In this document: positions 1 through 64,000 of the stretch, in pieces | Numbering within the stretch: position 1 is the first letter of the stretch | Layout of the letters: each line of letters starts with the position of its first letter | Source: Planctomycetota bacterium | GTDB lineage: Bacteria; Planctomycetota; Planctomycetia; Gemmatales; HRBIN36 | Assembly: GCA_014584395.1 (NCBI GenBank) | Contig: JACTMY010000010.1 | Location: 62,001-126,000, forward strand | Length of the DNA stretch: 64,000 nucleotides | Reading direction: 5' to 3' | Notes under the pieces: model-generated | Told to the model about the DNA's origin: nothing | Databases searched by the model: none | Seen by the model: the letters and a program-made list of their open reading frames with translations, nothing else | Translations under genes and position numbers: made by a program

Positions 1-2
1 TC

Positions 3-524
3 GAAGCCTTCATCGCCAGAAAGAAGCCCAGCGACAAACCCCTGAAGGGTCGGCTGACGCTCATTGTCGGCTCCGATCAAACGGCGCGCATGTTGGCCTG
101 GGCCGTGCGCAAACGCGAAGGCGTGCCCATTGTCGCCAGCATGAATCGCGACGTGGCCCATGCCATCGCTGAAGACAATAAGTGTCGTTTTGTCCCATTT
201 GAAGCGATCTACTCAACGGCCCATGACCTGCTGCTGCTTTGCGGGGAAGCAGACACGGAAGGCATGGAAGAGAAGAACCTTCACTTGCGCGAGAAAGACG
301 TCCATCCCAATATTTTAAAATCGACCACGACGGTCGTCGATCTGCGCTCCTTCCCTAACCTCACGGGGTTTCACCATGAAGCGGTGATGCGGGGATGCCC
401 CGTGGTTTCTCCTCATGAAATTCTGCTGCAATACGCCCAACTCTACCTTCGGCTGATCACTGGACGACAATTGGATGCGGAATCGTTCCGGCCTTCCATG
501 GCCAAGGTTCTTGATGAGTCGTAA
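3..524 (+). CDS. Shikimate dehydrogenase-like protein, C-terminal part (5' end outside window)
   Basis: The open frame runs in from the left edge without a stop, so the start and the substrate-binding half are missing. The visible 173 residues match the NADP-binding half of AroE: a Rossmann beta-strand and turn (KGRLTLIVGSDQTAR), a middle region ending in DLLLLCG, and a C-terminal helix pair with GCPVVSPHEILLQYAQLYL and TGR, which resembles the usual GC..V.G.EM...QA..QF..WTG ending. AroE reduces 3-dehydroshikimate in the aromatic amino acid pathway. The glycine-rich loop is unusual (GSDQTA instead of GAGGAA) and the NATPxGM motif is lost, so cofactor binding may differ. In related bacteria AroE can be fused behind 3-dehydroquinate dehydratase; the missing 5' part would decide this. 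Confidence 0.7.
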   Translation, partial: EAFIARKKPSDKPLKGRLTLIVGSDQTARMLAWAVRKREGVPIVASMNRDVAHAIAEDNKCRFVPFEAIYSTAHDLLLLCGEADTEGMEEKNLHLREKDVHPNILKSTTTVVDLRSFPNLTGFHHEAVMRGCPVVSPHEILLQYAQLYLRLITGRQLDAESFRPSMAKVLDES

Positions 525-778
525 GCCTGTCATCTCGTCCAAGGGAAAATGGCATATAAGAACGCTTGAGCGAGGGGGCGGATGGAGCGCGTCGCAACCG
601 GCGTGGACAACCCGCGGACTCTCACAACGCTTTCATGACGGGAAAATTCACTCGACTCGAATCCCTACATTTTGTTGCCAGCGGTCAAGTGCTCGTGTAT
701 TGTGAATGTGCCGTACCGCTCTGCCCGTGGTGCCGAAAGTAAGACGGAACTTGAGCAGCCCTGGAGGTAGGGTGCGCC

Positions 779-3700
779 ATGCCGGATCATGATCCACAGT
801 CTCCCCTGAATCCACCCAGAGGGAAGAAGCCGAAGCAGCCCGACATCTTCGGGTCCATGCTCGGCGACATGCCCATCTCCGCAGAAGAGCGTGCCCAGGC
901 GGAGCGGCAAATTTGGCTCGATGATCTGCGGCAACAGCAAATGCGCCATTGGGCGGCCGGCCTCACCGTCCTGGTGGAAACCTACATTCAGCAAAACCCC
1001 AAGTTGCGCAGCGATCCCGAGGCCGTGCTCATTCTCCTTGCCGGTGAAATCAAGTACCGGTTCGACCGCGGACAAAATCCAACGGTCGAGGAAATGAAGC
1101 TACGGTTTCCCGAACATGAGAGGGCCATCCGTGAATTCCTCGCCAAGGAACAAGCGGCCCGCGCCAGCCAAGACACGGATCCATCAGTAACTCCCAACAC
1201 GCGCCGCAACCCCGGCGATGGCCCCAAGTCCCCTTCCTCGCAGATTCGCGCCGGCAAGCTCTCCAAGACCGGCTCCCACACAGCGCTCCACTTCGTCGAA
1301 TCCGCCAGCGCCATGGGTTATGAAATCATCGAGGAGTTGGGTCGAGGCGGCATGGGTGTTGTTTACAAAGCGCGGCAAACCGGACTCAAGCGCCTCGTCG
1401 CTCTGAAGATGATCATTTCCAGCATCCATGCTAGCGATGAACAAATCGACCGCTTCCGAGCGGAAGCTCAGGCCGTGGCGCGACTTCATCATGAAAACAT
1501 TGTCGCAGTCTATGACGTCGGGGAGTTCGAGGATAACCCCTATCTCGCACTCGAATACGTCGACGGCGGCAGCCTGGCCGATCTGCTTCATAAAGAGCAT
1601 CACCTGTCCCCCATCCAGTCCGCCACCATGCTCGAGCAACTGGCTCGCGCTTTGCAAGCCGCCCATGCCCAGGGCATCGTCCATCGCGACATCAAGCCCG
1701 CCAACATCCTGCTCACCCGCGACGGCGTGCCGAAAATCAGCGATTTTGGCCTGGCCAAACGCATGGACGAATCGAGCGGTTGGACCCGTACGGGCGACAT
1801 CATGGGCACGCCCTGCTACATGGCCCCGGAACAAGCCGAAGGCAAAATTCGCCTGATCGGACCTTGCACCGACATTTACTCTCTGGGATCGATTCTTTAC
1901 GAAATGCTGGTCGGCCAGCCTCCCTTCAAGGGCGCCACCACCCTCGAAACTCTCGAACAAGTTCGCCTCCAAGACCCGGCTCCCCCGAGCCGCCTTCAAA
2001 AGAACATTCCTCGGCCCTTGGAAGTGATTTGCCTCAAGTGCCTGGAAAAGGACCCGCAGCAACGTTATCTCACCGCGAAGGAACTGGCTGATGATCTGGC
2101 CCGATTCCTGGCCGGGGAACCCATCCTCGCTCGAGGCTCCACCGCTCTCGATCGGCTATCGCGGTGGGTGGGACGCAACAAAGTAGCTGCCTCGATGATC
2201 ATGACGATTACGCTGCTGCTCATCTCCCTCATCGCCGTTCTCGGATGGGTGATTTTCCTCAATCGCGACATCCAACGCGACTCGAGCAAGGATCTGGTTG
2301 CGCAAAACACCAAGCCCATCGATCCAGCAGACACAAAAGCAGCGGACCCCACGCGACCTGATCCGCCGCCTCTCTTAACTCAGCCAACGAAGGTGGAGCG
2401 CAAGCCCGATCCAACGGTCTCCAAGAGCGCGAGCTCCCAGCCCGCCATGTCCGAGACCAAGGCGACGCCCACCTCCGCAACGCCTACACAGCCCGATCCA
2501 ACGCGCGTAGCCCAGGCCACGATGCCGCCAGCGACGAAACCCACGATTACCGACCCGACGAAACCGGAAGTCGCCTCCAAGGACCCCGTGATCAAAGTAC
2601 CGCCCAAGGAACCGACCTTGGATGAACTCCTGGAGCGGGCCAAGACCGCCCCTTCAGCTACCGAATCCATCCGCTTGTACGCTCAAGCTCATGATCTGAT
2701 TCGGATTGGTAAAGAGCGTAAGAAGATGAACGAGCTTTACCAGCAAGTGCTCGTACCTGCTCTCGCGGCAGCCAAGGACCTGAAGCCCGGCCAAGAGGCC
2801 AACTTGGACCTGAAGATTGCCCTGCTCCACGCCGCCAAGGGGCGCATGATGTTGGACAATCCCTATGAGTCGAGCTTGTTTGGCAAGGACATCATGCGTC
2901 AATCGGCTCAGGCGTTCCAAGAAGCGATTCGTTTCTACGCCCCACACCGTTCGGATCGCACCCTGGCCGAATTTTATACGGGTCATGGCAACGCCTTAAT
3001 TCGCGTGCCTGGCATAGGTTTTCAAGAACTGCAGAAGGCGCTGCTCGAAGATGCGGCTCAGGCCATCAAGGCCGACCCTGATTATGCTGGCGGATATAAT
3101 CTGAAAGGATACAGCCTCTACCATCGGTTCAATGACCAGTTGAAATGGCTTGGCTTCCAGGCTGCTTTACTCGAACAAAGACAGCCGGCTTACCCCCTTC
3201 AAGATTTGTTGGAAGCGATAGAAGCTTATGACCAGGCTGTCAGCAAGGCCGAATCCGGCGCTGGCGATGAAAACCTGGCGATTTATCTGACCAATCGCAG
3301 CGCCGCTCATCTCCTCCTGGGATATTACGAGATCGAGGATATCAGCAAGCGGCGTGAAGCCTTCGACAAAGCGGTGGTTGATGCGCGCCGAGCCACGGAG
3401 TTTTCACGGGATTTCGATCTCGCCTGGCAAGCCTTGGGCAACGCTTACGAAGCCTTGGCCTGGAAGCCGCTGCGCATCAATATCCCGGAAAAGTACAACG
3501 AAGCTCTGCGTGCCTTCCGCACGCAAAAGGAAATTCGCTCCAGTCTTCCCGACGCCCACGCCAACATCGGCCGGTGCCTGGTGAAGTGGATGCTTGATGA
3601 CGAGGGCGAAGCATCCAATGCCGCGGAGGCCGAGCAGTCGCTGAAAGAAGCCTTGAACCTGGATGAACACTTCACCGAAGCGCACTTTTGGACAGCACGA

Positions 3701-4366
3701 TGGCGTTTGTCCAAAAAGAACCAGGCCGAAGCGCTGCGGCACTTGAAGCTTTCTTTTCAAGCGCTCGATGATCCCATTGCTCATTTGATCCGAGTGCGGG
3801 GACTGTTGGTTGGTCAAAATATGACCCAAGAGATGCTCGCCCTGCTCGATGAACTGCTCCCCAAGGATGCCAAGGATTACACTTCGGATCACGCGGCCTT
3901 TCTGTTGGTCCGCAGTCTCTTGCGCGCCAATGCCGCCCCCGCTGATTTAAATTTACCCAACCCGCACAGCCTTGCTGACGCTTTGGCCGTCCAAAAGTTG
4001 ACCCGGGAGATCATCCCCTTGGCCATGGCTCATTGGGCGTGCGCCGATATTCATTTTCGCCGCGCGAGCTTGACATCGCTTGATGCTAACCTTCGAAGAC
4101 AGGCCAATGAGCATTGCATGACTGAGCTGCGGCAAATGCTGAAAGTGAATCCTGACAGCCCCGTGGCCATGCTTGCGATTCGGCTCCTCTGCAATTCCCT
4201 CGAAAGCGCTCACAGAAACAAGCCTAAGCAAGAGGCCAAGGAAATGCTTGAAGAAGCGATTCATTGGGCCAGTCTTGCCGAAGAAAAGGCGACGGGCTCA
4301 GAACGGCCCACGTGGAGGATTCGCAGACAAACCTTGCAGGAAACCCTGAGAAAATTGGGGCCGTGA
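779..4366 (+). CDS. Transmembrane Ser/Thr protein kinase with C-terminal TPR-like sensor region
   Basis: This is a 1195-residue protein. Residues about 180-445 form a Hanks-type kinase: glycine loop GRGGMGVVY, VALK lysine, HRDIKPAN with D304, DFG at 322-324 and GTPCYMAPEQ. All catalytic residues are present, so it should be active. A single membrane segment lies at about 474-495, followed by a Pro/Thr/Lys-rich linker (about 510-610) and a long helical region to the end with TPR-like repeats (for example NANALIRVPG and AWQALGNAYEAL surroundings), predicted outside the cytoplasm. Residues 1-175 are a helical N-terminal part. The ATG is preceded by GGAGGT 10 bases upstream. Such kinases are numerous in planctomycetes; the substrate cannot be told. 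It converges on the sulfatase gene with a 49-base gap. Confidence 0.93.
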   Translation: MPDHDPQSPLNPPRGKKPKQPDIFGSMLGDMPISAEERAQAERQIWLDDLRQQQMRHWAAGLTVLVETYIQQNPKLRSDPEAVLILLAGEIKYRFDRGQNPTVEEMKLRFPEHERAIREFLAKEQAARASQDTDPSVTPNTRRNPGDGPKSPSSQIRAGKLSKTGSHTALHFVESASAMGYEIIEELGRGGMGVVYKARQTGLKRLVALKMIISSIHASDEQIDRFRAEAQAVARLHHENIVAVYDVGEFEDNPYLALEYVDGGSLADLLHKEHHLSPIQSATMLEQLARALQAAHAQGIVHRDIKPANILLTRDGVPKISDFGLAKRMDESSGWTRTGDIMGTPCYMAPEQAEGKIRLIGPCTDIYSLGSILYEMLVGQPPFKGATTLETLEQVRLQDPAPPSRLQKNIPRPLEVICLKCLEKDPQQRYLTAKELADDLARFLAGEPILARGSTALDRLSRWVGRNKVAASMIMTITLLLISLIAVLGWVIFLNRDIQRDSSKDLVAQNTKPIDPADTKAADPTRPDPPPLLTQPTKVERKPDPTVSKSASSQPAMSETKATPTSATPTQPDPTRVAQATMPPATKPTITDPTKPEVASKDPVIKVPPKEPTLDELLERAKTAPSATESIRLYAQAHDLIRIGKERKKMNELYQQVLVPALAAAKDLKPGQEANLDLKIALLHAAKGRMMLDNPYESSLFGKDIMRQSAQAFQEAIRFYAPHRSDRTLAEFYTGHGNALIRVPGIGFQELQKALLEDAAQAIKADPDYAGGYNLKGYSLYHRFNDQLKWLGFQAALLEQRQPAYPLQDLLEAIEAYDQAVSKAESGAGDENLAIYLTNRSAAHLLLGYYEIEDISKRREAFDKAVVDARRATEFSRDFDLAWQALGNAYEALAWKPLRINIPEKYNEALRAFRTQKEIRSSLPDAHANIGRCLVKWMLDDEGEASNAAEAEQSLKEALNLDEHFTEAHFWTARWRLSKKNQAEALRHLKLSFQALDDPIAHLIRVRGLLVGQNMTQEMLALLDELLPKDAKDYTSDHAAFLLVRSLLRANAAPADLNLPNPHSLADALAVQKLTREIIPLAMAHWACADIHFRRASLTSLDANLRRQANEHCMTELRQMLKVNPDSPVAMLAIRLLCNSLESAHRNKPKQEAKEMLEEAIHWASLAEEKATGSERPTWRIRRQTLQETLRKLGP

Positions 4367-4415
4367 TCAGGCCCAGCGTTCCTCACTGGTCGCGGGTCAA
4401 GTGTTCGCCGATCGC

Positions 4416-5918
4416 TCACTGTCCGGGCACATCCAGCCCTTTCATCGAAAAGGGTTCCGACTTGACGTGCTGCTCTGCCATCAAGCGCCGCAAACGGTCA
4501 GCCACTTCCGGGTTTTCCTTGGCCACGTCCTTGGTTTCGCTCGGATCGCGCTCGAGGTGGTAGAGTTCAAGCTCTCCCGGCTGCTGCTCCCGCGCCCGGG
4601 GGCCCGGGTTCAGGTTGCGGCGAATGGCTTTCCATGGCCCAACGCGAATGCTTTGTTGCCCGCCATAACCGGGCGACTCACGATACAGGAAGGATCGTGG
4701 GGATTGCGGTTGTCCCAGGAGCGCGGGAGCAAAGCTGATGCCGTCCAATCCTTCCGGGATCGCGGACTTGGCATCGATCAACTCCAGTAATGTGGGCAGC
4801 CAATCCTCAAATCCCGTGACACGGTCGTGGGTGGTTAATGGAGCGATCTTGCCCGGCCAGCGGATGATGCAAGGAACCCGAATCCCTCCCTCATAAAAGG
4901 AACCCTTGCGTCCGCGCATCCCCGACGCGCTATTGAAGAACTCCGTATCCGTCCCTCCGAGGCGATCATAGAGCGGACCATTATCGCTTGAAAAAATGAC
5001 GATCGTTTCCCTTTCCAGCCCGCATTCCTTGATCAGAGACAACAAGCGTCCGACGTCGCGATCCAGCCGTGTGATCATGGCGGCATAGGCGGCACGTGGA
5101 TAGCGATGTGGCAAGTAGGCGCGATCTCCGCGGTATGGCGCGTCCTCAAATTGGCCCAGATACTCCTTCAGGGAATCGGCGGGAACCTGCAAGGCCAGAT
5201 GAGGCACGGTCGAGGCAAAGTAAAGGAAGAAAGGACGATCCTTGTTAGTGCGAATATAGCTCAACGCCTGTTCGATGATCAGATCGGGGGCATAATCCTT
5301 GCCCAGATATCGTGTGTAACTGGCGGGGTCGTTGGGGTCTGCTTCCGGCGGCAGCTTTTGATGGGCTGGAAAAGGCGGATTGTTAAGGGGTGACTTGCGA
5401 TCGTTGTCCCAGAGATGGGTGGGATAGTAATTGTGGGCTACGGCTTGGCAGTTGTAGCCAAACCATCGATCGAACCCTTGCTTGAACGGATCGCCCGAAC
5501 TTCCAACCGGACCCAGTCCCCACTTGCCAAATCCGCCAACGGCATAGCCTAGGGACTTGAGTATGAGCGGTAATTTAAGGGTTCCATCGGGAACGGGCAT
5601 TTGCCCCTCCTCGTAACCCCTGGCTTGCCGATTGTCTCGAATGAAGGCATGCCCCGGATGAAGCCCCGTCATCAACACACAGCGGGATGGAGCACAGACG
5701 TTGCTTCCTGAATAATGATTCGTCAAGCGCATCCCATCCCTGGCCAAATGATCGACATGAGGAGTGCGAATGATTTTTTGCCCATAACAACCGACGTCGC
5801 CATATCCCAGATCATCCGCCAAGATGAAGATGATATTGGGTTTCCGCGGCGGTTCTGCGGACAATAGTCCGCTCGCCAAGCAGAGACTAAGCTGTAATGT
5901 TAAGCCAAATCGAATCAT
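4416..5918 (-). CDS. Secreted sulfatase (arylsulfatase family)
   Basis: A 500-residue sulfatase that removes sulfate esters, probably from sulfated polysaccharides, after export. The chosen ATG at 5918 has AAGGGATGAG just upstream and gives a clean signal peptide (residues 1-20, ending LLSA); a TTG further upstream is less likely. The N-terminal metal site ADD (D35, D36) is present, and C75-APSR is the CxPSR motif that is converted to formylglycine, followed by GLHPGHAF. A second metal motif, SSDNG, and the C-terminal fold with RESPGYGGQ and LYHLERDP are typical. The formylglycine-generating enzyme is not in this window. Planctomycete genomes carry many such genes, and no polysaccharide-utilisation neighbours are visible here. 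Confidence 0.95.
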   Translation of the reverse strand: MIRFGLTLQLSLCLASGLLSAEPPRKPNIIFILADDLGYGDVGCYGQKIIRTPHVDHLARDGMRLTNHYSGSNVCAPSRCVLMTGLHPGHAFIRDNRQARGYEEGQMPVPDGTLKLPLILKSLGYAVGGFGKWGLGPVGSSGDPFKQGFDRWFGYNCQAVAHNYYPTHLWDNDRKSPLNNPPFPAHQKLPPEADPNDPASYTRYLGKDYAPDLIIEQALSYIRTNKDRPFFLYFASTVPHLALQVPADSLKEYLGQFEDAPYRGDRAYLPHRYPRAAYAAMITRLDRDVGRLLSLIKECGLERETIVIFSSDNGPLYDRLGGTDTEFFNSASGMRGRKGSFYEGGIRVPCIIRWPGKIAPLTTHDRVTGFEDWLPTLLELIDAKSAIPEGLDGISFAPALLGQPQSPRSFLYRESPGYGGQQSIRVGPWKAIRRNLNPGPRAREQQPGELELYHLERDPSETKDVAKENPEVADRLRRLMAEQHVKSEPFSMKGLDVPGQ

Positions 5919-6159
5919 CTGCTCATCCCTTGCTGTTGCCAATCAACCAAGTTTGGATGATAGCATTGTCAAGTCCTGAGAGCCTTGACGCCACCCATTT
6001 TTCTGATCGTGAGTGGTTCCGGAAAATCACCGATGAGGATTGGCCATCATTACTGCAAGCAACCCTCCCAATTCAATAAAGTTATGGCCGTTCCAGAACC
6101 GATGCCCTCATGATTCGTATGATGATTATGCGGTCCAACGTGGTAACAGGCTGAAAGAG

Positions 6160-6915
6160 ATGCGGTCGATGGATGCCCCTCCCCTGCTCAAAATCAACAA
6201 CGTCTCGGTCACGCTGGGCAACGTTTCGATCCTTCGTCAACTCACCACGAGCATCCCCCGGCAAAAAATCACCGCCCTGATCGGCTTGAACGGCGCCGGC
6301 AAGACCACGCTGTTGCGCGTCTTGCTCAAGGAAATTCCCTATTCCGGCAACATCGAGTACTTCTGCGGTCATCGCCACGATCAAAAGTATCCGCAACTGA
6401 TCGGCTATGTGCCGCAACGGCTGCAGTTCGATGCTCAGCTTCCCATCACCGTGATCGAATTGATGAGCCTGGCACTCTCACAGCGACCGTTGTTTCTAGG
6501 GATTTCAACTTTGATCCGACAGCGCATCGAGCGGATGCTGAAACGAGTCAAATCCGAACGGCTCATGCACTACAACGTGGGCAGTTTGTCCGGGGGGGAA
6601 TTGCAGCGCGTGCTGCTGGCGCTAGCGATGGAGCCGGCACCGGAGTTGTTATTGCTGGACGAACCAGCGGCAGGGATCGACTTTCAACATCAAGGCGAAT
6701 TCTACGACTTGATCGATGAGATCAATCGCGAAACGGGCGTGACCGTGCTGCTGGTCTCGCACGATTTGTCGGTGATCAGCCAGCGGGCCCACCACGTGCT
6801 GTGTTTGAAAGAGGGAAAAATCCAGTGCGAGGGGCAGCCGCAAGATGTATTGTCGGTCACCATGGTGAGTCAGATCTTCGGCGCGGACAAGGCCCTTTAT
6901 CATCATCCCCATTAA
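6160..6915 (+). CDS. ABC transporter ATP-binding protein, Zn/Mn-uptake (ZnuC/MntB) type
   Basis: A 251-residue ATPase subunit that would drive a metal importer at the cytoplasmic membrane. Visible motifs are Walker A (GLNGAGKTTLL), Q-loop region (YVPQRLQFD), signature (LSGGELQRV), Walker B (LLLLDEP) and the switch histidine (LLVSHD). The SLSGGELQRVLLALAM stretch and overall length resemble ZnuC-like proteins. GAAAGAG lies directly before the ATG at 6160 and 9 bases before a second in-frame ATG at 6169; either may be used. No permease or binding protein is adjacent: upstream is the divergent sulfatase and downstream genes are on the other strand. The partner subunits must lie elsewhere, so the substrate is inferred from similarity only. 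Confidence 0.88.
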   Translation: MRSMDAPPLLKINNVSVTLGNVSILRQLTTSIPRQKITALIGLNGAGKTTLLRVLLKEIPYSGNIEYFCGHRHDQKYPQLIGYVPQRLQFDAQLPITVIELMSLALSQRPLFLGISTLIRQRIERMLKRVKSERLMHYNVGSLSGGELQRVLLALAMEPAPELLLLDEPAAGIDFQHQGEFYDLIDEINRETGVTVLLVSHDLSVISQRAHHVLCLKEGKIQCEGQPQDVLSVTMVSQIFGADKALYHHPH

Positions 6916-6946
6916 AAAACCCTGGCCCGCAAGATCGGGTCAGGGT
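6914..6946 (-). terminator. Intrinsic terminator for the small minus-strand gene
   Basis: ACCCTGGCCCG and CGGGTCAGGGT form an 11-bp stem with one wobble around a 6-base loop. Read on the minus strand it is followed by six Ts (the A run at 6914-6919, which also overlaps the ABC ATPase stop codon). Confidence 0.75.
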
Positions 6947-6978
6947 CGTGGTTTAGCCAGCGCCCTCGCCGCCGCCGG

Positions 6979-7206
6979 TTAGAGGGGAGGCCAACCTTTT
7001 TCGATTCCTTCTTCCTCAATTTGCAACAAATCCGATTCGGAAATGCCATACTCCGTAATCACGGCCTGTCTTGATTGACGGACGCTTTGCTGTTGATCTT
7101 GAGCCAGAACCAGGTCACGGAAAATGGCCCGTTTCACGTCTAAACTCAGTTTCTTTGGCAGGGTCATTTTGGCCAACTCCGCATTCTTGGAGGATTTCAT
7201 TGCCAT
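6979..7206 (-). CDS. Small conserved hypothetical protein (75 aa)
   Basis: The product is a short charged, mostly helical protein with no membrane segment or signal. It ends in a pattern of acidic residues then GWPPL, which I have the impression recurs in small planctomycete proteins, but I cannot name a family. The ATG at 7206 is chosen over a GTG at 7212; GAAGTGAG lies just upstream. A 6-bp hairpin (CCGAGT/ACTCGG, 7228-7245) sits in its leader, and a clear terminator follows it, which supports it being a separate small transcription unit. Confidence 0.6.
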   Translation of the reverse strand: MAMKSSKNAELAKMTLPKKLSLDVKRAIFRDLVLAQDQQQSVRQSRQAVITEYGISESDLLQIEEEGIEKGWPPL

Positions 7207-7555
7207 GCTCACTTCGATAAGACCCGCCCGAGTGGGCCGACTCGGAGCATAAGGTGGGGAATGTGTAAAGAATGTACCTAATCTATTCTAAGCGAGCGGT
7301 TTGCAAAAAACGGCAAATTCTGAGAAAATGTGCCAAATTCCACCGCCGCTTGCCTTCATTCCATGACCAAATGTACCGATCGGAAACCAACCCATCATCG
7401 TAACCCTAAGTGCTGATTTCATTGCATGTTGCGAGAAAACAGGCCCCTCCTTGTCGACTCGCTTTTTTATCCAACAAGGCCTAAAAAAGGGGGACGCGGT
7501 CAAGGCGAGTCCCCCCTAGAAATTCGAATGCTTTTCACCGATTCGCGCGCCTGAT
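7207..7555. other. Intergenic region, no gene seen
   Basis: The stretch holds the leader of the 75-aa gene and the terminator of the lipoprotein gene. An open frame at 7288-7503 on the minus strand has no ribosome-binding site, odd composition and no recognisable features, so it is not called. Confidence 0.6.
7483..7516 (-). terminator. Intrinsic terminator of the lipoprotein gene
   Basis: GGGGGAC (7489-7495) and GTCCCCC (7509-7515) form a 7-bp GC stem. On the minus strand it is followed by six Ts (A run 7483-7488). It lies 40 bases past the stop of the lipoprotein gene. Confidence 0.85.
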
Positions 7556-8050
7556 TCAGGGCTGCGGCGCTGAAAAAGAAGGTTGCGGCGGGATCATGCT
7601 ACCTGATTCCACGGGAGCTGAGGGAACGCTTGGCATGGTGGCTGGAACCGAGGGAGACATTGACCCAGGCGGCGTCGGCGGCGACGGTAATTCGGGAACG
7701 GGCAAGGGCGGCATGCCAGTCGTGGGCATTGAACCGGAAGTCGGGACGACCGCTTGAGGTGCCGTCGGCATCGAATGGCTCGAACTCACGTTGGGAGGCA
7801 AGGTCGACCGCGTCATCGTCCCATCCGTCGATGGCACACCCGACGTTTGCGGCATGTTCGTCATCGCGCCGTTTGCCGAGGACTGACTCGGACTCACGGC
7901 ATAGGAGCGCGGCGAAGGCGTTACCGCTTGCGTTCCGAGCAAGGGGGTTTGCCGACTCGTGCAACTGGGACAACTGGATTGGCAGCCGGTCAGGAAAAGA
8001 CTGCTTACCAGCAACGTGCTTGTGCTCCACACACTCCATCGTTTAGACAT
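7556..8050 (-). CDS. Proline/serine-rich lipoprotein
   Basis: A 164-residue exported protein. The first 22 residues form a lipoprotein signal with lipobox LTGC, followed by SSCPSC; the rest is low-complexity, rich in Pro, Ser, Thr and Met, with short repeats of the MPTTGMPPLPVPELP kind. GGAGGT lies 9 bases before the ATG. No enzymatic domain is visible; it may be a cell-envelope spacer or surface lipoprotein. A strong terminator follows directly. Confidence 0.72.
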   Translation of the reverse strand: MSKRWSVWSTSTLLVSSLFLTGCQSSCPSCTSRQTPLLGTQAVTPSPRSYAVSPSQSSANGAMTNMPQTSGVPSTDGTMTRSTLPPNVSSSHSMPTAPQAVVPTSGSMPTTGMPPLPVPELPSPPTPPGSMSPSVPATMPSVPSAPVESGSMIPPQPSFSAPQP

Positions 8051-8184
8051 CGTCAGACCTCCGACCCAGGCCGTGGCAGCCCTGGTCCTTCAAGGGGGGG
8101 ATTCTGTTTCATCGGTAGGGCTATAGGCGAAGGTGTTCGCCAAGTCAAGCGGAGCTGGCAGCCATGAGAGCGGTCTTGATGAGC

Positions 8185-10086
8185 CTATTCCTGCCAATAC
8201 AGGGTCAACCGGGTCATGGGGCCGACCATCCGCAACCGGATCAATGGGAGGTTATCACCTGAGAGCCAACATCGTTCGACGCGGACGCGAGCATTGGTCG
8301 ATCGCGGATCAGCCAAATAATGGAAGCTGAGGATGATCTCGCTGTCTTCAGGTTCCAGATCGGCTAGCGTCAATTTTTGCGCGTCCGCCACGATCACCCG
8401 TCCGCTCCCTTTGAGGAAATAGCTGGGCTGACGATCCAATAACAACAAAGTTCGCCCTGGCGGGAGAGGCTTTTCCGCTCGAATCCGCGCCATGGAGCGA
8501 ATGATGCTCAGCGTGATGGGGGATCGGACGACGATCGCGCCAATATTGTAGCGCGTGATCCATTGTTCCCATTCGGGCAAAGTCCAATCGGACAAGGGCT
8601 TTCCCGCAAGCTGGCCTTCCGCCAGTTTAAGCTGCAAATGTTCAACGACGACGCGCGGATACAACCCTCCCATCCAATAGCGGTCCTTCGTCAAACCCAA
8701 CAAGGGCGTCCATGGCTCAAGGGTTTCATCTTCCTCCCAAAGGATGCGTGATGTGCCGTCCGTGTGCGAACGTATCGTCTCCAGCCATGACGACGCCTCT
8801 TTGGGCCATCCCAAGGGAAGCGCAGGGATGTCGACGGTCCATCGACTCCCTTGAGCCCACATCGACCAGGCATAGACACCCGCCCCCACTGCGAAAAAGG
8901 TCGAGAGCATGATCCCGGCGACGGGGAATCGCCGACCCCACCGCCAGGCCAGCCCCGGAACTCCGCGCAACATCCAAGCGCAGGGCAACACGCTGAGAAA
9001 CAGCGCGGCAAAGAACCAGCGCGCCGGTTCCAGCCGTTCGAGCGTCGGCCACAGCGGTCCCAACCATGAAAGGACCAGGAGAATCAACCATAACGCCAAC
9101 AGCGACCGCGTCGACCCGGACGGCAATCGGCGGCGCATCATGGCCATGCCAACATTGCCCCCCGCCAGCAACAGCAGCAGCAACCCCAAATTCAACCATC
9201 CCAGCGAGAGGATGCGGATGGGCCAATCCATCAAGACGATGGCCGCGGGCTGCCCCATCTCCAGCGGCTTGTCGCTCAGCATCCAAGCCGATCGGACCGC
9301 ATCCCTGAACCAAGGATAATTCAATAACACGGAAAGAAACAGACCTGCCCCCAGGGCGCAGTGCCAACCCCAGGTTCGACGCCAACCGATGCGCAAGTAG
9401 AAAATCAATAGCGTGGGCAGGAGCAGCACAAGGACGAGCGGTTGAAGGTGAAACAGGGCCGCTTGTATGAGCACCCAAAACAACCAAGTCAGCCAACAGG
9501 GCTGGGTAAACAGTCGGGTTAAGGCGGCATTCCAAACGACCATCCCTCCCGCCGCGCCGAGGGTGGCCACGTCGCCTTGCCACAGCTGTTCTTGACCGAA
9601 GTCACTCCAAAACAGGATCAGCGTCAGTGCGAAGGACCAGAGTCTTAGCGACCAACCTTGACCCAATAACAGCGCCGCCAAGAAGCTCGCACCAGGCAAC
9701 AACCACCACAATAGTAGGACGGTGATTTTATAAGCCTGCGGCGCTCGCTCCCTGCCCGCCAACGCCATCACCCATTCCATGGGCTTGCTCTCTTGATCCA
9801 GCCAGGGGTTCTTCGTGTAGCCTGCTTGAAATGCAGGGTCATGGACGAGCGTGCTTTTTTGCATGAACAAGGTGCTCGCGCCGACGATGCCGTGATACAA
9901 ATTCAAAGGATGGCGACCGGCCACGATCGGCTCGTCAGATGTCAGGTTCGACCATGGGGCCGAGCCAAAGAGGTGCAAACAAAGGAGGCCATGCCCTCCC
10001 CATAGGAGGCCAAGCCACCCGCAAGCCAGTATGGAAAACCACCGCGACGTGGTTCGCTGGCCGATGTATTCTTGCCGAGAACTCAT
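8185..10086 (-). CDS. Polytopic membrane protein, possible GT-C type glycosyltransferase
   Basis: A 633-residue protein with about 11-12 hydrophobic segments in residues 15-415, then a soluble C-terminal part of about 200 residues. The first predicted outer loop has TSDEPIVAGRHPLNLYHG, acidic and aromatic as in GT-C transferases, and the soluble part has RYNIGAIVVRSP, of the kind found in many GT39-like or DUF-type membrane proteins. I cannot identify a definite family, so the transferase role is inference. The start ATG at 10086 leads into a first membrane helix at residue 15. The gene stands alone, divergent from the lptF/lptG pair. Confidence 0.7.
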   Translation of the reverse strand: MSSRQEYIGQRTTSRWFSILACGWLGLLWGGHGLLCLHLFGSAPWSNLTSDEPIVAGRHPLNLYHGIVGASTLFMQKSTLVHDPAFQAGYTKNPWLDQESKPMEWVMALAGRERAPQAYKITVLLLWWLLPGASFLAALLLGQGWSLRLWSFALTLILFWSDFGQEQLWQGDVATLGAAGGMVVWNAALTRLFTQPCWLTWLFWVLIQAALFHLQPLVLVLLLPTLLIFYLRIGWRRTWGWHCALGAGLFLSVLLNYPWFRDAVRSAWMLSDKPLEMGQPAAIVLMDWPIRILSLGWLNLGLLLLLLAGGNVGMAMMRRRLPSGSTRSLLALWLILLVLSWLGPLWPTLERLEPARWFFAALFLSVLPCAWMLRGVPGLAWRWGRRFPVAGIMLSTFFAVGAGVYAWSMWAQGSRWTVDIPALPLGWPKEASSWLETIRSHTDGTSRILWEEDETLEPWTPLLGLTKDRYWMGGLYPRVVVEHLQLKLAEGQLAGKPLSDWTLPEWEQWITRYNIGAIVVRSPITLSIIRSMARIRAEKPLPPGRTLLLLDRQPSYFLKGSGRVIVADAQKLTLADLEPEDSEIILSFHYLADPRSTNARVRVERCWLSGDNLPLIRLRMVGPMTRLTLYWQE

Positions 10087-10280
10087 GGGGCAGGATGGTA
10101 GTCAGGGGCATGAATGGGATCAAGATCAGTAACGTCTCCATCAAGTCTAAACAGCATGTTGATTCTGACAATCTCACCCTCCGTGAACCAAGTCTCCCAC
10201 CCAAAGACGCCAATTTGCCTTGCTTTCCGCGCTCGCTTGAATCATCTGGTCGCTGCCAATGCATCGCCTCGCGGGCTGCC

Positions 10281-10308
10281 TTGACCCCAAGCCGAGAGCC
10301 GGTATAAA
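10281..10308 (+). promoter_or_regulatory. Sigma-70 type promoter for the LptF/LptG operon
   Basis: TTGACC (10281-10286) and TATAAA (10303-10308) are separated by 16 bases, close to the -35/-10 consensus. The predicted transcription start is near 10315, leaving a leader of about 45 bases before the GTG at 10359. Confidence 0.6.
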
Positions 10309-10358
10309 CTCACGCCAGGTGCAGGGAAGCGTGACCTTCTACAAGGAAGTAGGGACGG

Positions 10359-11546
10359 GTGTTCGGTTTACTTCAACGTTCCATCTTTTGGGATCTGCTC
10401 AAAGTCTTCTCACTCTCCTTGATTGCCTTGACGAGCATTTTTGTGCTCGCAGGGGTGGTCCAGGAAGCGTCGCGTCAGGGCCTTGGTCCCGAGAACATCG
10501 TTGAGCTGATTCCCCTGCTCCTGCCAGGCACACTGCCGTTTACGGTGCCGGCGACAATGCTGTTCGCCGTCTCGGTCGTGTACGGGCGCATGGCCCATGA
10601 CAACGAAATCACAGCCATCAAGGCGGCGGGCGTGCCCATCCGCATCGTGATCATGCCTGCCTTCGCCCTGGGCACGCTGCTCAGCGTGATCGTCTTCAGC
10701 CTCTATTGGGAGTTCATACCCCACGCGCACAATCGCCTGCGCGAATCGGTGTTCACGGAATTCGAAACCTTGATTTACGCCAGGCTGCGGCACCAGCATT
10801 GCTTCCAGGAACCCAAAGTGAATTACACCATGTTCGTCCAGGACGTTCAGGGGCGCACATTGATTCAAGCCATCTTCAAGAAGCTGGACGACATGGGCAA
10901 GGTCGAAGCGGTGGCTCACGCGGCCGAGGCGGAGCTGTATTTCGACATGAAAAATCAGGAAATCACAGTTGAGATGTACAACGTGCAAGTGAGTTATCAC
11001 AAGACCAATCAAAACTACACCTCGCTGCGCGAGCGCTGGCAACTGCCCATGCCGAAGCCGAATGAAAACCGCAACGTCCGCGCCCGCGAACGCTCCATCC
11101 CCGAAATCCAAAGCCGCATCGTGGAAGTCGAGCAATCCCTAACGGAAAAACGCGCTCAACTCGAGGAAATGAAACGCAACCCACCCGCGCCCACGGCCTC
11201 GGAGCCGATCCCAGCCTTGATCGCCTTGCAATTCAGCGTCGATGCCCTGGTCAAGGAATTAGGTGAACTGCGGGTCGAAAAAGCGATGCGGCCTGCTTTA
11301 TGCCTGGGTTGTTTGATCTTCACGCTGATCGGCTGTCCGGTGGCGATCTGGTTCCAGCGGCGCGACTACTTGAGCAACTTCGTCACCTGCTTTCTCCCGA
11401 TCGTGGTCATCAACTATCCGCTCTTGATGTTCGCCATCCACTTGGGCAAAAGCGGCCGCTTGGACCCCGACTATGGCATGTGGATCGGCAACGCGATCCT
11501 GGGGCTGATGGGGTTGTTCTTCCTCTGGCGCATCTCCAGGCGCTAG
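10359..11546 (+). CDS. LptF/LptG family permease (YjgP/YjgQ), first copy
   Basis: A 395-residue inner-membrane protein with the family layout: membrane segments at about 13-35, 52-75 and 98-120, a central periplasmic domain, and three segments at the C-terminus. The GRMAHDNEITAIKAAGVP stretch is the characteristic YjgP/YjgQ motif (usual form R...E..A..A.G). With LptB it would extract LPS-like lipids and pass them to a periplasmic bridge. The periplasmic domain carries a predicted coiled coil (RIVEVEQSLTEKRAQLEEMK). GTG start, with AAGGAAG 10 bases upstream. It is followed by a second family member, so the two probably form the permease heterodimer; which is F and which is G cannot be told. 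Confidence 0.88.
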   Translation: MFGLLQRSIFWDLLKVFSLSLIALTSIFVLAGVVQEASRQGLGPENIVELIPLLLPGTLPFTVPATMLFAVSVVYGRMAHDNEITAIKAAGVPIRIVIMPAFALGTLLSVIVFSLYWEFIPHAHNRLRESVFTEFETLIYARLRHQHCFQEPKVNYTMFVQDVQGRTLIQAIFKKLDDMGKVEAVAHAAEAELYFDMKNQEITVEMYNVQVSYHKTNQNYTSLRERWQLPMPKPNENRNVRARERSIPEIQSRIVEVEQSLTEKRAQLEEMKRNPPAPTASEPIPALIALQFSVDALVKELGELRVEKAMRPALCLGCLIFTLIGCPVAIWFQRRDYLSNFVTCFLPIVVINYPLLMFAIHLGKSGRLDPDYGMWIGNAILGLMGLFFLWRISRR

Positions 11547-11615
11547 GGTCTTCCGCAGAATCAGCAGCAAAGAGCAAGCGTTGTCACTATCGGCAACTGG
11601 ATATGGAATTGGCCC

Positions 11616-12827
11616 ATGACCTTGATCGACCGCTATATCCTGAAGCAGTTCCTGCTGGCCTACCTGGGCAGCCTATTCAGTTTACTGTTTCTCTATGTGG
11701 TCCTGGACGTTTTCACCAAGCTCGATGAGTTCAACGTCAACCCCGCTCTGAAGCGTTCCTTGGAGGAGCCGACGGAAGCCGAGCTGGCCGCTCCGAAAGG
11801 CGCGAATGTCTCGCCCGTTGACCGCCTCCATCAAGTCGCGCATAAACGGAACGCCAAGCGTGCGACCCTGATGCAATTCTTCATCAACATGGGCAATTAC
11901 TACATGTATCGCTTGCCCGTGTTTTTCGACATGATGAACGGCCTCATCCTGCTCTTGGCCGCCACGTTCACCTTGGGATGGTTTGAAAGACAAAACGAGT
12001 TGCTCCCCTTGCTCGCGGCGGGGGTGCGCATGAAGCGCATCTGCTTGCCCATCTGGTTGGCCACGCTGGGGTTCATCGGCCTGGGACTATTGAATCGAGA
12101 ATGGGTCATTCCCGAATGCGCTCCCTATCTCCTGCGCGACGCCGAGGATCCCCTGGGCAAGCGGCCGCTGCTCGTCCGCGGCAGCTACGATGCGAATTTG
12201 GTCCATATCGAGGGGCGCGTCGCTTTTCCCCAGCAAAAAATGATCCAATTCGCCCGCATCACGCTCCCCCCCATTGGCAATAGCTTCATGGAGCATCTCA
12301 GTTGCAACGAAATTTTTTACCGCCCCCCCACTGACAAGGAGCCAGGCGGATGGTGGCTGAATGGCTGCGTGCCTGAACGAATCGACGGCCAATATCCTTA
12401 TCTGCATTGGCTCGAACCCGGCCGCTACTTTCTCTTCACCGAGTTGAGCTATGATCGCCTGACGCGCCGGCCCAATTGGCATCTGTATCAGTCGACGTGG
12501 ACGCTGCTGTGGGTGCTCGAGGAAGAAGATCAAAGTCCGCACCGCCCCGAGATGATCGCCTTGGTTCACGTGCGGATGACGAAACCCATCTTGCAATTCT
12601 TGCTGGTGATGCTGTCCATTCCCCTCATCGTGGGTTGTCCCGAGCGCAACATGGTGGTCAAAATGGGCACCATTCTGGGCCTATTCGCTCTGTTCCATGG
12701 CCTGGACATCGTGACCGCTAACCTGGCCCAGCGCGAATACTTGGATGCGGCCCTGGCGGCCTGGTTGCCCGTCCTCTGCTTCGGCCCCATGGCCTTGGTC
12801 CAATTCATTGATCCAATGCGGAATTGA
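11616..12827 (+). CDS. LptF/LptG family permease (YjgP/YjgQ), second copy
   Basis: A 403-residue partner of the preceding permease. It begins MTLIDRYILKQFLLAY, a typical family start, with a first membrane helix at 14-33. The motif FERQNELLPLLAAGVRMKRI corresponds to the conserved E..A..A.G region, and three helices close the protein, including LIVGCPERNM. A charged insert of about 50 residues (around 48-90) lies after the first helix. The gap to the first gene is 69 bases, and one promoter upstream of the first gene could serve both. Presence of the pair implies an outer membrane with an exported lipid. Confidence 0.88.
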   Translation: MTLIDRYILKQFLLAYLGSLFSLLFLYVVLDVFTKLDEFNVNPALKRSLEEPTEAELAAPKGANVSPVDRLHQVAHKRNAKRATLMQFFINMGNYYMYRLPVFFDMMNGLILLLAATFTLGWFERQNELLPLLAAGVRMKRICLPIWLATLGFIGLGLLNREWVIPECAPYLLRDAEDPLGKRPLLVRGSYDANLVHIEGRVAFPQQKMIQFARITLPPIGNSFMEHLSCNEIFYRPPTDKEPGGWWLNGCVPERIDGQYPYLHWLEPGRYFLFTELSYDRLTRRPNWHLYQSTWTLLWVLEEEDQSPHRPEMIALVHVRMTKPILQFLLVMLSIPLIVGCPERNMVVKMGTILGLFALFHGLDIVTANLAQREYLDAALAAWLPVLCFGPMALVQFIDPMRN

Positions 12828-12858
12828 AGCTGGCGGATCGCCACCCGGAATGGTCCAC

Positions 12859-12892
12859 GAAAAAGGAGCCGCCGAGCGAGCGACTCCTTTTC
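12859..12892. terminator. Bidirectional terminator between permease and minus-strand genes
   Basis: AAAAGGAG (12861-12868) pairs with CTCCTTTT (12884-12891). The stem has T-rich tails on both strands and lies between converging genes. Confidence 0.7.
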
Positions 12893-12918
12893 TTGATGCT
12901 GTATTCAGGCCAGGCAGA

Positions 12919-13608
12919 TTAGGGAAAGATCGCAGCCCCGCCCACGATCGTGCCCACTTGCGCCGCCGTCGCCGTCCAACTGAAGGGCGGAATGTACAAA
13001 TAATACGGCACCGGCTGCCCCGGCCAGAAATAGCCGGAGTTGGTCTCGCATTGCCAAGGCGGGTTGACCGTGGCGTGATAGGGCAATAAGGCGACGTCTT
13101 TGTAGAAATAGAGGGTGGAGATAAACGGCTGCAACACGCCCAATTCCCAGCCATAACGCTCGCTGTTCTTTTCCTCGAAATAGAGCGGCTGATAAGCGAC
13201 GTAGTAAGCCTCTTGGCGGCACACTTGCGGCGGCTGGTCGCGCATCAAGGCGCGCTTCACGGGTTCCTTGATCTCCGCGGTCTTCGGAAATTCGGCGCGC
13301 TCATCCCGTTGGCGAAACTCCTGACGAATGCGTTCGATCAAGGAAGCGTCGCTTTCCACGCGAAAGACCCGGTCCATGCTGGGGATATCCAACTGCACCT
13401 GGAAACCCCGCGTCGAGGGGTCCATCCCCGGCGGAAAGCTTTGGCCCGGTTGAAAACGAATCGGCGCCAAGGGATCGTTGGGATTGATGCCCACGGGTGG
13501 CGGCGAAGGCTTGTTGGGAACGTTCTGATTCGGGGCTTGTGCCGAAGCCGCGCCCATGGCTCCCCATGAGCAGCCCATGGCCAGCAGCCAGGCACGCCAA
13601 TCAGTCAT
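12919..13608 (-). CDS. Secreted hypothetical protein
   Basis: A 229-residue exported protein of unknown function. The ATG at 13608 gives a good signal peptide (residues 4-23, ending ASA) and overlaps the last 8 bases of guaB, which implies translational coupling; a longer start inside guaB is unlikely. After a Pro/Asn-rich stretch the protein is rich in aromatic residues ([29 protein letters not shown]), and ends in a short Gly/Ala hydrophobic tail. It resembles secreted planctomycete proteins seen with no known role. Its link with guaB may be positional only. Confidence 0.7.
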
Positions 13609-15097
13609 GGTCCAGGCTGCGCGGCTCTCGGCTCGAGCTGTAGTTGGGCGATTCCTGCGTAATGAAAATGTCATGCGGATGGCTCTCCTGCACGCTGGAC
13701 GCGCTCACCATGATGAAGCGCGTCTTGGTGCGTAATTCCTCGATACTCCGAGCACCACAATATCCCATCCCCGCACGCAGCCCGCCGACAAGTTGATACA
13801 CATAAGGGGACAACGGACCCTTAAACGGCACTCTGCCTTCCACTCCTTCAGGAACCAGCTTGCCCGTCCCGACTTTCTTTTCGCCCTTGGGCGCCGCTTG
13901 GTTGTAGCGGTCGCTGCTGCCCGACATCATGGCGCCCATCGATCCCATGCCGCGATAAGCCTTGAATGTTCGGCCTTTGTAGAGGATCATGTCGCCCGGA
14001 CTTTCCGTGACGCCCGCGAACAGCCCGCCGATCATGACCGAATGAGCCCCCGCCGCCAGTGCCTTGGTGATGTCGCCGGAATAACGCACTCCGCCATCGG
14101 CGATAATCGGGATATTCATGCCCGCCAAGGCTTTCGCCACGTTGTCAATGGCCGTCAGTTGCGGCACGCCGACGCCGGAAATCACCCGCGTCGTGCAAAT
14201 CGAACCGGGGCCGATGCCCACCTTCACGGCGTCCGCCCCCGCCTTGGCCAGGGCCAAGGCCCCTTCCGCCGTCGCCACGTTGCCGGCGATGACGTCGATG
14301 TCGAAACGTTTGCGGATTTCCGCGACCGTGGCCACGACGTTGGCCGAATGCCCATGGGCGGAATCCACGACCAAGACATCCACTTCCGCCCGAATCAACG
14401 ATTCGGCCCGCTCATAGTCATGCACCCCAACCGCCGCCCCCACACGCAGTCTGCCCCGTTTATCCTTGCACGCATTGGGGAAGTTCGCCATCTTGTCAAT
14501 GTCTTTGATCGTAATAAGGCCTTTCAGTTGATATTTTTCGTCCACTAAAAGCAATTTCTCGACTTTATTTTTCGTTAAAATCCGTCCTGCTTCCTCCAAG
14601 GTGGTATTTTCCGCCGCGGTCACCAGGTTGTCCTTGGTCATCACCTCGGCGATTCGCTGGTCGTGGTCAGTGAGAAACCGCAGGTCGCGCCGCGTCAGAA
14701 TGCCGACGAGCCGGTGCTCGCGAACGATGGGCACGCCGCTGATCTGATGCTGCTCCATGATCATCCGCGCCATGCCCACCGAGGCCTCGGGAGGCAAGGT
14801 CACAGGATCGGTGATGATGCCGTTCTCCGAGCGTTTCACCTTATCCACCTCGCCGGTTTGCTCATCGATGGACAGGTTCTTGTGAATGATCCCGATGCCG
14901 CCTTCTTGGGCCAGGCCAATGGCCAGTTCGCTTTCCGTCACCGTGTCCATGGGGGAGGACAAGATAGGGATGTGCAGGTGAATGTTGCGGGTGACCTGCG
15001 TACGCACGTCCACATCCCTGGGTAAGACTTCCGCATAGCCCGGCTCAAGCAGGACGTCATCGAAGGTGATACCCTGGTAGGCTATGCGCTGCTGCAT
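13601..15097 (-). CDS. guaB: Inosine-5'-monophosphate dehydrogenase
   Basis: A 498-residue cytoplasmic enzyme that oxidises IMP to XMP with NAD, the committed step to GTP. The TIM-barrel begins [17 protein letters not shown], is interrupted by two CBS domains at about 95-205, and resumes with [18 protein letters not shown] and the catalytic loop [15 protein letters not shown] with C301. The flap region ends [10 protein letters not shown] and the C-terminal part has EGRVPFKG. Length and motifs are fully standard. The ATG at 15097 is preceded by GAGGGC. The gene overlaps the secreted protein gene downstream by 8 bases. Confidence 0.98.
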
Positions 15098-15365
15098 GGT
15101 CGATGCCCTCGTGGTGGATGGGAGGTGATTTACAAGTCATTGTAGAAGTGTTGGCCAACGCTGGCTGAAGATTGATGCTCGCGGGTAGATTTTCCTCCAG
15201 CGACTTAGGTCAATGTGACCCAACCAATGAACGCGTTTGAGTCTTCATTGCCCGAAGAGGTCGAATGTGATAGCTTCGAGTGAGCCCGCGGGACCACTGG
15301 TCGATGACGTCTGGATGTGCGGTGCAAATCGCGATCAACGTTTTTTGCTTTGGAAATGAGCAACC

Positions 15366-17003
15366 GTGAAAAAACGCAAATGGCGGCTACTCCTCCTGCC
15401 TTTGCTTTTACTCGCCGGCGGCGGTTCCATTTACCATTTCTTCATCGCTGAGCCTGGCAAACCGATTTTCACGATCAGCCGAGAAACCACCTATTGCCTC
15501 GGCCCCGTCGACCAAGAGGGCTACATCGACTATGTCGAAGCCTTGGATGCCCTGAGTCGCGAGGGGATCACTCCGGAAAATAATGCGTTGGCCATCCTGA
15601 TGCAAGCCTTCGGTCCCGCTCCCGAATCTGCACTTTTGAGTGATGATTTTTTCCAGCGGCTCGGCATTGCACGCCCGCCTGTCGAAGGGGAATATGTTGT
15701 CACTTTTGTTTCCTTATTCAAGCAAAGTCATCCTCGTCTTTTCCTAAGCGCTCAACATCGCGTTCTTCTCGATCAAGTCATGACTCATCCTTGGACCGAG
15801 CAGGCTGCTGCTCCTGTGGCCGCCGAGTGGATCAAGGTGAATGCCAAACCTCTGGCATGGGCACATCAAGCCGCCTTGCGTGATCGATACTATCAGCCAA
15901 TGGTTAAATCGCGTGGCACAGGGACGAGCGGCATGTCCTCATGCTTGCTCCCCACGCTGCAACCAACGAGGGAGATTTGCTGTTTACTACTCGCCCGCGC
16001 CATGCAGCATCTTGGTGAAGGGCGCATCGCCGAAGCGCGACACGATTTACTCGCCGTCTTTCGATTAAGCCGCTTAGTCACCCAAGACCCTTGTCTGATC
16101 AGTTCACTCATGGCTTTTAACATTCACAGCCATGCCGTCGAAGCGGCGACGGCTTGGCTAAGCGATCCCCGAGTCACGGCAAAGGAGATCGCACACTTTC
16201 GAGATGAGTTAAACCCATTGCCGCCGTTCGCCAAGCTCCACGAGAAAATTGATTTAACTGAGCGCTTGATGATGTTGGACAATACGCTGATCACGGCCCG
16301 TGATGGGCTCGGCCAACTGGAATTTTTATCGAGAGGCAGTGTCGATGCGTCGCAAAAGAATCGAAAATTGTATGACCTTTATTTAGGCGGACTGAAATGG
16401 GACCCCGCTCTCAAGGATATCAACCAATGGTTTGACCGCATTGTGGAAGCCATGCGCGAGGAGAAGCGCGAAGATCGCAACAAAAAATTGGCGCAACTCG
16501 ATGTAGAGATCAAGCAACTCCGCGTCTCTCTGGGCCAGGATGGGGCTTCTGCGTTTTTTTATAATGTCATGAGCGGAGAAAACCGCGTTCGAACCATGGG
16601 CAACCTCATCCGTTGTCAATTGAATCCCAACTTTATTTTGCTGCAAACTGCAGAGGATCGGAACGTGCAACTCGAAAGCCTGCTGCACGTGGCTATGGCC
16701 TTGGCTTTGTTTCAAAGGGAAACGGGCCGCTACCCCAAGGAGCTTGAAGAACTGACGCCGAAGTACCTCACCACATTGCCCAACGATCACTTTAGCGGCA
16801 AAAGCTTGTTCTATCGCCACGTGGAGGAGGGATGTCTCGTTTATAGCATTGGCCCCAACGGCGTGGATGATGGCGGTATCACCAAGCAAGAGGACGTTAA
16901 GGCCGATGACCTCTCCATTCGCTTGCCGCGTCCCATCAAGAAAAGCAAACTCGACCCGAATCTGCTTCTCCCACGCCAGCCAGATAATCCAGTCAGCCCT
17001 TAA
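15366..17003 (+). CDS. Membrane-anchored or secreted planctomycete hypothetical protein
   Basis: A 545-residue protein with a basic N-terminus and one hydrophobic segment (residues 7-24), probably an uncleaved anchor or signal. The mature part is mostly helical (two long charged stretches, around 355-395), with no catalytic motif I can name. The last 100 residues contain FQRETGRYPKELEELTPKYL and YSIGPNGVDDGG, patterns also found in pseudopilin-like C-termini of planctomycetes, where a small beta domain follows a long helix. GTG start, with GGAAATGAG upstream. The next gene starts 15 bases after the stop, so they are probably co-transcribed. Confidence 0.7.
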   Translation: MKKRKWRLLLLPLLLLAGGGSIYHFFIAEPGKPIFTISRETTYCLGPVDQEGYIDYVEALDALSREGITPENNALAILMQAFGPAPESALLSDDFFQRLGIARPPVEGEYVVTFVSLFKQSHPRLFLSAQHRVLLDQVMTHPWTEQAAAPVAAEWIKVNAKPLAWAHQAALRDRYYQPMVKSRGTGTSGMSSCLLPTLQPTREICCLLLARAMQHLGEGRIAEARHDLLAVFRLSRLVTQDPCLISSLMAFNIHSHAVEAATAWLSDPRVTAKEIAHFRDELNPLPPFAKLHEKIDLTERLMMLDNTLITARDGLGQLEFLSRGSVDASQKNRKLYDLYLGGLKWDPALKDINQWFDRIVEAMREEKREDRNKKLAQLDVEIKQLRVSLGQDGASAFFYNVMSGENRVRTMGNLIRCQLNPNFILLQTAEDRNVQLESLLHVAMALALFQRETGRYPKELEELTPKYLTTLPNDHFSGKSLFYRHVEEGCLVYSIGPNGVDDGGITKQEDVKADDLSIRLPRPIKKSKLDPNLLLPRQPDNPVSP

Positions 17004-17018
17004 TCGGAGCCTCCTGCC

Positions 17019-17843
17019 ATGCTTGATCGATGGTCCATGGTATTCGCGTGTCTGTTGACGGGCCTGTGCTGCATCTTGGCTCCTGCTCAGGAACCAACCC
17101 TTGATCTGAAATCAAGCTTGGTGGCCGTGCAGGAGGGCGAGCTGCCGATCATTCTCTCCGCCCCTCATGGCGGCAAGGAACCGATCCCGAACGTACCTGA
17201 ACGCCGCGGGGAAGGCCTAACCAAGGGGCCATCAGGCTTTTTCACGGGTCGCGACGTCGGCACGGAGGAATTGACCCAAGAGCTAGCCCAGGCCATTGCC
17301 AAACGCATGGGCAAGAAACCCTACTTGGTCGTCGCCCGGTTTCATCGGAAATACATCGATGCCAATCGCCCCATCGACGTGGCCTTGGAGAGCGCATCCG
17401 CCAGGCCAATCTATGAGCATTATCATGGCACGCTGGCGAAATATTGCCTGGAGGTTCAGAAACGCTTTGGCCGCGGGCTGTTGCTCGACCTTCATGGACA
17501 AGGAACTGCCCGCGACACCATTTTTCGCGGCACGAACAATGGCAAGACCGTGCAATTGCTGCGCGACCGCTTTGGCGAACCAGCCCACGTCGGTCCTAAT
17601 AGCTTTTTCGGATTGCTCAAGGCCCAAGGGTGGAAAATCGCCCCCGATGGCAATGGCAGGGAAACGTCCGGCTTCACCGGCGGGCACATCGTCCAGACCT
17701 ATGGCAGCCACACGGGCTACGGCATCGATGCCATTCAATTGGAAATGGGAGCGGATTTCAGATCGGCAGATCAGCGATCTGAAGTGGCCCGCAAATTAGC
17801 CGAGGTGGTCCAACAGTTTGCCCAACAATATTTGTCCCAGTAA
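17019..17843 (+). CDS. Secreted N-formylglutamate amidohydrolase-like protein
   Basis: A 274-residue protein with a signal peptide (residues 1-23, ending APA). The mature part matches the N-formylglutamate amidohydrolase fold, a zinc hydrolase: ILSAPHGG near the N-terminus (metal histidine), RDVGTEELTQELA, ARFHRKYIDANRP, LLLDLHGQG (second metal site) and QLEMGADFR near the end. Cytoplasmic members release formate in histidine breakdown; an exported one probably acts on other N-acyl amides or peptides. It is 15 bases downstream of the preceding secreted protein gene. The family call is firm, the substrate is not. Confidence 0.8.
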   Translation: MLDRWSMVFACLLTGLCCILAPAQEPTLDLKSSLVAVQEGELPIILSAPHGGKEPIPNVPERRGEGLTKGPSGFFTGRDVGTEELTQELAQAIAKRMGKKPYLVVARFHRKYIDANRPIDVALESASARPIYEHYHGTLAKYCLEVQKRFGRGLLLDLHGQGTARDTIFRGTNNGKTVQLLRDRFGEPAHVGPNSFFGLLKAQGWKIAPDGNGRETSGFTGGHIVQTYGSHTGYGIDAIQLEMGADFRSADQRSEVARKLAEVVQQFAQQYLSQ

Positions 17844-18049
17844 GGGTCTATCAACCTGTCGAATCGACTCTCCCCGTGGCTTGATCTTGTCTAAGTTATC
17901 GCTTTTGAAAAGCAAGGTAATTGTGAAGAGACGAATGCTGTTTACCTTTAACGAATCCATCAAATCTTAATAATTCATGTCGCAAACAAAATCGATAGTT
18001 AGGTTTGTAACGAGACAAACGACTTACATATTTAATAGGGGGCTGGGTC

Positions 18050-19537
18050 ATGCATCGCCTCATGACTCTGTTATTAACTTTGATGTCCCTGACCTGGGCT
18101 CTCCAGGCCATCCATGGGCAAGAACCGACTCCACAACCCCTTCCGCCGCTACCACCAAACAGCCCCATTCAGCCAGAACCACCACCGCCAACGCTGCCGC
18201 CGATGCCCTCTATTCAACCTACGGGAAACGAATCACCCTCGGTGTCAACGTTTGTTCCGGTTTCCGACCCGGAAGCCACAACGGGCTTGCTGGCCGAGAT
18301 GTTTCAACAAGACAAGCCCAAAGCAGCGGATGATAAGCCCAAGGAGAAAAAGTGGTTCGAGAAAATGAACCTTCGTGGCTACACCCAGTTTCGCCTCAAC
18401 CCCACGATCGTGCACGACAAGGATCTTGCGGAGCCTCAGCACGTGGGTGATCGGTCCATCGGCGTCAATCAGAATTTTCTCATCCGCCGGGCGCGCTTGA
18501 TCCTGTTCGGCGACATCTCCGACCACCTTTATCTGTACTTTCAACCCGACTTTGCTTCGACGCCCTCTGGCAGCCGGGATGCAACTTTCTTTGCGCAATT
18601 GCGCGATTTGTATGGCGATGTTTTCATCGACACGACGAAAGAGCATCGCTTTCGGGTAGGTTTGTCGAAGGTGCCTTACGGCTGGGAAAATTTGCAATCC
18701 AGCCAAAACCGTTTGACCTTGGATCGAAATGACGCCTTCAACAGTGCCACGAAGAACGAGCGCGATCTGGGCGTGTTCTACTATTGGACCCCTCAGGAGG
18801 CGCAGCGCATCTTCAAGTACGTCATGGATGAGAACTTGAAAGGCTCGGGCAACTATGGCGTCTTTGGTTTCGGCCTGTACAACGGCCAAGGCGGCGCCTT
18901 GCAGGAACAGAACGAGAACGTCCACGTCGTCAGCCGCCTCACCCTGCCCTATCAGTTCGAGAATGGGCAAATCGTCGAAGCGGGCGTGCAAGCTTTCACC
19001 GGGAAATATGTCGTTTTCGGCTCCCCGATCCGGCCTCTCGGCGAGGGGACGCGCGACTTCACCCCGGCGGGAACGTTCGAACGCGGCGACCGAGCAGGCA
19101 TTCGCGAAGATCGCATCGGCGGCTCCTTCATTCTTTATCCGCAACCCATCGGTTTCCAAGCGGAATGGACCGTGGGACGCGGTCCTGGCTTGAATGAAGA
19201 CCAAACCGAAGTGATCGAACGCTCCCTCCATGGCGGCTACCTCTTGGCCAATGTCAAAATCGATACCTGCCAGCATGGCATTTTCTTTCCCTTTGTCCGT
19301 TGGTCCTACTTTGTGGGCGGTTATCGGAGCGAACGCAATGCCCCTTATAGCCACATCGATGAATGGGAAATGGGCCTGGAATGGCAAATCCGCAAGGAGA
19401 TGGAATTGGTGGTTTCCTACCTGGTAACCGATCGCACCAACACCACGGCCATCAGCAGCAGCGCGGCCGTGAGCGAGGCCTCCTATGAGCAGTTTGTCGG
19501 CCAAGTCCTCCGCATTCAGTTTCAGCTTAATTATTAA
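18050..19537 (+). CDS. Outer-membrane porin, phosphate-selective (OprP/OprO) family
   Basis: A 495-residue protein with a signal peptide (1-22), a proline-rich linker (about 25-60) and a beta-barrel. Barrel features are alternating aromatic strands such as GYTQFRLNP, RRARLILFGDISDHLYLYF, HRFRVGLSKVPYGWENLQS and an aromatic C-terminus (LRIQFQLNY), which is the usual outer-membrane insertion signal. The order 'RxARl...g' then 'G..k.P.g.e' is characteristic of OprP/O-type porins. It would pass phosphate or other anions. AGGGGG sits 8-13 bases before the ATG. No phosphate-regulation genes are adjacent, so the substrate is inferred. Confidence 0.85.
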   Translation: MHRLMTLLLTLMSLTWALQAIHGQEPTPQPLPPLPPNSPIQPEPPPPTLPPMPSIQPTGNESPSVSTFVPVSDPEATTGLLAEMFQQDKPKAADDKPKEKKWFEKMNLRGYTQFRLNPTIVHDKDLAEPQHVGDRSIGVNQNFLIRRARLILFGDISDHLYLYFQPDFASTPSGSRDATFFAQLRDLYGDVFIDTTKEHRFRVGLSKVPYGWENLQSSQNRLTLDRNDAFNSATKNERDLGVFYYWTPQEAQRIFKYVMDENLKGSGNYGVFGFGLYNGQGGALQEQNENVHVVSRLTLPYQFENGQIVEAGVQAFTGKYVVFGSPIRPLGEGTRDFTPAGTFERGDRAGIREDRIGGSFILYPQPIGFQAEWTVGRGPGLNEDQTEVIERSLHGGYLLANVKIDTCQHGIFFPFVRWSYFVGGYRSERNAPYSHIDEWEMGLEWQIRKEMELVVSYLVTDRTNTTAISSSAAVSEASYEQFVGQVLRIQFQLNY

Positions 19538-19563
19538 CCCCCCACGACGTCATTACCTTCGTT

Positions 19564-19598
19564 ATCCTTGCCTGCCAACAAGGATAGTGCCATCCTTG
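19564..19598 (+). repeat. Three copies of a 7-base motif in alternating orientation (possible alternative hairpins or operator)
   Basis: ATCCTTG (19564-19570), CAAGGAT (19579-19585) and ATCCTTG (19592-19598) are spaced by 8 and 6 bases. The middle copy can pair with either neighbour, giving two mutually exclusive hairpins, just after the porin stop and 34 bases before an intrinsic terminator. It could be an attenuation-type switch, an mRNA end stabiliser, or a protein-binding site. Confidence 0.5.
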
Positions 19599-19631
19599 AT
19601 CGCCACGGATTGCGGTCATAGGAGCCCAATG

Positions 19632-19667
19632 AACTCTCAAGCCCCGCTGAGCTTGCGAGTTCTTTTT
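19632..19667 (+). terminator. Intrinsic terminator between porin and HD-GYP genes
   Basis: AACTC-T-CAAGC pairs with GCTTG-C-GAGTT (10 bp, one mismatch) around an 8-base loop and is followed by CTTTTTG. Confidence 0.75.
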
Positions 19668-19673
19668 GTTTGC

Positions 19674-19702
19674 TTGCATGGTCAAAATGCCATGGCTATA
19701 GT
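19674..19702 (+). promoter_or_regulatory. Possible promoter for the FHA-GAF-HD-GYP gene
   Basis: TATAGT (19697-19702) is a good -10 element, with TTGCAT 17 bases upstream as a weak -35. It lies directly after the terminator and before the chosen start at 19793. Confidence 0.4.
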
Positions 19703-19792
19703 GAAATGGACTCAAGGATTGGAAAAGAGGCAAGGAAACCTCCAAGAACGTATCCCCTCTATCGTCAGTTGGCTCGTGCTCGTGAGGTCAGC

Positions 19793-21412
19793 GTGTCGCA
19801 ATGGCGAATTCGACTGAAAGGCGTCAGTCCTCAATTTGAAGGCAAAATGTGGGAATCCGACTGCATTTTGCACATCGGCCGGATCGAAAGCTGCGAGATA
19901 TTGCTCAATGATCCGAGCATCAGCCGCCGGCACGCCGAGGTGGCGGCCACAGAGCAAGGCTGGGTCGTCCGCGACGTCGGCAGCACGAACGGCACCTTCT
20001 TGAACGGCGTTCGCGTGGGCCGCGTGGATCGCAAGCTGCGGCAGCGGGACGTCATTCAATGCGGCAATATCGTCCTGATCGTGCAGATGCTCGAGGAACC
20101 GCAGCCGCAGCTCAATGAAACACCCACCGGCAATTTGGAAGTGCAAGCGACCACGTCGTTTTCCTGGGAGCGGGCGATCGAGTCGGCCGCCTCCATTGAC
20201 ATGCACAAAACGCCCCGGGCCGGCGACCGCCTGCTGACGCTGCTCCGCGCCGGGCATCATCTCTGCCACATCGGCTCTATCGACAATTTGCTGCGGTCCA
20301 TCCTGGACGACGCCGTGCTGGCCATGGACGCCCAGCGGGGCGCTATTGTGCTCCACGATGAAAAATTGGAACAGTTGCAACTGCGGCAAGTCTCCACGGG
20401 CACCCGGGAAACGACGAGCCGCGTCTGTTTCAGCCGCAGCCTGGCACTCCGCTGCTTCGAACGGGCCGAATCGGTCTTGTGCCGCGACGTCACCGCCACG
20501 CCGGACCTGATGATCGCCAACAGCATCGCCGACGGCACCATGTCCTCAATCATCTGTGCCGTGTTGCGTTCGCCCCGCAAGAAACTGGGCATCTTGCACC
20601 TCGATCGCGGCCCCTTGCAACAGCCCTTCACCAAGGATGATTTGCGCCTGGCCGACGCCCTCGCCGCCAGCGTTTCGGCGGCCATCGAATCGGCCCAATT
20701 GGTCGAAAAACAACGGGACTTTTTCTTGCAAACGGTGACCGCCCTGGCCCAGGCCGTGGAAATGCGCGACCGCTACACCGGCGGTCATACTCAGCGGGTC
20801 ACCGATTATTCCCTGATCGTGGCCGAACAACTGCGGCTTTCCGCCGACGACATGCATCACGTGCAGATCGGCACCCCCCTGCACGACATCGGCAAGATCG
20901 GCATCGATGACCATATTCTGCGCAAGCCCGGCAAGCTCACGTCCGAGGAATTCGAGCAGATGAAAGCCCATACGGTCAAGGGAGCCACGATCCTGGAGAG
21001 CATCCCCGACATGCAGCGAATCATCCCGATCGTGCGCCACCATCATGAATCCTGGGATGGTCAGGGATATCCTGATCGACTCGCCGGCGAGCAAATCCCC
21101 TATCTCGCTCGGATCGTGGCCGTGGCCGATGCGTTTGACGCGATGACCTCCAATCGTCCCTACCGGCCCGGCATGCCCGTCGAAGTCGCCTTTCAGGAAA
21201 TTCACGACCGCGCGGGGCAGCAATTCGACCCCAAGGTGGCACACGCCTTTCTCTTTTGCCGATCGCGGATCGAGGAAGCCCGGCAAGAACGGCTCGCCTC
21301 GGATGGCTCGGACTTAGCCCCGATGTATCACGTGGGCATGGAAGAGGAAGATGAAATGGCCGGTCCGCCCACAGCCTCCCTCAGCGGCGACGCCATCATC
21401 GCCAATCCCTAG
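19793..21412 (+). CDS. FHA-GAF-HD-GYP signalling protein (cyclic-di-GMP phosphodiesterase type)
   Basis: A 539-residue cytoplasmic protein with three domains. An FHA domain (about 8-90: HIGRIESCEILL, SISRRHAEV, DVGSTNGTFLNGVRVG) binds phosphothreonine. A GAF-like domain follows (about 150-305). The HD-GYP domain (about 320-490) has GGHTQRVTDYS, the H364-D365 pair in HDIGKIGIDD, HHHESWDGQGYPD and VADAFDAMTSNRPYR, so the metal ligands and GYP equivalent are intact. It should hydrolyse cyclic-di-GMP under control of kinase signalling. The GTG at 19793 has GAGG five bases upstream and keeps the FHA start compact; upstream in-frame starts at 19670 and 19706 are less likely because a terminator and promoter-like site lie there. 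Confidence 0.92.
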   Translation: MSQWRIRLKGVSPQFEGKMWESDCILHIGRIESCEILLNDPSISRRHAEVAATEQGWVVRDVGSTNGTFLNGVRVGRVDRKLRQRDVIQCGNIVLIVQMLEEPQPQLNETPTGNLEVQATTSFSWERAIESAASIDMHKTPRAGDRLLTLLRAGHHLCHIGSIDNLLRSILDDAVLAMDAQRGAIVLHDEKLEQLQLRQVSTGTRETTSRVCFSRSLALRCFERAESVLCRDVTATPDLMIANSIADGTMSSIICAVLRSPRKKLGILHLDRGPLQQPFTKDDLRLADALAASVSAAIESAQLVEKQRDFFLQTVTALAQAVEMRDRYTGGHTQRVTDYSLIVAEQLRLSADDMHHVQIGTPLHDIGKIGIDDHILRKPGKLTSEEFEQMKAHTVKGATILESIPDMQRIIPIVRHHHESWDGQGYPDRLAGEQIPYLARIVAVADAFDAMTSNRPYRPGMPVEVAFQEIHDRAGQQFDPKVAHAFLFCRSRIEEARQERLASDGSDLAPMYHVGMEEEDEMAGPPTASLSGDAIIANP

Positions 21413-21505
21413 TTGGACGGATGCCCTGTCCCTTTGCTTGACTCCCGCCAACTGCTACGATGATCATGATGCCCATATCGATGATGGACGACGAGGCGGG
21501 GTTTC

Positions 21506-22903
21506 ATGAACGACCAGATTCGCGTCTTGGTGATCGACGACCAGGAACATCATGCCCAGGCCGTGGCGGAAAGCCTGGCCAAGATCGGCTATGAATGCGT
21601 CGTCGCCACCAGCGGGCAAGAGGGCCTCCGCCGCATCGAGAACGAGGATTTCGGCGTCATCATTTCAGACTTGAAGATGGAAGGCGTTGATGGCTTGGCC
21701 ATCTTGCGCAAGGCCAAAGTAGAACTGCCCCACGCCGAGGTCGTGCTCGTCACCGGCCATGGCGACATCAAATCCGCGGTCACGGCCTTGCAAAGCGGCG
21801 CCGCCAACTATCTGGTCAAACCCGTCGACATCGGCGAGCTGCGCATCGTGGTCGAAAAGGCCGCTGAGAAACATCGCTTGGCCCAGACCAACCGCGAATT
21901 GCAAAAACAGATCGATGAAAAATTCGGCTTCGAAGGTTTGGTCGGCAACAGCCCGCAAATGCACGGCGTTCTCGACCGCCTCAAACAGATCGCGCCGACG
22001 GATGCCCGCATCCTGATTCAAGGGGAAACGGGCACGGGCAAGGAATTGGTCGCCAAGGCCATCCACGTCAACAGTCCGCGGCGCAACAAGCCTTTTGTGC
22101 CGCTCAATTGCACCGCCCTCAATGAAAACCTGCTGGAGAGCGAACTCTTCGGCCATGAAGCCGGCGCTTTCACTGGCGCGGATCGCCTCCGCAAAGGCAA
22201 GTTCGAATACGCCAACGGCGGCACCCTGTTCCTCGATGAGCTGGGCGACATGCCGCTGACTCTCCAATCCAAACTGCTGCGGGTCTTGGAGGATGGCCAG
22301 GTCTATCGCATCGGCGGCAATGAACCGATCAAGGTCAATGTGCGCGTGCTCTCGGCCACGCACCGCGACCTGGAGGATGCCGTGGCCAAGGGCACATTTC
22401 GCCAGGACCTGTACTTCCGCCTGAAGGTCGTCACCATCGCCTTGCCGCCGCTGCGGGATCGCCGGGAAGACATCATCCTGCTGGCTTTCCATTTCATGAA
22501 GGAATTCAGCCAACGGTACGGCCGCAACGTCACCTCGATCGCCGCCGAGATTCGCCGGGCGTTCAACACCTATGACTGGCCGGGGAATGTCCGTGAATTG
22601 AAGGGCGTCGTCGAAAGCATGGTGGCTCTCGACCGGGATGGCGAGCTGGGCATCGACGATCTCCCCGACGCCACGCCGCTGCGCAAAATTCCCCCGGGCG
22701 ACGGCGAAGTCATGGGGCAACAGAGCCTCATCGGCCAGCCCCTGGAAGTGGTGGAGGCCTATTACATTCAAAAAGCCCTCGAACTGGCCAACGGCAATCG
22801 CGAAGAGGCGGCCAAGATGCTGAAAATCGGCGAACGCACGCTCTATCGCAAGATCAAGGATTATCAGTTGATCACCAAAAAACGCTCGACGCCGGTATCT
22901 TGA
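21506..22903 (+). CDS. Sigma-54-dependent response regulator (NtrC family)
   Basis: A 465-residue regulator. The receiver domain (1-120) has DD at 11-12, the phosphoacceptor D55 and a conserved lysine in LVKPVD. The AAA+ domain (about 145-380) has Walker A GETGTGKE at 173-180, the sigma-54 contact loop GAFTGA, Walker [12 protein letters not shown] and the arginine fingers region. A Fis-type helix-turn-helix closes the protein (about 425-457, [20 protein letters not shown]). All motifs for activating RpoN promoters are intact. No histidine kinase is adjacent; the FHA-GAF-HD-GYP gene 93 bases upstream may share the pathway. mutL starts 3 bases after its stop. Confidence 0.96.
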
Positions 22904-22906
22904 GCC

Positions 22907-24802
22907 ATGCCGCGCATTCATATCCTACCCCCCGACGTCGTCAACAAGATCGCGGCCGGCGAAGTGATCGAACGGCCGAGCAGCGTCGTCAAGGAATTGC
23001 TCGATAATGCCGTCGACGCCGGCGCGACGCAAATCCACATCGACGTCGCGCAAGGCGGCCGTGAACTGATCCGCGTGGTGGACAATGGCTGTGGTTTCGA
23101 AGCTGAGGATCTGCCGCTCGCGTTCGCCAGTCATGCCACCAGCAAACTCAGGGACCCCGACGACCTCTTTTCCATCCGCACCATGGGATTTCGCGGCGAG
23201 GCCCTGGCTTCGATCGGCAGCGTGTCCCAGGTGACGCTGGAGTCGCGGAGCGCCGAGGCTCCCAGGGGAGCCCGCATCGAATGCCAGGGAGGCGTGTTAT
23301 CCAAGGTTGAGGCTTGGAACGGCCCAACGGGAACGCGGATCGAAGTGCGCAACCTTTTTTACAATACCCCGGCACGGCGCCATTTCTTGAAGACGCAAGC
23401 CACGGAAATGGGCCACATCACGGAAGCGGCCACGCGGCTGGCCTTGGGCGTGCCCCGGATTGGCGTCAAACTGACGCACAACGACCGGGACGTATTTGAG
23501 ATACCTGCTTCCTCGTCCCTGGCGGACCGCATTCGTCTATGCTTCGGCAAGGAAGTGAGCGATTTCCTCCTCCCCATCGACCAGACCCATGGCCCCGTCC
23601 GGCTGCGCGGCTTCATGGCCGACCCGCGCGTCGAACGCGGCCATGCCCGCATGCAATATCTGTTCGTCAACGGCCGGTGGATCCGCGACCGCACCCTCGG
23701 TCATGCCATTCAAGAAGCCTATCATGGCTTGCTCATGGTCGGGCGCTATGCGGTGGTGTTTCTCTTCCTCGACCTGCCCCCCGATCAGGTGGACGTCAAC
23801 GTGCATCCCACCAAGGCGGAGGTTCGCTTTCGCGATAGCCAATCCTTGCATCACCTGGTGCGGTCAACCCTGCGGCAACAGTTGCAGCGCGGTAATCTGA
23901 TTCCAGAACTCAAGGTGCCCATGCAAACAGCAGCATCCTCCGCATTCATTCGGCCTGGGGCCAGTCCCGCGCCGATGGCGGGTTCATGGGCATTAATGCC
24001 CCCTCAAGGCCGTGATGCTGCCATCTTACCCTTTACGCCGCCCCCAACACGACCCATCGAACCACCCACGCCGGCAGCGGACATGGGCCAGGAATTCATG
24101 ATCGCGCCTTTGGAAGCAGACACTGCCCCGCCCGTTTCTGAGCAAGGCACATTAGGCATCAATGAACCCAGCGTGCCCGATCATGACCGATCCATCGGAC
24201 CCGCCACCGATTCGGCCTGCAGCGATGTCCCGCCAAAAGTCATCCAACTGCACCATGCCTATTTGGTCTTGGAAACGGCAGAGGGGATGTTGGTCATTGA
24301 TCAACACGCCCTGCACGAACGCATTCTGTTCGAACAACTCAAGGAGCGAGTGCGAACGGGGCAGGTCGAATCGCAGCGATTGCTCATTCCCGAACCCGTC
24401 GACTTGCCTCCTGCCGAGGCATCCTTGATTTTGGAGCATGCAGAAGCCCTGGCCGAGATCGGTTTTGGCCTGCAAGATTTCGGCCACGGCACGATTCTGG
24501 TGACGGCTTATCCCGCACCGTTGCACCGCCGATCTCCGGCCGAGTTGCTGCGCCGCGTCGTAGATCACTTGCTGCAGTCAGCCAAGCCGCCGACGCGCGA
24601 GCAATTGCAGAACGATCTCTTGGCCCTGATGGCTTGCCATGCCGCGATCAAGGCGGGCGACCCGCTATCGCAGGATGAAATGTTGAGCTTGCTTCAATTC
24701 CGCCACCTGGTGAGTGACACCCATCATTGTCCTCACGGCCGGCCCACGTCGCTCTTTTTCAGCAAGCAGGAATTGGATCGGCAATTTCGACGCATCCTTT
24801 GA
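22907..24802 (+). CDS. mutL: DNA mismatch repair protein MutL
   Basis: A 631-residue protein with the GHKL ATPase in residues 1-330 (KIAAGEVIERPSSVVKELL, E30 and N34; DNGCGF; TMGFRGEAL), a proline-rich linker (about 340-440) and a C-terminal dimerisation domain. The C-terminal part has DQHALHERILFE, matching the DQHA(x)2E(x)4E metal site, and CPHGRP, so this is the endonuclease-type MutL found in organisms without MutH. It nicks the error-containing strand after MutS binds a mismatch. It starts 3 bases after the response regulator gene, so the two are probably co-transcribed. Confidence 0.97.
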   Translation: MPRIHILPPDVVNKIAAGEVIERPSSVVKELLDNAVDAGATQIHIDVAQGGRELIRVVDNGCGFEAEDLPLAFASHATSKLRDPDDLFSIRTMGFRGEALASIGSVSQVTLESRSAEAPRGARIECQGGVLSKVEAWNGPTGTRIEVRNLFYNTPARRHFLKTQATEMGHITEAATRLALGVPRIGVKLTHNDRDVFEIPASSSLADRIRLCFGKEVSDFLLPIDQTHGPVRLRGFMADPRVERGHARMQYLFVNGRWIRDRTLGHAIQEAYHGLLMVGRYAVVFLFLDLPPDQVDVNVHPTKAEVRFRDSQSLHHLVRSTLRQQLQRGNLIPELKVPMQTAASSAFIRPGASPAPMAGSWALMPPQGRDAAILPFTPPPTRPIEPPTPAADMGQEFMIAPLEADTAPPVSEQGTLGINEPSVPDHDRSIGPATDSACSDVPPKVIQLHHAYLVLETAEGMLVIDQHALHERILFEQLKERVRTGQVESQRLLIPEPVDLPPAEASLILEHAEALAEIGFGLQDFGHGTILVTAYPAPLHRRSPAELLRRVVDHLLQSAKPPTREQLQNDLLALMACHAAIKAGDPLSQDEMLSLLQFRHLVSDTHHCPHGRPTSLFFSKQELDRQFRRIL

Positions 24803-24928
24803 TGTGGAACCATGTGTTCCTCGCCCGCTTTCCCATACATTTTTCATAAATCCCCTGCAAAAAGCGGTACACTGGTGGAAGTGTAATCACGCCTGCCTGG
24901 CCCGCCTATTTCACATGAGGTCTTCGCC

Positions 24929-26197
24929 GTGCGCCGATTGACATGGAAATTGACTTTGGTCTTCTGTTTGTCCACGCTGACGCTGGGCGCCGAGAATTGG
25001 CCCTCTTGGCGGGGGCCGCACAACCTCGGCATCAGTCAAGCCACGGGAGTTCCCGAGGCTTGGAGTGAAACCAAGAACATCCTTTGGAAGTTCAAGCTCC
25101 CGGGCATGGCGGGGTCCACGCCGTGCGTTTGGAACGACCAGATCTTTCTCACCAGCGAAGAGGGCAAAGACTTGATGTTGCTGTGCCTGTCGCTCGATGG
25201 CCAACTGAAATGGAAGGAAAAAGTGGCCACGGGGGAAGGGCGCAAGGTGCGCTCGGATGAAGGCAATGCCTCCTCGCCCTCGCCCAGCACCGACGGCGAA
25301 CATGTCTATGTGTTCATGGGGACGGGCGATTTATGCTGCTATGATTTCACCGGCAAACGGATTTGGCACGTCGACGTCCAAAAGCAATACGGCCGATTTC
25401 GCATCCAGTTCGGCATGCATATGACCCCCGCGTTGCACGGGGATCGCTTGTACCTGCAGCTCATTCATTCAGGCGGCGCATGGGTCGTGGCCATCGACAA
25501 AAGGAATGGCCAGGAAGTTTGGAAGGTTCAACGCCCTAGCGATGGCAGGGATGAATGCGAACATTCGTATGCTTCCCCCGTCATTTGGCAGAATCAAGAC
25601 AAGGCGTTTTTGATCGTGCATGGCAATGACTATACCACGGGGCATGCTTTGGAGGACGGTAAAGAGCTTTGGCGGCTTGGCCAACTCAATCCCAAGGATC
25701 GGTACAACAACACGCTTCGCTTCGTCGCATCTCCCCTCGCCACGCCGGACTTGATCATCGTCCCCACGGCCAAGAATGGACAAGTGGTCGGACTCAAGCC
25801 CGACGCCCAAGGAGCGATCGGTCCAGGAAGCCCCCATGAACGCTGGCGGCTGCCAAGGGGCACGCCCGACGTGCCTTCCCCCTTGATGTACGAGGGACTG
25901 GTTTATCTGTGTCGGGAAAATGGCGTCTTGGCGTGTCACGATGCGCAAACGGGTGAAGAGCTTTACCGTGAGCGCTTGCACCCCGCTCGCTACCGGGCAT
26001 CCCCCGTTTACGCGGATGGCAAGATTTTTTGCACGGCCCGCGATGGCACAGTCACGGTCGTCAAGGCGGGACGAAAATTTGAAGCGATCGCCGTCAATAA
26101 ATTGAGCGATCAGATCTCCGCTTCGCCGGTCATTGTGCGCGGCATGATCCTGCTCCGCGGCTACGACAACCTTTATGCGATCAGCAACCAGCAATAA
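24929..26197 (+). CDS. Secreted PQQ-like beta-propeller protein
   Basis: A 422-residue protein with a signal peptide (1-19) and repeated PQQ-like blades: NWPSWRGPHNLG, AWSETKNILWKFKLPG, YDFTGKRIWHVD, AIDKRNGQEVWKV, ALEDGKELWRLG and ACHDAQTGEELYRERL. The WPxWRGP opening is characteristic of a planctomycete family often annotated as PQQ-binding-like or BamB-like. No quinoprotein dehydrogenase residues are evident, so it may be a scaffold or a binding protein rather than an enzyme. GTG start at 24929 with GAGGT eight bases upstream. A strong terminator follows 16 bases after the stop. Confidence 0.88.
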   Translation: MRRLTWKLTLVFCLSTLTLGAENWPSWRGPHNLGISQATGVPEAWSETKNILWKFKLPGMAGSTPCVWNDQIFLTSEEGKDLMLLCLSLDGQLKWKEKVATGEGRKVRSDEGNASSPSPSTDGEHVYVFMGTGDLCCYDFTGKRIWHVDVQKQYGRFRIQFGMHMTPALHGDRLYLQLIHSGGAWVVAIDKRNGQEVWKVQRPSDGRDECEHSYASPVIWQNQDKAFLIVHGNDYTTGHALEDGKELWRLGQLNPKDRYNNTLRFVASPLATPDLIIVPTAKNGQVVGLKPDAQGAIGPGSPHERWRLPRGTPDVPSPLMYEGLVYLCRENGVLACHDAQTGEELYRERLHPARYRASPVYADGKIFCTARDGTVTVVKAGRKFEAIAVNKLSDQISASPVIVRGMILLRGYDNLYAISNQQ

Positions 26198-26212
26198 TCG
26201 CGGCCTACGTCA

Positions 26213-26244
26213 AACTCCCGGTGCAGCGCCGGGAGTTGCTTTTT
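26213..26244 (+). terminator. Intrinsic terminator after the beta-propeller gene
   Basis: AACTCCCGG (26213-26221) and CCGGGAGTT (26229-26237) form a perfect 9-bp stem with a 7-base loop, followed by GCTTTTT. Confidence 0.9.
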
Positions 26245-26253
26245 CGATGGCGG

Positions 26254-27279
26254 TCAACCGCCAATGGCATGCATGGTACGCTGCGGCTTGATGAAGCGGG
26301 CGGTGTTGATTTCGTGTCCTTCCCACTTCTCCCGAACGCACGTTCGGATGGCCTCGAGAATTTGCTCTTCTTGCCCCGGTTGCACCAGCAACGGTTTGAC
26401 ATCCACTTCCTTGAGGGCAAACAGGCAATTGCGCAACTTCCCCTCGGCGGTGAGTCGGATGCGATTGCAATGCTGGCAGAATGGCCTGGAGATGGAGGCG
26501 ATGAATCCCACCTTCCCCTTCCCATCGGCATATTGAAAATCCATGGCAGGATGCCGCGGATCGTAATCGGCCGCGGGGACTAATGGCGCAATGTTTCGTT
26601 CCAGTTGCTCGATGATTTCATGAGCAAAATAGACTTTGGACCGCTCCCACGGTTCCGCTCCGATAGGCATATATTCGATGAACCGAAGCTCCAAGCCGCG
26701 CTCGCGGGCATAGATCGCCAACGGCACGGCTTCTTGATCGGTGACGCCGCGCATGCTGACGGCGTTGAGCTTGACGGGAGCGAAGCCCGCGGCCTGGGCG
26801 GCATCGATGCCTTCCAGAACGTGCTCCAATCCCTCGCGGCGCGTCAACTGTTGAAAGACCTTGGGATGGAGGGTGTCGAGGCTGACATTGATGCGCCGCA
26901 ACCCCGCGTCGAAAAGTTCCTTGGCCATCGGCGCCAGCAGCAAGCCATTCGTGGTTAAGCCGAGATCATGAACATCGGGGACGTTTGCCAGCATGGCCAC
27001 CAGGCGGGTCACGTCGCGGCGCAAGAGAGGTTCGCCGCCGGTCAATCGCACCTTGTTGATCCCCAAGGTCGAGGCCAAGCGAACGAAATGGGTGATCTGT
27101 TCATAGGTTAACAATTGCTGCCGAGGAAGAAATTGCACATCTTCGGGCATGCAATACGTGCAGCGAAAGTTGCACCGATCCGTCACGCTGATGCGCAGAT
27201 TATTGTGCACTCTGCCGAAGGAGTCGATCAAGGCGGCATCGGAGCGCGGCAAGGGGATGGCGGGTTGTGAAATCGACAC
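26254..27279 (-). CDS. moaA: GTP 3',8-cyclase MoaA (molybdopterin synthesis)
   Basis: A 341-residue radical SAM enzyme that converts GTP to the 8-cyclo precursor of molybdopterin. The first cluster motif is C-NFR-C-TY-C (CxxxCxxC), followed by GGEPLLRRD; the second cluster lies in FCQHCNRIRLTAEGKLRNCLF, and the protein ends in the GG tail needed for activity. The GTG at 27279 is chosen because AGGGG lies 9-10 bases upstream and it starts 4 bases after the moaE stop; longer starts would lie inside moaE. It is the last gene of the oxidase-moaDEA run. Confidence 0.95.
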   Translation of the reverse strand: MSISQPAIPLPRSDAALIDSFGRVHNNLRISVTDRCNFRCTYCMPEDVQFLPRQQLLTYEQITHFVRLASTLGINKVRLTGGEPLLRRDVTRLVAMLANVPDVHDLGLTTNGLLLAPMAKELFDAGLRRINVSLDTLHPKVFQQLTRREGLEHVLEGIDAAQAAGFAPVKLNAVSMRGVTDQEAVPLAIYARERGLELRFIEYMPIGAEPWERSKVYFAHEIIEQLERNIAPLVPAADYDPRHPAMDFQYADGKGKVGFIASISRPFCQHCNRIRLTAEGKLRNCLFALKEVDVKPLLVQPGQEEQILEAIRTCVREKWEGHEINTARFIKPQRTMHAIGG

Positions 27280-27283
27280 GCGT

Positions 27284-27712
27284 TTATTCCCCTCCCTTGG
27301 AGGCAGCGGCGTGAACCCACTCCGCCATGCCATCCGGTGCATGGTCCAATTTCCAAATCGGCACCATTTCCTTGACGCGCTCCATGGCGAACTGCGCCGC
27401 GGCGAAGGCTTGGTGTCGATGCGGCGTGCTGACGGCGATGGCGACGCTGATCTCCGTCAACTCCAGCCGCCCTAAGCGATGCACGATGGCCACGTCGCCC
27501 ACGGGCCAGCGGGACCGGACGTCCGCTTCAATCTTGGCCAGCTCCGATTCGGCCATGGAACGATATGCTTCATAGGTCAAGGCCTGAGTGATTTTGCCAT
27601 GGGTCTGTTCCCGCACCGTGCCGAGGAAGAGGACGACGGCGCCGCACTCCTTGCGGATCACCTGGTCCGTCAAGGCATGGGCATCGATTGGCTGCTCTTG
27701 CAATCGAATCAT
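27284..27712 (-). CDS. moaE: Molybdopterin synthase large subunit MoaE
   Basis: A 142-residue subunit that, with MoaD, adds the dithiolene sulfurs to cyclic pyranopterin monophosphate. Recognisable features are GAVVLFLGTVREQTHGK, LTYEAYRSMAESEL, VAIVHRLGRLELTEISVAIAV and the catalytic lysine region PIWKLDHAPDG (usual PIWKKE). The ATG at 27712 has GGAGG five bases upstream and follows the moaD stop by one base; a GTG at 27724 is less likely. Confidence 0.95.
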   Translation of the reverse strand: MIRLQEQPIDAHALTDQVIRKECGAVVLFLGTVREQTHGKITQALTYEAYRSMAESELAKIEADVRSRWPVGDVAIVHRLGRLELTEISVAIAVSTPHRHQAFAAAQFAMERVKEMVPIWKLDHAPDGMAEWVHAAASKGGE

Positions 27713-27713
27713 T

Positions 27714-27959
27714 TTAGCCTCCACTCACGGGCGGGATCACCGCCACGACGGCCGCTTCGGGCACGGGATCGTTGTCGCCGGCATAGGCTTCATTCACGGC
27801 CAATCGACAAGCAGGCAACAGGCGTTCCATGGTCGGCCATTGGCCCGCGATCCGCTGGCGGAGGTCCATGACGGTCAAATTCCGGGACCAATCCCACTCG
27901 ACCTCGGCTTGACCGGCGAGTTGCGCCGCCCCGGCGAAGAAAAGAACGCGAATGGGCAC
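27714..27959 (-). CDS. moaD: Molybdopterin synthase sulfur-carrier subunit MoaD
   Basis: An 81-residue ubiquitin-fold protein ending in the GG tail that is thiocarboxylated for sulfur transfer to MoaE. It opens PIRVLFFAGAAQLAG and ends VVAVIPPVSGG, as expected. The GTG at 27959 is chosen because GGAGGT lies eight bases upstream and the length fits the family. An ATG at 27986 that overlaps the stop of the oxidase gene (TGATG) would add nine residues and is an alternative. Confidence 0.9.
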   Translation of the reverse strand: MPIRVLFFAGAAQLAGQAEVEWDWSRNLTVMDLRQRIAGQWPTMERLLPACRLAVNEAYAGDNDPVPEAAVVAVIPPVSGG

Positions 27960-27985
27960 AGGTTGGCACCTCCAGGTGGTGGTCA

Positions 27986-30904
27986 TCAGGCAGAGGCCGC
28001 CGGCTTAAGCCGCTCGCTTAAGCCTGGCATCAATCCGTAGGCCAAGGCCAGGTACTGAATCGGATGCAGCGTGGCTTTGCCTGAAGCATGTTCCATTTGC
28101 ATGCGGCACGAACTGCATTCGGTCGAGCCAAAATGGATGTCCTCGCGCCGCAGCCGATCCAGCATGGGCTTGCCCGCGGCCAGGGAGAGATCAAAGAAGC
28201 TATCCTTGAAACCAAACGTCCCCGCCATGCCGGAACAGCTCAGGTCCATCGTCACGACTTCCATCCCTGGTATCCATTGTAGCAAGGATGGAGCCGCGAT
28301 TTCAGGCACTAAAACTTTCATGTGGCAAGGGACGTGATGTCCGACGCGACAAGGAATCGACTGCACGGGTGGGCGCAGTTTACCCTCGCCCTTCAATCGA
28401 CCCAGGAAAGCGGTCAACTCCGTCGTGGACTCAGCGACCCGGCCGACGTCGGGGTCATCGATGAGATCGTGATAATCCTGCTTGAGCATCAGCGCGGCCG
28501 TCGGTTCGGAGCAGAGAATGGTATACCCCATGCGTGCCAGGTCGGCTAAATGGTTGAGATTGCGCTGGGCCATGCGCCGGGCCGATTCAATGTCCCCATG
28601 AGCCAAGGGCGCGATGCCGCAGCCGATTTGTTCGCGCGGCACGTACACTTCGATGCCATGATGATGCAGGACGGCCACGGTGGCCTCGGCGATCTCGGGA
28701 TCGTTGTAATTGGCGTAAAGATCCACGAAATAGGCCACCTTGAGGCCCTGTTTATGGTGAAGAGGCTTGGTCCAGCCGCGGCGTGCGGCCCTTTGAATAA
28801 AACTTTGCGAGGCGAAGACCGGCAATTTTCGGCGCCGGGAGATGCCGAAGAGCTTCCAGAGCAAGTAGCGAAAGGAACGGCTCTTGAGCATGAAGTTCGT
28901 GAACCAGGAAAAGGTGCTGCCCAAGGAGGCCAGCGACTCCGTGCGGGCCAGCGCCCACTCTTCCCAGGAAAGGCCGTTCTCCGCCACGTGCTGCGCCTTG
29001 GCCTCGAGCATCAACTTGGGAATGCCCACGTGGGAGGGACATTCCACCTGGCACATCTTGCAATTCACGCAAAGGTCCGCCACGGCGCGAACTTGATCCG
29101 CCCCGATCGGCAAGCCGTTCGTTTCCGAAAGCAAGCGGCGCAGCATATTGGCCTTGGCCCGAGGGGACGCGGCTTCCATTGGCTCGGCCCGATAGATCGG
29201 GCACATGCGGCCCTGGTCGAGCGTGGCTCGGCAATCGCCACAACCGTTGCAGCGGTTGGCTTGCTCATCCATCGCGGCTGACGGCCAAATGAGTTGCAGC
29301 TCCACTTTGACGGGCTCCTGCGGCGCGGCCCAGCGACGCACGTGCTCGAGCGGATCGCCGTGGCCATCGGCCAGGATTTTTCCGGGGTTAAACAGGCCCA
29401 TTGGATCGAACAGTTGCTTGATTTCCTTCATGACCGGATAGAGGCGGCCGTACTGCTGCTCAATCCAGGGGCGGCGAGCCAGACCCACGGCGTGCTGGGT
29501 GCTGATCGTTCCCCCCATGGACAAGACCGTCTCGTAGATTTCATCCGCCAGATCGCGGAGCAGGTTGATGTTTTGCTTGAGGCGCGGGTTCAGGAAAGGC
29601 CTGACATGGACCTGTCCCGCACCCGCATGCAGGTGCAGGCTGGCCGTGACCTGGCGCCGCTGGAGCATCGTTTGCAGCCGATGCAGGAAGTCCGTTAAAT
29701 GCTCAGGCGGAACGGCGATATCCTCAAAAAAGGGCAATGGGCATTCCGAGCCGCGCATACTGTAGAGCGTCGTCAAGGTCATGGAACGGAGTTGCCACAG
29801 CCATTCCGATTCCTCTTCGCTGGCGGCCGCGTGGACCGAAGTCAAGCCGTGAGCTCCTAAGGGTCGCATTTGATGCATCAGCTTCTCAGCCAGACGCCGC
29901 GCTTGCCCCCAGGCATCCGATTCGTATTCGACCAGGATCAGGGCTTGCACGCCTGGCGTGATGATGCGTTCATAGCGTGCATCTTTTTCCGTTGCCAGGA
30001 CCAGGGTTCGGCGGTCAAGCAATTCACAGGCCGCAGGTTCGCTGGGCAGGCACAGGGGCACGCAGCGGGCTGCCGTTTCCAGGCTGGCAAAACCCAAGGC
30101 CGCGACGCAGCGTTCGGCGGGAAGAGGCACCGTGCGAAGCGTGGCTTCGGTCATGAGGCCCAGGGTCCCCTCCGTGCCTACGAATAAACGTGCCATTTCC
30201 AGGCCGGCGGGAGTCAACACGTCGTGCAACAGGTAACCACAGCGATTGAAGGTGGTTTGCGGTCGGCACAAGTTGATTAAATCGCGATGCTGTTCCAGCA
30301 AACCCAAAAGACGAAAGAGCCTGGGTTCAAGGGTTAACTCGCGTTCGACCGTCGTTTCCGGTAGCGGGACAATGCCCCAGATGTTACAGGTGCTGTCCGC
30401 CCCGACGACCCGCAAGCGCCGCACGTGGTCTCGGGTATACCCCCAGCGCATGGAACGAGCCCCGGAAGCATTGTTCGCCACCATGCCGCCGATCGTGCAC
30501 GTGGCTTCACTGGCCGGATCGGGAGCGAAGCGCCGTCCATGCTCGGCCAAGGTTCGGTTCAATTGCGCGCAGATGACCCCGGGTTGAACGCGAATCGTGT
30601 CGTTTTCCAAGGGATGGATGTGGCGGAAATGGCGCGTGAAGTCGATGACCAGTCCCTGGCCCAGCGATTCGCCCGCCAGCCCGGTCCCCGCCCCGCGGGC
30701 GTGCAGACTGAGCCGATGTTCCGCCGCGTAGCGGACGATCACTTGAACGTCTTCTTCATCCTTCGGGAAGAAGACGCCGAGCGGCATAATTTCGAAGAGG
30801 CTCGCGTCCGTGCTGTAGAGCGAACGCTGCACCTCGTCGAGGAGGAGTTCGCCTCGAACCAATCCGCGCAGGTCGCTCTCGAGGCTAGTGGCTGTGGCCG
30901 TCAC
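27986..30904 (-). CDS. FAD-linked oxidase fused to Fe-S/CCG-domain subunit (glycolate/D-lactate dehydrogenase type)
   Basis: A 972-residue fusion. The N-terminal half is a PCMH-type FAD domain (HARGAGTGLAGESLGQG, NNASGARSMRWGYTRDHV) plus the FAD-oxidase C-terminal domain (about 240-540, LHLHAGAGQVHVRPFL). Two ferredoxin-like motifs follow: CNGCGDC...CPIY and CVNCKMCQVECPSH, about 50 residues apart. The last third has CCG-like redox domains (SCSGMAGTFGF, FGSTECSSCRMQ). This matches the GlcD-GlcF fusion that oxidises 2-hydroxy acids and passes electrons to quinone. The GTG start overlaps the preceding stop by 4 bases (GTGA). It is the large gene of the run leading to moaDEA, though it does not itself show a molybdenum site. 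Confidence 0.93.
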   Translation of the reverse strand: MTATATSLESDLRGLVRGELLLDEVQRSLYSTDASLFEIMPLGVFFPKDEEDVQVIVRYAAEHRLSLHARGAGTGLAGESLGQGLVIDFTRHFRHIHPLENDTIRVQPGVICAQLNRTLAEHGRRFAPDPASEATCTIGGMVANNASGARSMRWGYTRDHVRRLRVVGADSTCNIWGIVPLPETTVERELTLEPRLFRLLGLLEQHRDLINLCRPQTTFNRCGYLLHDVLTPAGLEMARLFVGTEGTLGLMTEATLRTVPLPAERCVAALGFASLETAARCVPLCLPSEPAACELLDRRTLVLATEKDARYERIITPGVQALILVEYESDAWGQARRLAEKLMHQMRPLGAHGLTSVHAAASEEESEWLWQLRSMTLTTLYSMRGSECPLPFFEDIAVPPEHLTDFLHRLQTMLQRRQVTASLHLHAGAGQVHVRPFLNPRLKQNINLLRDLADEIYETVLSMGGTISTQHAVGLARRPWIEQQYGRLYPVMKEIKQLFDPMGLFNPGKILADGHGDPLEHVRRWAAPQEPVKVELQLIWPSAAMDEQANRCNGCGDCRATLDQGRMCPIYRAEPMEAASPRAKANMLRRLLSETNGLPIGADQVRAVADLCVNCKMCQVECPSHVGIPKLMLEAKAQHVAENGLSWEEWALARTESLASLGSTFSWFTNFMLKSRSFRYLLWKLFGISRRRKLPVFASQSFIQRAARRGWTKPLHHKQGLKVAYFVDLYANYNDPEIAEATVAVLHHHGIEVYVPREQIGCGIAPLAHGDIESARRMAQRNLNHLADLARMGYTILCSEPTAALMLKQDYHDLIDDPDVGRVAESTTELTAFLGRLKGEGKLRPPVQSIPCRVGHHVPCHMKVLVPEIAAPSLLQWIPGMEVVTMDLSCSGMAGTFGFKDSFFDLSLAAGKPMLDRLRREDIHFGSTECSSCRMQMEHASGKATLHPIQYLALAYGLMPGLSERLKPAASA

Positions 30905-31386
30905 CGCGAATGAGTCTCTTCCGCTAAAATTTGTTGTCGGCGCCGCAGCCGCTCCTGGCGATATTTTTCAAACGTCCCCAGCTCGAAGGGTTGGTGCTCT
31001 GGGTTGGGGGGATACCCGCGATGTTGCGATAAACATCGATAGCACAGGGTCACATTGCCCACGAAATAGTAGAGCAGCCCATCGATGGCGGCGGAGCCGA
31101 GCAGGATCGCCCACGTCCAGGCAATGAGATGATAACTGTAGGTCACGAAAGATGCCAGCACCGCTCCCAACAAGATCGACAAACCCAGCCAATGGGGAAA
31201 GTCCTTTTGGATGTACATCTCGTCATGGCCGCAAAAGCGGCAGCGCGTGAGTTGGGGGCGGTCCAGATCGCCGGGTTCCAGCGTGGGCAGCAGTTCGAAC
31301 CCGCAAGATGCGCAGCGGCTCGCATCGAGGGTGGGGCGATGCGGCGGTCCATAATGATCGCAGGCTGGGCACATGACTCGGATCAC
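30901..31386 (-). CDS. Membrane protein with two zinc-ribbon motifs
   Basis: A 161-residue protein of unknown function. It opens with MCPACDHYGPP and CASCGF, and has a further CRFCGHDEMYI, so it carries several CxxC pairs likely to bind zinc. Two membrane segments follow (about residues 68-88 and 90-112), then a region with CYRCLSQHRGYP and a basic C-terminus. GTG at 31386 overlaps the stop of the upstream gene by 4 bases (GTGA) and its own stop overlaps the start of the oxidase gene the same way, so the three are translationally coupled. Confidence 0.75.
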   Translation of the reverse strand: MIRVMCPACDHYGPPHRPTLDASRCASCGFELLPTLEPGDLDRPQLTRCRFCGHDEMYIQKDFPHWLGLSILLGAVLASFVTYSYHLIAWTWAILLGSAAIDGLLYYFVGNVTLCYRCLSQHRGYPPNPEHQPFELGTFEKYRQERLRRRQQILAEETHSR

Positions 31387-32135
31387 GATCCCCTCCCCAT
31401 CAGCAGATGTTCCATGAGCATGAGGTCCACGATTTCGCCCAGGATGACGAAAATGTCCAACACGTAAAGGATGCCCGTGGCAGATTGCGTGGAGCGAATC
31501 TTGGCGGTTTCCCAAGCCATGTAACTTAAGACAGCGGCCCCCAGCAAGCCCGCACCGATGCGCAAGCTGAGCCAAAGCCATCCGAGTCGATCGGTATTGT
31601 ATGCAAAGTGCGTCGCGTCGCCCCAAAGCCAAATGAACACCAAGCCCCGCGCTGCCAAGGCGAAGAAGAAGGCCCGCAATAGTTGGACGAGGGGATCGAT
31701 CGACATTGTGGGGCTATTGAGATACCAATGCCCCAGCAGCATGGCCGTGATGGCCAAGCCCAAAGCGGCCGCCGACGTCGATTCGAGGACCAGGGCCATC
31801 CACCAGGGACGCGGGCTGGCTTGCACCGCCGCGCACATCATCAAGGCCGCGAGCAAGGACAGCACCGCCAGGAACCACATTGGCCAGCGGGCTTTGGCCA
31901 ACTCCTCGATCGACCAGGCCCAGGTTCCGGCCATGGTTAAGCACAGGGCCAGCCCCCAGGGCAGAAAGAACCAGACCTGGTCCGTATTCCAGGCGAACGC
32001 CCCGGCGGCCGCCATCAGCCCCAGGGCAATCAGGTGATGAATCTGAAAAAATCGGGCCTCGATGCCTTGCCGACGAATCAGGTACAGCGAGCCCAACAAC
32101 CCCAATGCCAAGCGCAGCGTGAATGTCTCGACCAT
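31383..32135 (-). CDS. Polytopic membrane protein (about 7 helices), unrecognised
   Basis: A 250-residue integral membrane protein with roughly seven hydrophobic segments; the loops are short. Histidines lie near helix ends (FFQIHHLIALG, LLGHWYLNSP), which could bind haem or quinone, but I do not recognise a family. Partners downstream suggest an electron-transfer or membrane-anchoring role for the FAD/Fe-S oxidase, by inference only. ATG at 32135 has GAGGG close upstream; a TTG nine bases further up is less likely. Its stop overlaps the next gene's GTG. Confidence 0.7.
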   Translation of the reverse strand: MVETFTLRLALGLLGSLYLIRRQGIEARFFQIHHLIALGLMAAAGAFAWNTDQVWFFLPWGLALCLTMAGTWAWSIEELAKARWPMWFLAVLSLLAALMMCAAVQASPRPWWMALVLESTSAAALGLAITAMLLGHWYLNSPTMSIDPLVQLLRAFFFALAARGLVFIWLWGDATHFAYNTDRLGWLWLSLRIGAGLLGAAVLSYMAWETAKIRSTQSATGILYVLDIFVILGEIVDLMLMEHLLMGRGS

Positions 32136-32182
32136 GTCCCTCAACCATGACCCTGCCTGGCGACGGCGGGATCCGTTTGCGA

Positions 32183-32806
32183 TTAACTAAACGAACGACC
32201 GTAGATCAGCGCCATCAACTCGGCTCGGGTGGACAGCTTTTCCTTAAAGACGCCGCGCATGGCGCTCGTGGTGCATAAACTGTTCGGCTTGTGGATGCCG
32301 CGGATCGTCATGCAGGAGTGCGAGGCTTCCAGCACCACGGCCACTCCCTTGGGCTCCAGTTGCTCCATGATCAAATCCGCGATCTCCTCAGTCATGCGCT
32401 CCTGCACTTGGGGGCGATGCGCCACGACTTCCACGACCCGCGCCAATTTGCTCAGCCCCACGATTTTTCCCGAGGGCAAATAGGCGATATGGGCCTTGCC
32501 TTGAAAGGGCAATAAGTGATGCTCGCACATGCTTTCAAAATCGATGTCCTTGACGAGGACCATTTCATCGTATTTTTGCGTGAAACACTTGCGGAGATGG
32601 TTGGCGGGGTCTTGATGCAGCCCCGAGAACAGCTCGGCGTACATGCGTGCCACCCGGGCCGGCGTTTCGAGCAGCCCCTCGCGGTCGGGATTTTCGCCCA
32701 CGGCCGTCAGAATTTCGCGGACTGCCGCTTCGATCTTTTTCAAGTCGACGGCGTGATTTTTCACCCGGGAAGCTTTGCGATGGCGGTTCAAGCTTGGATC
32801 ACTCAT
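32183..32806 (-). CDS. folE: GTP cyclohydrolase I (FolE)
   Basis: A 207-residue enzyme that turns GTP into dihydroneopterin triphosphate for folate or pterin synthesis. Key features are [16 protein letters not shown], the zinc-site motif [37 protein letters not shown] and SHSCMTIRG with the second zinc cysteine. The ATG at 32806 has GGAGAG five bases upstream and gives the family's usual length; upstream in-frame starts add a poorly conserved tail. Together with moaA it marks two GTP-consuming pterin pathways in one stretch. Confidence 0.97.
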
Positions 32807-33045
32807 ACTGCTCTCCGGGGCGTCTGGTCCTATAACGTTATTCATGCAGGACGTCGCATCGTGGTTTGATGAAGGCTTGGGAGTATCCAAGATGGTTTCG
32901 CTCCTATTCTAGGGTCGGTCAGGGGAGCGTCAAACCGGCACGCTAGCGGTTCGAAGCGCCCGCAGCCATCGCCTATCGATGAACCTCAGCGTCTTGACCG
33001 TGTTCCCTATGGAGATGCAACGGCATTCGAGGGTGAGCTGGATCC

Positions 33046-34446
33046 ATGCGAACGATTGTCATGATCCTCAACCGGGCACGTCTGGACGCCATGGGGCTGT
33101 ACGGTTCCGATACCGCCATGACCCCGCATCTGGATCGCTTGGCCGGCGATAGCGTGGTCTTCGATCAGCATTTCGCCGATCTGCCCGATGTGCGCGGCGC
33201 ACGCCGCGTCTGGAACTCCGGCTGTTATACCCATCCGGGCGGCTTGAGAGCCCCCATGGGCTTGGCTGACCGGCTTTGGGAAGCGCAAGTCCATTCCGTC
33301 TTGATCGGCGGCGAACGCAGTCCGACGCGATCGACGGCGTTTGCGCAAGGCTGGGAAACCACGCAGTGGCTTCGTAAACGGCAACTGCCCGCCATGAATC
33401 AGCCGACGATGGTGGATGGCACGCTGCAATTAGCCATCGATTGGCTGGAGCATTTTGGAACGGTTCATGACAACTGGTGCCTATGGGTGGAAGTGGATGC
33501 CCTCAATCCACCATGGGACCCGGCGGAATACATGGATTGGCAAAAAGCCGCCGCCGAGGATGATGAACCAGCCGCCCCTGCCTCCCAGGAAGCTGAAGCC
33601 GACTCAGCAGACGAAGGTGATGAGGATAATATTGATGCAGGCGATGATGCGGAAAGCGCGGCTTCAACCGCGGCCGCGGATGAAACTCAGGACGACACGG
33701 CAAGCCTTGAAGCCGCGGAGCCGTTGTTTCAATGGCGTTCTGGCTTGATCCGCGATGAAGCCGCGGCGACGATCCAGGCGAGCCTTAAGGGCTGGCAGCA
33801 AGCCTATGGCGGCGTTCTGTCCTACGTGGACGACCTGATCGGTCAGTTCGTGCAACTTCTAAAAGAACTGCAACTCTACGAACAAGTCCACTTGATCATC
33901 ACCAGCGACGTGGGTTTGCCTCTTGGCGAGCACGGCGCCGTGGGCGATGTCACCCCGTGGCTGCATGAAGAGTTGGTACATTTGCCGCTGATCGTGCACT
34001 TGCCGGACAACGCGGAAGCGGGCCGCCGAGTCCATCATCTGACCCAATCCGCCGACTTGCCCGTGACGCTGGCGGAATGGCATCAATTGAATTGGAACAC
34101 ATCCTCCGCCCATGGATTTAGCCTGATGTCCTTGATTCGCGGCCAAACGGCCCAAGCCCGCGACTACCTCTGCAGCCGCCGGCGCCAGGGAAATCAAACC
34201 GAATGGATGATCCGTACCCACCAATGGCATTTTCTCTTGCCGATCTGTCCGGAAGACACGGGGCGCAGCAGACAACTGTTCATCAAGCCGGACGATCGCT
34301 TTGAAGTCAACAATGTGGCGGACCAATACCCCCAAGTGGCGGATCACCTGGAATTGACGCTGCGCCGCTACATCTCCAGCACCTGGTGCGATCCGCTGGC
34401 CACGCCGCCCCCGCTCGACGCCGAAATGCTGAAAATAGCTCAATGA
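33046..34446 (+). CDS. Sulfatase-like protein lacking catalytic and metal residues, with acidic insert
   Basis: A 466-residue protein with the alkaline-phosphatase/sulfatase fold but no export signal. The N-terminal strand ILNRARLDAMGLYGSD corresponds to the sulfatase ISIDTLRADHLGCYG, and HLDRLAGDSVVFDQHFADLP follows as usual. The formylglycine Cys motif is absent (PDVRGARRVWNSG), the metal aspartate is replaced by N, and the SDHG-type motif is TSDVGLPLGEHG. It is therefore probably not a sulfatase in activity. Residues about 167-226 form a strongly acidic Asp/Glu/Ala insert. It precedes an AhpD-like gene by 21 bases. Confidence 0.75.
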   Translation: MRTIVMILNRARLDAMGLYGSDTAMTPHLDRLAGDSVVFDQHFADLPDVRGARRVWNSGCYTHPGGLRAPMGLADRLWEAQVHSVLIGGERSPTRSTAFAQGWETTQWLRKRQLPAMNQPTMVDGTLQLAIDWLEHFGTVHDNWCLWVEVDALNPPWDPAEYMDWQKAAAEDDEPAAPASQEAEADSADEGDEDNIDAGDDAESAASTAAADETQDDTASLEAAEPLFQWRSGLIRDEAAATIQASLKGWQQAYGGVLSYVDDLIGQFVQLLKELQLYEQVHLIITSDVGLPLGEHGAVGDVTPWLHEELVHLPLIVHLPDNAEAGRRVHHLTQSADLPVTLAEWHQLNWNTSSAHGFSLMSLIRGQTAQARDYLCSRRRQGNQTEWMIRTHQWHFLLPICPEDTGRSRQLFIKPDDRFEVNNVADQYPQVADHLELTLRRYISSTWCDPLATPPPLDAEMLKIAQ

Positions 34447-34467
34447 CCCATCCCAGGAGGAATGCCG

Positions 34468-34869
34468 ATGCCCGCCACCGTCAAATTGGTCGATGAGAAC
34501 TGCCCCGATCCGCGCGTGCAAGCCGTTTTCAAGGACATCAAGGAAACCAAAAACATCGACCGCATCCCCAACGTCTGGCGCGCCCTCGCCACGTATCCCG
34601 AACATCTCGAATTGTGCTGGACGCGGCTCAAGGCCATCATGCGCCCCGGCAAACTGGACATGCTCACCAAGGAGATCATCGCCCTGGCCGTATCCGTGAC
34701 CAACGGCTGCGAATATTGCATCAACTCGCACACGGCAGCGGTGAAAAAGTTGGGGCTGGACAACGAGGGGCTGGGGGAAGTGCTCGCCGTCGTGGGGCTG
34801 TATAACACGATGAACCGCATGGCCGATGCGTATCAGATCGAACCGGATATTTTGCCGCCAGTGGAATGA
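34468..34869 (+). CDS. Carboxymuconolactone decarboxylase/AhpD-like protein
   Basis: A 133-residue alpha-helical protein of the AhpD/CMD fold. The redox motif CEYCINSH (C-x-x-C-x-x-x-H) is in place, as in AhpD-like proteins that reduce peroxiredoxin partners. Flanking sequence KEIIALAVSVTNG and HTAAVKKLGL is typical. The ATG at 34468 is used because AGGAGG lies seven bases upstream; an earlier ATG at 34462 abuts it too closely. It follows the sulfatase-like gene by 21 bases and probably shares its transcript. Confidence 0.88.
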   Translation: MPATVKLVDENCPDPRVQAVFKDIKETKNIDRIPNVWRALATYPEHLELCWTRLKAIMRPGKLDMLTKEIIALAVSVTNGCEYCINSHTAAVKKLGLDNEGLGEVLAVVGLYNTMNRMADAYQIEPDILPPVE

Positions 34870-34885
34870 GGGTCGTCCGCAGCGC

Positions 34886-35230
34886 TTATCCCGGGGGCCA
34901 GCCCATAGGCCGCCCGCCCAACAAGTGCAAATGCAGATGGGGCACGGTTTGCCCCGCCTGTTCTTGGCAATTCAGAACCAAGCGGTAACCGGCCGTCAAA
35001 CCAAGTTGCATAGCTAGTGTTTGAGCCACGAGATGCAGATGGCCTAACAACATTTGATCCTCGGCGGCGATGTCCGCGTGCGTGCGAATGACCTTCTTCG
35101 GAATGATCAGCACGTGCGTCGGCGCTTGGGGATGGATATCATGAAACGCCAGACACTGATCATCCTCATGGATGATCTTGGCCGGGATTTGCCGGTCGAT
35201 GATTTTCTTGAAGATGTTGTCGGTCATCAT
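34886..35230 (-). CDS. HIT family hydrolase
   Basis: A 114-residue protein with the histidine triad HLHLHLLGG (HxHxHxx) near its end and the family opening DNIFKKIIDRQIPAKIIHEDD, followed by FHDIHPQAPTHVLIIPKK. This is the small HinT-like type that hydrolyses nucleoside phosphoramidates. GGAGG lies eight bases before the ATG at 35230; a further methionine follows directly. It converges on the AhpD-like gene. Confidence 0.95.
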   Translation of the reverse strand: MMTDNIFKKIIDRQIPAKIIHEDDQCLAFHDIHPQAPTHVLIIPKKVIRTHADIAAEDQMLLGHLHLVAQTLAMQLGLTAGYRLVLNCQEQAGQTVPHLHLHLLGGRPMGWPPG

Positions 35231-35351
35231 GCGTGGACCTCCCGTAAGCCGCAGATAAAGGAGCACGACGGCGCTTTTCAGAATCGCCATAAGCGATCGC
35301 CAGGCCGTTCGGTTTGTTTTCATTCCCATGGCCCAACTCGTCCAGTGAATT

Positions 35352-36287
35352 ATGCGATTTGAAGTTGGTATAGATGAAGCCGGTTATGGCCCCAACCTGG
35401 GTCCATTCGTTATGTCCATGGTCGTCTTCGAAGCGACCGCCGGCGACGGCCCCGCCGATGGTTGGCAGCGTTTGGCTCCGATCGTACGGCGCAGCCATGG
35501 CCTCAAGGATGATCGGGTCATCGTCGATGACTCAAAAAAGGTTTACTCAGCCCGCCAAGGACTAGCCGTTCTGGAAAGGCATCTGTGCCCTTTTTTTCGG
35601 TTGTTGGCTCAACCAGCCACTGTGGCGGACCTTTGGAATCCCTGTGTGTTGCATGAACCTCTCCTGGAACACGACGCACCATGGCTCAACCTTGATCAGC
35701 CTTGGCCATTATATCCCGAACAGGAACCAAGTCCTTCCTGGCAAAGATTAGAGCAAGTCTCGAACCAGGCCGGATACCGGCTGCTTTCATGGAAAAGCGT
35801 GGTCCTGTTTCCTCGACATTGCAATGACTTAATCCGGAAATGGGATTCAAAGGCTTCGCTGCCCCTGGCCGCCATCGAAAGGTTGCTAGATGATCATCAT
35901 TGGCCTGGCCCGGTGGAGATGACGATCGATCGCTTGGGGGGCCGACAGCATTATCATGCCTTTCTGCAGCATCTTTTCCCGAATGCGTTTGTGACCCGGC
36001 AGCAAGAGACGGCGCGGATCAGCCGCTATCGCATTGGTCCGGAAATGAGCGTGCAGTTTGTCGTTGAGGCTGACCAGCTTAGTTTCCCCGTGGCCCTGGC
36101 GTCCATGATCAGCAAATATCTCCGGGAATTCCTGATGCGGCAATTCAACGATTATTGGTGCGGCTTGCTCCCCGGCTTGGAACCCACGGCCGGCTACCCG
36201 GTCGACGCCGAGCGCTGGCGGCAAGCAACGGCCGCGCTGCGCGACAAGCGCCATATTCCTGAACCTTCCGTATGGCGCATGCGGTAA
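35352..36287 (+). CDS. RNase HII-like protein (RNase H fold)
   Basis: A 311-residue protein related to RNase HII but longer than the usual 200-230. The first active-site strand is VGIDEAGYGPNLGPFV (D8, E9), followed by VDDSKKVYSA (usual DSKKL). Two more acidic sites lie in MTIDRLGGRQ and VVEADQLSFPVALASMISKYLRE, matching the third and fourth catalytic carboxylates. The GRG motif that reads the ribonucleotide in RNase HII is GYG here, so specificity may have shifted. It stands alone between a HIT gene and the Hsp70 gene. A true rnhB may exist elsewhere. Confidence 0.75.
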   Translation: MRFEVGIDEAGYGPNLGPFVMSMVVFEATAGDGPADGWQRLAPIVRRSHGLKDDRVIVDDSKKVYSARQGLAVLERHLCPFFRLLAQPATVADLWNPCVLHEPLLEHDAPWLNLDQPWPLYPEQEPSPSWQRLEQVSNQAGYRLLSWKSVVLFPRHCNDLIRKWDSKASLPLAAIERLLDDHHWPGPVEMTIDRLGGRQHYHAFLQHLFPNAFVTRQQETARISRYRIGPEMSVQFVVEADQLSFPVALASMISKYLREFLMRQFNDYWCGLLPGLEPTAGYPVDAERWRQATAALRDKRHIPEPSVWRMR

Positions 36288-36426
36288 AATGCCTGGCAGA
36301 AGCAAGTGATGGTCTTAAACGGGGGCACCCCCATCCCGCTAGCCTGGGTTCGCCTTTGGCGTATACAACATTAGGAACAAGCCGTTCGCCTTTCTTTATT
36401 CACGTTACACGGAGGTCGGCACCGCC

Positions 36427-38265
36427 ATGGCCATTTCGCCCTATATCATTGGAATCGACCTGGGCACCACGAATACCGCCTTGGCCTATGCCACGAGTGA
36501 TCAGGTAGACAGCAAGGACGCGGTGCCGATTCATACCTTCGCCATCCCGCAGGTGGTTCAACCATCGCGGGTCGAATCCCAACCGCTCCTGCCCTCCTTT
36601 CTTTATCTGCCCTCGGCCGGCGAGGTTCCCGAAGGCAGCCTGCAACTCCCATGGAATGCGGCCAGCCGAGTGGCCGCGGGCGCCTTGGCGCGAACGCAAT
36701 GCAGCTTGACGCCCAGCCGGGTCGTGGCCTCGGCCAAGTCCTGGCTTTGCCATCCCGGCGTGGATCGCCGGGCCAATATTCTGCCTTGGAAAGCTGACGA
36801 GAAAGCCCGCAAGCTCTCGCCGGTCGACGCCTCGGCCATGTATTTACAGCATTTGCGCGAGGCATGGAACCATGCCCATGCCCAGCTTCCACCGGAACAT
36901 CAACTCGAACGGCAAGAGATCATCCTGACCGTGCCCGCTTCCTTCGATGCCGTGGCGCGAACGCTAACCGTCGACGCGGCCCAGGCCGCGGGCCTCCCCC
37001 ACGTCACGCTGTTAGAGGAACCGCAAGCCGCCTTTTATGCCTGGCTGGATGCCCATCACCACGATTGGCGCGACCTGGTCAAAGTGGGGGATGTGATTCT
37101 CGTCTGCGACATCGGCGGCGGCACGACCGACTTCACGCTCATCGCCGTCACTGATCACAGGGGACGGTTGGAACTGCATCGCCTGGCCGTAGGCGATCAT
37201 ATTCTGCTCGGCGGCGACAACATGGACCTGGCCCTGGCTCACGTCGCCCTGCAAAAGCTGCAAGGCGCCAAGCTGGATTTGATGCAAATGCAGGCGCTGA
37301 GCCATGCGTGCCGCGCCGCCAAGGAGCAATTGCTGAGCGAGCCCAAGTTGAAATCGGTGCCGGTGACGGTGTTGGGCCGGGGCCGCAGCGTGGTCGCCGG
37401 CAGTCTCCGCACCGAACTGACCCGCGAGGACATGGAAAAAATCCTGGTGGACGGGTTCTTTCCCGTTTGCGATCTCAGCGCGGAAGTCCGCAGGACCCAA
37501 ATGACGGGCTTGCAGGAATTGGGGCTGCCCTATGCCGCGGATCCAGTCATCACGAAACACTTGGCCAACTTCCTGCGCCGCCATGAACCCATCCTTAGGG
37601 AGCATTTCACCAAGGCGAGCGCGCCGATTCGCACGCTGCCCAATTGCCTGCTTTGCAACGGCGGCGTGTTCAAGGCGAAACTCCTGCGCGAACGCTTGCT
37701 GCAGGTCCTGACCCAATGGTCCGAGGCGGCGGGGGGCGGGCCGGTCAAATGGCTCGAGGGTTGCGACCTCGACCTCGCCGTCGCCCGAGGGGCTGCCTAT
37801 TACGGTCTGGTTCAACATGGCCGGGGGATTCGCATTCGAGGTGGAACGGCCCAGTCCTACTACATCGGCGTGGAAACGTCGCTGCCCGCCGTGCCGGGCA
37901 TGGCGGCCCCGATTCGCGCGGTATGCGTTGCTCCCTTTGGCATGGAGGAGGACACGGAAGCCGACTTGCCCGATCATGAGTTTGGCTTGATCGTGGGCGA
38001 ACCCGTGCAATTTCGCTTTCTGGGTTCGAGCCATAGGAGAAATGATCCCGTGGGGACCGTGATCGAAAATTGGGAGGAAGAACTGACGGAACTTAGCCCA
38101 TTGACCATGACCTTGCCCGGATCATCCAGCAGTGCCAACGCCACCGTTCCCGTGCGGCTGCGCAGCAAGGTGACCCCGATCGGCACTTTGGAAATCTGGC
38201 TCGTGAGTCGCGAGGGGGATCAGCAGTGGAAATTGGAATTCAATGTCCGTGAACAAAACAGTTGA
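36427..38265 (+). CDS. Hsp70 family protein (DnaK-like)
   Basis: A 612-residue protein with the actin-like ATPase of Hsp70: phosphate-1 IGIDLGTTNTALAYA, SAKSWLCHPGV, the connect motif LLEEPQAAFYAWL, phosphate-2 CDIGGGTTDFTLIAV and adenosine motif LLCNGGVFKAKLL. The C-terminal part is not a DnaK substrate domain: there is no clear lid, and the last 130 residues have a different beta-rich pattern. It is therefore an Hsp70-related chaperone rather than housekeeping DnaK. GGAGG lies 9 bases before the ATG. No DnaJ or GrpE gene is adjacent. Confidence 0.9.
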   Translation: MAISPYIIGIDLGTTNTALAYATSDQVDSKDAVPIHTFAIPQVVQPSRVESQPLLPSFLYLPSAGEVPEGSLQLPWNAASRVAAGALARTQCSLTPSRVVASAKSWLCHPGVDRRANILPWKADEKARKLSPVDASAMYLQHLREAWNHAHAQLPPEHQLERQEIILTVPASFDAVARTLTVDAAQAAGLPHVTLLEEPQAAFYAWLDAHHHDWRDLVKVGDVILVCDIGGGTTDFTLIAVTDHRGRLELHRLAVGDHILLGGDNMDLALAHVALQKLQGAKLDLMQMQALSHACRAAKEQLLSEPKLKSVPVTVLGRGRSVVAGSLRTELTREDMEKILVDGFFPVCDLSAEVRRTQMTGLQELGLPYAADPVITKHLANFLRRHEPILREHFTKASAPIRTLPNCLLCNGGVFKAKLLRERLLQVLTQWSEAAGGGPVKWLEGCDLDLAVARGAAYYGLVQHGRGIRIRGGTAQSYYIGVETSLPAVPGMAAPIRAVCVAPFGMEEDTEADLPDHEFGLIVGEPVQFRFLGSSHRRNDPVGTVIENWEEELTELSPLTMTLPGSSSSANATVPVRLRSKVTPIGTLEIWLVSREGDQQWKLEFNVREQNS

Positions 38266-38368
38266 TCGAGGTTAAGGCCATTCCGTATTCTGAACTCATC
38301 AAGGCTAAGCGCCTTTTCCTCCCTCAGCGATGAGAATCCCCTTGCTAGTACCTTGAGGAAATCACAAC

Positions 38369-41300
38369 ATGCCAGGTCGAACCTTTGCCGTTTGGGTCAG
38401 CCTGCTGTTCATGTCGGTCCTGACTGGTCTTGGCCACGAACCACCGGCGACCTTGAGGCCGATCCTCTTCCTGGGCGACAACGGCCATCATCGCCCCATG
38501 GAACGCTTTCGGCAGATCGAGCCAATCCTCCGGGCGCGGGGTTTTGACCTGACCTACACCGATCAACTGGAATCACTCCGTCCGCAACTTCTTGCTCAAT
38601 TCGATGGACTGATCATCTACGCCAACCATACCGCCATTTCTCCCGAACAGGAGAAGGCCTTGCTGGACTTTGTCGAGCAGGGCAAGGGCCTGATTCCCCT
38701 GCATTGCGCTTCCTACTGCTTCCTCAACTCGCCCCGGTATATCGAATTGGTGGGCGCCCAATTTCTGCGCCATGGCACCGGCACGGTCCGCACGTTGATC
38801 ACCGAACCAGGCCACCCGATTATGAAGGATTTTCAAGGGTTTGAAAGCTGGGATGAGACTTACATCCACCACAAGCATCATGCGGCCAACCGCATCGTCC
38901 TGGAAGTGCGCGAAGAAAACGGCGTTAAGGAACCTTGGACCTGGGTCCGAACCCAGGGGAAAGGACGCGTCTTTTACACCGCCTGGGGCCATGATGCGCG
39001 TACTTGGGGTCATCCGGGATTTCAACATTTGCTCGAACGCGGCCTTCGGTGGGCTCTCGGTGACGATCCAGCCAAGGTGCCGCCCTACGTCGACCGTCCG
39101 GTCATGACGGAGCTGTCCAAGGAGGCCAAACCGTTTCAATACGTCCCCGCGAACGTGCCCTTCTATCCACCGCGCGGCGGCGGTTCACGCACGGACACCC
39201 AGCGGCAGATGCCCTTGCCGCTTGACCCGGCCGAGTCGCAAAAGCACATGGTCCACCCGGTCGATCTCGAATTGCATCTCTTTGTCGCGGAACCCTCCTT
39301 GGGCGGCAAGCCTGTTGCAATGAATTGGGATGAGCAAGGACGGCTCTGGGTGGCCGTCTCCGTGGATTATCCCAACGACTTGCAGCCTGAGGACCAGGGC
39401 CATGATCGCATCATCATCTGCGAGGATACGACCGGCGATGGCCAGGCCGACAAGTTGACCGTGTTCGCGGATCGGCTGAGCATCCCCACGAGCTTGCTGT
39501 TTGCTCGCGGCGGCGTCATCGTGCATCAGGCCCCGCACACCTTGCTTCTCAAGGACACGAACGGCGACGACGTGGCCGATGAACGCACCGTCTTGTTCAG
39601 CGGCTGGCACACCGGCGATACCCACGCCGGCCCCAGCAACCTGCGCTATGGACTGGACAATTGGCTGTGGGGCATCGTTGGCTACTCCGGCTTTCGCGGT
39701 CAAGTGGGTTCCCAACGCCATGCCTTCAGCCAGGGGTTCTATCGCTTCACGCCGGATGGGCAACACCTGGAGTTCCTGGCCAGCACGAGCAACAACTCCT
39801 GGGGCGTGGGCATCAGCGAGGAAGGCTTGATCTTCGGCTCGACGGCCAACGGCAACCCTAGCGTACATCTGGCGATCCCGAATCGCTATTACGAGGCCGT
39901 CCATGGCTGGACGTCAAAAGTGCTTGGCAGCATCTCCGGCGACGTGGCGATGCACCCGATCACCGATCAAATCCGCCAGGTGGATTACCATGGCCGCTTT
40001 ACCGCCGCGGCCGGCCATGCGCTCTACACGGCCCGCCAGTATCCCCCCTACTATTGGAATCGAACCGCCTTCGTGGCCGAGCCGACGGGACATCTCGTGG
40101 CCACCTTCACTCTGCAACCTTTCGGGGCCGATTTCCGATCGCGAAACGCCTGGAACCTTTTGGCGAGCCAGGATGAGTGGACCGCGCCCACCATGGCCGA
40201 GGTCGGCCCGGACGGCAACGTTTGGGTGATCGATTGGTACAACTACATTGTGCAACATAACCCCACTCCCCGCGGCTTCGAAACCGGCAAGGGGAACGCC
40301 TACGTCACCGACCTGCGCGATAAAAAGCATGGCCGCATCTATCGCCTGGTGGCTAAGAATAAACCGGCCGCGGCCAAGATCAATTTGAAGAACGCCTCCG
40401 CCGAGACCCTGGTGCAAACGCTGACGAATGACAACCTCTTTTGGCGGCTGCATGCCCAAAGGATGCTTGTCGAGCGGCAACAGGCCGACGTGGTACCTTC
40501 CCTCATAGCCCTGATTCAAGATCCCAAGGTCGACGCCATCGGCCTCAATCCAGGTGCGATTCACGCCTTGTGGACCTTGCATGGGCTGGGGCTGATGACG
40601 GAATCTCACCCCATGGTGGTGCAAACCGTCGTGCAGGCATTAAAGCATCCTTCAGCGGGCGTGCGGCGGAATGCCGTCATGGTTTTGCCCCGGAATCTCG
40701 AGGGTCTGCATGCCCTGCTGAATCAGAAATGTTTGAAGGATGGGGATGCTCAGGTGCGGCTGGCCAGCTTATTGGCTCTGGCGGAGATGCCGTCTGATGC
40801 GGAGGCGGCCCGGGCTTTGGTCGAGGTGGCTCAATTGCCGGACACGCTGTCGGATCGCTGGCTTCGGGAAGCCGCCATCTGCGCCGCGGCCCGCCAGCAT
40901 GATGGTTTTCTTGCCGCGATTTGCCAAACGAAACGCTTTCCCACGGAACTACTCGAAGTGCTGCGGATCGTGGCGGAACATGTTGCACGATCCGAAGATC
41001 GGCATCAAGCAGCCGCCCTGCTCCCCTCCCTCTGCGCGGCGCCACCCGTTGGCGCCGAGGCCATCCTTCAAGGCTTCGCCAAGGGTTGGCCCGAACAACA
41101 CAGTTTGTCCCTGGAAAGCGACCAGGAAAATCGACTCATTGAGCTCTTTCATCGCCTTCCCCCCGCGGGACAATCCAACCTGGTCAAGGTGGCCGCGCGC
41201 TGGGGCAGCCAATCCCTGACCAAACAAATCAACGCGATTGTGGAAACCTTCCTCAAGTCCCTGCAGGATGAAAAGTTGCCCGCGGAACAAAGAGTCTCCA

Positions 41301-42712
41301 TGGCTAAGCAACTCGTGGATTTGAAGCCCGAGGATGAGGCCGTGCTCCAGGCGATCATGGAGCACATGGGTCCGCGCCAACCTCCCGCCTTGACCACGGG
41401 GCTGATGCAGGCTCTGGGAGCCTCTCGATCCCCTCGCCTCGCCAGCCTGCTGATTCGTGAAAGCAAGAGTTGGACTCCCCAGGCCAAACGCGAGGCCATG
41501 CAGTTGCTCCTGCAGCGCAGCGAACGCATCCATGAGTTGCTCACGGCCGTCGAAAAACGCGAGCTTCCCTGGAACGATTTGGCTCCCGATCAGATACAGA
41601 CGCTGCTTCATCATCCCGATCCGAAGGTCGCCGAGCGGGCCAAACCCATGTTTTCCAGTCGCGGCGGCGTCCCCAATCCTGACCGGCAAAAGATCGTTGA
41701 GCAATTCATGCCCCTGATCAAGAAGAATGGCGATCCAGTCAAGGGTAAGCTGGTCTTCATGAATCACTGTGCCAAGTGTCACACCCATGGCAAAGAAGGC
41801 AACAAAGTCGGCCCCGATCTCACGGGCATGGCGGCGCTCGGCAAAGAACAGTTATTGACGGAAATCCTTGATCCGAATCGCAGCGTGGAAGGCAATTACC
41901 GGCAATACACCGTGGTGACGGAAAAGGGCCGGCTGCTGACAGGGCTATTGGCGTCCGAAACCCGCACCGCCATCACGCTGATCGACGCCGAGGGCAAATC
42001 CCACGCGCTGCTCCGCGAAGAGATCGATCAACTCACCGCCTCTTCCAAGTCGCTGATGCCCGAGGGATTCGAACAACAAATCAATGAGACCGAAATGGTC
42101 GACTTGCTCGCCTTCCTGAGCCAGCGGAGCCGCTTTATTCCACTTTCCTTGGAGAAAGTGGCCACGATGAACAGCACGCGCGGCATGTTTTACAGCGAGC
42201 AAGCCGAGGTCGAACGCTTGATCTTCCGGGATTGGAGCACCAAGGTGCACAACGGCGTCCCCTTCCACCTGATCGATCCGCGGCCGGAGGGTAGTCTCAA
42301 CGTCGTCCTGTTCCATGGACCGCAGGGGCAATTTCCGCCGCAAATGCCCAAGCAGATCACCCTCGATTGCCAGACGCCCGTCAAAACGCTCCATTTGCTC
42401 AGCGGCGTCAGCGGTTGGGGCTACCCCGCCACGCCCAAGGGCACCACTTCCTTGCTGGTGCGCTTGCACTATCAGGACGGGGAAAAGGAAGAACATGCCC
42501 TGCTCAATGGCGAGCATTTCGCGGACTACATCCGCCGGGTCGACGTGCCGCAATCTTCCTTCGCCTTTTCCCTTCGCGGCCAACAAATTCGGCACATTCA
42601 GATCAACCCGAAACGCAGCGAACCGCTGCGGCAATTGGAATTCGTCAAGGGACCTGATCGCACGGCTCCAATCCTCATGGCGGTGACCGTTGAAACGCCG
42701 TCCGCGGATTAA
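38369..42712 (+). CDS. Giant secreted ThuA / membrane-bound-dehydrogenase / HEAT-like / haem-binding protein (PVC type)
   Basis: A 1447-residue exported protein. After a signal peptide (1-23) come a ThuA-like domain (about 30-245: DFVEQGKGLIPLHCAS, YTAWGHDARTWGHPG), a beta-propeller of the PVC 'membrane-bound dehydrogenase' kind (about 285-660: NWDEQGRLWVAVSVDYPND, WVIDWYNYIVQHNPTP), a helical HEAT-like region (about 690-1090), a c-type haem module with CAKCH at 1134-1138 followed by GNKVGPDLTGM, and a beta-rich C-terminal domain. This order is a hallmark of Planctomycetes/Verrucomicrobia, probably for oxidation of sugars or related substrates. The substrate is unknown. The start ATG gives a clean signal. 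Confidence 0.92.
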   Translation: MPGRTFAVWVSLLFMSVLTGLGHEPPATLRPILFLGDNGHHRPMERFRQIEPILRARGFDLTYTDQLESLRPQLLAQFDGLIIYANHTAISPEQEKALLDFVEQGKGLIPLHCASYCFLNSPRYIELVGAQFLRHGTGTVRTLITEPGHPIMKDFQGFESWDETYIHHKHHAANRIVLEVREENGVKEPWTWVRTQGKGRVFYTAWGHDARTWGHPGFQHLLERGLRWALGDDPAKVPPYVDRPVMTELSKEAKPFQYVPANVPFYPPRGGGSRTDTQRQMPLPLDPAESQKHMVHPVDLELHLFVAEPSLGGKPVAMNWDEQGRLWVAVSVDYPNDLQPEDQGHDRIIICEDTTGDGQADKLTVFADRLSIPTSLLFARGGVIVHQAPHTLLLKDTNGDDVADERTVLFSGWHTGDTHAGPSNLRYGLDNWLWGIVGYSGFRGQVGSQRHAFSQGFYRFTPDGQHLEFLASTSNNSWGVGISEEGLIFGSTANGNPSVHLAIPNRYYEAVHGWTSKVLGSISGDVAMHPITDQIRQVDYHGRFTAAAGHALYTARQYPPYYWNRTAFVAEPTGHLVATFTLQPFGADFRSRNAWNLLASQDEWTAPTMAEVGPDGNVWVIDWYNYIVQHNPTPRGFETGKGNAYVTDLRDKKHGRIYRLVAKNKPAAAKINLKNASAETLVQTLTNDNLFWRLHAQRMLVERQQADVVPSLIALIQDPKVDAIGLNPGAIHALWTLHGLGLMTESHPMVVQTVVQALKHPSAGVRRNAVMVLPRNLEGLHALLNQKCLKDGDAQVRLASLLALAEMPSDAEAARALVEVAQLPDTLSDRWLREAAICAAARQHDGFLAAICQTKRFPTELLEVLRIVAEHVARSEDRHQAAALLPSLCAAPPVGAEAILQGFAKGWPEQHSLSLESDQENRLIELFHRLPPAGQSNLVKVAARWGSQSLTKQINAIVETFLKSLQDEKLPAEQRVSMAKQLVDLKPEDEAVLQAIMEHMGPRQPPALTTGLMQALGASRSPRLASLLIRESKSWTPQAKREAMQLLLQRSERIHELLTAVEKRELPWNDLAPDQIQTLLHHPDPKVAERAKPMFSSRGGVPNPDRQKIVEQFMPLIKKNGDPVKGKLVFMNHCAKCHTHGKEGNKVGPDLTGMAALGKEQLLTEILDPNRSVEGNYRQYTVVTEKGRLLTGLLASETRTAITLIDAEGKSHALLREEIDQLTASSKSLMPEGFEQQINETEMVDLLAFLSQRSRFIPLSLEKVATMNSTRGMFYSEQAEVERLIFRDWSTKVHNGVPFHLIDPRPEGSLNVVLFHGPQGQFPPQMPKQITLDCQTPVKTLHLLSGVSGWGYPATPKGTTSLLVRLHYQDGEKEEHALLNGEHFADYIRRVDVPQSSFAFSLRGQQIRHIQINPKRSEPLRQLEFVKGPDRTAPILMAVTVETPSAD

Positions 42713-42794
42713 ATACCAACCGTCGAATCAAGGCCGGCCAGGGGTCGGGAATCGCTTTTTTTCCGAAAAATGGGGATGTTGCTGCATTGCCTTA

Positions 42795-42824
42795 TTGACG
42801 GCCTTTCCCGAACTGTGATATTCT
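42795..42824 (+). promoter_or_regulatory. Possible promoter for the PilM cluster
   Basis: TTGACG (42795-42800) and TATTCT (42819-42824) are 18 bases apart, giving a start near 42831 and a leader of about 160 bases before the ATG at 42990. Confidence 0.4.
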
Positions 42825-42989
42825 TGATTAATGATTTCATTGAGTCATTGACCTTTCCAATCGGACCAAGATGGTTTGCGTGAAGATCGAGACACATCAC
42901 CATCACGGGGATCGGTTTGCCACCGAACGAGATCGGCTTGACCGGTTCCATCCATTGCCTTCGCAAGTTCTCCCAAAGGAGTGATCCGC

Positions 42990-45299
42990 ATGGCCACGAA
43001 ACAACCCGGCGTGTGGGGTATTGACATTGGTCAATGCGCGCTCAAGGCGCTACGCTTGGAAAAAATCAACGACGTGATCACGGCCACGGCCTTCGATTTC
43101 ATTGAATATCCGAAGATTTTAAGCCAACCCGACGCGGAACCTGACGCCTTGATCCGCGAGGCCCTGGAACAATTCCTCTCCCGCAACAACATCCGCGGCG
43201 ATCAGATCGCCATCAGCGTGGCCGGTCAAACCGGCCTGGCTCGTTTCGTGAAGCTGCCGCCGGTCGAAGCCAAGAAAATTCCCGATATCGTCAAGTTCGA
43301 AGCCAAGCAGCAGATTCCGTTTTCGCTCGACGACGTGGTTTGGGATTGGCAAATCATTGGGACGCAGGGCGGCGGCGAGGGCTTCGTTGAGAATGAAATT
43401 GGCCTCTTCGCCATCAAGAAGGACATGATCTACCGCGCCTTGCAAGCCCTGAAGGATGTCAAGGTCGAGGTCCATCTCGTGCAAATGGCGCCCTTGAGTC
43501 TGTGCAATTTCGTCGCCTACGATCTGCTCAACAAGGAAAAGACGGGCGGCGGCGGCGGCGATCATGAGTGCATCGTGGCCATGGACATGGGCGTGGACAA
43601 CACCAATTTGGTGGTCACCGACGGCGAACGCATCATTTGGCAGCGGGCCATCCCCATCGGCGGCAACCACTTCACCCGCGCCCTCACCAAGGAAATGAAG
43701 CTGACGTTTGCCAAGGCGGAGCACCTCAAGCGCAACGCCACCAAGGCGGAAGATCCGAAAAAGATTTTCGCCAGCATGAAGCCCGTGTTCGCTGATTTCG
43801 TAGGCGAACTGCAGCGCTCCTTGAGCTTCTTCACCAATTCCCATCGCAACGCACAAATCAAGCGCATGCTGGGGTTGGGCAATGCCTTTCGGCTGCCAGG
43901 CCTGCAAAAGTTCGTCAGCCAGAGCATGGGCATCGAGGTCGAGAAAATCAACGAATTCAATCGACTGGTCGGCGACGAAGTTCGGCAATCCCCCGTTTAT
44001 GCGGATAATGTGCTGAGCTTTGCCGTGGCTTATGGCCTGGCGCTGCAAGGCATGGACGTCACGCGCATCTCAACCAACCTGCTCCCGCAAGACATTCGCA
44101 TGGAGCGGCTGATTCGGTCCAAGAAACCTTGGGCCTTATCGGCGGCCGCCGCTCTGCTCTTTGGCATCGGCGTTTTCGCCATCGGCAGCGGCGCTCAATG
44201 GAGCAAGGCCAGCGAGACTAAAAAGGAAGCGGACAGCGCCAAGACGGTCATGGAGGAATCCAACCGGAAAAAGGCGGCTTACCAACAAGAGCAGCAAGAA
44301 CTCATCAAGGCGCGGCAAGCGGCCACGCTGATCCTGCGCGGCAGCGAGGAACGCGTCAATTGGGGCCTCTTCAACCGGCTCATCAACGAGTGCCTGCCGC
44401 AGCCCAACGGCACCAATTTGCCCACGCATCGCCTCGACAACAACGTCGTGCCTTACGAAAAATATTTCGGCCAGAACGACCGCGCCCAGCGCGCCTGGAC
44501 GATTAAGGAAGAGCGCGATCGGGCCGGCATTCGCAACGACGAAATCAACGCCAGCGTGCTGGTTCAAATCAACATCCAGGCCATCTGGGCCCGCTATTGC
44601 GACACGAGCATGGCCACAAACTTTTTCACGCAAGTGAAGCAGCGGTCCACAATCTCGGAAACCGTGGATCCGAACAAGGACCCCGACTGGAAAGAAGCGC
44701 CCAAGCAGCCGGGTTGGGCCATTGAGATTCGCGGCTTCACCTATCATCAGGATGCCCACCATTTCGTGCGGGAAACCTTCCTGGAAAACTTAAAAAAGAA
44801 GAAGTCGGTTTTCTGGCCGGTCAACTCGCCGTATGCGACCCCGGTCAAAATGGACACGAGTCATGTCGCCATTCTGCTCTTCGAAACGGTGGACGTCACG
44901 CAAAACCCCAACCCCGCGTTCACCAAGATTTCCTCCTCCAACATCTTTCTCAATGAACTTTTGAAAAGTTCATCCAAAGAAAGCGGCGGCGCGGGGGCCG
45001 CGAGCGGCGGTTCAGGCGGTGGAGGCGGCGCGGGCGCCATGATGCTCGATCCAGGAGCCACCTCTTCCGGTGACAGCAGTTCCACGCAGTCTCAAGGGAG
45101 TTTTAAGCTCAGTTCGCCGCGCAATTCCGAATGGTCGGGCTTGTCGCCCATTGGCAGCGTGGTGGGGGATAACCTGGCCGCCGGGGCCAAGGCCATTCAA
45201 GAAGATGCCAAGAAACGGACGGAATTCGTCATTGTGCTCTACTGGGTTGAACCGTTGCCGACGGAGCCGCAATCCACGGCGCCGGTCGCTCCGAAATAA
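42990..45299 (+). CDS. pilM: Type IV pilus PilM protein fused to a PilN-like domain
   Basis: A 769-residue protein, about twice the size of PilM. Residues 1-355 are the actin-like PilM: WGIDIGQCALKALRLE, KLPPVEAKKIPDIVKFEAKQ, MDMGVDNTNLVVTDG and MLGLGNAFRLPGLQKFV. It continues with N363-L-L-P and ERLIRSKKPW, which resembles the INLLP start of PilN, then a membrane helix (about 381-401), a coiled coil and a domain with GWAIEIRGFTYHQDAHHF of ferredoxin-like look, ending in Gly/Ser-rich linkers. It would sit at the inner membrane in an alignment complex. AGGAG is eight bases upstream of the ATG. It leads two further large genes with a short gap. Confidence 0.87.
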   Translation: MATKQPGVWGIDIGQCALKALRLEKINDVITATAFDFIEYPKILSQPDAEPDALIREALEQFLSRNNIRGDQIAISVAGQTGLARFVKLPPVEAKKIPDIVKFEAKQQIPFSLDDVVWDWQIIGTQGGGEGFVENEIGLFAIKKDMIYRALQALKDVKVEVHLVQMAPLSLCNFVAYDLLNKEKTGGGGGDHECIVAMDMGVDNTNLVVTDGERIIWQRAIPIGGNHFTRALTKEMKLTFAKAEHLKRNATKAEDPKKIFASMKPVFADFVGELQRSLSFFTNSHRNAQIKRMLGLGNAFRLPGLQKFVSQSMGIEVEKINEFNRLVGDEVRQSPVYADNVLSFAVAYGLALQGMDVTRISTNLLPQDIRMERLIRSKKPWALSAAAALLFGIGVFAIGSGAQWSKASETKKEADSAKTVMEESNRKKAAYQQEQQELIKARQAATLILRGSEERVNWGLFNRLINECLPQPNGTNLPTHRLDNNVVPYEKYFGQNDRAQRAWTIKEERDRAGIRNDEINASVLVQINIQAIWARYCDTSMATNFFTQVKQRSTISETVDPNKDPDWKEAPKQPGWAIEIRGFTYHQDAHHFVRETFLENLKKKKSVFWPVNSPYATPVKMDTSHVAILLFETVDVTQNPNPAFTKISSSNIFLNELLKSSSKESGGAGAASGGSGGGGGAGAMMLDPGATSSGDSSSTQSQGSFKLSSPRNSEWSGLSPIGSVVGDNLAAGAKAIQEDAKKRTEFVIVLYWVEPLPTEPQSTAPVAPK

Positions 45300-45397
45300 T
45301 GGCCCAGGCATCCCGGGCATTCGCAGAAGACCGATGCGATCTTCAAACACGACAAGGCAAAACATCCACTCCAACCTTAAAAGAGGTTCAGCAAGAT

Positions 45398-47659
45398 ATG
45401 GCCGCCAAAGTCAAAGTGGACAAGGAATTCCTGATCAAGCACCGCTTCTGGTTGCTTTTGCCCTGCATCGGCATCGCGGTCCTGATCGGGTGGATTTGCG
45501 TGCTGTATGTGCGCGATGAAACGGAGACTTTCCAGAAGGATGCGCAAGCCGTGCATGGGCAACTGCTCGGGGTTCAGAATGATCCCGCGAAGCGCAACGA
45601 CGGCTGGATCAAGGCCATTCAGGAAAAGAAAATCGTCTCGCTCGACCAGAAAAATGAACTGTGGCTCGAAGGCTACGATCAGCAGAATTCCGTGCTTCGC
45701 CGGCCGCCCGCCAACAACGCCACTCCTTCGACGCCAGGCATGAAACCGTTGGGCGAACTGATCGAAATCCGCGATCCCATCATCACTTGGCCCGCCAAAA
45801 CGGCCCAGCTGTGGGAAGCCGACAAGCCCGGACAAAGCCTGCGGTTGCTCGACTTTGGCGAGCCTCTGCAGATCGTTCCCATTGACTATCGCAACGATTA
45901 CCTCCTGCAATTCAACACCGTGCTCAATCTCATCGAATGGTACGATGAAACCACGGGCAAAGGCGCCGTCCGGGTCCTGGGCGGCTCGGGCAATCATCGC
46001 TCCAAGGCCAACGCGGATTTATTGAAGCCCTTCCAGTTCAAGCCCGATCGCACCGTGCTCTCCGAGGAAGCCTGGACCTTGCAAGAGGAACTGGCCATCC
46101 GGCGCGAGATGCTCCGCAGCCTGGCTCAGGTCATCGATCACGCGGGAACCTTCAGCCGCGAATGGCAAGTGATCACCAAGCCCGCGAACCAAAAGAATCC
46201 AGCATCCGCCAACAACAAATCCGGCTCAACCCCCGCGCCCGCGAAATCCACGCTGGATGAACTCACTTTCTATAACCACGTTTGGACCTGGACTCTGCCC
46301 CCCGCGGCTGAGATCAAGAATGAGCCGACGCCGCGCCGCATGCCGAGCGTGCCGATCCCGCCCACGGTGCCCAGTTGGCAAGGATGGGAATTGGACCTGC
46401 AATTGGTCGTGGACGGCAACAAGGTCAAGCTGGAAGGCAAAAGCATCAATCATTCCACCAAATACACCATCCCGAAGGCCGCCTTGCTCGTCTATTTCAT
46501 TGATGGCGAGACGAAACAAGAAAAAGCCAACCCCGTGGAATTGGACGATGCCGGTGAATTGCCGCCAACACAAGCCTCCGGGGGCGCGACGACCCAATTG
46601 AGCGAGCGCGCCTTGCGGCCCCGCGAAGTGGAGCCGGGGTCGATCCGCATCTCTCGGGTGGTGCGCAAAGCGGAGGAACCCTGTCTGGACCAACTGTGCG
46701 TTTACAACCAAAATTGGGTCATGGACGTGCGTTTTCTCGGCCAACCCAATAGTTCGATCACAACGGTCAATTGCACGTTGTATAATCGCGGCCCGCGGCG
46801 GACGCCCGTCCCCAATTTCAACATCGAATGGTCCGATGGCACCCCCACCCGGGGGACCGCCATGAAGAATCCCGAGAAGAGCATCCGTTTCTCCGTCGAT
46901 GCCCTTGATGCCGGGGATAAAAAAACCTTCACCCAGGAATTTCGCGAATCCTACGCCATGCGGAAGATCATGAACGTTCGCCAAACCATGGATTGGCGCA
47001 ACACGCCCATCAAGCGCATGGACGTCATGGAAATTGGCCTGACGGCTCATGAACATTCGGATCGCACCAAGGTGACGCCGCTGGTCGCCTACAAATTCAG
47101 CAACAAGGATCCCAAGGCCCCCGCCGCGGGCGCAGCTGCCTCGGAGCCTCCAGCGCTGTCGGCAAATCACGAAGTCATGATGAAGCGCTATCTGGAAGTT
47201 TCCCATGAAGTGCGCCGCCTGCCCGTGTGCTTGGTGTTGGTGACCGATGCCTCGGCTGTCAACGAAGTCCTCACGGGGTTGTCCAATTCGCGTTTGCGTT
47301 TCCAAGTCACGCAGGCGGTTTGGAATCGGACGGCCAGCCTGGGCAAGCCGATCAGTCCGGGCCAACCCAGCGGCGGCACCGGCACCACGGGAACCACCGG
47401 CGGCAGCGGCGCGCCCTCCACGACGCAAGGAGGCGGCTCGCAAATGAACGTCCCCTCGCCTCCCACCGGAGCGGGCAGCGGCATGTTCTCTTCCGCGGGA
47501 TCGGGCAGCGGCAGCGACAAGAAAGCCCCCGCCCAGATGATTGGGGTCGAGGACGACAGCGCGGTGGTCGTGCTGCAAATCTATGGCATGGTGACATTGT
47601 ATGAAAGCCCCGACGCCTACGAGCGCATCGAACAAGCGCGGCGAGGCGGCGGCCGATAG
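45398..47659 (+). CDS. Single-pass inner-membrane protein of the PilM cluster (possible PilO-like component)
   Basis: A 753-residue protein of unknown family. A short basic N-terminus is followed by one membrane helix (about residues 17-38) and a large extracytoplasmic part, with a predicted helical stretch after the helix (ETETFQKDAQAVHGQL). The middle has Pro/Ser linkers and beta-rich segments; near the C-terminus is a Gly/Ser/Thr-rich linker (about 675-705). Position after PilM-PilN suggests a PilO-like partner. The ATG at 45398 is favoured for its clean membrane start (AGAGGT lies 11 bases upstream); an ATG at 45299, touching the pilM stop, would add 33 residues. Confidence 0.72.
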   Translation: MAAKVKVDKEFLIKHRFWLLLPCIGIAVLIGWICVLYVRDETETFQKDAQAVHGQLLGVQNDPAKRNDGWIKAIQEKKIVSLDQKNELWLEGYDQQNSVLRRPPANNATPSTPGMKPLGELIEIRDPIITWPAKTAQLWEADKPGQSLRLLDFGEPLQIVPIDYRNDYLLQFNTVLNLIEWYDETTGKGAVRVLGGSGNHRSKANADLLKPFQFKPDRTVLSEEAWTLQEELAIRREMLRSLAQVIDHAGTFSREWQVITKPANQKNPASANNKSGSTPAPAKSTLDELTFYNHVWTWTLPPAAEIKNEPTPRRMPSVPIPPTVPSWQGWELDLQLVVDGNKVKLEGKSINHSTKYTIPKAALLVYFIDGETKQEKANPVELDDAGELPPTQASGGATTQLSERALRPREVEPGSIRISRVVRKAEEPCLDQLCVYNQNWVMDVRFLGQPNSSITTVNCTLYNRGPRRTPVPNFNIEWSDGTPTRGTAMKNPEKSIRFSVDALDAGDKKTFTQEFRESYAMRKIMNVRQTMDWRNTPIKRMDVMEIGLTAHEHSDRTKVTPLVAYKFSNKDPKAPAAGAAASEPPALSANHEVMMKRYLEVSHEVRRLPVCLVLVTDASAVNEVLTGLSNSRLRFQVTQAVWNRTASLGKPISPGQPSGGTGTTGTTGGSGAPSTTQGGGSQMNVPSPPTGAGSGMFSSAGSGSGSDKKAPAQMIGVEDDSAVVVLQIYGMVTLYESPDAYERIEQARRGGGR

Positions 47660-47762
47660 AGGTTAGACTCGCCGTCGATTCATCACACGGCCGCGCTTCG
47701 GTACGGCCGCCCAGGCGTATACCTTTCCAGGTTCAGGTCGGTCGATTCCGGAGGAGATTCCG

Positions 47763-49940
47763 ATGGCCAAGAAAAAAATGGCAATGAACTTCGACTACAA
47801 GCAATTTTTATTGAATTATGGGGATCGCATCGGCGTGGGGATCGTGGGATTCCTAGTGCTGATGCTGCTCATTTACAGCTTTCTTGGGCCGGAGAAGTCG
47901 CTCTCTTCAACGGAAGTTCGCGAGCAGCGCGATCGTTCGCGGCAAGCGCTCATCAATTTCCCCGTGGACCGGGGGCAATTGGAGCCCAAGGAAGTCAAGA
48001 GCGTGGAGGAAATTGCCAAGTTGTCGGAGAGTATGAAAAAGCCCGTTCCCTTCGGCACGCTGGCCACGCTTTTCCCCTTCCAATACGTGCCGCCCGGCCA
48101 GGACAACTTCCGCTCCAATCCGGAAGTCTTCTCCGCCGTTGCCCTCAAGGCGGCTCCCGTGATCATGGCCTACAAAATTTACGACATCCAAGGCGACAAG
48201 GTGATCGTTTTGGAGCCGATGAAGGAGGGCTTGAACCTCAAAGGCGATCGCGGAAAGAATGAACAGTTGCGTTCAGGAGGCGGCGGCACGCCATCGCCAG
48301 GCGCGGGCATGGGCGTGCCGCGTGCGCCCAAAGGGTCCGACAAACCGCCCGCGCAAGCGCAAGACTCAGGATCCAAGGACGCCATGTACAAACGGCGGCG
48401 AATCAATCTCGATGAGTTGGGCGACGAGTTGGTGGCCATCAACATCATGCCCACGCGAGCGGCCTTGGTCATGGGCATCTACCCCTATGGCAAGCAGTTG
48501 GATGAGTTGGCCCGCGCCTTGAAGATGGATAAGAGCCAGATCGAATCCTATTACAAGGGTCTGGAGATACAGCGGCGGGAAATTATCCCTCAGGGAACCC
48601 GCCTGAAGGACGGCACCTTCGCCAGCGAAGATTTGGTCTTGGTGCCTGATCCCAAGAACCCCGCGACACTGATCGCCGTGCCGTTGTCCCAAGTCCCGGC
48701 CAATCCCGTCAAGAACGAAGAAGTCGCCGCGGCAGGTTGGATTAACGTGGACAAGAAGCTCTTGGGTCAGATGGTCAAATACGCCGTGGAGGAATACGTG
48801 GAGTCCGACAGCATCCTCCGCAGCCTACTGAACTTGTCGGATCGCTTAGTGCAGCGCATTCCCAAGCCCCTTCGCAGCGACTACCCCAACCTGTCGAAGG
48901 ACATCAAGGAGTTGGCGGAGTTGGTGGAAAAAATCCGCAAGGACAACACGCCCATCCCGCCGCCGAAAAAGCATAAATTCGCAGACCGAACCGACGACGG
49001 CTTTGGCACCGATTCTGGCACTTCCGGCTCGGGTTCGCAACAAAGCAGCAGCGGCGGTTCTGGCACGGCTGGCCTGTCCGGCGACACGGGCAAATCTAGC
49101 GGCAAGGGGAGCGATTCCAGCAAGGTGGATTTGACCAAGCTCACTTACGTGCCGGATTATTGCCTTATTCGCTTCCTGGATCTAACGTTGGAGGCGGAAA
49201 AGGTCGGTGGACGGACCTTTGAGTATCGCATCAAGGTTGTCATGGATAACCCGAATTTCGGGTCGGACATGGTGGCCGTGCCTGAATTCGCGACCATCCG
49301 CGAGCTTGCCGGCCCCTGGAGCCCGACGTGCCGGGTTACTTTCCCCAAGGATGAATACGTCTTCACCAGCGAACGCCGACGTCCACGACCCAATACGCCA
49401 GATTTCGATACGGAACGCGTCCCCATTCAATTGCACAAATGGCTCGGCTTTGTCGAGCCGGACGTGACGGCTCAAGAAGACCTGGAGCGCGTCGGGGACT
49501 GGTGGGTGGAATATATTCTGGCGTCCCGCGGTGAATACATTGGCCGCGTGCCCACGGCGAAAGACGGCGAAACACCCTTGATCGTCTGGATGTCCTATCT
49601 CGCGGAAGGCGGCGACGCCAGCAAACTGGGCATCGATTCGATCATTAAAACGCGGACGCCGAACTTGCTGACGCGGCTTCTCCTCGCCGATTTCGAAGGC
49701 GGCCATAAATCCAGGCATCGCAAACTGGATGGCCGCGGAACTTGGGAGGAGGACATCCCCGCGGAACTGCTGATCGTGGAACCCAATGGCCGCATGATCG
49801 CCCGCACGCTGCAGCGCGACCGTGAAGACGACATTCGCCGCACGCGCTTCGAACGTTTCGAACAATGGTTCAACACGATCAAGGAAAAATCCGAGCGTCA
49901 GAAGCCCAAGGAAGAAGAAAAACGCGACGATAAGAAATAG
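47763..49940 (+). CDS. Second single-pass inner-membrane protein of the PilM cluster
   Basis: A 725-residue protein, unrecognised. Lysine-rich N-terminus, a membrane helix at about residues 24-42 and a large outside domain. It has a Gly/Ser-rich linker (about 418-450) between two folded parts and a highly charged C-terminus (KEKSERQKPKEEEKRDDKK region) that looks solvent-exposed. GGAGGAG precedes the ATG. It follows the second cluster gene by 103 bases and is closed by a strong terminator, so the three genes form one unit. The overall plan (helix, linker, domains) parallels its neighbour, and they may form a complex with PilM-PilN. Confidence 0.72.
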   Translation: MAKKKMAMNFDYKQFLLNYGDRIGVGIVGFLVLMLLIYSFLGPEKSLSSTEVREQRDRSRQALINFPVDRGQLEPKEVKSVEEIAKLSESMKKPVPFGTLATLFPFQYVPPGQDNFRSNPEVFSAVALKAAPVIMAYKIYDIQGDKVIVLEPMKEGLNLKGDRGKNEQLRSGGGGTPSPGAGMGVPRAPKGSDKPPAQAQDSGSKDAMYKRRRINLDELGDELVAINIMPTRAALVMGIYPYGKQLDELARALKMDKSQIESYYKGLEIQRREIIPQGTRLKDGTFASEDLVLVPDPKNPATLIAVPLSQVPANPVKNEEVAAAGWINVDKKLLGQMVKYAVEEYVESDSILRSLLNLSDRLVQRIPKPLRSDYPNLSKDIKELAELVEKIRKDNTPIPPPKKHKFADRTDDGFGTDSGTSGSGSQQSSSGGSGTAGLSGDTGKSSGKGSDSSKVDLTKLTYVPDYCLIRFLDLTLEAEKVGGRTFEYRIKVVMDNPNFGSDMVAVPEFATIRELAGPWSPTCRVTFPKDEYVFTSERRRPRPNTPDFDTERVPIQLHKWLGFVEPDVTAQEDLERVGDWWVEYILASRGEYIGRVPTAKDGETPLIVWMSYLAEGGDASKLGIDSIIKTRTPNLLTRLLLADFEGGHKSRHRKLDGRGTWEEDIPAELLIVEPNGRMIARTLQRDREDDIRRTRFERFEQWFNTIKEKSERQKPKEEEKRDDKK

Positions 49941-49996
49941 GCCCAACCCGGTGCCCCTAATCAAGGGGCAGGCTGCCTGACCATGGCAACCGATCC

Positions 49997-50033
49997 GCCC
50001 GTGAACGCATCCTGTTCACGGGCGATTTTTTTT
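49997..50033 (+). terminator. Strong intrinsic terminator after the PilM cluster
   Basis: GCCCGTGAAC (49997-50006) and GTTCACGGGC (50014-50023) form a perfect 10-bp stem with a 7-base loop, followed by GA and eight Ts (50026-50033). Confidence 0.95.
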
Positions 50034-50048
50034 GCGCATTTTCCTCAT

Positions 50049-50077
50049 TTGACCCAGCCCAAAAGCCAACGAATAAT
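50049..50077 (+). promoter_or_regulatory. Sigma-70 type promoter for the 182-aa gene
   Basis: TTGACC (50049-50054) and AATAAT (50072-50077) are separated by exactly 17 bases, directly after the cluster terminator. The predicted start is near 50084, about 120 bases before the ATG. Confidence 0.6.
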
Positions 50078-50206
50078 TGAACTGGACGAAAGAAGGGATT
50101 TTCGTTAAAGCCAAACGGATTTTTCGTCGTACAAGGGAACAGAGTCAAATTTTCATCCCCCCCATGGGAACATCCAATGGCCCATTAGAGAGAGGACGAT
50201 GTCGCC

Positions 50207-50755
50207 ATGGCCCACATGTATCCTCGAAGCATGCTGCGGCACTATTTTGCGGGTCTGACCGAACAGACCTTCATCGCCACCTTGGGGATCGGCGATCCCG
50301 CCTTGATTGATTACCTCTCGGAGCTGTTATGCCGCTTTGTTCATATCGATCAGATTTATCCTCTGCGCGACCTCAAGGGCAAGCGGTTGGAAGAGTTGGC
50401 CGCCATGATTATGGCCGCGGAAGGCTATCCACCCGAAGGCCGCACTCGCCGGGAAATATACCGGCACATCGGCGACTTCGCCCTGTTCTGGACGGGCTTA
50501 TTCCCGGAACAGCTCAAACGCATGCAAGCGCGTTTCAACCACGACTTCTTCATCGACTATTGTGCTCAAGGGAAACGTTCCTATCTCATCGCCAGTTCTT
50601 ATGAGGACGAAGCCTGCAAGGATGAAGCCCCCGTTCTCAAGCGGTTGAGCGATGAATTCGAACTGTGCGCCTACGGGCTGAACCACGTCCGATCGGAATG
50701 GAATCAACCGGCTTCAGGCCGCGATGATGCCTTTTTCAAGCCGTCTGCGGATTAG
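50207..50755 (+). CDS. Conserved hypothetical protein (182 aa)
   Basis: A soluble-looking protein with no signal or membrane segment and no known motif. The sequence is mixed helical with aromatic residues and conserved-looking pairs (FLTGLFPEQLKRMQ-like region; YCAQGKRSYLIASSYE). It has its own promoter-like site and terminator, so it is expressed separately from the PilM cluster. GAGAGG lies upstream of the ATG at 50207. Function unknown. Confidence 0.7.
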   Translation: MAHMYPRSMLRHYFAGLTEQTFIATLGIGDPALIDYLSELLCRFVHIDQIYPLRDLKGKRLEELAAMIMAAEGYPPEGRTRREIYRHIGDFALFWTGLFPEQLKRMQARFNHDFFIDYCAQGKRSYLIASSYEDEACKDEAPVLKRLSDEFELCAYGLNHVRSEWNQPASGRDDAFFKPSAD

Positions 50756-50773
50756 GCCAGCGAACTTAAGGAA

Positions 50774-50804
50774 AAAGAGCGGAAGGCATGTCCTCCCGCT
50801 CTTT
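50774..50804. terminator. Bidirectional terminator between converging genes
   Basis: AAAGAGCGG (50774-50782) pairs with CCGCTCTTT (50796-50804), with A- and T-rich flanks on each side. Confidence 0.75.
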
Positions 50805-50833
50805 GTTGCTTCACGAATTCATTCGGTCTTGGC

Positions 50834-51868
50834 TCATTCCTTGGGCATGATGAAATCCGCCAAGAAGATTTGCGATCCCGGCATGCGGCCGTCGCGCGTG
50901 GAGGTCCACAGCAATTGCTTGCCGTCGGGACTGAAGACCGGCAGCACATCCGCTCCGGGGGCGTACGTGATCCGCCATTGTTTCCCTGAGTCCACGTGCA
51001 TCATGTACAAATCATAATTGGGTCGCTTCATGGGATGGGCGTGATCGGCGGCGGAATAAATAATGTGCTTCCCATCGGGATGCCAGTACGGGCCCCAGTT
51101 CACGCCCTCGGTCTTGGTCAACTGGCGTTCGTTGGTGCCATCCGCGTTGATGACATAAATTTGCAGCCAATCTTTCTTGTCGCGGTCCGCTCGAAAGATC
51201 ACCCGTTTGCCATCCGGGGAGAAGAAGGGGCCGCCGTTGTAGCATCCGGGAGCGTTGGTTAACTTGCGCACATTCCGGCCATCGCTGTCCATGATGTAGA
51301 GTTCAAGGTTCCCATCGCGGTTGGAGCAAAAGACGATCTGTTTGCCATCGGGGCTATAGGCCCCTTCGGCGTTGTAGCCGGGAGCGTCGGTCAAGAGCTT
51401 GAGTTCTCCGCCGTGCAGATCGGATTCATAGATTTTGATGTGCGGGTCAAAATCCCATTGATAGCGGCGGCGCTTGCCCGATTGCTTCTCCTCTTCGCGC
51501 TTGCCGCGTTCTTCATTCGCTTCTTGCAAATATTGGGGATTGGTGTGCCCGCTGGCAAAGATGATTTTTTGTCCGTTGGGGTGAAAATAGCCGCACGTGG
51601 TCCGGCCGCTTCCCGGACTGACGCGCCAAAAACGCCCCGATTCCAAATGCATGACGTACATCTGATAGAAGGGATTTTCGCCCTGCTCTTCCGCCTGGAA
51701 AATGATGTGCTTCATGTCCGGGGAGAAATAGGATTCGCCGGCGCGAAGAAAATGATGCGTGACTTGCTTGATATTCTTGAGGTAGCGGGCTTCTTCTTGA
51801 ATCCAGTCATTTGCGGACGCCAAAGCCAAGCCTGCCAACAAGAAAAAGGCAACGAACGCATAGCGCAT
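50834..51868 (-). CDS. Secreted TolB/WD40-like beta-propeller protein
   Basis: A 344-residue protein with a signal peptide (1-19) and PD40-type blades: YFSPDMKHIIFQAEEQ, YSPDGKQIVFCSNRDGN, FSPDGKRVIFRADRDK, HPDGKHIIYSAADH and FSPDGKQLLWTSTRDGR. These are TolB-like repeats, which bind peptides or sugars in the periplasm. A Lys/Glu/Arg-rich loop interrupts the second blade (about 118-135). GAGGAG is close to the ATG at 51868. No Tol-Pal genes are adjacent, so it is probably one of the many stand-alone propellers. Confidence 0.88.
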   Translation of the reverse strand: MRYAFVAFFLLAGLALASANDWIQEEARYLKNIKQVTHHFLRAGESYFSPDMKHIIFQAEEQGENPFYQMYVMHLESGRFWRVSPGSGRTTCGYFHPNGQKIIFASGHTNPQYLQEANEERGKREEEKQSGKRRRYQWDFDPHIKIYESDLHGGELKLLTDAPGYNAEGAYSPDGKQIVFCSNRDGNLELYIMDSDGRNVRKLTNAPGCYNGGPFFSPDGKRVIFRADRDKKDWLQIYVINADGTNERQLTKTEGVNWGPYWHPDGKHIIYSAADHAHPMKRPNYDLYMMHVDSGKQWRITYAPGADVLPVFSPDGKQLLWTSTRDGRMPGSQIFLADFIMPKE

Positions 51869-51943
51869 GGTGAACTCCTCGGAAGTAGGTTAAGATTAAT
51901 ATACCATTCCATGGCACCAAAGTCTCATTGAAGAGTCACAAGG

Positions 51944-52552
51944 ATGCAGCAGGCCCTGCAATATCTTCAAGAGGTGTGGCAGCAGCAACCCCTGGCCTTG
52001 GCGGGGCTGTTGTTGGGGGCGCTCGCAGCGGGTTGGCTCCTCCTGGTTTGGTTGCGCCGCTGGGTGGGACGCGCCTCCCCCATCGCGGAACTCGCGCTGA
52101 CGGAGGAAGTAGGCCAATATCCGGCGCCTCCCCCCTTATCCCCCAGCGACCCTCGGCTCAAAGTGCACGGCATCCCCATGCGCATCCGCCTGGTGGTGAT
52201 CGCGCCGCTGGGCAGGGAAACGCAGCCGCTCTCGGCACAGGACGCCTCAACCTTGCTGCACGCCGCCCATCCGCATCTGGCCGAGGCCGCCTTGCGCGAT
52301 CAAGCCAAGGCGCGCGTTTGGCCCATGCAATTGAGCAGCCAGGGATTTTCAGCCGCCGTGCAACGGCACACCTTGTTCCCGCCCACGTCCTCCAAAAAGA
52401 CGATGTGGCTGCTCGTGTCGGGCAAAGTCATTCACGAAGAGCAAGCCTATGGGCTAGGCTTGGCCCTATGGGCGGAGCGGCCGCACACGCTAGGCCCCAT
52501 TCACCTGGATAAACCCCATCGATGGATGGAAATTCTGCACTGGGTGGATTGA
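51944..52552 (+). CDS. Membrane-anchored hypothetical protein (202 aa)
   Basis: One membrane helix (about residues 18-38) followed by a Pro-rich linker and a mixed alpha/beta domain of about 130 residues. No family recognised. The pattern MRIRLVVIAPLGRETQPL and MWLLVSGKVIHEEQAYGLGLAL suggests a small globular domain on the far side of the helix. It starts close to the divergent propeller gene and converges on hisG. Confidence 0.65.
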   Translation: MQQALQYLQEVWQQQPLALAGLLLGALAAGWLLLVWLRRWVGRASPIAELALTEEVGQYPAPPPLSPSDPRLKVHGIPMRIRLVVIAPLGRETQPLSAQDASTLLHAAHPHLAEAALRDQAKARVWPMQLSSQGFSAAVQRHTLFPPTSSKKTMWLLVSGKVIHEEQAYGLGLALWAERPHTLGPIHLDKPHRWMEILHWVD

Positions 52553-52568
52553 GGCAACCTATCGAAGC

Positions 52569-53447
52569 TTAATCGATGATTTTATTCAAGGGGTATTCGA
52601 CGATGCCGCTGGCCCCTGCCGCCTTCAATTTCGGCATGATGACGCGCACGACGTTTTCATCGATGATCGTGTTCACATCGACCCAATCGGGATCGGAAAG
52701 GGACGCGATGGTGGGTTTCATCAGCGCGGGCAACAATTGCAGCACGTGCTGAAGGTCCTTGCGGCGAACGTTCATCATCAAGCCCACTTTGCCCTCAGCG
52801 GCCATGGCGCCTTGCAGCATCAGCACCAGGTCTTCCATTTTCCGCTGCTTCCAGGGGTCCATCGCCGACCGCGGATTGGCGATGAAGCGCGTGGTGCTCG
52901 TCAGCAGTTCCGCCACGATCCGCAGGTTATTGGCCCGCAGGGAGCTGCCCGTTTCGGTCACGTCGACAATGGCGTCGGCCAAGCGCGGGGGCTTCACCTC
53001 CGTGGCCCCCCAACTGAACTCCACTTGCGCTTCCACGCCATGATTGGACAGCCAGCGGCGAGTCGTGTTCACGAGCTCGGTGGCGATGCGCTTGCCCTGC
53101 AAATCCTTGATTTCATGAATGTCGGAATCGTTCGGCACCGCCAGGACCCAGCGCACCGGCCGCCGGCTCACTTTGCTGAACACCAATTCCGCCAGTTCAA
53201 CGACCTGGGCGTCGTTTTCGATCACCCAGTCGTACCCGGTCAGGCCGCAATCCAATATGCCATCCTGCACGTAACGAGCCATCTCTTGGGCCCGCAGCAG
53301 GGTGCACTGGATTTCGGGATCGTCCATGGTGGGATAGTAGCTGCGATTGTGAAACGTGATTTTATATCCCGCCCGGCGAAACAACTCTCCCGTGGCTTCC
53401 TGCAAGCTCCCCGCCGGCAATCCCAACTTCAAAAATGGCGAACTCAT
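52569..53447 (-). CDS. hisG: ATP phosphoribosyltransferase HisG (long form)
   Basis: A 292-residue enzyme for the first step of histidine synthesis. It opens KLGLPAGSLQEATGELFRRAG and has DCGLTGYDWV, ATELVNTTRRWL, and the phosphate-binding DVTETGSSLRANNLRI. The C-terminal part (about 215-292, MMNVRRKDLQHVLQLLPAL) is the regulatory domain of the long form that binds histidine. The ATG at 53447 has GAGGAG five bases upstream; an ATG at 53459 is less likely. It follows hisI by 79 bases. Confidence 0.96.
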   Translation of the reverse strand: MSSPFLKLGLPAGSLQEATGELFRRAGYKITFHNRSYYPTMDDPEIQCTLLRAQEMARYVQDGILDCGLTGYDWVIENDAQVVELAELVFSKVSRRPVRWVLAVPNDSDIHEIKDLQGKRIATELVNTTRRWLSNHGVEAQVEFSWGATEVKPPRLADAIVDVTETGSSLRANNLRIVAELLTSTTRFIANPRSAMDPWKQRKMEDLVLMLQGAMAAEGKVGLMMNVRRKDLQHVLQLLPALMKPTIASLSDPDWVDVNTIIDENVVRVIMPKLKAAGASGIVEYPLNKIID

Positions 53448-53526
53448 TCCGCTCCTCATTTCTCAGCGATTCAATGTCCGCAGGGAATTTAAACCCCAAC
53501 TCATCGAAGCGACGCAACCGGATCAG

Positions 53527-53898
53527 CTATTTTTTGTATACCGTCTTGGGGTCGAACAGACGCTCCCCCACGACGTGCCATTGTTCATTTTCCAGTCGCC
53601 GGAAGAAACAAGAGGGATATCCCTCATGGCAAGCGGCCTGCCCGACTTGATCCACCTTGAGAAGGAGGGTGTCCGCGTCGCAATCGACCCAAATTTCCAA
53701 CACTTTTTGGACGTGGCCGCTTTCTTCACCCTTGCGCCAAAGCTTGTTGCGACTGCGGCTGAAATAGACGGCCCGACCAGTTCGGCACGTTTCGTCAAAC
53801 GCTTCCTGATTCATCCATGCCATCATCAAGACCGTTCCCGTTTGGGCGTCTTGGGCAATGGCAGGGACCAATCCCCCTGCCTTGGCAAAGTCGATCAT
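53527..53898 (-). CDS. hisI: Phosphoribosyl-AMP cyclohydrolase HisI
   Basis: A 123-residue enzyme for the third histidine step. Metal-site residues are seen in [16 protein letters not shown] and [11 protein letters not shown], and the core motif [19 protein letters not shown] is intact. No HisE domain is fused. The ATG at 53898 has AAGGAAGG upstream. It is transcribed towards hisG, making a two-gene histidine unit. Confidence 0.96.
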
Positions 53899-54025
53899 GA
53901 ACCTTCCTTTCAGCGGATGCACACGGAGTCGCGGCCACGACCACTATCGTTATCAATATAGGTCGTTGACGATGCTGGAAAGCACGCCGCCGTCAAATGG
54001 GATTAATCTCACTCGCAGGCAAGGC

Positions 54026-54547
54026 TCATTCGACCTGCGCTGCGCTGGCTTGGAATTTCGACAAAACCGTGGGAATGATGGTTTCGGGGAGAAAGCGGGA
54101 GAGATCGCCGCCCAGGGCCGCGATTTGCCTGATCAGCGTGCTGCTCAGGTGAGTGAAATCCACTCTTGGCAACAAAAACACCGTGTGAATGGCGGGATCC
54201 AACGTTTGATTCGTGAGCGACATGCTGAATTCATATTCCATGTCGCTCACGGTCCGCAAGCCACGGATCATGACCCGCGCTCCCACTTCACGCACGAAAT
54301 GCACCGCCAACCCCGTGAACGTTCGCACTTCGACGTTGTTGAAGGGGCGAGCCACCTCCGACACCATCTGTTGTCGTTCCTCGATCGAGAAACTATGCTG
54401 TTTGTCCGGATTCAAGCCCACGCCAATAACCAATCGGGGGAAAATGAGGCTACACCTGCGAATAATGTCCAAGTGCCCAAGATGGATCGGATCGAACGCT
54501 CCCGGGTAAACGGCCGTGAGCGGCTGCGGGGTTTGTTCCAAAGGCAT
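54026..54547 (-). CDS. coaD: Phosphopantetheine adenylyltransferase CoaD
   Basis: A 173-residue enzyme of coenzyme A synthesis. AVYPGAFDPIHLGH has the nucleotide-binding HLGH at 22-25, VMIRGLRTVSDMEYEF and LSSTLIRQIA are the other standard motifs. The ATG at 54547 has AGGAGT eight bases upstream and gives the expected length. It lies 127 bases from hisI and may or may not share its transcript. Confidence 0.97.
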   Translation of the reverse strand: MPLEQTPQPLTAVYPGAFDPIHLGHLDIIRRCSLIFPRLVIGVGLNPDKQHSFSIEERQQMVSEVARPFNNVEVRTFTGLAVHFVREVGARVMIRGLRTVSDMEYEFSMSLTNQTLDPAIHTVFLLPRVDFTHLSSTLIRQIAALGGDLSRFLPETIIPTVLSKFQASAAQVE

Positions 54548-54782
54548 GCATGGACTCCTGAAACTCCAAACCAACATGCGCCAAAATCGAAGTAGTGCTC
54601 CGACTTCTACTATGAACCCATTGCCATTTTGGCACCATAAACGGTAGATAAATCTTCAGCCTCATCACATTATATTACCATAACATCTTATACCATATGC
54701 ACTTACATTAAGCAATCGAATATCCATTCAACTGGTGCATGATTTGCTTTATTGGATGGATAACCACTGTTGGGGGTAGATC

Positions 54783-55298
54783 ATGAACTTTTGGATGTGG
54801 CGGCCGGACTCTCATCCCCTGTCCAATCTTGAACAGCAGATGAATCAACTGTTCAACATGACCATGAATTTGGTCGGTCGCCAGTTATTTCAAACCGATC
54901 AGCCCTTCCTGCAAAGCAACCTTTACGAAACAGCTCAGGACTATTTTTTCCTCATGCCGCTGCCTGGCGTCGATGCGAATCAGATTGAATTGCAGATCGC
55001 TGGCAATCATTTAATGATCAAGGGTGACCGCCGGCGGCCGGATCATATAGCGGATGAAGCCTATCGCCGGCAAGAGCGTTGGATGGGACGGTGGCAGAGA
55101 TCGATTCCGCTGCCGCCGCGCGCCGACGTCGCCCACATCTCCGCTTCCCTGGAGAATGGGATACTGCTCATTCGCCTGCCCAAGCAGCCCGAGCCTCAAC
55201 CCCATGTCCTGCCGATCAAGGTCCGACAAACACACGCCGGCCCGACCACGATCACGGCCGAAGGCCCCGCATTCGATGAAAGGAATGGCGCCTCATGA
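54783..55298 (+). CDS. Small heat-shock protein, Hsp20 family, first copy
   Basis: A 171-residue alpha-crystallin chaperone. The crystallin domain (about 45-140) has YETAQDYFFLMPLPGVDANQ and NHLMIKGDRR; the C-terminal part has ENGILLIRLPKQ, the region before the usual IxI-type anchor. GGGGG lies seven bases before the ATG. The upstream 235 bases are AT-rich compared with neighbours and contain no CIRCE element. It overlaps the second hsp20 by four bases (ATGA), so the two are translationally coupled. Confidence 0.92.
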   Translation: MNFWMWRPDSHPLSNLEQQMNQLFNMTMNLVGRQLFQTDQPFLQSNLYETAQDYFFLMPLPGVDANQIELQIAGNHLMIKGDRRRPDHIADEAYRRQERWMGRWQRSIPLPPRADVAHISASLENGILLIRLPKQPEPQPHVLPIKVRQTHAGPTTITAEGPAFDERNGAS

Positions 55299-55693
55299 GC
55301 GAATCGGTTTCACCCGAAACATTGGGCCCCGTCAAGGGAGACGCGGCGCCTTTCGTCTATTCACCGGCGCTGGATATCCATGAAACCGCCGAGGGGCTGG
55401 TGCTCGAAGCGGATTTACCCGGCGTGGCGGCTGATCAATTGCAAATCCAAGTGCAAAACAATGTCTTGCAGATTTATGGCAAGGTCCAATGGCCTCTTCC
55501 AGACGATTGCCGCGCCCTCCATGCAGAAATTCAGCCAGGCGACTTTTATCGCTCCTTTATCCTAAGTGATGAAGTGAATACGGAAAAAATTGAAGCCGAT
55601 TTCAAGAATGGGGTGTTGACCCTCTTTCTACCTAGAGTCGAAAAGTCGAAACCGCGTAAAATCGAAATTCGAACGCAAGGACAAGATCGCTAG
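55295..55693 (+). CDS. Small heat-shock protein, Hsp20 family, second copy
   Basis: A 132-residue alpha-crystallin protein. The domain starts PALDIHETAEGLVLEADLPGV and has NNVLQIYGKV and FKNGVLTLFLPRVEKSKPRKIEI, with the GVLTLxLP motif. It differs clearly in sequence from the first copy, so the pair is an old duplication or a heteromeric set. Starts inside the first gene's stop (ATGA). Confidence 0.92.
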   Translation: MSESVSPETLGPVKGDAAPFVYSPALDIHETAEGLVLEADLPGVAADQLQIQVQNNVLQIYGKVQWPLPDDCRALHAEIQPGDFYRSFILSDEVNTEKIEADFKNGVLTLFLPRVEKSKPRKIEIRTQGQDR

Positions 55694-55739
55694 AGAAGGT
55701 CAAGCGATAGACGGCATGTCCCGTTCATGGGGCGATCCA

Positions 55740-56969
55740 CTAATCATCCTCTTGGTCCATGTCCCACAGGTCGAACTGCCCTGTCAACCAGGCCAAACAT
55801 TTTCCCCAATTGGATCGGTTGCCCGGCGTGAGGCTGCCCAACAGACGCGGCCCGCTGGCGCCGGTCACGCTCGGCACATTGGCTGCCTCGCCATCGAGAA
55901 ACAGACAAGCCAGCACGGCGGCCGTCACGGCCTGGTGACTCTCCCCGGGAACGCCATGCTGCTCGCTGCGGTCCAAGGGAATGCCTGGGAACTGTTCTTC
56001 GATGAGCCTGAGCAAGAAGCCATTGCGAGTCCCCCGCCCCGTCAGGATGACCCGATGCACTGGCGGCCCCTTGTGGACGCCAAGCCGGCCCAGGCCATGC
56101 CGCAAGGACCATGCCAGCCAATGGTGAGCCGTGCACAAAACGTCTTCGCCTTTCCATGATTTCTGTTGCGCTTGAGCGACGGTTTGCTTGGCCAGTTCAT
56201 CGCTGAAATGTTGCCGATGCAGGCTCATGGGCAGCTTCTTATGGAGCATGGGGTGCTGTTGCCAGCGCTCCAAAAGCTCTGGAATTTGCTTGCCTTGAAC
56301 GGCCCAATGCCCGATGGCGTCCATGCGGTCTTGATGGCGGCCGAGGTGATGCATCAACGCTTCCAACAAAGCCATCCCGGGGCCGCACTCGAGGGAGCGG
56401 ACGTTGGCCGGGTCGCTTGCGGCGCTGAGAAGGCTCACTTGGGTGAGCCCGCTTAGATGCAGAATGAGCCTGGACTCATCGGGGACTTGAAACAGCAAGG
56501 CGTCGACCAGCGCCGCGAGCGGCGCTCCATGGCCATGAGCGGCCAGGTCCCGCCAGACAAAATCATGAATCGTGGAAAGCCCAGTGCGTTCGGCCACGAT
56601 GGCGGGGGCGCCCAGCGAAAGATGCGTGGGCACGGCCCCATCGCTTTCATGGCAGGCCGCCAGTCCGAGCAAGCCCGCGCACAAGACGCGCCCCAAACTG
56701 ACCCCGGCCCGATCTGCCATCTGCCTGGCCGTGTGCGCCGCGGCTTCGCCAATCACGCGATGAGCCACGGCCGCTTGAAACGTGTCCGCCGAGCGCGGCT
56801 GAGCCACGCGATGCAGCAATTGACGGACCTCTTGTCCGAACGCTTCCGCGTGGGTTCGCCGAACCATGACGCGCAGCTCGCGCCCCTGGTCAAAGACCTC
56901 CACCAGGGCTGCTTGAACGCCATCCAAGCATGCCCCGCAAGACAGTCCCATGACCAGCCGTTTGATCAT
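55740..56969 (-). CDS. Anhydro-N-acetylmuramic acid kinase-like protein, divergent
   Basis: A 409-residue member of the AnmK family, which phosphorylates anhydroMurNAc in peptidoglycan recycling. Fold landmarks are at the right places: GLSCGACLDGVQAALVE, TIHDFVWRDLAAHGHGAPLAALVD, VILTGRGTRN. Three ATP-site motifs are altered: the N-terminal MSGTSLDG is SCGACLDG, the GGIAN-type loop is LSGLTQV, and the C-terminal GGG..N is TGRGTRN. The catalytic aspartate region (RDLAAHG) is retained. Activity may be weak or changed. ATG at 56969, with GAGG six bases upstream. It follows the C26 hydrolase gene by 57 bases on the same strand. Confidence 0.78.
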   Translation of the reverse strand: MIKRLVMGLSCGACLDGVQAALVEVFDQGRELRVMVRRTHAEAFGQEVRQLLHRVAQPRSADTFQAAVAHRVIGEAAAHTARQMADRAGVSLGRVLCAGLLGLAACHESDGAVPTHLSLGAPAIVAERTGLSTIHDFVWRDLAAHGHGAPLAALVDALLFQVPDESRLILHLSGLTQVSLLSAASDPANVRSLECGPGMALLEALMHHLGRHQDRMDAIGHWAVQGKQIPELLERWQQHPMLHKKLPMSLHRQHFSDELAKQTVAQAQQKSWKGEDVLCTAHHWLAWSLRHGLGRLGVHKGPPVHRVILTGRGTRNGFLLRLIEEQFPGIPLDRSEQHGVPGESHQAVTAAVLACLFLDGEAANVPSVTGASGPRLLGSLTPGNRSNWGKCLAWLTGQFDLWDMDQEDD

Positions 56970-57026
56970 GTCGGCCTCGCGGACGAACCGGTTGCTGCAT
57001 GAGGGCGAGGGGTTCAACCAGCCAAA

Positions 57027-57797
57027 TCAAGCCGCCAACTGCAAGGCCATTTCCTTGCGGGTGCAGGCTTGAACGAAGGATTCGAACAATTGCATGTCGA
57101 GCGCCGAAGCCGTCTCGGAATGCGGATGCCATTGCACGCCAATGCAGTACCAATCGCGCTCCACGGATTCAAAGGCTTCAATCACGCCATCGCTGGCCTT
57201 GGCGGCAATCTTGAATCCGGGGGCCAATTGATTGACCGCTTGTTGATGGTAGCTATTCACGCGCACTTCCGTGCCGCCGTAAATCGCATCGAGGCGCGTG
57301 CCCGGCTCGAGCAAGACCAAATGGCGATGCACGCCGCCGGTGAGATCCTTGTGCGGAAAGGTCTTGGGGCTATCGCTGGGCAAATGCAGGAAGATCGACC
57401 CGCCCGCCACGACATTCAGCTCCAACATGCCCAAGGAGACGGCCAAGACGGGCATCTGCCGATCCAGAATAATCTTGCACAAGGCGCGATCAAACTCCTC
57501 GCGGCGCGCCGGCATCGGCTGCACCGCGGGATGCGGGTTCATACCCAGGCGCCGTGGATCCATGTCGAGCGGACCGCTGGTCAACAAAAAACCATCCAAT
57601 CGCGACATGATGTCTTCCAAATCACGATCCTTGAGGGCAGGCGAGATGATGATCGGCATACCCCCTGCTTGATAGATGGCATCGGCGTAACCCGCATGAA
57701 CGCGCAGTTGGGCCGAACCATTCTTCCCCGCGGGAAGATAGTCCATGTTGAGGCCGATCATCGGGCGGGTTGGTTTCGACGCAGGGTGCTTCGCCAT
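57027..57797 (-). CDS. Peptidase C26-like (gamma-glutamyl hydrolase family) protein without catalytic cysteine
   Basis: A 256-residue class I glutamine-amidotransferase fold of the C26/PuuD type, which cleaves gamma-glutamyl bonds. Family landmarks include YADAIYQAGGMPIIISP, LTSGPLDMDP (usual LTGGxDxxP), NSYHQQAV and GVQWHPH. The nucleophile elbow is AVSLGMLELNV, so the usual cysteine is S121, and the catalytic pair HPE is H224-P-H226. Two of three catalytic residues are replaced, so it is probably not an active hydrolase of the usual kind. AAGGAGGG precedes the ATG at 57797. Confidence 0.8.
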   Translation of the reverse strand: MAKHPASKPTRPMIGLNMDYLPAGKNGSAQLRVHAGYADAIYQAGGMPIIISPALKDRDLEDIMSRLDGFLLTSGPLDMDPRRLGMNPHPAVQPMPARREEFDRALCKIILDRQMPVLAVSLGMLELNVVAGGSIFLHLPSDSPKTFPHKDLTGGVHRHLVLLEPGTRLDAIYGGTEVRVNSYHQQAVNQLAPGFKIAAKASDGVIEAFESVERDWYCIGVQWHPHSETASALDMQLFESFVQACTRKEMALQLAA

Positions 57798-58101
57798 GAG
57801 TTTCCCTCCTTGGAAAGTAGTCGGCGCGGCGGACAAGTCTTTCATCGTTAAAGGCCGCGCTCGTCCCTGAGGTCAAGCCTAACGACACAGAGACGTGCGA
57901 GTATAGGCTGGCGAAAATGCACTTTCAAGCCCACTTAGAGAACTTTTTTTCAGGGTCGATCAGCAGATGGTTTGACGTCCATGGCCCGCCGCCTTACGCT
58001 GATGATGTGCACTCGTGCACGAAAACCGCAGCGGCTCGGCCTCTTTGTGCCGTTCACGTTACCAACATGGGGATCATCGTTAATTAGATCAGGCAGAAAC
58101 C
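57798..58101. other. Divergent intergenic region
   Basis: No gene is seen. It holds the leader of the C26 gene on the minus strand and the promoter-like elements and palindrome listed at 57972-58020 on the plus strand. Confidence 0.6.
57972..58020 (+). promoter_or_regulatory. Possible promoter with palindromic operator for the SDR gene
   Basis: TTGACG (57972-57977) is 17 bases from TACGCT (57995-58000), a weak -10. GTGCAC-TC-GTGCAC (58007-58020), two self-complementary hexamers, lies where the transcript should start and could bind a dimeric repressor. Confidence 0.3.
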
Positions 58102-58845
58102 ATGAACCTTGAATCCTTGGCGCAAAAAAAGGTGATCCTCACCGGCGGCGGCAGCGGCATTGGCCGCGCTTCGGCCTTGGCCTTGCACCAGGCGGGCGCC
58201 CACGTGCTCATCACCGGCCGCAACGAAGACAAGCTGCGATCGGTCAAGGAAGCAGCCCGCGGCAGCGCGCCTTTTCATTATCGCCTGTGCGACGGGACCA
58301 AGGCGAACCAAGTCGCCGAGACCGTCCCATGGGCGTTGCAGCAACTCGGAGGAAGAATCGATATCCTGGTCAACAACGCCGGGCTCAACACGAAGGAGCG
58401 CTCCGCGCGCTCCCTGTCCCCCGACCAATGGGACCAAGTGATCGCCGCGAATTTACACAGCGCCTTTTATTTCATTCACGCCGTTCTGCCGGTCATGAGC
58501 CAGCAGCGCGAGGGGCTGATCATCAACATCACCTCCGTGGCGGGCAAGCGCGCCTCCAAGCTCGGCGGCGCCGCTTACTCCGCTTCGAAGTTCGGCATGC
58601 AGGCCCTCAGCCTGTGCGTGGGCTTGGAAGAGAAGGACCATGGCATTCGCTGCACGGCGATCATTCCAGGCGAAGTCGACACGCCGATCCTTGACCAGCG
58701 CCCGGAGCCGGTCACCGCCGAGAAAAGAAAGCAAATCCTCCAACCAGAGGACGTGGCGCAAGCCGTGCTGTTCGTGGCTTCGCTGCGCAGCGGCGTGAAC
58801 GTTCCCGAATTGATCATCACGCCGACGCAACAAGCCTATGCCTGA
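58102..58845 (+). CDS. Short-chain dehydrogenase/reductase
   Basis: A 247-residue NAD(P)-dependent oxidoreductase with the classical SDR motifs: TGGGSGIGRASAL (cofactor loop), NNAGLN, the catalytic serine in INITSVAG, and YSASK with the active tyrosine and lysine. It ends IIPGEVDTPIL and a short tail. The substrate cannot be told from sequence. It stands alone in front of a lipoprotein gene by 45 bases. Confidence 0.95.
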   Translation: MNLESLAQKKVILTGGGSGIGRASALALHQAGAHVLITGRNEDKLRSVKEAARGSAPFHYRLCDGTKANQVAETVPWALQQLGGRIDILVNNAGLNTKERSARSLSPDQWDQVIAANLHSAFYFIHAVLPVMSQQREGLIINITSVAGKRASKLGGAAYSASKFGMQALSLCVGLEEKDHGIRCTAIIPGEVDTPILDQRPEPVTAEKRKQILQPEDVAQAVLFVASLRSGVNVPELIITPTQQAYA

Positions 58846-58890
58846 TGGCAAGGATGCATTTTCCCTCCCCTTTGATGTTCAGGAGTTGTC

Positions 58891-59295
58891 ATGTCGTGCA
58901 GAGTTCTCCCGTGCGTTCTGATGGTTTTGCTGCTTTCAAGCTGCCAAAAAACGACCATGATCTTCAGTGATCAGAAAGTGACCATCGAAGCGGGCAGCGT
59001 GAAGGAACTGGTCGTCGATGCGCCCAAGACGGATCAACAGGTGGACGTGACTTTGGAAGGCAATGGCGATTTGGAAGCTTATCTGGTCGTCGGTTCGCCC
59101 AAGGCCGTCGTTGAACTGCTGCAAAACGGCCGAACGCCGGCCGCTGGGAGTTACGTCGCCATCAGCAAAGTGCAAAAGAAGGGCGAGCTGAGAGGAAAGG
59201 TCCCTGCCGGTTCCGAGTACGCTGTCATTCTCAGCAATCCAGGCGGAACGACCAAGGAATTCATCGTGTCGATTCGCGGTTCGACGGCCAGATAA
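58891..59295 (+). CDS. Small lipoprotein (134 aa)
   Basis: The first 18 residues form a lipoprotein signal with lipobox LSSC. The mature part is a small beta-rich domain of about 115 residues with no known family (DQQVDVTLEGNGDLEAYLVV and SEYAVILSNPGG). It is followed after 25 bases by a two-helix membrane protein gene, probably on the same transcript. Confidence 0.75.
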   Translation: MSCRVLPCVLMVLLLSSCQKTTMIFSDQKVTIEAGSVKELVVDAPKTDQQVDVTLEGNGDLEAYLVVGSPKAVVELLQNGRTPAAGSYVAISKVQKKGELRGKVPAGSEYAVILSNPGGTTKEFIVSIRGSTAR

Positions 59296-59320
59296 ACAGG
59301 GTTATATTCAGGATTACGGA

Positions 59321-60028
59321 ATGAGTGTCGAAGCTGCCTCTATGGTCATGATGTCTTTCCTGGCCGTCGAGTCCATCATTTGGTTGATTGGGTTAACTTG
59401 GCTTGTGCAATCGCGGCGGCGGGCCGACCCCATCCCGGAAGCCATGACCACGGCCTTTTTCGAAGAAGCGGCTCTGGCATCGTGTGATCGGCTGCAAGGC
59501 GCCATCGAACTCCCAGGATCGCCAAGGGAAATCGCAACCAGGCTCAAGCGGGCCGTCAACGATCCCGATAAGAATCCTTTTTACCCCTTGCTGATCATCC
59601 AACATCAGAGCGACCACGAACTGACGCTGGCGCGGTCCGATGCGGCTCCGGGCCATCCACTGCTCCAGCGCACGCCCCAATTAAGCTATCATTCCTTGCA
59701 AGAACCAACGCCGCAACGCACCTCGATCGCCTACCTGCTGTACACAACTCCTCCCCGGGCCTGGCTGCTGGCGGGATGGGTCGTGCAAATGTTGGCCCTG
59801 GCAGCATTGGTTGGAGGAAGCCTGTTGATTTACCATTTTTTCTTGAGCAGCGATGAACCAGAGATGCGCGTTCAGGTCATACAAATGGTCCAAATCGGCC
59901 ATTTTCTCTGGCCAAACTTCGTTGTTCTTGGCAAGGTGCGCTGGCTCCGCAAACAAGTCGCGCAAGGATGGGAATCCTGGCTGAGCCATGCCGCTGCAAC
60001 TTCAGCCGGCCCACCCAACCATTCATGA
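59321..60028 (+). CDS. Two-helix membrane protein, unrecognised
   Basis: A 235-residue protein with one membrane helix near residues 9-28 and a second at about 148-172, and a soluble region between them. No family recognised; it contains a basic RRRADP stop-transfer after the first helix. Co-oriented with and close behind the lipoprotein gene. Confidence 0.65.
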   Translation: MSVEAASMVMMSFLAVESIIWLIGLTWLVQSRRRADPIPEAMTTAFFEEAALASCDRLQGAIELPGSPREIATRLKRAVNDPDKNPFYPLLIIQHQSDHELTLARSDAAPGHPLLQRTPQLSYHSLQEPTPQRTSIAYLLYTTPPRAWLLAGWVVQMLALAALVGGSLLIYHFFLSSDEPEMRVQVIQMVQIGHFLWPNFVVLGKVRWLRKQVAQGWESWLSHAAATSAGPPNHS

Positions 60029-60070
60029 CCCTATGAGACGAGCCGCCGCTGCATCCGCAATGGACGTGGC

Positions 60071-60433
60071 TTATTTCTTCAATTCAATGGGAACCTGGTC
60101 GATCTTGGCCGCCAGGATAAAGTCATTCTCCGACAGGCCGTTCAAGGCATGAGTCATGATTTCAATGCGCACCTGGCGATAGCCGGTGAGGTGCAGGTCG
60201 GGATGATGATCCTGCTCCTCGGCGATGGCCGCGATGTGCTGAAAGAAGCCGATGGCCGCCATGAAATCCTTGGCTTGCCATCGACGCTCAATCGCTTTGC
60301 CGTGCTCCGCAAGCCGCCACTGCGGCAAGGCTTGGAGCAATTCGGCCACTTGCTCGGGACGCAGCGGTTTCACGCCCCCCTCGCAGGGAACGCATTTCTG
60401 ACTGGCCAATCGCGCCGCGACGTTCTCGCTCAT
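60071..60433 (-). CDS. phhB: Pterin-4a-carbinolamine dehydratase
   Basis: A 120-residue enzyme that dehydrates 4a-hydroxytetrahydropterin, recycling the cofactor of aromatic amino acid hydroxylases. The family signature EQDHHPDLHLTGYRQVRIEI and HALNGLSENDF is intact, and CVPCEGGVKPLRPEQV is a typical start. ATG at 60433. No aromatic hydroxylase lies in the window. Confidence 0.94.
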   Translation of the reverse strand: MSENVAARLASQKCVPCEGGVKPLRPEQVAELLQALPQWRLAEHGKAIERRWQAKDFMAAIGFFQHIAAIAEEQDHHPDLHLTGYRQVRIEIMTHALNGLSENDFILAAKIDQVPIELKK

Positions 60434-60668
60434 GCTTCATCCCCCTTTGTAAATCACCTCTCCACGCGATGTTCGCATCTCTGCAACCCTGGCTCAACGA
60501 ATTTGTTGAAAATCTGTTTCATTTTCTCGCTGCTGGGACATTTTATGAATGGGATGAACTGGTCGCTTGCGGCACGCGAAAACGTGTGCCACAATGCTGG
60601 CCGGGCTTCCGTGTCATCGCCCCCTGCTATTTCATGCGATCCAAGTACGTCGTGCAAGGAAAGTCAAC

Positions 60669-62924
60669 ATGGCACTTACGCAAGCCAATCGGCAAATGGA
60701 GCTCATCACCCCCCTGGGAACCGATAAGCTTTTAATCGTCGGCTTCTCCGGCACGGAAGCGATTTCCGAGCTCTTCCGCTACGATATCGAGGTTGTGGCC
60801 GAGAAAGGCACGGATGCCCCGTTCGATAAAATTCTGGGACAAAGCATCACGATTCGGCTCAATTTGCCCGAGAACAAGAAACGCTTTTTCAACGGCATCT
60901 GCTCCAAATTCAGCCGGGCCGACATTGGCACGAAATTCACCTCGTACAGGCTGGAAATGGTGCCGAAATTGTGGCTCTTGACGCTGCAATCCCAAAGCCG
61001 CATTTTTCAACATCTCTCGGTCCCCGATATCCTTAAGAAAGTCCTCTCGGGAATCGATCACAGCTTGAATGTGCAGGGGACCTTCCATCCCCGCGATTTT
61101 TGCGTGCAATACCGTGAATCCGACTTTCACTTCCTTAGCCGGCTGATGGAAGAAGAGGGCATTTATTATTTCTTCAAGCACACCGAGAGCGGCCATCAAA
61201 TGGTCCTGGCCAATACCCCGCAAGGCCATCCTGCTCTCGCCGAAGGGTCCACCTTGATTCACTCCAGCCACGTCGGCGTGGGCGGGGATCAGTCGCGCAT
61301 CTTCGGCTGGAAGAAAACCCAGGAATTGATGACCGGCAAAGTGACCCTCTGGGACCATTGCTTTGAACTGCCGCACAGGCATTTAGAAGCTACCAAACCC
61401 ATCATCGACTCCGCCAGTTTGGGGGAAGTCAATCATAAACTGAAGCTCTCCATGAACGGCAATCTGGAAGCCTATGACTTCCCTGGCGCCTATGCCCAAC
61501 GCTTTGACGGCATCGACAAGGGCGGCGGCGAACAACCCGCCGAGATTCAAAAAATCTTCGAAGACAATGTCCGCACAACGGGCATCCGCATGCAGGAATT
61601 GGCCTCGCCTACGCTGTACGCCGAAGCCAAAAGCAGCTATCGCCACGTCATCTCAGGCCACAAGTTTACCTTCAAGCCCACTCCCGATGATCACGCCTCC
61701 ACGGGACTCATGGCCGCCGGGAGCTATGTGATCACGGCCGTGAAACACGAATGCCGCGTCTCGAGCAACTATCACTCCGGCGATTGGGGCGGCATGGATT
61801 ACAACAATCTTTTCAAATGCCAACCCGAAGCCCTGCCCTTCCGGCCGCCGCGCAAGGCCGTGAAGCCGGTGGTCCAAGGTTCGCAGACGGCCGTCGTGGT
61901 CGGCCCCGCGGGCGAGGAAATCTTCGTCGACAAATACAGCCGGGTGAAGGTCCAATTCCATTGGGATCGCGAAGGCAAAAATAACGCCGACAGCTCCTGC
62001 TGGCTGCGGGTCGGCACCCCCTGGGCGGGGAAAAATTGGGGCATGATCCACATCCCCCGCATCGGCCAGGAAGTCATCGTCGATTTTCTCGAAGGGGATC
62101 CCGATCAACCGATCATCGTCGGCAGCGTCTACAACGCCGACATGATGCCCCCCTATCCCTTGCCGGACAACAAGACGCAGTCCGGCGTCAAGAGCCGCAG
62201 TTCGCTCAAGGGCACGCCGACGGACTTCAACGAATTGCGGTTCGAAGACAAGAAAGACGCGGAACACGTCTATTTCCACGCACAAAAGGACTTCTTCCGC
62301 GTCGTCGAGCACAATGATGATCTCAAGGTGGGCTTTGGCGTCAAGGAAGGCATCAAGACGCATGAAGACGGCAGCCAAACGGTGGCCATCTACAACAATC
62401 AAAAAATCAACGTCGGCGATAAGAAATGCAAGGATGGCAGCCAAACGGAAACCATTTGGAACAATCAGACCGTAACGATCGGCGCGGGGAAGACGGAATC
62501 CAATAAAGGCGACCAAACGGTCAAAATCTGGAATAATCAAGAAATTGTCGTGGGTGATGGCAAGGGTGCCAATCCGGATGGCAGCCAAACCGAGACGATT
62601 TGGAAAAATCAAACGCTGATCATCAAGGAAGGTGATCGCACCAAGACCATCGAGAAAGGGAATGAAACCATCACGCTTAAAAAAGGGAATCGTGAAACCA
62701 CTCTGGATCAAGGGAATGACACGCTTACCCTGAAGCAAGGCAACCTGACCATCGAAGCCAAAGCGGGGAAAATTGAGATTTCCGCCGCGCAGAGCATTGA
62801 ACTCAAAGTGGGCGGGAACAGCATCAAAATCGAACAATCCGGCGTCACCATGAAGGGCATCATGTGCGAGGTGAACGGGTCGGCCCAAACGACCATCAAG
62901 GGCGGCGTGGTCATGATCAATTAA
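60669..62924 (+). CDS. VgrG-like tip spike protein
   Basis: A 751-residue spike protein of contractile injection systems. The N-terminal half has the phage gp27-like base (FRYDIEVVAEKG, LMEEEGIYYFFKHTESGHQMVLAN); the middle has the gp5 OB-fold with PRIGQEVIVDFLEGDPDQPIIVGSVYNADMMPPYPLP in successive parts (positions about 465-510). The C-terminal 180 residues form a beta-helix/prism of repeats such as GSQTETIWNNQTV and GNETITLKKG. AAGGAAAG precedes the ATG at 60669. It leads a module with an accessory gene and a PAAR gene. Confidence 0.93.
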   Translation: MALTQANRQMELITPLGTDKLLIVGFSGTEAISELFRYDIEVVAEKGTDAPFDKILGQSITIRLNLPENKKRFFNGICSKFSRADIGTKFTSYRLEMVPKLWLLTLQSQSRIFQHLSVPDILKKVLSGIDHSLNVQGTFHPRDFCVQYRESDFHFLSRLMEEEGIYYFFKHTESGHQMVLANTPQGHPALAEGSTLIHSSHVGVGGDQSRIFGWKKTQELMTGKVTLWDHCFELPHRHLEATKPIIDSASLGEVNHKLKLSMNGNLEAYDFPGAYAQRFDGIDKGGGEQPAEIQKIFEDNVRTTGIRMQELASPTLYAEAKSSYRHVISGHKFTFKPTPDDHASTGLMAAGSYVITAVKHECRVSSNYHSGDWGGMDYNNLFKCQPEALPFRPPRKAVKPVVQGSQTAVVVGPAGEEIFVDKYSRVKVQFHWDREGKNNADSSCWLRVGTPWAGKNWGMIHIPRIGQEVIVDFLEGDPDQPIIVGSVYNADMMPPYPLPDNKTQSGVKSRSSLKGTPTDFNELRFEDKKDAEHVYFHAQKDFFRVVEHNDDLKVGFGVKEGIKTHEDGSQTVAIYNNQKINVGDKKCKDGSQTETIWNNQTVTIGAGKTESNKGDQTVKIWNNQEIVVGDGKGANPDGSQTETIWKNQTLIIKEGDRTKTIEKGNETITLKKGNRETTLDQGNDTLTLKQGNLTIEAKAGKIEISAAQSIELKVGGNSIKIEQSGVTMKGIMCEVNGSAQTTIKGGVVMIN
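62367..62612 (+). repeat. Tandem repeats coding for the VgrG spike beta-structure
   Basis: Four imperfect repeats encode (D)GSQTxxIxNNQ-like units at about 65-80-base spacing (DGSQTVAIYNNQ, DGSQTETIWNNQ, GDQTVKIWNNQ, DGSQTETIWKNQ). They lie in the spike part of the protein and are followed by shorter GN-type repeats. Confidence 0.65.
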
Positions 62925-62958
62925 TGGCAGCTTCTTATCCTGATGGATCGAGCGCGAC

Positions 62959-63549
62959 ATGACGACCTTATCGAAAATCACCTTCAAGCAAGCGCAAGAG
63001 GTCAGCCAACTCTTTGGCAAGCCCCCGCCCCTGAGCGAGGAAGCGATGAAGTTGTTGCAGCCATCCCAGACGCCCGCTCAATTCATCGAACAGCTTGCGA
63101 GCAAACACATGCTGCATGACGCTGTCACGTTTCTCTGCCATGCCCTGCCGAAACGAGAAGCCATCTGGTGGGGCCTGCAATGCGCCAAGGAGGCCCATGG
63201 CTCCGCCCCGGCCGACCCGGTGAAGAAAGCCCTGCAAGCCACAGAGAAATGGGTGCTGGAAACCACCGAGGAAGCCCGCCGCGCCACGCAATCCGCGGCT
63301 GAGGCGGCCAAGCTGGAGACCCCCGCTGGCATGACGGCTTACGCCGTCTTCGTGAGCGGCGGCAGCGTCGCTCCGCCAACCGTGACCGAGGAAGTCAAAC
63401 CGCCCGAGCACTTGACGCCGCTCATGGTCGCATCGGCCATCAAACTATGCACCGTGCAAACGCAGCCTGAGAAAGCCGATGAAAAGTTGAAGCACTTCCA
63501 ACAGATCGGGTTGGACGTCGCTTCAGGCAAGAATGTTTGGAAAAAATAA
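62959..63549 (+). CDS. VgrG-associated accessory protein
   Basis: A 196-residue soluble protein. It has an N-terminal region with aromatic/basic content, a pattern LPKREAIWWGLQCAKEAHG, an Ala/Glu-rich helix and a C-terminal region ending in GLDVASGKNVWKK. It resembles a family found beside VgrG and PAAR genes (possibly DUF6931), probably a chaperone or adaptor for spike loading. It starts 34 bases after VgrG and ends 20 bases before the PAAR gene. Confidence 0.7.
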   Translation: MTTLSKITFKQAQEVSQLFGKPPPLSEEAMKLLQPSQTPAQFIEQLASKHMLHDAVTFLCHALPKREAIWWGLQCAKEAHGSAPADPVKKALQATEKWVLETTEEARRATQSAAEAAKLETPAGMTAYAVFVSGGSVAPPTVTEEVKPPEHLTPLMVASAIKLCTVQTQPEKADEKLKHFQQIGLDVASGKNVWKK

Positions 63550-63569
63550 CCCATCGCAGGGGAAGCATC

Positions 63570-63860
63570 ATGGGAATGCCAGCCGCTCGTTTAGGTGATC
63601 CACACGTCTGCCCCATGGTGACAGGGGTCGTCCCGCACGTGGGCGGACCGATTCTCCCGGCCTGCTGCCCCACGGTGCTCATCGGCGGGATGCCCGCGGC
63701 TCGGGTCAGCGACATGGCCACGTGCGTCGGCCCTCCTGACGTGATCGCCATGGGGAGTGCCACGGTGCTCATCGGCGGGATGCCCGCGGCCCGCTTGGGC
63801 GACTCCACCGCGCATGGCGGCGTGATCGTCATGGGCTTCCCCACGGTATTGATCGGCTAA
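63570..63860 (+). CDS. PAAR-repeat tip protein
   Basis: A 96-residue PAAR protein that would cap the VgrG spike. It is built from repeats: MGMPAARLGDPH, TVLIGGMPAARVSD, TVLIGGMPAARLGD and a last TVLIG. Cysteines and histidines typical of the PAAR metal site are present (DPHVCPM, PACCPT). ATG at 63570, with GGGGAAG upstream. It ends the module: the following gene is on the other strand. Confidence 0.92.
   Translation: MGMPAARLGDPHVCPMVTGVVPHVGGPILPACCPTVLIGGMPAARVSDMATCVGPPDVIAMGSATVLIGGMPAARLGDSTAHGGVIVMGFPTVLIG
63670..63790 (+). repeat. 31-base perfect repeat inside the PAAR gene
   Basis: The same 31 bases, beginning CCACGGTGCTCATCGGCGGG, occur at 63670-63700 and 63760-63790, a 90-base (30-residue) period. 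They encode two identical TVLIGGMPAA units. Confidence 0.85.
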
Positions 63861-63888
63861 TCGGCCTGCCGCCCAGGCCGTGCCGACC

Positions 63889-64000
63889 TCAGGGAAACCA
63901 CGTGGACACTTCCTCCAAGGACTTGCGCCGCAAGTTGGGCACTTCGCAGTCAGCCGCGGGATACCCAATGGGGAACAGGATGTAGGGCCGTTCATTGGCT
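63889..64000 (-). CDS. Nitroreductase-like protein, C-terminal end (rest outside window)
   Basis: The last 37 codons of a minus-strand gene are visible. They read NERPYILFPIGYPAAD, then VPNLRRKSLEEVSTWFP and stop, which matches the closing strand and helix of nitroreductases (usual form P..l..GYPa......RK.l.e). The gene continues beyond the right edge. The call rests on this short match. Confidence 0.55.
   Translation of the reverse strand, partial: ANERPYILFPIGYPAADCEVPNLRRKSLEEVSTWFP

Follow-up and report, generated by a model that had tools for sequence, protein, structure and literature searches.

The window, 64,000 nt of the planctomycete contig JACTMY010000010.1 (GCA_014584395.1), contains a forward-strand gene whose product combines a PilM domain with a second half that is very likely PilN (Table 1). 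The frame has no internal stop up to 45299, and its translation from the ATG gives 769 aa; an alternative start, a GTG at 42981, lies upstream of the ATG and would give 772 aa. Two further genes follow on the same strand. The longest frame of the first starts at 45299, overlapping the stop of the fused gene; the database protein of 753 aa places its start at 45398. Elsewhere in the window, positions 38369-42712 encode a 1,447-aa protein with ThuA, DUF7133, HEAT repeats and a cytochrome c domain.

Table 1. Features of the fused gene and its downstream neighbours, in window coordinates.
Feature	Position	Strand	Residues	Description
Fused pilM-pilN gene	42990..45299	+	769 aa	ATG 42990; coordinates include stop
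PilM domain, actin-like, FtsA fold	43017..44051	+	10-354	Pfam, NCBIfam and structure match
NLLP motif	44076..44087	+	363-366	N363 L364 L365 P366; TNLLP = 362-366
Basic stretch ERLIRSKKPW	44103..44132	+	372-381	R373, R376 and K378-P380 invariant
Predicted membrane helix	44127..44198	+	about 380-403	Hydropathy; predicted helix 367-400
Predicted long helix / coiled coil	44199..44393	+	404-468	Contains R455-x-x-W458
PilN-like outer domain	44451..45248	+	488-753	Strand-strand-helix-strand-strand core, extra helix, disordered insert
Gly/Ser-rich insert	44979..45116	+	664-709	Low-confidence (disordered) in AlphaFold model
Downstream gene 1	45398..47659	+		N-terminal membrane helix and large outer part; PilO position/architecture, no sequence match
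Downstream gene 2	47763..49940	+		N-terminal membrane helix and large outer part; no family match

The first half of the protein was assigned to PilM by two profiles and by its fold. PilM_2 (PF11104) matched residues 10-354 with an E-value of 1.1e-34 and 120.3 bits (cut-off 27), TIGR01175 (pilM) matched residues 8-354 with 149.6 bits (cut-off 133), and the domain has the actin/FtsA-like fold of PilM. The closest structural match was 5EOU, PilM:PilN(1-12), in which model residues 6..367 aligned to chain residues 10..366, ending just beyond the NLLP motif, as judged from the aligned residue ranges alone. In an alignment of homologues, the mean majority frequency was 0.80 for residues 1-356. For residues 383-769 it was 0.39, so that the second half is otherwise weakly conserved.

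The first-pass annotation had described a PilM running straight into NLLP within one frame, and this description holds, with the open frame continuing through the end of the PilM_2 match and N363-P366 to the stop. The NLLP, the basic stretch, the hydrophobic helix and WAIEIRGFTYHQDAHHF, which begins at about residue 576, were all found where it had put them. T362-P366 was invariant in 96/96 aligned homologues (frequency 1.00; taken from 120 among the matches listed). Only one longer invariant run exists in the fused protein, so the motif is not there by chance. TNLLP was present in all 30 whole-genome loci returned, and xNLLP in 74 of 80 named-record loci, the remaining six having TTLLP, TNLVP, TNLMP or TSLLP. 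The spacing between the last PilM helix (GLAL) and the motif was exactly 10 residues in 70 of these 80 loci and 14 to 21 residues in eight, while two could not be parsed. In the one-chain AlphaFold model, residues 351-370 have a pLDDT of 92-93 and no regular structure. Judged from its conservation, TNLLP is under strong selection.

A phylum-wide profile of the second half (29 rows) matched 17 separate planctomycete PilN proteins with an hhalign probability of 94.5 and a score of 60.2; query columns 1-222 aligned to target columns 3-177, beginning at NLLP. A second-half profile made from the order and its near kin alone reached 66.1 over 111 columns. The second-half profile gave a probability of 3.5 against five presumed PilO proteins (third genes, named from their position), 1.3 against downstream gene 2, and 61.0 against downstream gene 1, the last over 52 columns only. 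As a control, 60 full-column shuffles of the PilN profile gave probabilities of at most 3.2. When the first 60 columns were kept and the rest was shuffled 60 times, the probability stayed high (mean 69.6, maximum 85.7) with a mean score of 41.9 and none above 47.8, indicating that much of the PilN signal comes from the motif and helix, with a further contribution from the remainder. Taken by itself, the outer core scored 24.7, higher than any of 100 shuffles (the best reached 21.5), but its probability was low, at 4.3. Furthermore, in the separate PilN proteins N, L, P and W are invariant and the R three residues before W is nearly so; the aligned positions in the fused proteins are R455 (conserved in at least 90%) and W458 (invariant), so R-x-x-W is common to the fused proteins and separate PilN. 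NLLP ahead of a single membrane helix, by which the N-terminus of PilN was recognized, is present here, and the same motif occurs in the separate PilN of the phylum.

Pfam PilN (PF05137) matched 0 of 68 fused outer domains. It also missed L056, a separate planctomycete PilN-type protein beside a short PilM, so its absence says little, and a search with the PilN alignment replaced it as the presence test. Across 61 genomes, this search matched the fused gene in five (G002, G022, G029, G043 and G050; E 9.1e-4 to 0.144), with all five matches starting at model position 2 or 3; the remaining weak matches, including two in the own genome, missed model positions 1-5. When the sequence of the outer domain was compared with solved structures, the search returned nothing relevant (best E 0.022, a heat-shock-like protein), and Foldseek gave no match at E 0.001. 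The proposed likeness of the second half to PilN was supported by the profile comparison, but the fold match of the outer domain was weak. The fusion itself, as first proposed, agrees with the profile match, the R-x-x-W, the PilN-profile search and the separate-gene arrangement elsewhere in the phylum. These comparisons make it very likely that the second half is PilN.

Homologues of the fused gene were found in 60 of 61 genomes of the family and order, own genome counted, G039 being the sole exception. The homologue in G014 (C1:5475989-5477880) is split over several frames with TGA, as if broken or misassembled. No separate NLLP-bearing PilN was found in the own genome (assembly 87.4% complete) or in its 60 family and order relatives. 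Pfam PilN exceeded its cut-off in one of the 61, G023, where the matching frame (385 aa) has no NLLP-type start. The first-pass annotation had set its fusion against a separate INLLP-bearing PilN in the same genome and clade; such a gene was not found in these genomes, but separate genes occur in the wider phylum, and the frames read in G109 and G157 include both the fused gene and a separate pair of PilM and INLLP PilN.

PilM_2 was present in 240 of 244 phylum genomes. At least 12 have both a short (up to 400 aa) and a long (at least 600 aa) PilM frame, some individually read and the rest classed by length; among the rows listed these are G066, G069, G074, G081, G093, G102, G109, G144, G157, G192, G215 and G301. 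Next to the short PilM genes of L031-L041, the following frame has NL[LI]P within its first 16 residues in 11/11 cases (one cut by the locus end), as counted by a script that looked for that very motif. Pfam PilN matches at E 0.001 occurred in 104 of the 244 genomes; among genomes of the same class but not of the order, 20 of 39 had a match. A large share of these matches lie in frames of 400-560 aa, which may be GspL-like. In G102, the protein at the separate-PilN place (L053:6071-6718, + strand) starts with MIEIDLLHG, not NLLP, which is near the DMLHG of E. coli K-12 GspL.

Of 68 complete loci, 49 had both downstream genes closed. In the remaining 19 at least one of the two was not found, in some because of a contig end; L119 and L151 are among those not explained in this way. 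Neither gene has a Pfam or NCBIfam match, their hhalign probabilities against presumed PilO were 21.2 and 0.6, and Pfam PilO passed its cut-off in none of the 61 genomes. The own genome has two PilB-like ATPases, PilT, a platform protein and pilin-like genes in one cluster. On contig 3 (L079:6396-11684, - strand), PilT lies between the two PilB-like ATPases, both of which pass the cut-off for the NCBIfam MshE-type cyclic di-GMP-binding domain; the one scanned with Pfam has an MshEN match too. A 1,666-aa PilQ-like secretin is encoded on contig 8 (L080:6140-11140, - strand), apart from the pilus cluster. Its last ~500 residues resemble PilQ/MshL/GspD, and its first 1,470 residues have no Pfam domain at E 0.001.

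PilM-PilN fusions have been reported in other bacteria, so that the kind is known and the planctomycete fusion is not unprecedented. A preprint describes pilM and pilN as fused in most pilus clusters of Campylobacterota, and the two genes are also described as fused in Clostridioides difficile, a likeness to the window protein by published description, not by sequence. For monoderms, one review indicates another PilM-PilN motif. The matches listed in the open-access literature included no report of a planctomycete fusion, which is no proof of absence. What appears to be new here, judging from the sequences compared, is a full PilM and PilN with NLLP kept and a near-fixed linker, in planctomycetes. 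The type IVa PilM/PilN proteins have in common with the fused protein the passed PilM cut-offs, the PilN NLLP, the basic stretch, one membrane helix and R-x-x-W, but they are two chains, whereas the window protein is one chain with a longer outer domain, an extra helix and the disordered insert. In 5EOU, from P. aeruginosa, NLLP lies at a nearly equal distance past PilM and both motifs align. That protein, however, is an engineered laboratory construct with the first 12 PilN residues only, and the fused protein is its natural counterpart. Amuc_1101 of Akkermansia is termed a PilM protein in the published description and lies in a four-gene locus. Its family model, NF045709 (positions 52-452), aligned with residues 53-460, across NLLP and the membrane helix, scoring 202.6 bits where the cut-off is 650, which makes the window protein a relative of this family and not a member.

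GspL/PulL/EpsL, itself described as a PilM-PilN fusion, has its parts in the same order in a single chain: an actin-like cytoplasmic part, one membrane helix and a PilN-like outer part. It is nevertheless very improbable that the window protein is a GspL of type II secretion and not a pilus protein. Both PilM cut-offs are passed, whereas T2SSL (PF05134) gave no match at E 1; NLLP is kept where E. coli K-12 GspL (388 aa) has DMLHG (by eye); and the own genome has PilT beside two PilB-like ATPases. GspL identity was rejected on the missing T2SSL match and the residues at the junction. There is likewise very little chance that PilM has been joined to an unrelated membrane and coiled-coil domain with a convergent resemblance to NLLP, as the weak fold match, the lack of a Pfam PilN match and the low probability of the core-only profile might suggest, since the profile match extends past the motif, R-x-x-W is common to both groups, the core outscored 100/100 shuffles, and PilN-profile matches fall within the fused gene.

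We consider it likely that the gene encodes PilM in one chain with what is very likely PilN, NLLP being kept and predicted in place against the PilM domain. Docking in cis, with a fixed 1:1 PilM:PilN stoichiometry, is plausible. Alternatively, the fusion may be real but NLLP may dock in trans into the PilM of a neighbouring chain, linking a ring. The short linker would suit this arrangement, as would the six-fold PilM/PilN/PilO arrangement predicted in a recent Thermus study (PMC13039148), but the one-chain model places the segment at high confidence without a neighbour, and we regard docking in trans as possible but rather unlikely. The crystal match, seen as aligned residue ranges only, cannot tell cis from trans.

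In the proposed arrangement, the PilM half would remain on the cytoplasmic side of the membrane, where it would contact the PilB/PilT motors. The single helix would serve as the membrane anchor, and on the outer side the PilN half would have the downstream membrane protein as its partner, much as PilN has PilO. The fusion would hold PilM:PilN at 1:1, and through the NLLP contact, working as a strut or switch, movements of PilM driven by nucleotides or by the motors could reach the outer ring. A covalent link makes an affinity motif needless for recruitment, yet NLLP is strictly conserved, suggesting that the contact itself, besides the tether, does work. Since the chain already tethers the partners, the invariant NLLP makes it testable whether the PilM-PilN contact serves for recruitment or takes part in the work of the motor. 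We tentatively propose that the planctomycete platform is a permanently locked PilM-PilN with NLLP as an allosteric strut, and that some planctomycetes keep a second, unlocked PilM and PilN machine for a different job. Source records label many homologues just "type IV pilus assembly protein PilM"; this label covers the first half only, and gene surveys could consequently report PilN as missing.

In a tree of 51 hand-chosen PilM domains, all 32 fused proteins fell on one side of a branch with support of 98/97, with midpoint rooting only and long branches on several rows. From this sample, the fusion appears to be a single old lineage, retained across an order and, forming one branch, in the families sampled from the phylum, where unfused systems also persist. 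It may have arisen from an ancestral pilM-pilN gene pair by loss of the stop and start between the two members. Second, shorter fusions of 565-567 aa were found at L193:4798-6501 (+ strand) in G291 and L194:5038-6735 (- strand) in G256; in both, the Pfam PilN match falls short of its cut-off. They group with the short PilM (97/89), and this grouping with unfused PilM looks like an independent fusion. G256 additionally has a separate PilM and PilN pair (L206).
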